DNA of 20,111 nt, taken from IMG/VR virus record IMGVR_UViG_3300020195_000188, positions 1-20,111 of that record; one strand, 5' to 3'. Of the stretch, positions 1-20,111 are shown piece after piece (the stretch's first letter is position 1; the number at the start of each line of letters is the position of its first letter). The notes beneath the pieces are model-generated. The model was not told the DNA's origin, searched no databases, and was given only the letters and a program-made list of their open reading frames with translations. The stretch is from a virus. Made by a program: the position numbers and the translations under genes.

Positions 1-44
1 GATCAAGCTGCAGGATAAGAAGTGATAGCGCACGTGCCGCGTGA
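1..44 (+). CDS. 3' end of an upstream gene (partial, frame uncertain)
   Basis: The first bases must hold the end of a gene that starts outside the window. Two frames are possible. One stops at TGA 23-25 after IKLQDKK. The other stops at TGA 42-44 and would overlap the next start as GTGA, the same 4-base overlap style used by most neighbours (ATGA or TTGA). The fragment is too short to assign a product or choose between the frames. Confidence 0.25.
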   Translation, partial: SSCRIRSDSARAA

Positions 45-358
45 CTAAACGAATTGTCGCAAGCCTTGGAGATGATGCGCAGCACTTTGGCGCAGGAGAT
101 GGCCATGGTTACGGCCACGGCTTCGGCGGCTACGGCTACCGCGACGGCAATGGCAGCGGCACTGGTAGCGGCTACGGCTACCGCAACGGCGCCGGCACTG
201 GCACTGGCGGGGGCTACGGCAACGGCTACGGCGGCAGCAGCACATGCAGCGGCTACGGCAGGGGCTGCGGCTACAACGGCTTCAGTGACGGCGATGGCTA
301 CGGCGGCGGCGGCTACAGCTACAGCTACGGCCACGATGGCAGCGGCACCGGGTACTAA
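41..358 (+). CDS. Glycine-rich low-complexity protein, copy 1
   Basis: This is a 105-residue protein of unknown function with a GTG start. The first ten residues (MTKRIVASLG) form a conserved non-repetitive head that matches the head of the next gene, which fixes the start although no good ribosome site precedes it. From about residue 16 the chain is Gly with Tyr, Ser, Thr, Asp, Asn and His in patterns such as GYGYRDGNGSG. 41 of 105 residues are Gly, and there are two Cys near residues 69 and 76. No signal peptide or membrane segment is seen. The DNA is a degenerate GGCTACGGC-type repeat. The stop lies one base before the ATG of the paralogue, so the two are probably translated together. Gly/Tyr-rich chains of this kind are usually disordered or adhesive, but that role is inference only. 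Confidence 0.75.
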   Translation: MTKRIVASLGDDAQHFGAGDGHGYGHGFGGYGYRDGNGSGTGSGYGYRNGAGTGTGGGYGNGYGGSSTCSGYGRGCGYNGFSDGDGYGGGGYSYSYGHDGSGTGY

Positions 359-598
359 AATGCGTAAACGAATAGTAGCAAGCCTAGGAGATGAATCACA
401 TCACGTAGGTATAGGAGACGGCTTCGGTGGTGGTGATGGTTTCCTTGTAGGCAATGGCCACGGCGATGGACACGGCATCTACAGCGACGGCTTCGGCAGC
501 GGCAATGGTGACGGCGGCCACGGCGGATCGGGAAAGGGCTACGGCATGGGCTACGGCTACGGCTTCAGTCAAGGCGATGGCGATGGCATCGGATACTA
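103..598 (+). repeat. Low-complexity GGC-TAC / GGC-NNC repeat tract
   Basis: Both glycine-rich genes consist of imperfect 6-9 base units (GGCTACGGC, GGCACTGG, GGCGATGGC). The tract is broken only by the conserved head of the second gene at about 356-420. Such tracts expand and contract by slippage. This one also keeps a second frame open as an Ala/Thr-rich shadow. Confidence 0.7.
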
Positions 599-599
599 A
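360..599 (+). CDS. Glycine-rich low-complexity protein, copy 2
   Basis: This is a 79-residue paralogue of the preceding gene. It begins MRKRIVASLGDESHHVG, aligning with MTKRIVASLGDDAQHFG, and is again about 39% Gly with GDG, GHG and GYG units (31 Gly). The ATG at 360 follows the upstream TAA by one base. The frame is also open further upstream, into an Ala/Thr-rich sequence that is the shadow of the copy 1 repeat, so the conserved MRKRIVASLG head is the right start. It has no Cys and ends in GIGY, where copy 1 ends in GTGY. The conserved head with a variable-length repeat body suggests duplication followed by repeat slippage. Function unknown. Confidence 0.75.
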   Translation: MRKRIVASLGDESHHVGIGDGFGGGDGFLVGNGHGDGHGIYSDGFGSGNGDGGHGGSGKGYGMGYGYGFSQGDGDGIGY

Positions 600-619
600 A
601 CAAACAAACGGAGAAGAAA

Positions 620-658
620 ATGGAAACTAAAGCTAACGTGTTGAGTACTCGTGTATGA
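620..658 (+). CDS. 12-residue leader peptide
   Basis: A mini-gene encoding METKANVLSTRV starts at ATG 620, seven bases after a clear GGAGAA ribosome site (610-615). Its TGA overlaps the ATG of the next gene (ATGA, 655-658). The next gene has no obvious ribosome site of its own outside this mini-gene, so translation of the leader may bring ribosomes to it. The peptide has no run of a single amino acid typical of an attenuator. Translational coupling is inferred from the overlap and the position of the ribosome site. Confidence 0.5.
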   Translation: METKANVLSTRV

Positions 659-951
659 GTAGCTTCAATGTTTACGACTACCTTCTAATAGCTACAAACA
701 TTGCAATGCTACTCATGCTCGTGTTGTGTCCGACCGGGAGAGACTTCGATCTTTCCCCTTACTTTCTAATACTTACAGGTAGTGCAATGCTACTCATGCT
801 CACGTCATGTACGACGCAAACAATTATTGATGGTGACGATGGCCAGCGCGATCGATGGTCCGTTAAAACGAGGATCAACGCTAACCCATCTGCTATGCAT
901 GATTGCCCTTCTCGCGATTTTTTAAAGTGTAGAGAGAATGGGAAACAATGA
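655..951 (+). CDS. Small membrane protein with an internal duplication
   Basis: This is a 98-residue protein of unknown function. It has two hydrophobic segments (about 7-26 and 35-52) followed by a polar tail with two further Cys (84, 92). The segments are copies of each other: LLIATNIAMLLMLVLC and FLILTGSAMLLMLTSC, encoded by 47-base repeats at 683-729 and 764-810. Each copy ends in Cys preceded by Leu three residues earlier, and the second (LTSC) fits a lipobox. It could be a two-pass membrane protein or, if translation began internally near 785, a very short lipoprotein. It overlaps the leader peptide and the next gene by ATGA. Holin or superinfection-exclusion roles are possible for small phage membrane proteins but nothing specific supports them. 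Confidence 0.6.
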   Translation: MSSFNVYDYLLIATNIAMLLMLVLCPTGRDFDLSPYFLILTGSAMLLMLTSCTTQTIIDGDDGQRDRWSVKTRINANPSAMHDCPSRDFLKCRENGKQ

Positions 952-1448
952 GCGAATTAAAACCAACTCGTGAATTGTACCGGGAAAATTATCGCGGCAT
1001 AAATATAGAAGTGTCCCGGCACTGGGGTGGGCCTTCGAGCCACTTCAAAGAAGTGTGGTGTTTCTACCTCCACCTTTTAGTAGAGCAGTTTCCCGAGCGA
1101 TACCACGCTGATCTATGGCGGCCCGCCATCAATTTAGAATACGGCAGTGTAGTACAGCCATATGCTGAATGCCTGCAATCTTTGGATTGGTATAGCGGTA
1201 TGACATTCTACTCCAGAAATACTGCGCCGGATGGGCCATTCCGATCGATCAAAGCAGGATGCGACTATCAACACCTATGGGACGAGGGCAAGATATGGAC
1301 CGCAGACCGCGTCATGCATGATGCAAGAGAATGCGTTGACTCGCTCTGGAGGCAATTCCCAGAATTACGGACTGCGGATGTGTTGTGGAAGGAATACTAT
1401 GCGCCATTTCATGCCGCGATGAATGCCAAAGAAGTGGAGAAGGCATGA
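948..1448 (+). CDS. Conserved-looking phage protein of unknown function, W/Y-rich
   Basis: This protein has 166 residues and starts at ATG 948 within the stop of the previous gene, behind a GGGA-containing ribosome site. It is rich in Trp, Tyr and His with no membrane segment. The pattern is an early YRGINIEVSRHW, then WCFYLHL, a central SLDWYSGMTFYS and a C-terminal helical stretch with VMHDARECVDSLWRQF. This reminds me of small phage proteins that carry a W-x-G-Y strand, a W-x-x-G-F-D-type core and a final helix. That resemblance is from memory and weak. No catalytic motif is evident. It lies in the accessory cassette, so a non-essential or host-facing role is more likely than a structural one. 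Confidence 0.7.
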   Translation: MSELKPTRELYRENYRGINIEVSRHWGGPSSHFKEVWCFYLHLLVEQFPERYHADLWRPAINLEYGSVVQPYAECLQSLDWYSGMTFYSRNTAPDGPFRSIKAGCDYQHLWDEGKIWTADRVMHDARECVDSLWRQFPELRTADVLWKEYYAPFHAAMNAKEVEKA

Positions 1449-1585
1449 CCCACGAAACACGTGAGCGCATTCTAGACGCTACAGTCAACGCACTACTAAT
1501 GCCCACGTTGCTCATCGCATCGCCGTTTCTGCTCGCACTCGCCGTGGTTATCGGTGTGCGTGACATGATCAGGAATGTGAAGTGA
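1445..1585 (+). CDS. 46-residue single-pass membrane protein
   Basis: The ATG at 1445 overlaps the previous stop as ATGA and follows a very strong ribosome site (GGAGAAGG, 1436-1443) that lies inside the upstream gene. This start is better than the earlier in-frame ATG at 1385, which would overlap the upstream gene by 64 bases. The product is a charged N-terminus, one transmembrane segment (about residues 16-38, LLMPTLLIASPFLLALAVVI) and a short Arg/Lys tail. Function unknown. Confidence 0.6.
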   Translation: MTHETRERILDATVNALLMPTLLIASPFLLALAVVIGVRDMIRNVK

Positions 1586-1604
1586 TCAACCAGGAGATGA
1601 AGGC

Positions 1605-1799
1605 ATGAATGACTATGCGGCATTGGAGAAGTTTATATACGACCGTAAAGCATCGGAGATGGAAAACTACAAAGAAGGCCTACGCTTATCTGGGGATAAC
1701 AGCCCTGGTTCTTGCCTGGCTCTAGGTGCAATGGATGCCTATTCACAAGTGCTATTATATATTAGCGAACCATCTGCAGTCGAAGCGACAGAGTCATGA
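1605..1799 (+). CDS. 64-residue acidic protein, paralogue A
   Basis: ATG 1605 follows an AGGAG site (1592-1596) and AAGG closer in. The protein is the same length as the next gene and shares 26 of 64 residues with it, mainly in the C-terminal half: G-x-C-x-A-x-G-A-x-D-A-Y-x-x-V-L-x-Y-I-x-E-P-S and a shared TES end. There are no membrane segments or catalytic motifs. The stop overlaps the ATG of its partner. Function unknown; the alternating N-terminal hydrophobic residues suggest a small helical protein. Confidence 0.65.
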   Translation: MNDYAALEKFIYDRKASEMENYKEGLRLSGDNSPGSCLALGAMDAYSQVLLYISEPSAVEATES

Positions 1800-1990
1800 T
1801 TGACCATGAAGCACTGAAAGCGTTTGTAACTCGTGAGCGGGACCTTGAATGGGAATGCTTCCTGGACTCTAAAGAGTCAGGCGTGAATGGTAACTCGGGC
1901 GCTTGCGTTGCGGTGGGAGCGGTGGACGCTTACAACAAAGTGCTCGCGTATATTGGCGAACCATCCGAAGACGAAGGGACAGAGTCATGA
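1796..1990 (+). CDS. 64-residue acidic protein, paralogue B
   Basis: This is the tandem partner of the preceding gene, joined by an ATGA overlap at 1796. The shared residues cluster after position 35 (G-A-C-V-A-V-G-A-V-D-A-Y), and Cys37 is conserved in both. The junction sequence is also duplicated: GACAGAGTCATGATTGACCA at 1787-1806 and the same with one change at 1978-1997, so the next gene starts in the same context. This points to gene duplication with its translation-coupling signal. Function unknown. Confidence 0.65.
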   Translation: MIDHEALKAFVTRERDLEWECFLDSKESGVNGNSGACVAVGAVDAYNKVLAYIGEPSEDEGTES

Positions 1991-2388
1991 ATGACCAATG
2001 GAAGGAGTTAGAAACGAAAGCCCGCGCAGCGACACCTGGCCCGTGGGCAGCTGTAAGCGATTTGCCGGACTGGGGAGTTGCTACAGAAAATCAGCCGGAC
2101 TTTCACTCTGATCCAATAGTGACTAAAAATAGGCAGTACCGAGCACCTTGGCGCACTAATTTAGGATGCTCAGAGAGAGATGCCAAATACATCGCCGCCG
2201 TGTCACCTGACGTTATTCTGTCCCTCATTGCGAGCGCCAGGGCGTATGAGGTGATGCGGAAAGAGCTAGGTTTTATCGGGCATGAATGTATGCATAGTCA
2301 CGAGAATTGCCCTACGCGGACCGCAATGCAGATTTCAGCACATCGTGCTATCGACGAGGCCGACAAAATCATGAAGGGTGAAACATGA
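1987..2388 (+). CDS. Ead/Ea22-like phage protein
   Basis: This is a 133-residue protein. The ATG at 1987 overlaps the previous stop as ATGA. Residues 12-20 read ARAATPGPW and 65-83 read DAKYIAAVSPDVILSLIAS. This pair of motifs (A-x-A-A-T-P-G-P-W, then a D-A-x-Y-I-A-A-x-x-P segment followed by a helix) is characteristic of the Ead/Ea22-like proteins of lambdoid and related phages, often found in accessory or early regions. The biochemical role of the family is not established. The C-terminus has a His/Cys-rich patch (residues 99-109). The same frame stays open for 31 codons from an ATG at 2401, just after the stop, so this protein may be a shortened version of a longer one. Confidence 0.75.
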   Translation: MNDQWKELETKARAATPGPWAAVSDLPDWGVATENQPDFHSDPIVTKNRQYRAPWRTNLGCSERDAKYIAAVSPDVILSLIASARAYEVMRKELGFIGHECMHSHENCPTRTAMQISAHRAIDEADKIMKGET

Positions 2389-2400
2389 GCACTGACGAAA

Positions 2401-2496
2401 ATGATTAAGGCGGAGCTAGGCCAGGCATACCCAGGCTACATGTCTAACGCCGTGGTGTTCGCGCGCGCAATGCTCACAAGATGGGGTAAGGTATGA
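2401..2496 (+). CDS. Possible 31-residue mini-gene or remnant
   Basis: ATG 2401 opens a 31-residue frame (starting MIKAELGQAYPGYMSNA) in the same frame as the Ead-like gene, separated from that gene's TGA by four codons. There is no good ribosome site. It may be a small gene, or the tail of a longer Ead-like protein cut off by a stop mutation. A 7-codon frame at 2385-2408 also overlaps here. Confidence 0.3.
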   Translation: MIKAELGQAYPGYMSNAVVFARAMLTRWGKV

Positions 2497-2502
2497 CCAA
2501 CT

Positions 2503-2634
2503 ATGAACATTACTGATTTTGAAATCACACTTATTCGGTTATTGATTTATTTTCACGGCTTTAAGCTAATAGTAGAATTTGTTTTTAAACTGTCTAACTT
2601 CTTATACTCGGTCTATAAAAAATTACGTTACTGA
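2503..2634 (+). CDS. Possible 43-residue hydrophobic peptide
   Basis: ATG 2503 opens a 43-residue frame with a central hydrophobic/aromatic segment (LIRLLIYFHGFKLIVEFVF) and a basic Lys/Arg end. Base composition is visibly more AT-rich than the flanking genes. The nearest purine-rich site (TAAGG at 2487-2491) is about 12 bases away, so initiation would be weak. It could be a small membrane peptide or chance. Confidence 0.3.
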   Translation: MNITDFEITLIRLLIYFHGFKLIVEFVFKLSNFLYSVYKKLRY

Positions 2635-2640
2635 TCCTAG

Positions 2641-2660
2641 TGCTACACTTGCACTGCACT
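2641..2660 (+). promoter_or_regulatory. 20-bp repeat copy 1, candidate extended -10 promoter
   Basis: TGCTACACTTGCACTGCACT is identical to 3002-3021. Its start, TGCTACACT, fits an extended -10 element (TG-N-TAnAnT type, hexamer TACACT 2644-2649) with no good -35. Transcription would then start near 2656 and run into the structured region. It could equally be a binding site for a phage regulator. ACTTGCACT (2647-2655) recurs inverted at 2865-2873. Confidence 0.4.
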
Positions 2661-2939
2661 CTTTGAAAATTTGATTGTGGCAGCACTGAAGGAAGTGCGG
2701 GGGAATAAAAAGCACTGACCCCTCCGAACGGCGTGAGAACATACGGCACGCTCGATAGAAGACTGATCGGAGAAATCCGTTCTAGTGCCGGTAAAAATAA
2801 CGTCAGACTATGCGGATAACCGCTGATCCAGCCCGAGAATAACAGCCAAGGTAGGGCCAATGTGAGTGCAAGTCTGACCTCTTAATTTGGGGCTAGAAAT
2901 AAAGGTAGCCGGTATCAAGCCCGGCCCACAATCAATAGA

Positions 2940-2990
2940 AGTGCGATGAGTCGGCTACCACCGGAAACGGAATTGACGGTTCATCGCACT
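2940..2990 (+). repeat. 10-bp perfect inverted repeat
   Basis: AGTGCGATGA at 2940-2949 is the exact reverse complement of 2981-2990, with a 31-base interval. The stem can be lengthened to GAAGT/ACTTC if three bases bulge on the 3' side. It is not followed by a T tract, so it is not a typical terminator. It is the most stable-looking element of the non-coding region before copy 2 of the 20-mer. Confidence 0.55.
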
Positions 2991-3001
2991 ACTTCACGTC
3001 A

Positions 3002-3021
3002 TGCTACACTTGCACTGCACT
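3002..3021 (+). promoter_or_regulatory. 20-bp repeat copy 2, candidate promoter of the regulator gene
   Basis: This is a perfect second copy of the 20-mer, 361 bases downstream of the first. As an extended -10 (TACACT 3005-3010) it would start a transcript near 3017, giving a leader of about 80 bases that contains the strong hairpin 3035-3077 before the HTH gene. The flanking bases differ between the copies, so only these 20 bases are conserved. That suggests selection on a site rather than a larger recent duplication. Confidence 0.4.
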
Positions 3022-3034
3022 AAGCACATGTGCA

Positions 3035-3077
3035 GGAGCGGTGTGTGAAATTTAATTCCGCTGGACCACGCCGCTCC
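3035..3077 (+). promoter_or_regulatory. Leader hairpin upstream of the HTH regulator
   Basis: GGAGCGGTGTG (3035-3045) pairs with CACGCCGCTCC (3067-3077): 11 base pairs with one G-U and a 21-base loop. It ends 19 bases before the ATG at 3097. The 5' arm contains GGAG, so folding hides a ribosome-site-like sequence. It is followed by TTCCC rather than a T run, so a regulatory leader is likelier than a terminator. Confidence 0.5.
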
Positions 3078-3096
3078 TTCCCATACACTCTGAGGA

Positions 3097-3480
3097 ATGG
3101 CAGGCAAACTACGCAGGATAGTATTGAAAGCAACGCTAGATGAACTCTACGCCTGCAACGGCGGTAGAAAACGCGCTGCACAGGCGCTTGGTATCAGTGT
3201 TCGCGCGGTGAGAAATTACATAAACGAGATGAGGCGCGGGGGATACGGGCCAGTGCCGCCCCCACTCCTGCCGCCGAACGCCGGGGGGCGCAAATACACG
3301 CATGAGGTCCCATGCCCGTGCACAGACCAGAAGTGCCAGACACGCGCGGCACTCCATTATAAAATGGCACTAAAAAAGACGAAGGCCATACAGATAAAGC
3401 AGGGCTACTGCGAAAAGTGTGGCCGGTGCAGGCCCATCGCAGGCAAATGCGCCCGCTGCTTCGGCGACGCAACCGCATGA
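3097..3480 (+). CDS. Fis-type HTH plus zinc-ribbon DNA-binding regulator
   Basis: This is a 127-residue protein. Residues 13-45 (TLDELYACNGGRKRAAQALGI and on through VRAVRNYINEM) have the Fis/NtrC C-terminal helix-turn-helix pattern: a helix, N/G-x-R-x-x-A-A-x-x-L-G-I-S, then a recognition helix. A Pro-rich linker (51-60) follows. The C-terminal half is Cys-rich (73, 75, 80, 105, 108, 111, 118, 121), with C-x2-C at 105/108 and 118/121 typical of a zinc ribbon. It probably binds DNA and may control the late genes downstream. The ATG touches its GAGGA site, which is too close. A TTG at 3124 with AGGA five bases before it is an alternative start that keeps the HTH. Its position next to the repeat region suggests it could act on that region. 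Confidence 0.75.
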   Translation: MAGKLRRIVLKATLDELYACNGGRKRAAQALGISVRAVRNYINEMRRGGYGPVPPPLLPPNAGGRKYTHEVPCPCTDQKCQTRAALHYKMALKKTKAIQIKQGYCEKCGRCRPIAGKCARCFGDATA

Positions 3481-3506
3481 TGTATACTTCTACTACAGGG
3501 GAACAC

Positions 3507-3866
3507 ATGGACGACCTGCAAGCCTGGATGCGTAAAGAATTAGAAATACTACATGATGTACGCATAGGGCAGGCAGAGATGCGCGCGCAACAGGTAGAGA
3601 TGCGGCAGAGCCAGACCCAAATGATGGGCGCACAGCAAGAGCTACTGAAAGACCACGAGACACGCATACGCACAGGCGAACGCCTCATGGAGCAATCAAT
3701 GGCCATCCTCACCTCGATCAATCATTTCGTATTGACGCAGGGCAGGGCCAACACAGGATTCGAAGTGCGCCTTGGTAGGTTAGAGAAGACCGCACTCATG
3801 GCGGCAGGCGTAGTCGTAGCAGTGAAGTACGGTGTAGATATCCTCACCGCACTGAACGTGAGGTAG
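3507..3866 (+). CDS. Coiled-coil protein with C-terminal membrane anchor
   Basis: This is a 119-residue protein. ATG 3507 follows a good AGGGGA site. An ATG at 3477 is in frame and overlaps the previous stop, but lacks such a site. Residues 5-70 are a long Gln/Glu/Met/Arg-rich helix, very likely a coiled coil. A second short helix (about 84-95, FEVRLGRLEK) leads into one hydrophobic segment (about 96-112, TALMAAGVVVAVKYGVDIL). The layout, coiled coil then tail anchor, resembles XhlA-like phage membrane proteins and some holin partners, but sequence identity to them is not evident to me. No lysis genes are visible nearby, so a lysis role is unproven. Confidence 0.7.
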   Translation: MDDLQAWMRKELEILHDVRIGQAEMRAQQVEMRQSQTQMMGAQQELLKDHETRIRTGERLMEQSMAILTSINHFVLTQGRANTGFEVRLGRLEKTALMAAGVVVAVKYGVDILTALNVR

Positions 3867-3869
3867 GCA

Positions 3870-3965
3870 GTGAAGCGCCACACAACACAGAGCCTCTGGT
3901 CAATGGCCGCGATGACCGCAGCAATGTGTGCATCCCTACTACTTGCAGCATGGACCTACTCCTAG
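3870..3965 (+). CDS. 31-residue membrane peptide
   Basis: GTG 3870 is preceded by GAGGTAGG (3860-3867), four bases after the previous stop. The product has a basic head (MKRHTTQSLW) and one hydrophobic segment rich in Ala, Met and Leu to the C-terminus. The arrangement right after the coiled-coil membrane protein suggests the two may work together. Function unknown. Confidence 0.5.
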   Translation: MKRHTTQSLWSMAAMTAAMCASLLLAAWTYS

Positions 3966-3980
3966 GTCCCAACGCATTAC

Positions 3981-4016
3981 TTGACCAAAAATTGTAACGC
4001 ACTCACACTCTGTGCG
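3981..4016 (+). promoter_or_regulatory. Weak promoter-like sequence and small hairpin
   Basis: TTGACC (3981-3986) matches a -35 box. The hexamer 17 bases on, CACACT, is a poor -10 but resembles the TACACT of the 20-mer repeats. CGCAC/GTGCG (3998-4002/4012-4016) can form a 5-bp hairpin directly before the GGGGG ribosome site of the next gene. Low certainty. Confidence 0.25.
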
Positions 4017-4027
4017 GGGGTACGGTT

Positions 4028-4231
4028 TTGGATGCACCGGAAGTCGACGGATGGTTTCGCTTCAGTGACCTCACATCACCGCAGCTAGAGCGTATAAGAG
4101 AACGCGCGCGCGTACTGATCGAGCAGAGCGCATACCCAGACCCTATCCTGTGCATTATCGCCGCATACGTAATAGAAGTTAACGAAGAGTACGCAAGACT
4201 TGACGCACACGGTGAGGGGCACACACATTGA
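4028..4231 (+). CDS. 67-residue protein of unknown function
   Basis: The TTG start at 4028 is supported by a GGGGG site (4016-4020) seven bases upstream; no ATG in this frame is available before the conserved-looking part. The protein is acidic and helical (residues 18-35, LERIRERARVLIEQ) with a short hydrophobic stretch (PDPILCIIAAYVIEV) too polar at its ends to be a clear membrane segment. The C-terminus is His-rich (HGEGHTH). Its stop overlaps the TTG of the next gene. Confidence 0.6.
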   Translation: MDAPEVDGWFRFSDLTSPQLERIRERARVLIEQSAYPDPILCIIAAYVIEVNEEYARLDAHGEGHTH

Positions 4232-4521
4232 GTGAAGATAGATTACGCTTAAACATGAACTCGATGCACGACCAAGACACGTACACCGCAGGAGAGAGAA
4301 GGGATCACGAAAGATGCGTGAGACCGCCAGACAGCGACGGCGGAATGCTACCACCCCCTGCAGATGAGAAGCTTGACTATAGAACTGCGCTATATAAGAA
4401 AGCCAAATGCACACACAGGGTAGAAGGCCCTGTCGAGTGCAAGCAATCCCTCACGAATGCCCCACCGAAGAGAGACCGCTGCCTCTGCACATGTCACATC
4501 AAGGGGTATGAGGCGACATGA
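4228..4521 (+). CDS. 97-residue protein with a Cys/His cluster
   Basis: It starts at TTG 4228 in a TTGA overlap with the previous stop, behind GAGGGG (4214-4219). The N-terminal half is polar with no recognisable fold. The C-terminal half has Cys and His spaced as KCTHRVEGPVECKQ and RCLCTCH, which could bind a metal ion. It overlaps the nuclease gene by ATGA at 4518. Function unknown. Its location between the regulator and the DNA nuclease suggests a role in DNA metabolism, as inference only. Confidence 0.6.
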   Translation: MSEDRLRLNMNSMHDQDTYTAGERRDHERCVRPPDSDGGMLPPPADEKLDYRTALYKKAKCTHRVEGPVECKQSLTNAPPKRDRCLCTCHIKGYEAT

Positions 4522-4994
4522 AGAAATACACACGCGCTCTAGCAGGCAGACGTGCACAGAATAACGGCGCAGTGTTCGAGACCCTATTCCAGGGCGCATG
4601 TCTAAGGCGCGGCATCGCAACGACAAGAATACCAGACGGATGTAAACAGCTTGCCACGCGCCGCATCATACGTGTGCGCACCCCCTTCGACTGGGCACTC
4701 TCATACAACGGCAAGGCTGCACTGATCGATACGAAGACCCTAGATGAGGCAGCGTTCCCTAACGGTGCAGTAGATCCGAACCAGGCGCACACACTACTCA
4801 CTCACCTACTTAAAGGCACGATCGCAGGCTACGTCGTTAACCTACGAAAGACCGACACTTGCATGTATATCCCCGCATCGAACCTGTGCAACGCGCTGAA
4901 AGGCAGGGGTAGCATCAAGGTGAATGACCCAGGCGTCGTACTCCTAGGCACGCTGCAGACCATGGACATGACGCGGCTATTCACTAGCGTTTGA
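4518..4994 (+). CDS. RecU-like Holliday junction resolvase (PD-(D/E)XK nuclease)
   Basis: This is a 158-residue protein. The active-site pattern of the RecU/PD-(D/E)XK family is visible in order: Glu21 in GAVFE, Asp58 in TPFDWALSYNGK, the D-T-K of ALIDTKT (71-73), then PNQAHTLLTHL with Gln89 and His91, followed by a G-x-x-G-Y-V-V-N-L strand (100-109). Family members cut four-way DNA junctions. In phages such enzymes debranch replicated DNA so it can be packaged, which agrees with the position directly upstream of the terminase genes. Length is slightly below bacterial RecU (about 200 residues), as usual for phage versions. The ATG overlaps the previous stop as ATGA. VRR-NUC-type or other nucleases of this fold are less likely. 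Confidence 0.8.
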   Translation: MKKYTRALAGRRAQNNGAVFETLFQGACLRRGIATTRIPDGCKQLATRRIIRVRTPFDWALSYNGKAALIDTKTLDEAAFPNGAVDPNQAHTLLTHLLKGTIAGYVVNLRKTDTCMYIPASNLCNALKGRGSIKVNDPGVVLLGTLQTMDMTRLFTSV

Positions 4995-5015
4995 CTTGAG
5001 TATTGAAACTACGAC

Positions 5016-5138
5016 ATGATGGAATCACCACGCATCATAGCGTGCGTAGTCGCATGGGGTGCGGCTACCACCATCGTAACCCTGGGGGGGTTTGAATGGG
5101 ACGACCGAAGAAACCTATCGATAGAGATCAGGTCATGA
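5016..5138 (+). CDS. Possible 40-residue membrane peptide overlapping terminase small subunit
   Basis: ATG 5016 opens a 40-codon frame with one hydrophobic segment (IIACVVAWGAATTIVTLGGF). The last 43 bases overlap the small terminase gene in another frame. There is no clear ribosome site. It fits the local habit of tiny membrane proteins and would fill the only gap between nuclease and terminase, but it may be chance. Confidence 0.35.
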   Translation: MMESPRIIACVVAWGAATTIVTLGGFEWDDRRNLSIEIRS

Positions 5139-5425
5139 AGCTTGCGGCCATGGGCTGCCGGCAGACTGAAATCGCCGCCTTCTTTGACGTGAGCGATAAG
5201 ACAATCTCAAGCCGTTTCTCCAAGGAACTGCGAAAAGGCGTTGAGATGGGGAAGACTAAGCTACGTCGCCTCATGTGGCAGTCTTGCGAGAAGGGCAACG
5301 TCACTATGCAGATCTGGTTATCTAAGAACATTCTAGGCTACACAGATAAGCTTGAGCAGGTAGCAGACCCTGCAGCACAGCCCATGCGCCTCATCATCGA
5401 AAGAGAAAAGCCTAAGGGTGAGTGA
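5096..5425 (+). CDS. terS: Terminase small subunit
   Basis: This 109-residue protein recognises phage DNA and loads it onto the large subunit. It begins MGRPKKPIDRDQVMKLAAMG and has an HTH (about 20-45, CRQTEIAAFFDVSDKTISSRF). It then carries the family-like stretch LRRLMWQSCEKGNVTMQIWL and SKNILGYTDK (59-86), which matches the R-x-x-x-x-x-x-x-x-K-G-N-x-x-M-x-I-W-L-x-K pattern of one common phage small-terminase group. A GGGGGGG run (5084-5090) serves as ribosome site. The stop lies within the start of the large subunit. The assignment rests on both sequence pattern and position. Confidence 0.85.
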   Translation: MGRPKKPIDRDQVMKLAAMGCRQTEIAAFFDVSDKTISSRFSKELRKGVEMGKTKLRRLMWQSCEKGNVTMQIWLSKNILGYTDKLEQVADPAAQPMRLIIEREKPKGE

Positions 5426-6689
5426 CATTATCTTTAGGCCATTCGATAAGCAGCAAGAGGTGCTAGACTGCGACGCGCGAGTCAAAGGCGTGTTCGCAGG
5501 TAAGCGCGGCAGTAAGACGGAGCTCGGTGCTATTCAATCGGTGATCTGGCAGGAGAGTAAACCAACGAACAGGTCATACGACATTGACCCTTTCACTGGT
5601 GTGATCGTCGCACCTACATACGATATGCTGACGCGCCTCTCATGGAAGAAGTTCTCAGCTTACGCCCGCCCGTTTATTAAAGAGCAGACGAAGTCGCCTA
5701 AGCACATCACGTGGCACGATGGATCAGAGATCTACGGCCTATCGGCAGACAGGCCTGAGCGCATCGAAGGCATGAAGATCGATTGGGTGTGGCTAGACGA
5801 GTGCTTCCAGGTAGATGAGCAAACATTCCTAGAACTGCAGGCACGCGTTGCAGACACCAGGGGTTTCATGCTCCTTACCGGATCCCTAGGAGTGCAGTAC
5901 GTAAACCCTAAACAACATTGGGCGTATAAGTACTTTAAAGATAAGGCAAACGACGGCTTTCGTTGCTTCGAATGGGCGACCGCTGATAACCCGTACTTTC
6001 CTAAAGATGAGATCGAGCGGCTTAAGACGATCCTCGACGCTGAAACGTTTAAGCAGATGTTCACGATCAATTGGGACAGTAACTCTAACAACATGGTCTA
6101 CTCCGACTTCTCATCGGCTAACCTGATACGTGGCTACACAGTTAACCCAAACCTACCCGCGCTGGTCGCAGTAGACTGGGGATGGCGGCATAAGATGGCG
6201 TGCCTCTTTGCGCAGTACGATCAAGCGACAGACACCGTCACAGTGTTTGACGAGATCGTTCGTAGCAAGATGACGCTAGACGATCTTCACAGAGAGATCA
6301 CAAGTCGCGGTCTACAAGTGTCCGGCTACTGCTGCGACATCTCAGGCAACCAAGAGCGTGAGATGGTTGGCATATCAAACGTCCAATGGTTCAAGGATCG
6401 TGGGATAAAAATGGTGTTCCGCACGTCTGCCGTTCTGTATGGCGTGGCTCTTGTGCGCTCATACGTGAAGGCTGCAAACGGCAGGGTTAGGCTACTGATC
6501 GCAGAGGATACGTGCAAAGAGACTGTGACCGCGATTAAGTCCTACCGCTACCCTGAGAGTGACGGCATCGCAAAGGCTGAGACACCAGTGAAAGAGGAAG
6601 ACGATGCGGTGGACGCGCTCCGCTACCTCTTCGTCAACTTCATCGACAAGAATGTACGTGACAGGCATAGTAGATCTATTCAATTATAA
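5418..6689 (+). CDS. terL: Terminase large subunit (packaging ATPase and nuclease)
   Basis: This 423-residue protein pumps DNA into the capsid and cuts concatemers. ATPase half: Walker A-like FAGKRGSKTE (26-35), Walker B IDWVWLDE (121-128, Asp127/Glu128) and coupling motif LLTGSLG (152-158). Nuclease half of RNase H fold: VAVDWGW (Asp253), CCDISG (Asp307) and EDDAVDALRYLF (394-405, Asp396/Asp399), the usual end of the family. The GTG start at 5418 overlaps the small subunit by eight bases; the site before it (AAGGG) is very close, so coupling to the upstream gene is likely. The Walker A has S-K-T in place of the commoner G-K-T/S, a tolerated variant. Length is normal to slightly short. Confidence 0.95.
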   Translation: MSDIIFRPFDKQQEVLDCDARVKGVFAGKRGSKTELGAIQSVIWQESKPTNRSYDIDPFTGVIVAPTYDMLTRLSWKKFSAYARPFIKEQTKSPKHITWHDGSEIYGLSADRPERIEGMKIDWVWLDECFQVDEQTFLELQARVADTRGFMLLTGSLGVQYVNPKQHWAYKYFKDKANDGFRCFEWATADNPYFPKDEIERLKTILDAETFKQMFTINWDSNSNNMVYSDFSSANLIRGYTVNPNLPALVAVDWGWRHKMACLFAQYDQATDTVTVFDEIVRSKMTLDDLHREITSRGLQVSGYCCDISGNQEREMVGISNVQWFKDRGIKMVFRTSAVLYGVALVRSYVKAANGRVRLLIAEDTCKETVTAIKSYRYPESDGIAKAETPVKEEDDAVDALRYLFVNFIDKNVRDRHSRSIQL

Positions 6690-6705
6690 AACCTCAGGGG
6701 GTTCG

Positions 6706-8109
6706 ATGGCAGGCCTTAGAGAGATGGTCCCAACGCTTCTCGCGTACATAAAGAACCACGCAAGGTACCTAGAGCACAACGCGGTGCTCCTCGATGTGTA
6801 TAACGGTAACCTCCTGCCATTGGTTGACGCTGCCATTGCACCACCTAAGTTCTCGCAGAAGTACTATGAGCAGATCAAAGAGCGGATCATCGCGATCAAC
6901 GTATTAAAGCGCATCACAGATAAGTCAGCGCGCGCATACGTGAACGCACCTCAACGCATCGTAGAGGATAAGTACGCTAAAGACGTCGCATTCTATGAAG
7001 ATGAGATGTCTATGAACTCTAAGATGCAGATAGCAGACGTGTATGCAGACCTATTCAAGGGCTACGCACTAGAGCCGTTCCTGCATAAGGGCAGGCCACG
7101 TTTACGCTCACTGCCCTTTGACCGATTCCTACCCTACTCTGATGACCAGGTCGATGGCACGTCTGTCACCGCGTTCATAAAGTTCATGGGTAAGCGCACA
7201 CGCTCAGGCAACCGCACACTCTCTGTGTTCCACGTCTACACCGATGACGAGTTCCTGTCGTTTGATAGTGATGGCGAGATCGTGCGTGAAGACCTTGAGG
7301 GTAACGACGGCATCAATCCCTATGGCGTAATTCCGTTCATCTACGGCAACCGCGGGAATGACATGCTCATCCCTACGCAGGATACAGATACGCTATCCCT
7401 CACTAAGATCATTCCGGTGCTACTGACAGACCTGTCCGGCGCTATTATGTTCCAGTGCTTTAGCATCGTGTACGGGATCAACGTAGATTCTAAAGACCTG
7501 ACCATGTCTCCGAACGCGTTCTGGGACTTGAAGGGCGACATCGCAGCACAGGCAGGCGGCGGCGCTCCAACTGTCGGTACGATAAAGCCCGAAGCAGACA
7601 TTACTCAAGTGCTCGCATACATCATGAACATCTTTACGTTCTGGCTTGAGACGCGCGGCATTCGTGTTGGTAGCGTTGGCAGTGCAGACGGCACAGGCGG
7701 TGCCTCAGGCATTGCAAAGATCATTGATGAGATGGACGCGACAGAGCTGATCGGTAAGTCACAAGAGGCTTTCCGTAAAGATGAGATGGAATTCTGGCAC
7801 CGGCTGCAGCTCATGCAGAACTACTGGGTAGCAAACAACATGCTAAGCACCGAGCATCGCCCTATCATCTGGGGTGCTGACTTCAGGGTGGGCACGATCT
7901 TCGATGCGCCATCTCCTGGCGTTGATCGCATGACCGAGGTGACGACAGTAAAGCTTGAACGTGATGCAGGCTTCATCTCTACGCGTAACGCAATCGAGAT
8001 GCTCTACCCTGACTTGACTCCCGAGCAAGTGGACGAGCGCCTAGCAGACATTAGCGGAGACCTAACAGTATCAGTGCCTGATAGCCCTAATCCCACGGGC
8101 AATACTTGA
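6706..8109 (+). CDS. Portal protein
   Basis: This 467-residue protein forms the dodecameric ring at one capsid vertex through which DNA passes. The start is ATG 6706, five bases after a CAGGGGG site (6695-6701). The frame is open further upstream inside the terminase gene but without such a site. The N-terminal part is helical (TLLAYIKNHARYLEHN, then YYEQIKERIIAINVLKRITDKSARAYVN), and NPYGVIPFIYGN at 204-215 matches the N-P-x-G-x-I-P motif common in portals. A late helical region (300-375) would form the stem and wing helices. The Pro/Asn-rich tail is short. It sits directly after the large terminase, as expected. Its TGA overlaps the next ATG by one base. Confidence 0.88.
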   Translation: MAGLREMVPTLLAYIKNHARYLEHNAVLLDVYNGNLLPLVDAAIAPPKFSQKYYEQIKERIIAINVLKRITDKSARAYVNAPQRIVEDKYAKDVAFYEDEMSMNSKMQIADVYADLFKGYALEPFLHKGRPRLRSLPFDRFLPYSDDQVDGTSVTAFIKFMGKRTRSGNRTLSVFHVYTDDEFLSFDSDGEIVREDLEGNDGINPYGVIPFIYGNRGNDMLIPTQDTDTLSLTKIIPVLLTDLSGAIMFQCFSIVYGINVDSKDLTMSPNAFWDLKGDIAAQAGGGAPTVGTIKPEADITQVLAYIMNIFTFWLETRGIRVGSVGSADGTGGASGIAKIIDEMDATELIGKSQEAFRKDEMEFWHRLQLMQNYWVANNMLSTEHRPIIWGADFRVGTIFDAPSPGVDRMTEVTTVKLERDAGFISTRNAIEMLYPDLTPEQVDERLADISGDLTVSVPDSPNPTGNT

Positions 8110-8630
8110 TGGCCTGGCAGAAAGTTAAAGTACCGATACCAAGACGATTCGGGCCGACTGAGAGACAGGCTATCGCTCAAGAGGTAATCGACTTTATCGT
8201 TGAGCGCACTAAGTCTGGAAAGAACATCAAGGGCGGCGCGTTCCCTGGCTACTCCGCATCGTACAAAGGTAGCCTTGATTTTAAAATCGCAGGCAAGGGC
8301 GGAACCGTTGACCTCACCCTGTCCGGCGAGATGCTAGATTCGATCCAGCTACTCGCGCATAAGTCTGGTGAGATCGAGGTAGGCTTTGACCGCAGTGATA
8401 AAGAACTGAACGGAAAGGCTGAAGGCAATCAGCTAGGCACTTACGGCACGGGCAAAGCAAAGAAGTCTAAGGCACGCCCGTTCCTAGGCATCACAGGTAA
8501 AGACCTAAAGGTGATCCTAGACAAGTACCCGTCTAGCCGTGAAGATTCGTTAACACGCGCAACCGATGAACTCGCAGCAGCACGTGCGGCCGGAGACCTG
8601 GCAGACGGCATCGATTTCGAGGGCGAGTGA
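8109..8630 (+). CDS. Virion morphogenesis / head-tail joining protein A
   Basis: This is a 173-residue protein. The ATG at 8109 overlaps the portal stop (TGATG); a TTG immediately before it is in frame and less likely. The N-terminal helix (15-34) is followed by a GG-x-F-P-G-Y-S-x-S-Y segment, then LTLSGEMLDSIQ (69-80) and ARPFLGIT (122-129). This order (basic linker, L-x-x-S/T-G-x-M-L-D-S-I, then R-P-F-L/F-G-h-T) matches the Mu gpG-like phage virion morphogenesis family, proteins of the neck or tail completion. The next gene has the same pattern. The C-terminal 40 residues are an acidic Ala-rich extension. The exact structural position is unknown. Confidence 0.7.
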   Translation: MAWQKVKVPIPRRFGPTERQAIAQEVIDFIVERTKSGKNIKGGAFPGYSASYKGSLDFKIAGKGGTVDLTLSGEMLDSIQLLAHKSGEIEVGFDRSDKELNGKAEGNQLGTYGTGKAKKSKARPFLGITGKDLKVILDKYPSSREDSLTRATDELAAARAAGDLADGIDFEGE

Positions 8631-8632
8631 TT

Positions 8633-9136
8633 ATGTCAGATAACACTGCAAAGCTTGACCGCATGATTAAGCTTCTAGCCAACGCCATAAAGAACTCTGT
8701 CACGACAGAGGAGTCAGCCCGCATTAGCAACATCGCTGCCCGCCAGATTAGAAAGCGCACACGCCTAGGCTTTGGCATTGGATCGTCGGGTAAGCAGACG
8801 AAGCTTAACCCACTGTCCGGCAAGTACATTGAGCAGAGAGAAGCCTATAGCGAAAACCTTTCTGACCAGACCAAGCCACGGCGCTCTAACCTCACAGCGA
8901 CGGGGCAGATGCTAGATTCAATTCAGGGCGGGGCTAAAGCTGGTAACGTGATTGTAGAGATATCCGGGAGTAGGAAAGCAGGGCTCACTGGTAGCCGTGG
9001 GACGGCATCCAATGCAGACGTTGCTCGATACGTTCAGGAGCAGGGGCGTCCGTTCTTTGGTGTCACAACACCCGAGCGGCGATCGCTAATAAGGGAAATT
9101 AAACAGGTGATTCTTCGACGCTTGAGGCGTGGTTGA
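8633..9136 (+). CDS. Virion morphogenesis / head-tail joining protein B
   Basis: This is a 167-residue protein. ATG 8633 has GAGGG nine bases upstream; an in-frame GTG at 8627 is too close to that site. It repeats the architecture of the previous protein: N-terminal helix, K-R-T-R-x-G basic linker, LTATGQMLDSIQ (87-98), ARYVQEQGRPFFGVT (131-145) and a basic C-terminal helix (RRSLIREIKQVILRRLRRG). The Q-G-R-P-F-F-G-h end is the most family-typical part. It probably takes part in neck assembly or tail completion. Since it resembles its neighbour closely in motif order but little elsewhere, the two are likely old duplicates with divided roles. Confidence 0.7.
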   Translation: MSDNTAKLDRMIKLLANAIKNSVTTEESARISNIAARQIRKRTRLGFGIGSSGKQTKLNPLSGKYIEQREAYSENLSDQTKPRRSNLTATGQMLDSIQGGAKAGNVIVEISGSRKAGLTGSRGTASNADVARYVQEQGRPFFGVTTPERRSLIREIKQVILRRLRRG

Positions 9137-9161
9137 TCACATTCAACTTGGAGTATAGACT

Positions 9162-9854
9162 ATGAGTAAGCCTACATTTACTGCTGGTGGCGGTAATGAT
9201 CTGGGGAACGCTGGTGGCGATCCTGCGGAAGTAACGAAGTTAGCTGACACGACCGCTACACCCACGGCGCCTACGGACGATAAGCTCGTATCGCGTGATT
9301 CGTACCTTCGTGTGATGGACCAACTAAAAGAGACCCAACGGAAGTTCAAAGAAGTTCAAGACGCATTGAACGTAAGAAAGTCCGAAGAAGACCTTGAAGT
9401 GGAATCAAAGCTGATGAAGTCAGGCGAGGTACAGAAACTCATTACTATCAAGGATGAGAAGATCTCTGCGCTCAGTCTAAAGAATCAGGAACTGGAAAAG
9501 GGTTACGAGGGTTTGAAGTCAACGCTTCAATCGGCAGCTAAGACGCAAGCCGTACTCTCTCGCCTCCCGGGCCAGCTGATGCGCCAGGAATATATGGCGT
9601 TCATCGATACGGACAAGGTGATCTTTAACCCTGAGACCAATGAGATCGAAGAAGATTCTGTAGAGGCCGTTGTGAATGACTTCTTAAAGAACCATGCAAT
9701 GCTCTTGAAGACAGACGGCAGGACACTGCCAAACGGTACACCACGCCCAACGCAACGGATGACACACGCAGAGTGGGCAAGCCTTCCAACAGCTAAAGAA
9801 AAACGTGAACGGTTAAAAGATGTCGAAGGGTTTGTTCCTTCGATTAGAAAATAG
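9162..9854 (+). CDS. Capsid scaffolding protein
   Basis: This is a 230-residue protein. ATG 9162 follows GGAG (9149-9152) at nine bases. After a Gly/Thr/Pro-rich disordered head (1-40) comes a long charged helix with heptad-like spacing (about 45-125, for example YLRVMDQLKETQRKFKEVQD), a coiled coil. A small domain (about 135-185, with RLPGQLMRQEYMAFIDTDK) and a basic tail rich in Lys/Arg follow. This layout (disordered, coiled coil, basic C-terminus) and its position directly before the major capsid gene are typical of scaffolds, which guide shell assembly and then leave. No protease domain is seen in it or next to it. Confidence 0.75.
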   Translation: MSKPTFTAGGGNDLGNAGGDPAEVTKLADTTATPTAPTDDKLVSRDSYLRVMDQLKETQRKFKEVQDALNVRKSEEDLEVESKLMKSGEVQKLITIKDEKISALSLKNQELEKGYEGLKSTLQSAAKTQAVLSRLPGQLMRQEYMAFIDTDKVIFNPETNEIEEDSVEAVVNDFLKNHAMLLKTDGRTLPNGTPRPTQRMTHAEWASLPTAKEKRERLKDVEGFVPSIRK

Positions 9855-9875
9855 AAAACAACACAGGGGGATAGC

Positions 9876-10766
9876 ATGAGTGCAACGCTGGTAAATGAAC
9901 TTTCCGAACAGTCTCAGAAATTTTGGGCGCCCGTTTTTAAAGATGAGCTTCTTGAAACTTCCATCTTGCCTTCACTGGTAAACAAGGAATATCAAGGCGA
10001 GATCAAACAAGGCGGCGACACCGTTTATGTTTCCATGATCAAGCGGCCCACTGCTGAAATTAAAACAATCGGCGCTGGTTCGGACACGTTCAGTTCACAG
10101 AAGATGACCACTCAACGCGTTGGCATTGTTGCTGACAAGCGCATTACCGCATCGTTCGAGTTGGAAGACCTTGCTGATCTTCAGACCCAAATCGGTAACC
10201 CCGACGGTCAATCGAAGATTCGTCAAGTGCTTCTCGAGGCTGCGCAAATCAGCTTGAACACTTACCTCTACAGCCTGGTAGCACCAAGTGCATCTGCCCC
10301 TGACCATATCCGTTCTGGCATCACCGACTTCAACGCTTCTGAACTTCTGGCCAATCGCCAGCTGGCATCGAAAGCACGTTGGATGAATGAAGGCGGCTGG
10401 TGGTCATTGCTTGATCCCTCCTACATGAACGACATCTTGTCTGCTACCACGCTCACTAGCTCTGATTTCAATGGCGCAGATGCCCCTGTGATCGGCGGCA
10501 AAGTGGCAAGCACTCGCTTTAACTTCAACATCCTAGAAGACAACTCTGCTGGTTTGTTGCAATTGAGCCCTGGCTCTGCAGGTCAAGACTGCGGTCTTCT
10601 GTTCCATCCTGACTTCATGTATCTCGTGATGGGCGCACCGACCTTCAAGGTGTCCGACCTTCACGCGAATCATCAACACGGCTACCTTGTGTCTGTGGAC
10701 ATGTTGGTTGGTGCTAAACTCGGCATCGATGGCAACGTTAAGCACATCCAAGTATACAACACCTGA
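9876..10766 (+). CDS. Major capsid protein
   Basis: This is a 296-residue shell protein, presumably of HK97 fold. ATG 9876 has an excellent AGGGGG site. N-terminal helix residues (LSEQSQKFWAPVFKDELLE) lead to GGDTVYVSMIKRPTAE (46-61), the extended E-loop/strand region of capsid proteins. This is followed by the helical spine (LLEAAQISLNTYLYSLV, about 119-135) and a C-terminal beta-rich part (HPDFMYLVMGAPTF, then HGYLVSVDMLVGAKLGIDG). That alternation and the final G-A-K-x-G-h-D pattern are those of P22-coat-like/HK97-fold shells. The codon choice looks smoother and more uniform than in neighbouring small genes, in keeping with high expression. Assignment by pattern, length and the scaffold gene just upstream. 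Confidence 0.88.
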   Translation: MSATLVNELSEQSQKFWAPVFKDELLETSILPSLVNKEYQGEIKQGGDTVYVSMIKRPTAEIKTIGAGSDTFSSQKMTTQRVGIVADKRITASFELEDLADLQTQIGNPDGQSKIRQVLLEAAQISLNTYLYSLVAPSASAPDHIRSGITDFNASELLANRQLASKARWMNEGGWWSLLDPSYMNDILSATTLTSSDFNGADAPVIGGKVASTRFNFNILEDNSAGLLQLSPGSAGQDCGLLFHPDFMYLVMGAPTFKVSDLHANHQHGYLVSVDMLVGAKLGIDGNVKHIQVYNT

Positions 10767-10780
10767 TCAAAGGACATTGA

Positions 10781-11038
10781 ATGGCGAAGCCTGGTAATCG
10801 GACAGATCGAGTTAGCCTTGAGGGTGCGCACTTAGGTGAGAACCTATCCGCTCATCCTTTTATTGAAGTCTTGAGCGCACGTAGCGCTGAAGAACTAAAA
10901 GCACAGCTAGCTAGTCTTTCCGCTACCAGGCTTCCTTTCACGGTTCTATCAATTTACGGCGAGGCGGGCAGGCACTATGCGTGGCTGTCTTTGACCAGAC
11001 CGATTCAGAAAAAACTGGCAGAGAAGCCTGCCACATAA
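10781..11038 (+). CDS. 85-residue protein of unknown function in the capsid block
   Basis: ATG 10781 follows an AAAGGA site. The protein starts polar (MAKPGNRTDRVSLEGAHLGE), then has a helix (SARSAEELKAQLASLSA) and a strand-like part (PFTVLSIYGEAGRHYAWLSL), ending in a Lys/Pro tail. There is no membrane segment. The location between the major capsid protein and the probable decoration protein suggests a small virion or assembly factor, but sequence alone gives no function. Confidence 0.6.
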   Translation: MAKPGNRTDRVSLEGAHLGENLSAHPFIEVLSARSAEELKAQLASLSATRLPFTVLSIYGEAGRHYAWLSLTRPIQKKLAEKPAT

Positions 11039-11051
11039 AAGGGGATAGAAG

Positions 11052-11453
11052 ATGCCTGCATTAAAAGACGTAAAAACACAGGGTGCTGGTTTCAGCAATG
11101 ACGCTGGCCTTGTGCGTGTAGTGTATGATTTCGCAGTAGACACTGGCGCTGTAGCTGACTACACCGTGATGACTGCTGACTCCGCATGTGTCGTTCGCTT
11201 GAAGCACGTTGCAGTGAAAGCTGCAATGACCTCTGGCGGTTCGATGACTGTGGACCTGGGCAAGGGTGCCGCTGGCGTTGAATTCATGAGCGCAGTGGCC
11301 GTTGCATCATTGACCCTTAACTCTATCGTTGTGCCTCCTGCTGCTACCTCTGCCGTGTATCTCGCTGCTGGCGAGATCATCAACCTCGGCATCAACGTGG
11401 CAGCCGGCACCGCTGGCCGTATGGAAGTTGTGTTAGAAGTCATTAAGTTCTAG
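11052..11453 (+). CDS. Probable capsid decoration or minor structural protein
   Basis: This is a 133-residue protein. ATG 11052 follows AAGGGGA. It is almost entirely beta-strand-like (VVYDFAVDTG, SACVVRLKHVAVKAAM, GSMTVDLGKGAAGVEF, EVVLEVIKF), rich in Ala, Val, Thr and Gly with no Cys pair. Such compact beta proteins following the capsid gene are usually decoration proteins that bind the shell surface. A strong hairpin terminator follows, so it is the last gene of the head block. Codon use resembles that of the capsid gene. The role is inferred from position and composition; a different head-completion protein is possible. Confidence 0.6.
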   Translation: MPALKDVKTQGAGFSNDAGLVRVVYDFAVDTGAVADYTVMTADSACVVRLKHVAVKAAMTSGGSMTVDLGKGAAGVEFMSAVAVASLTLNSIVVPPAATSAVYLAAGEIINLGINVAAGTAGRMEVVLEVIKF

Positions 11454-11467
11454 TCTGTTAAAACTTT

Positions 11468-11506
11468 GGGGTGAAGCGCTCATGGGCGGGGCTTCACCCC
11501 ATTTTA
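11468..11506 (+). terminator. Rho-independent terminator closing the head gene block
   Basis: GGGGTGAAGC (11468-11477) and GCTTCACCCC (11491-11500) are perfect 10-bp complements around a 13-base loop and are followed by ATTTTACG. The stem is GC-rich and lies 15 bases after the stop of the decoration gene. The T tract is short, so some read-through into the fibre genes is expected. Confidence 0.8.
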
Positions 11507-11520
11507 CGTGTGGGTGATAC

Positions 11521-11820
11521 GTGGCGATACCTACCAGTATAAACGACAGGCAGAGTAGATCGTTCGAAGAGGACCCGCTGGTACCAGGCGACACACGTCG
11601 GAAGGTCACCGCGACCATTGCCACGTCACAGGGGCCGATCAAAGTTACCGGCCCACTAGTCACCGTTGCATATGATGCAATCGCTGCTGCATACCCCTCT
11701 GTAACGGAGGAGGTGTATACCTACTTCACAGGCGGGCTAGCAGGCACACTCGTTGCGACAGTGACCGTTACGTATACGACAGCAGCTAAGACCGTGCTGA
11801 CGTCGGTGGTACGCACATAA
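11521..11820 (+). CDS. Small protein preceding the fibre gene
   Basis: This is a 99-residue protein with a GTG start at 11521, just after the terminator, with GGGTGA upstream. It has an N-terminal polar arm, then VTGPLVTVAYDAIAAAYPSVTEEVYTYF and a Thr/Val-rich beta end (LVATVTVTYTTAAKTVLTSVVRT). The pattern A-Y-D-x-I-x-x-x-Y-P-x-x-x-E-V-Y-x-Y is one I associate with small phage proteins encoded next to fibre genes, of unestablished function. Stop and next ATG overlap by one base (TAATG), so it is coupled to the fibre. It may help attach or fold the fibre; that is inference. Confidence 0.65.
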   Translation: MAIPTSINDRQSRSFEEDPLVPGDTRRKVTATIATSQGPIKVTGPLVTVAYDAIAAAYPSVTEEVYTYFTGGLAGTLVATVTVTYTTAAKTVLTSVVRT

Positions 11821-13448
11821 TGAGATTCGTACTTAACCCAACATCGGGACAGCTAGACCTGGTGGGCGACGGCGGCGGCGGTCCTGTTACAGGATCGCCA
11901 AATGAGTTCGCACGCTTCGACTCTGCAGGCCTTCTCACAAACGTGCCCGGCTGGTCATTCAATGAGGCAACGTCAGAGGTAGCCGCATCCCTTGGGCGAC
12001 AGCCCGCTGGGGAATCGGGCTTCTATCAATGGCAGAATAGCTACCTTACGTTTTCGCCCACAGCTAACTCTCCTGACCAGGTGTGGGCGTCTCGCAACAT
12101 ATCTATCACTTTCGACACGGCATCAAGCGGCTTTAGCCAGGGCACGAACGGCACTGCGGCGATGCTTGATAACTATTATTTCTCGCACCTAGGCACTGGC
12201 AACGTAGGGCAGCTCGTTTACCAGAACATGAATGCGGAGCTAGGCAACGGCGTAGATCCTATCTCGATCAAGGGCTTATCGTTTATTCAGGGCTATTCAG
12301 AATTTAAAGCGAACGTAACGATTGATGGACCTATCCAGGGATACATCTCAGCCATTAGGTTTAACGCCGCATCGATTACGTCTGCTTCACATTACAATAT
12401 TACGTTCGCAGACTTTAACGATATGCCGATAGCGTTGGGTAACTATCAATCATTTAATGCAACACCGCAGCTAGGCAGCATAAAGAACAATTCAAGTTAC
12501 ACTGGTGTAAACCTCGCAGCGTACATCACAACGTTCACGGGCAACGCAGGCTACACAGGCGTAGGCATCTCTCCTAATATTGTCACGATGAACACAGGAT
12601 CATTTAACGGCATAAGCATTTCGCCTAACATCACATCTTGCATTGATGCCACGGGCATACGTGTAGACATGTCGAATGTTAACGCTAGCGGCAGTAAGCG
12701 TGCAGCAGACTTCAATGGCAATTGCGACATAACCGGCTATCTAAACGTGACGGGAAACTTCAACACTTCAGTGGAAATTAACCCCATTGATCTAGGCGGC
12801 GCCGTTAGTGTCGGCAATAGCATAAATACAGGCATTACCGCACTGGCAAACGTCACAACCGCAAACGTGGACGTGCTCGGTACTGTCCTTCCGATGAACG
12901 TGGTCCTGCGCGCAAATTCTATAAATACATCGGGGCCATTCAATCTAGGCTTTACATCGGCTGGCCTTGTCTCAACCGTAGAGACGCACTCAGGATCAAG
13001 CCTAGACTTCTTATGTGCCGGCACGTTTGCCATTAACTTCTTAGGCACATCGACAGGCGGGACGATCGATAGGGTTACGCTATTCCGTGCGTTAGCCGTT
13101 CCAAACGGCATCACAGTCGTAAACGAACTGATCGGCTTTCATGCACAGGCACCGTTCGGGGATGTGGGCACTGACTCATGGGGCTTCTATGTTGACTCTG
13201 CTGGTGCCAATAACTATTTCGCAAACCGCGTACGCATAGGCGTAGGCAGTGACAAGGTCTCATCAGGCCAGGCACTTGAGGTAGTGGGTACGGTTCAGCT
13301 CAATGGCAACATCGGCTTCTTCGGTGTGGCAGAGTCAGCACAACAGGTTGGTGCTGCCGCCACTGCAGGAGCTGCCTACACAGCTACGGAGCAAGCCATG
13401 ATTCAAACCGTATATGATGCACTGCGCACATATGGTCTTCTAAACTAA
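11820..13448 (+). CDS. Fibre / appendage protein
   Basis: This 542-residue protein is probably a trimeric fibre on the head or tail. The head MRFVLNPTSGQLDLVGDGGGG is a short virion-attachment peptide followed by a Gly hinge. The long middle is beta-rich with repeated N/G/T-x-I/V strands (SIKNNSSYTGVNLAAYITTF, YTGVGISPNIVTMNTGSFNG), suggesting a beta-helix or stacked-strand shaft. The C-terminus (about 440-542) has DSWGFYVDSAGANNYFANRV, LEVVGTVQLNGNIGFFG and a final helix (TATEQAMIQTVYDALRTYGLLN) of the kind found at the end of phage fibres. The lack of a tail baseplate context leaves head fibre versus tail fibre open. It probably contacts the host surface. Confidence 0.75.
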   Translation: MRFVLNPTSGQLDLVGDGGGGPVTGSPNEFARFDSAGLLTNVPGWSFNEATSEVAASLGRQPAGESGFYQWQNSYLTFSPTANSPDQVWASRNISITFDTASSGFSQGTNGTAAMLDNYYFSHLGTGNVGQLVYQNMNAELGNGVDPISIKGLSFIQGYSEFKANVTIDGPIQGYISAIRFNAASITSASHYNITFADFNDMPIALGNYQSFNATPQLGSIKNNSSYTGVNLAAYITTFTGNAGYTGVGISPNIVTMNTGSFNGISISPNITSCIDATGIRVDMSNVNASGSKRAADFNGNCDITGYLNVTGNFNTSVEINPIDLGGAVSVGNSINTGITALANVTTANVDVLGTVLPMNVVLRANSINTSGPFNLGFTSAGLVSTVETHSGSSLDFLCAGTFAINFLGTSTGGTIDRVTLFRALAVPNGITVVNELIGFHAQAPFGDVGTDSWGFYVDSAGANNYFANRVRIGVGSDKVSSGQALEVVGTVQLNGNIGFFGVAESAQQVGAAATAGAAYTATEQAMIQTVYDALRTYGLLN

Positions 13449-13457
13449 GGGGATGCT

Positions 13458-13778
13458 ATGGGGCTTATTAAAAGTATCTCAGTGAATAGAAGCGGCACAT
13501 ACGCCACATATTGGAGGCTTGCGCGGTTTGAACTAAACATGGAATCAAACCACTCAAACGTAACGATGGCTGGCTACGTAACGATGCAACACTACCTTGA
13601 TGGGTTCGCACCGATTATGCACATTGACGTGAAGTGGTCCGGTGCCGATAATCCGATAACCGCTCAGGCGATGCAAGCAGGCCAGGGGTTCGCCCTAGCT
13701 TACGCAAAGCTTATAGCGCCAACGCCGCCTAGCCTCACCGCAAGGCCCAACCCTTTCGAAGGAGCAGTTCCCGCATGA
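13458..13778 (+). CDS. Small fibre-associated protein
   Basis: This is a 106-residue protein. ATG 13458 follows an AAGGGGA site (about 13446-13452). The N-terminal half has S-G-x-x-A-x-Y-W-R-L-x-x-F-x-L-x-M followed by SNVTMAGYVTMQHYLDGFAPI, a pattern of a widespread class of about 100-residue phage proteins that lie beside fibre genes (Y-W-R/K-I, then V-x-L/M-x-G-Y). The C-terminus is a helix and a Pro-rich tail. Function unknown; a folding chaperone or fibre cap is possible. Confidence 0.6.
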   Translation: MGLIKSISVNRSGTYATYWRLARFELNMESNHSNVTMAGYVTMQHYLDGFAPIMHIDVKWSGADNPITAQAMQAGQGFALAYAKLIAPTPPSLTARPNPFEGAVPA

Positions 13779-13927
13779 CACCACTACAGGCTTTAGACCT
13801 CATCTATAAAATGTCTCGCATGGCTGCACTGTCAGCGGACACACACGCTGAAGGGTATAATGCCTACCTCTCTCTCAAGGCAGCGTTAGAGCCTGCGCTA
13901 AAAGAACCGGAAGAGGCTAAGTCATGA
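13775..13927 (+). CDS. 50-residue helical protein of unknown function
   Basis: ATG 13775 overlaps the previous stop as ATGA with AAGGAG 11 bases upstream (13758-13763). It encodes two predicted helices (LQALDLIYKMSRMAALS and HAEGYNAYLSLKAALEPALKE) and an acidic end. Its stop overlaps the next ATG. It is compact and soluble and may be a small assembly partner of the neck protein that follows. Confidence 0.6.
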   Translation: MTPLQALDLIYKMSRMAALSADTHAEGYNAYLSLKAALEPALKEPEEAKS

Positions 13928-14763
13928 GCGTCACTAACCGCGTTCTATTCTCTGACAACGGCGTACTGGTAGACCTGACTAAGGACACTAACAAGTTTAA
14001 ATCTGGCACAGCTACCATTGCAGACTACACGGCAGCACAGGACTATCTGTACCTAGGCTCTATGGCACCGTTCAACCACTTCTATGTGAAGATGGCGACC
14101 GCATCCGCTGTGCCTGCATCGATGACGGCAGAGTACTGGGATGGCAAAGCCTGGATCCCTACATACAAACTTGACGATGAGACGAGTGGCCTTACCGCAT
14201 CGGGCTTCATCACCATGTTCCCTAGGCGGGATAACGCATGGAACGTCGAGAGCACTAACGACCGTGGAGACCAGGTCACGGGCCTTACCACGATCAACGT
14301 GTATGACATGTATTGGATGCGCTTAAAGCTTAGTGCCGACGTGCCGCTTGGTTTCGCGATCTCTTGGATCGGTCATAAGTTCTCTGACGACGATGACCTA
14401 GCCTCTGAGTTCCCAGACCTAGTGCGTGCAAAGATGTTGCTAGCGTATGGCACTGCTAAGACAAGTTGGGAGGAGCAGCACGCAAAGGCAGCTGATCTCA
14501 TTACCCAGGACTTGATCTCATCAGAGGTAATCTCTTGGAAGGGCCAGATCTTGGTGCGAGACGAGTTCACGCTGGCGTCAATACAGAAGGTAGCAGAGCT
14601 CATCTTCAACGCCCTAGGTGACGACTACCTCGATCAGAGGGACCGTGCGCAGGCCGAGTATAAGCGCAGGCTTGATAAGTCTTCTTATCGCATCGATGCA
14701 AACTCTAACGCGCTGCTCTCACAGGCTGAGGCCGTGTCTCGATCCGGGTTCATGCGCAGATGA
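13924..14763 (+). CDS. Neck / head-tail connector structural protein
   Basis: This is a 279-residue protein with an ATGA start overlap. Residues 1-150 are beta-rich (YLYLGSMAPFNHFYVKM, AEYWDGKAWIPTYKL, and YDMYWMRLKLSADVPLG), a likely beta-sandwich. From about 160 the chain is helical (DLVRAKMLLAYG, SWEEQHAKAADLITQDLIS, FTLASIQKVAELIFNALGDDYLDQRDRAQAEYKRRL), as in head-tail adaptor proteins. The order (before the tail terminator and tail tube) supports a connector role. I do not recognise a named family with certainty. It could also be a minor virion protein. Confidence 0.65.
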   Translation: MSVTNRVLFSDNGVLVDLTKDTNKFKSGTATIADYTAAQDYLYLGSMAPFNHFYVKMATASAVPASMTAEYWDGKAWIPTYKLDDETSGLTASGFITMFPRRDNAWNVESTNDRGDQVTGLTTINVYDMYWMRLKLSADVPLGFAISWIGHKFSDDDDLASEFPDLVRAKMLLAYGTAKTSWEEQHAKAADLITQDLISSEVISWKGQILVRDEFTLASIQKVAELIFNALGDDYLDQRDRAQAEYKRRLDKSSYRIDANSNALLSQAEAVSRSGFMRR

Positions 14764-15215
14764 GTAAGATCACCACAGTATACGATACGCTTCTAGCCGC
14801 GATCCTTCTGATATTTCCTGAGAAGACGAAGTTAAACGATCCATATACGCTTACCGATAACCCCGAGCATCTACTGCGTGACGGGTACGGGATGAGAAAG
14901 ACGGCGACAGAGTTGGGCATTGCTGAACTCTGCAATATCTCTGACGTCCATGGCTTTGAGGTAGCGCTGTGTAGAGAGATCGTCCGCACAGAGTCACAGG
15001 ACGTGCCTCTTGATGTCGAAGTGAAAGGCCTACTAGAGGATGCGTTCGAACTAAGAGAGCGGCTCTATCGGTATGACGAGCTAGGCATCTCAACTGACAT
15101 CACAAGTATAGACCTGGGCGGGGTGTCTGGCGTTGAGTCATTCATCTCGGGCAAGGGCAAGTTCATCTCAGTCGTCATTGCTTTCAACGTCCAGGTAACG
15201 GAAAATATAAACTAA
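14760..15215 (+). CDS. Tail terminator / tail completion protein
   Basis: This is a 151-residue protein, with ATGA overlap at 14760. It begins with a helix (YDTLLAAILLIFPEKTKL), then NDPYTLTDNPEHLLRDGYGMRK, which resembles the N-P-Y-x-L-x-x-N-P-x-x-x-L-x-x-G-Y-G pattern of phage tail completion proteins. A strand rich in V/A/L (FEVALCREIV) follows, and the end is a beta hairpin (SGVESFISGKGKFISVVIAFNVQV). The length and the location directly before the major tail protein fit the hexameric ring that caps the tail and meets the neck. Confidence in the family is moderate; the position argument is strong. Confidence 0.7.
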   Translation: MSKITTVYDTLLAAILLIFPEKTKLNDPYTLTDNPEHLLRDGYGMRKTATELGIAELCNISDVHGFEVALCREIVRTESQDVPLDVEVKGLLEDAFELRERLYRYDELGISTDITSIDLGGVSGVESFISGKGKFISVVIAFNVQVTENIN

Positions 15216-15240
15216 ACGAGCACTAACAGGGGGATATCAC

Positions 15241-16758
15241 ATGGCAGAGTTACAGCGGGCATCCGCGTTCGCAATCAAGAAAGAAGTTACTGTAGGCACA
15301 TTGATCGCCCCCACCGTGGGTGGAGACGCTATCCCTCTTCGTGCTGGGTTCTCTCAGACGAGCGCAGTTGAGGAGATTGTAAGCGACGAACTTCTGAACG
15401 ACATCGGCGCATCAAAGTCTCTCACTGGCCTTGAATCTCCTGCGGGCTCACACCCTGCATACCTGAAGCATTCTCAAGTCGAAGGTCAAGAGCCTGAGAC
15501 CGGCCTTCTTTATGAATCCGCATTCGGCGCTAAGTCTATCGCATCTGTCGAATACGATACGGTAGCCGCATCTACCGCAGGCACCACTGCAGCACGCGCT
15601 GTAATCAAGGTTGACGCTGGCGAGGGTGCATCATTTGAAGTCGGTGAGGCACTGATGATCAAAGATGGCGCGAACGGCTATTCGATCAGAAACATTCACT
15701 CGATCTCAGGCGATGACCTGACGCTTAACTTCAACATCGATGCAGCACCAGCTCTCGGCGTTAACCTAGGCAAGGCCGTACTGTATCGCCCCGTAGCTAG
15801 CGGGCACCCGTCTTTCAGCGCATGGCTCTACGGCGCAAACGGCGGCTACACGCAAGCTATCGCAGGCTGCCGTACGTCTGAGATTGCAATGACCTTTCCC
15901 GCTGCTGAACAAGCAGAGGTGTCCTTCAGCTATGAGGGTGTAGAGAGTTATTTCAATCCTGTGCAAGTGACCGCCACTAACCGCTTCATCGACTTTGTTG
16001 ACGATGGCGGCACGAAGGTTGCCGCACTTACGGTTGGGTTCTATAAGACCCCCATCGCATTTGCAGCACACGTTCAAGCTGTGATGCGCGCTGCATCGGT
16101 AGACATCATCACGGTCACCTATAGTAACGTGACTGGCAGATACACTCTTCTGTCCGATGGCACCACGTTCAGCCTGCTCTACAACACGGGCACGAATACG
16201 GCGAACTCTGCCGCAGTGCTGCTGGGCGATACGACCGCTGCTGACCGCACGGCTGCAGTGACCTACACTGGCGCTAATGCCATTAGCCTCGTGTTCCCGT
16301 TCAATGCAGTATACGACGATGCAACCAACATTGTAGTCAAGGGCGCTCAACTATTCGTTGGCGACTTCCATGAGAACATCTGTCGGGCTGCAACCAACGT
16401 ATCGATCACAATCGGGACGCCTCAAGAGGCTGTGCTTTCCATTTGCGCATCCTCCGGTGTGTCTGAACGTCTGATCAATGCACGTGAAGTAACGCTTGAG
16501 GCCACTCTTGTGCTTGAGCGTTATGAGTCGGGATTGTTCGACAAGTTCATCAACAACGGTGATGCTGTCGTTATGATGAACGCTGGCCAAAAAGACAGCG
16601 CTGGTAACTGGGCACCTGGTAAGTGCGTTAACCTGACCATGTTGCAAGCCACCATCACGCAACATGAAACGGGCGGAGATACGATTGTCGAAGTGACCTT
16701 GTCTGCTAAGGGTTACCTGACCTCTACCCGCAAAGACATTTACCTGAACTTCGCTTAA
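15241..16758 (+). CDS. Major tail tube protein with an inserted domain
   Basis: This is a 505-residue protein. ATG 15241 has AGGGGG seven bases upstream. Tube features: N-terminal FAIKKEVTVGTLIAPTVGGD, IPLRAGFSQTSAVEE (31-45), and a C-terminal strand set with TLEATLVLERYESGLFDKFI and TIVEVTLSAKGYL. Residues about 246-346 form a separate module: NRFIDFVDDGGTKVAALTVG, then YSNVTGRYTLLSDGTTFSLL, then LGDTTAADRTAAVTYTGA. This module type is one I associate with many phage virion proteins and it is inserted into the tube fold here, which also explains the large size (usual tube proteins are 150-300 residues). The insertion would project from the tail surface. Codon use is smooth like that of the capsid gene. 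Confidence 0.82.
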   Translation: MAELQRASAFAIKKEVTVGTLIAPTVGGDAIPLRAGFSQTSAVEEIVSDELLNDIGASKSLTGLESPAGSHPAYLKHSQVEGQEPETGLLYESAFGAKSIASVEYDTVAASTAGTTAARAVIKVDAGEGASFEVGEALMIKDGANGYSIRNIHSISGDDLTLNFNIDAAPALGVNLGKAVLYRPVASGHPSFSAWLYGANGGYTQAIAGCRTSEIAMTFPAAEQAEVSFSYEGVESYFNPVQVTATNRFIDFVDDGGTKVAALTVGFYKTPIAFAAHVQAVMRAASVDIITVTYSNVTGRYTLLSDGTTFSLLYNTGTNTANSAAVLLGDTTAADRTAAVTYTGANAISLVFPFNAVYDDATNIVVKGAQLFVGDFHENICRAATNVSITIGTPQEAVLSICASSGVSERLINAREVTLEATLVLERYESGLFDKFINNGDAVVMMNAGQKDSAGNWAPGKCVNLTMLQATITQHETGGDTIVEVTLSAKGYLTSTRKDIYLNFA

Positions 16759-16776
16759 CTAAAAGGTACGTACGGC

Positions 16777-17106
16777 ATGACGCAAAAGCATAAGAGCGAA
16801 CACGGTGAGATAGAATTCCGCCTACCCACAATCCCAGAAGCTTTGGGATTGTGGGGCAGGATGGGTGTAAGCCCCGACGACCTGCAGGATAAAGACTCAT
16901 TCATCCACAATCAGTTTACGCTCTTGAGTAAAATGATTGGGAGTATGGCACCCCTTGTCGTCAAGGTTGATTACACTTTCGGAGAAGTTAAGGTCACCGA
17001 CTTTGAAACTCTCTGCACACAAATGGGGGCTATGGCTGACCTTTGCCACGTGGCAGGCCGGATCATGGAAGCCATGCAGGGTGGGGCAGAGGCCAAAAAA
17101 AAGTAA
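16777..17106 (+). CDS. Tail assembly chaperone, gpG-like short form
   Basis: This is a 109-residue protein read without frameshift. ATG 16777 has AAGG ten bases upstream. It is acidic to neutral, with EIEFRLPTIPEALGLWGRMG and a helical C-terminus (FETLCTQMGAMADLCHVAGRIMEAMQ) ending in AEAKKK just at the slippery run. Chaperones of this type bind the tape measure and recruit tube subunits. Its place between tail tube and tape measure, its length and the frameshift site at its end are the hallmarks of lambda G-type genes, although sequence identity with lambda is not expected. Confidence 0.85.
   Translation: MTQKHKSEHGEIEFRLPTIPEALGLWGRMGVSPDDLQDKDSFIHNQFTLLSKMIGSMAPLVVKVDYTFGEVKVTDFETLCTQMGAMADLCHVAGRIMEAMQGGAEAKKK
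17097..17103 (+). promoter_or_regulatory. Slippery heptamer A AAA AAG for -1 frameshifting
   Basis: In the frame of the upstream gene the heptamer reads A AAA AAG, the classic bacterial slippery site, within an 8-A run (17095-17102). The 0-frame stop TAA follows at once (17104-17106). An SD-like AGGGTGGGG (17078-17086) ends ten bases upstream. A long stem begins 7 nt downstream. Together these copy the layout of the dnaX frameshift signal. Confidence 0.88.
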
Positions 17107-17381
17107 TCAATGACGCTCTGATCGCATGGTCTAACCCCACGGTTATGACATCGATCAGGGCGTCAAACAAAGTCTTAGCTGAGCGCATTGATAGCCTGGT
17201 CCCAGTACTAAACGCATACAACATGATTACCGAAGCGACAGAGATAGGGCTCACAATCAACGCTGACTGCCTGGATGTTGAGACGGTGCGCCTGGTATAC
17301 TTGCTCAAGACAAAGATCAGAGAACGAGAAGAGAAGAAATCGGCAGCAACGGCTAAGGGGGCTGGTAACCGTGGCAGATGA
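17103..17381 (+). CDS. T-like extension of the tail chaperone, made by -1 frameshift
   Basis: This is the 92-codon region in the -1 frame that follows the slippery heptamer. It begins VINDALIAWSNPTVMTSIRA and ends AATAKGAGNRGR. It has no start codon or ribosome site at its beginning, so it is read as the C-terminal part of a fusion of about 201 residues (the lambda GT equivalent). The chain is helical, with a charged KIREREEKKS segment near the end. The last 11 bases overlap the tape measure start. The extension is expected to contact the tube subunits, while the common N-terminus contacts the tape measure; this division comes from lambda. Confidence 0.85.
   Translation, partial: VINDALIAWSNPTVMTSIRASNKVLAERIDSLVPVLNAYNMITEATEIGLTINADCLDVETVRLVYLLKTKIREREEKKSAATAKGAGNRGR
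17111..17165 (+). promoter_or_regulatory. Frameshift-stimulating stem-loop
   Basis: TGACGCTCTGATCG (17111-17124) pairs with CGATCAGGGCGTCA (17152-17165): 14 base pairs with a single G-U. Inside the loop TAACC/GGTTA (17132-17136/17141-17145) forms a further stem with a CCAC loop, extendable by GTC/GAC across a one-base bulge. The 7-nt spacer after the heptamer is within the optimal range for -1 frameshifting. The stem lies in the coding sequence of the extension. Confidence 0.82.
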
Positions 17382-20111
17382 AAAGCTGATATTCGACCTG
17401 CTCACTGGGCAGAACCAAATTGGGAAAACGCTATCTGGCGTTAAGACCCAGGTTGCAGGCATTGAGTCCGGCATCTCATCCTTCTCGCCAGCCCTTGCGA
17501 GCGCAGCTAAAAGTGTCTCCGGTGTAGCCGGTGCGTTCAAGGGCCTTGGTATCACCGCTGCTGCAGCGTTCGCGGGCTTTGTTGGCTCAAGCATTATCAG
17601 GGCGGCAGAGGAGCAGGAATCAGCAATCAGTAGCCTTAACGTTGCACTGAAATCCGCTGGTAACTTCAGCACCGCAGCGTCCAAAGAGATCCAGGATTAT
17701 GCATCAAACCTTCAGGCACTGACGGGCATTGCCGATGAGGTAACCGCATCGAACATTGGACTACTCCAATCGATCGGATCATTCACGATCAATGGCCTTC
17801 AGAAGGCGAACACCGCAGCAGCAGACCTTGCAGCGACATATAAGATTGATCTAGAGACTGCAACGCGCCTCATTGGTAAGGCAGCTAACGGCAACATCAC
17901 CGCATTCGGAAAGCTTGGTATCGTAATCAAGAAGGGCAGTGACGATGCTCAGACGTTTGCGAACACACTTAAAGCACTCGAGAAGAACCAGGGTGCTGCC
18001 GCTGCGGCAACCCAGACTTTCGCCGGAGCGAATAGGCTACTATCTGCAAACTTCGGCGACATCTTAGAAGAGCTAGGGAACATCGTAATTCAGAACCCTG
18101 TAGTAATTCAGGGAGTGAAAGACCTGTCTGTCGCATTCGCATCCGTTGCCTCATCTTTAAAAGAGGTAGTGCCTACTCTTTCGTCGATGCTAAGCCTTGT
18201 CCTTTCTGTAGGTCCTACGATCGCAAAGCTTGCGCTCGAGTTCGTACTCGTATCAAGAGCGGTGAAGTTTGCTGCCGCCGCATTCCAGGCATACCGGATT
18301 CAGCTAGACGTTATCCAAGCGCGACAGGGCGTTGGCATATTCTCAGCGCTCATTACTCAGATTAGGGCAGTCACTAGCGGGCTGGGCCTTGCTACACTCG
18401 CTACACGTACGCTTAGCCTAAGCATTACCGCAGCAAAGGCAGCGGCAACGTTTGGCCTTACCCTTGCGTTCGATGCGATCATTACGGCACTCATCGAGAT
18501 GTCTGGGCGGATGAACGTATTCAAAGAAGCGATTGCTCTAGCCGGACGATTCGCACTCTTTGTCGTTGAGCAGTTTGATGCACTTGTTAGTAACCTAGCT
18601 GAATTCGCTAAGGTAGCGGCGAGCGTACCGGGCGGGCCTGAGTTCCTTGATAGCGTGAGCGAGGGGCTTGCAAACCTGGCTAAGGGTAGCAAGGCGCGCG
18701 TTGATGAACTTCGCGCAGCTGTGGTCGGCCTCAATAAAGAGGCTGCCGATGCTGCAGCGTCAAAGCTTGGCGGCGGCACAGGCGATCTCCTTGATAGCGT
18801 AAAGATCGCAGCGCGCGTTGCTGAGTCAGCTAAAGAGGCAATCAAGAAACAGGTAGAGGAGTTGCAGAAGGGATTGAAAGAGGCTGGCGATACCCAGTTT
18901 TCAATCCTCGCTAAAGAGGCTGGCCTTCGTGCAGGTCTTATCGTTAAGGCTGAGCGCAGCGGCATCCTCACACGTAAGCAGGGCGAGGAGCTCCTATCAA
19001 AGGTTCGCCTTGATGCGATTCAGAAAGCTGGGAAAGCGCAGGATGCGTTAACTCAAAAACAGATCGAAGATTCTAAGGCGTTCCTAGACGTACTTAAAGG
19101 TACGCCTAGAGGGCCTGGCCAGCAGGGCAATGCATCAAACGTAAGCGGTGAGCAGAAAGCGCAGATCATCTCTGCAGAACTTATTTCAAACTCCCTTGCC
19201 GGTGCGGCTGGTGCTGCCGCTGCCGTTAAGACTTCTATCTTCGCAGCGGTAGACGCACTGGGCGGAGCACTAGGCGAGCTGCCCGTGATCGGTCCGATCA
19301 TTGGCGAGATACTCGATAAGCTTGCACTTGCCCCTGCGGAGTTTGCAAAAAACATTGAAGGCTTCTTTAAGCAGCTACCTGAGGTGATCTCTAACATTCT
19401 TATAAATAGCTTTACCGGCCTATCAACGATCATTAAGCAGATACCCGCATTCATCCTTGAATCTCTGAATAAGCTTCCAGAAATTCTAGTTGAAATGTTT
19501 ATAAACTCTTTCGTTGAGCTATTCGTTTCAATCGTCGATGTTGTGGCAAACCTTCCAGCATTGATTGCAGAGCGGCTACCTGAGCTGATGCAACGCTTCT
19601 TTGATGGCATCCTACTTGCGGTGCAGAAGCTTGTTAACTCGATGCCGCAGGTTGCTCAAGCATTCGCGAACGCGATGCCTGGTGCTGCCGTGCGCTTTGG
19701 CATTGAGATAAGCAGGCAGGCCGTACCGATTGCGTTGGCCTTCATCGATGCTCTAGTGAAAGAGGCACCACGCTTTATCACTGAACTAGTGAAGGCAATC
19801 CCAGGCGCGTTCGGCGGAGGCGCAGGCGGTATCCTTGGTTCAGCGGGCGGGATATTCGGCGGTGCAATCGGTGGTATCGGCGACGTGTTTGGTTTCGCAG
19901 ACGGAGGCACTGCCCTTAGCGGTGGTCCTAGCCGTGACCGTATCCCTGCACTACTAAAGCCGAACGAACAAGTGCTCGGTGAGGAGAACGCGGCAAAGCT
20001 TACTCAAGTTCTAGACTCACTCATTTCTGGCGGTGGTAGGGGCGCACCTACTACGGTTCAAATCATAGTCGGTGAGCAGCAGCTTGCAAGCGTGATGCTC
20101 GACCTTAACCG
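17371..20111 (+). CDS. Tape measure protein (3' end outside the window)
   Basis: An uninterrupted frame of 913 codons runs off the window. The GTG start at 17371 follows AAGGGGG (17355-17361) with a 9-nt spacer, overlapping the chaperone by 11 bases. It sets tail length and is ejected with DNA. Residues 51-75 are a Gly/Ala hydrophobic segment (ITAAAAFAGFVGSSII), 271-310 another hydrophobic part, and 480-590 charged helices. From about 667 to 815 there are repeated LP/IP/MP helix units (QLPEVI, QIPAFI, KLPEIL, NLPALI, RLPELM). The FADGG at 842-846 and SRDRIPALLKPNEQVLG after it resemble the usual C-terminal segment of tape measures, so little is missing. At about 1.5 angstrom per residue the tail would be roughly 140 nm (rule of thumb). 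Confidence 0.9.
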   Translation, partial: MADEKLIFDLLTGQNQIGKTLSGVKTQVAGIESGISSFSPALASAAKSVSGVAGAFKGLGITAAAAFAGFVGSSIIRAAEEQESAISSLNVALKSAGNFSTAASKEIQDYASNLQALTGIADEVTASNIGLLQSIGSFTINGLQKANTAAADLAATYKIDLETATRLIGKAANGNITAFGKLGIVIKKGSDDAQTFANTLKALEKNQGAAAAATQTFAGANRLLSANFGDILEELGNIVIQNPVVIQGVKDLSVAFASVASSLKEVVPTLSSMLSLVLSVGPTIAKLALEFVLVSRAVKFAAAAFQAYRIQLDVIQARQGVGIFSALITQIRAVTSGLGLATLATRTLSLSITAAKAAATFGLTLAFDAIITALIEMSGRMNVFKEAIALAGRFALFVVEQFDALVSNLAEFAKVAASVPGGPEFLDSVSEGLANLAKGSKARVDELRAAVVGLNKEAADAAASKLGGGTGDLLDSVKIAARVAESAKEAIKKQVEELQKGLKEAGDTQFSILAKEAGLRAGLIVKAERSGILTRKQGEELLSKVRLDAIQKAGKAQDALTQKQIEDSKAFLDVLKGTPRGPGQQGNASNVSGEQKAQIISAELISNSLAGAAGAAAAVKTSIFAAVDALGGALGELPVIGPIIGEILDKLALAPAEFAKNIEGFFKQLPEVISNILINSFTGLSTIIKQIPAFILESLNKLPEILVEMFINSFVELFVSIVDVVANLPALIAERLPELMQRFFDGILLAVQKLVNSMPQVAQAFANAMPGAAVRFGIEISRQAVPIALAFIDALVKEAPRFITELVKAIPGAFGGGAGGILGSAGGIFGGAIGGIGDVFGFADGGTALSGGPSRDRIPALLKPNEQVLGEENAAKLTQVLDSLISGGGRGAPTTVQIIVGEQQLASVMLDLN

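Follow-up and report, generated by a model that had tools for sequence, protein, structure and literature searches.

A phage RNA family with a probable tRNA-like core and a hypervariable insert

The window analyzed here is a stretch of 20,111 nucleotides from IMG/VR virus record IMGVR_UViG_3300020195_000188, which PHROGs annotation identifies as a segment of a tailed phage carrying the following genes.

4518 to 4994: Holliday junction resolvase (PHROGs)
5096 to 5425: terminase small subunit (PHROGs)
5418 to 6689: terminase large subunit (PHROGs)
6604 to 8109: portal (PHROGs)
9876 to 10766: major head protein (PHROGs)

Elsewhere in the window, positions 41-600 hold small, very glycine-rich ORFs of repetitive composition (GGC/TAC-rich), the first of which has no match in Pfam, and two adjoining, overlapping 64-amino acid ORFs resembling tandem paralogues lie in the accessory region at 1605-1990. 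The gap at 2635-3096 is genuinely free of genes, as the first-pass annotation of this DNA had claimed, with no credible gene found there. The two identical 20-mers and the inverted repeats that it had listed are likewise all present; the 20-mers are unique within the window, with 0 expected by chance, and the inverted repeat at 2940-2949/2981-2990 belongs to a longer pair of 13-bp arms. The repeats and the segment that they delimit are arranged as follows.

2641 to 3001, no strand: cassette of 361 bp, made up of 341 bp and one copy of the repeat, missing from the near-identical relative L358
2641 to 2660, + strand: direct repeat copy 1, exact, holding the extended -10-like TGCTACACT (2641 to 2649), for which a promoter role is inferred
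2937 to 2993, + strand: long hairpin within the cassette, 3' of the conserved RNA, with arms 2937 to 2949 and 2981 to 2993 (12 of 13 paired)
3002 to 3021, + strand: direct repeat copy 2, also holding TGCTACACT (3002 to 3010)

Because TGCTACACT is present in both 20-mers, each of them could act as a promoter, one for the RNA and the other for the HTH gene, a possibility for which there are no transcript data. Directly upstream of the HTH gene (3097), at 3028-3084, lies a hairpin with 18-nt arms that are 83% paired, whose counterpart in L358 has bases altered on both arms; it is possibly a leader or operator structure. The description of the whole of 2635-3096 as structured holds for 2671-2935, where structure is conserved across homologues, and not for the region in its entirety: the long hairpin at 2937-2993, which contains the 10-bp inverted repeat, is absent from the family consensus. 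The GAAA-capped hairpin noted earlier is real (CGGA-GAAA-TCCG within 2762-2786) and is located in the variable insert of the RNA. Folding of the 361 nt outperforms 98 of 100 shuffles on the + strand (z = -2.29) and 89 of 100 on the minus strand (z = -1.30), so that single-sequence folding is only mildly unusual and it is comparison with homologues that decides the matter.

A search of annotated phages returned three short matches, all to one stretch of 25-26 nt, which fall in unannotated gaps of Komagataeibacter phages phiKX1 and phiKX2 and of Caulobacter phage DMCA. The 21-mer GTAGCCGGTATCAAGCCCGGC from the window RNA was found again in 12 IMG/VR contigs, and comparison of the flanks at these loci revealed, upstream, a second conserved hairpin together with a closing helix of changing sequence. 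From among the matches listed, in phages and genomes, 143 non-redundant full elements were extracted, and a covariance model trained on 55 of them, with the window left out, finds the window at 2670-2937 on the + strand (49.6 bits, E = 4.9e-9). Across loci the model gave ~260 raw matches, including some duplicate records and a few weak ones, with at least ~190 in IMG/VR phage loci and ~40 further bacterial genome contigs. It is virtually certain that a structured RNA family is represented in the window, and the copy found there is a divergent member with an insert among the longest.

Six named phages carry the element (phiKX1, phiKX2, DMCA, Pseudanabaena phage Pan3, Alcaligenes phage QDWS595 and Acidovorax phage AP1), and in all six it is unannotated. 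Carriers are widespread among phages and prophages of alpha- and betaproteobacteria and also include a cyanophage and bins of Planctomycetota and Verrucomicrobiota; the element occurs in 4 of 200 sampled Pseudomonadota genomes and in 9 of 150 genomes from the family of Acetobacter, each sample including the starting genome. Broad spread across phyla was rejected, the matches outside Proteobacteria that rest on an 18-mer alone being mostly chance, with the model negative in 9 of 10 such genomes. Among genomes of the phylum to which L309 belongs, 149 were likewise negative with the model, in a search without a positive control; no relatives were found by way of the HTH protein, and too few were found for the carrier L404-L406. 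For the window gap, Rfam gave no match at gathering and nothing sensible at E 10. We found no description of the family in a literature search that mostly did not cover subscription journals and preprints, for which reason its novelty is provisional.

The components of the RNA in the window are listed here in order.

2671 to 2935, + strand: tRNA-like noncoding RNA including its variable insert (covariance model match at 2670 to 2937)
2671 to 2680, + strand: 5' strand of P1, TTGATTGTGG, acceptor-like, with a 7-bp core at 2674 to 2680; pairs with 2926 to 2935 and covaries in the family
2681 to 2682, + strand: two-nucleotide linker C-A, equivalent to tRNA positions 8 and 9 (family conservation)
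2683 to 2698, + strand: H1, D-arm-like hairpin GCACT-GAAGGA-AGTGC (5-bp stem, each of its pairs showing double changes)
2699 to 2906, + strand: variable insert of 208 nt in place of an anticodon arm, holding the GAAA hairpin
2907, + strand: invariant A preceding H2 (143 of 143 elements; 67 of 70 in the sample selected on H1 only)
2908 to 2925, + strand: H2, T-arm-like hairpin GCCGG-TATCAAGC-CCGGC (loop consensus from a sample not selected on H2)
2926 to 2935, + strand: 3' strand of P1, CCACAATCAA, directly after H2 without a linker; pairs with 2671 to 2680 and covaries in the family

Read from 5' to 3', the family consensus consists of P1 of at least 7 bp, C-R, H1 of 5 bp with the loop GANGGA, the insert, the invariant A, H2 of 5 bp with an 8-nt loop and the return strand of P1 without a linker. 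The first nucleotide of the linker is C in 142 of 143 elements and the second is G or A, again in 142 of 143, and the contiguous length of P1 peaks at 7-9 and frequently exceeds 7 bp. Over the 55 sequences 96.8% of cells pair, compared with 73.8% when shuffled, and double changes are found in 16 of the 18 pairs. The covariation score in the same 55 sequences is 0.611, against 0.157 for shuffles and 0.05-0.12 with slid partners; double-changed cells number 217, against 53 and 26-57, respectively. In the stems G-U exceeds A-C by 49:10, which places the encoded RNA on the + strand of the window. Given the massive covariation among homologues, the lack of an Rfam family and the absence of a conserved coding frame, the suggestion in the first-pass annotation of a new phage noncoding RNA is well supported, and its other proposals, a replication origin or a regulatory hub, are disfavored because the element stands alone in unrelated contexts without a conserved neighbor protein.

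The first set of elements was picked by the sequence of H2, so that the loop conservation seen in it is partly circular. In an independent sample of 99 sites picked by the H1 hairpin alone, the P1 partner is present in 83, and 70 have, abutting a matching P1, a stem of 5 bp with a loop of 8 nt, compared with none of 495 shuffles. The H2 loops of this sample (TATCAAGC, AATCAAGC, TTTCGAGC and TGTCGAAT among others) have the consensus U-N-U-C-R-A-R-Y. The T-loop of tRNA reads U54 U55 C56 R57 A58 R59 Y60, and the H2 consensus differs from this loop only by an extra nucleotide after position 54. Because the T-like arm abuts, the linker has 2 nt, the D-like loop bears GG and the core helix has 7 bp, the topology, as judged from sequence comparison, is that of the acceptor/D/T body of tRNA with the anticodon arm replaced. 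We consider a tRNA-like core fold highly probable; the tertiary contacts, including the D-loop/T-loop elbow, are inferred.

The likeness to tRNA (RF00005) thus extends over the 7-bp acceptor core, the 2-nt linker, the D-like and T-like arms, the abutment of the T-arm on the acceptor helix, the T-loop letters U-U-C-R-A-R-Y and a location near tRNA genes. Unlike tRNA, the family lacks an anticodon arm and any common anticodon loop, with unrelated inserts of 27-268 nt instead; its T-like loop has 8 nt rather than 7, it is unscored by the Rfam tRNA model and by ARAGORN, and no CCA end is encoded in the family elements. The tmRNA (ssrA) likewise has tRNA-like ends and a large domain in the place of the anticodon arm, and shares pseudoknots with some of the inserts, whereas many inserts of the family are too short for a tag frame and are not conserved, a D-like stem is present, and ARAGORN and Rfam are negative at the element. 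With moderate confidence, we favor reading the element as a stand-alone tRNA-mimic noncoding RNA with a hypervariable insert, not in Rfam, that would act in trans on a factor recognizing the tRNA elbow or the acceptor-T region.

TATAAT-like hexamers peak at -12 from nucleotide 1 of the 7-bp helix (16 of 141 versus 1.0 expected, Poisson P ~2e-14), which is the canonical position of a -10 element if transcription begins on the first base of this helix, and -35-like hexamers stand at the right spacing in 9 of 22, versus 10%. A promoter belonging to the element itself, with the first paired base as +1, is predicted for at least a subset of copies and seems probable, and it is visible in a minority of copies only. 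Intrinsic terminators directly downstream are weakly represented (7 of 152 versus 1 of 138), and across the element loci there is neither a conserved neighbor protein nor a fixed downstream gene. Of 48 cases of a tRNA gene in these loci, 45 are co-oriented with the element, and the two are 4-12 nt apart at L310, L249, L286, L020, L023 and L050; most copies have no tRNA nearby. At L194 a phage tmRNA called by ARAGORN, with the tag ANDEVYDNRLAA, lies 20 nt upstream of the element (3770) on the same strand.

This co-orientation and the spacing of 4-12 nt at several loci are what would be expected if the element were instead a cis-acting processing or stability signal, that is, a tRNA-like module of polycistronic transcripts that is cut by tRNA-processing enzymes and tolerates an insert, and the 12-13 stacked bp formed by the T-stem and P1 are like those of tRNA precursors. 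However, a signal of this kind is at odds with a promoter of its own whose +1 is the first paired base, as predicted for a subset, and with the distance of most copies from tRNA genes and the lack of a fixed downstream gene, and we regard it as unlikely.

The closest relative found, L358, has a TerL that is 98% identical and DNA that is 92-96% identical over the main aligned blocks. Window 2475-2661 aligns to L358 3415-3601 and window 3002-8040 to L358 3581-8623, and the blocks meet on the 20-mer at an empty site with a single copy, in which 19 of 20 bases are identical; the covariance model detects no element elsewhere in the L358 locus. Given this empty site, the window copy is a cassette of 361 bp delimited by direct repeats. 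A single 20-mer in L358, where the window has one on each side of a 361-bp insertion, is a pattern that a selfish mobile RNA element might leave, SINE-like or moved by a recombinase, with a tRNA-like core that aids its own spread and a target of 12-20 bp that is duplicated. A 17-bp repeat (16 of 17) immediately around the element in L077 and tandem copies in several phages (L047, L111, L113 and L185) point the same way. However, the identical pattern would result if L358 had lost the segment through its repeats or if a promoter had been duplicated, the L358 sequence adjoining the repeat is itself diverged, and no enzyme travels with the element. Flanking direct repeats show no family-wide excess, the only clear cases being the window and L077, and were rejected as a family trait, so that neither target-site duplication nor repeat-mediated loss nor duplicated promoters can be excluded; candidates for empty sites among other loci are ambiguous. 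Mobility with target duplication is accordingly doubtful, the selfish element as a full explanation is improbable, and any insertion mechanism is inferred. L358 is also ~270 bp longer than the window between 8040-8091 (L358 8623-8941), close to where the portal gene ends.

To our knowledge, the bacterial tRNA mimics known so far are few, namely tmRNA and the Y RNAs, and the Y RNA YrlA reportedly occurs in phages too, an account attributed to Chen et al. in 2014. The family could be a phage relative of YrlA (RF02553), in which case its tRNA-like part would bind PNPase and the RNA would tether it to Ro60/Rsr. YrlA likewise combines an end-closed stem with a tRNA-like domain, and is itself a substrate of tRNA-modifying enzymes (PMC8394870). 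In both noncoding RNAs the ends pair to close the molecule, and tRNA is mimicked by D-like and T-like arms. In the phage family, unlike in YrlA, the T-like arm abuts the end-closing helix itself and the insert is hypervariable (27-268 nt). RF02553 matches none of five element-bearing phages, and the TROVE/Ro60 partner, whose gene usually lies near that of YrlA, is found in 0 of 45 element-bearing phage records and in 1 of 12 host genomes, where the match is weak. PNPase binding and modification by TruB/DusA are traits of YrlA for which there are no biochemical data in the phage family, and we judge such kinship very unlikely. GOLLD and ROOL are structured RNAs of phages and prophages, of unknown function and often near tRNA islands (PMC12286853). 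The family is likewise placed near tRNA genes, but those RNAs have several hundred nt, conserved complex folds and Rfam models, whereas members of the family are small, have a tRNA-like core and show no Rfam match to either at gathering.

Degenerate tRNA or tmRNA genes, which the acceptor/D/T topology, the proximity to tRNA genes and the tmRNA 20 nt upstream at L194 might suggest, are scarcely credible, since ARAGORN and Rfam report no tRNA or tmRNA at the element, the core is strongly constrained and unlike tRNA (8-nt T-like loop, GANGGA) rather than decaying, and the unrelated inserts, as short as 27 nt and without a shared anticodon loop, cannot fit a tag frame. A permuted tmRNA or an ssrA attachment site, at which the location of the first matches near integrases hinted, was rejected on the results of ARAGORN and Rfam and the diversity of contexts.

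On the favored reading as a tRNA mimic, 2671-2935 on the + strand would encode a stand-alone structured noncoding RNA, a member of a phage family absent from Rfam, predicted to fold into an acceptor-like helix, an abutting T-arm-like hairpin, a linker, a D-arm-like hairpin and a variable domain. The D-loop/T-loop elbow is inferred to form, and the RNA may engage a factor that recognizes the tRNA elbow or the acceptor-T stack; that it does so in trans is inferred because there are no conserved neighbors. Candidate factors, in the absence of protein data, would be RNase P, TruB/TrmA, EF-Tu, PNPase or a tRNA-directed defense, and the RNA might serve as a decoy, a tether or a stabilized scaffold. 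Engagement of the tRNA-handling machinery by a trans-acting mimic is plausible but remains tentative, there being no transcript or protein data. With P1 often longer than 7 bp and no CCA encoded, the RNA is unlikely to be aminoacylated and may resemble tRNA in structure alone. It is conceivable, as a speculation, that the family represents an unrecognized phage-wide class in which a constant tRNA-elbow scaffold with its own promoter and an insert under arms-race selection, carried from phage to phage on a small cassette bounded by direct repeats, diverts or senses the tRNA-handling machinery of the host or its tRNA-based defense.

The combination of a fixed tRNA-like core with mostly unrelated inserts suggests a shared entry point, the tRNA machinery, with a fast-changing specificity, the hypervariable insert supplying, by inference, the phage- or host-specific part; this is of possible relevance to phage counter-defense and host takeover. 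The family, which sits in unannotated gaps even in published phages, would point to an unstudied route by which phages engage the host tRNA machinery, and isolates that carry it exist for testing (phiKX1/2, DMCA, AP1, Pan3 and QDWS595).

The inserts range from 27 to 268 nt with a median of 83, and similarity among them is detectable in only 4 of 143 elements, a set that had been thinned to below ~85% similarity, which excludes very close relatives from this comparison. An insert helix ends beside the invariant A in 68%, compared with 40% in shuffles, and H-type pseudoknots can form in some inserts (L040, L236 and L257), the crossing helices being without a control. Antisense matches of the inserts to their own phage locus show no excess, on which ground an antisense guide against that locus was rejected, and no target of the insert in the host was identified. 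A Group I intron was likewise rejected: the pairing of GTCAGACTA with AAGTCTGAC hinted at P7 but lies within the variable insert, and Rfam reports no intron even at E 10. In L097, at 3768-3909, the insert seems to hold a further cloverleaf whose T-arm is normal (GCTGGTTCGAATCCAGC), a nested tRNA-like unit.
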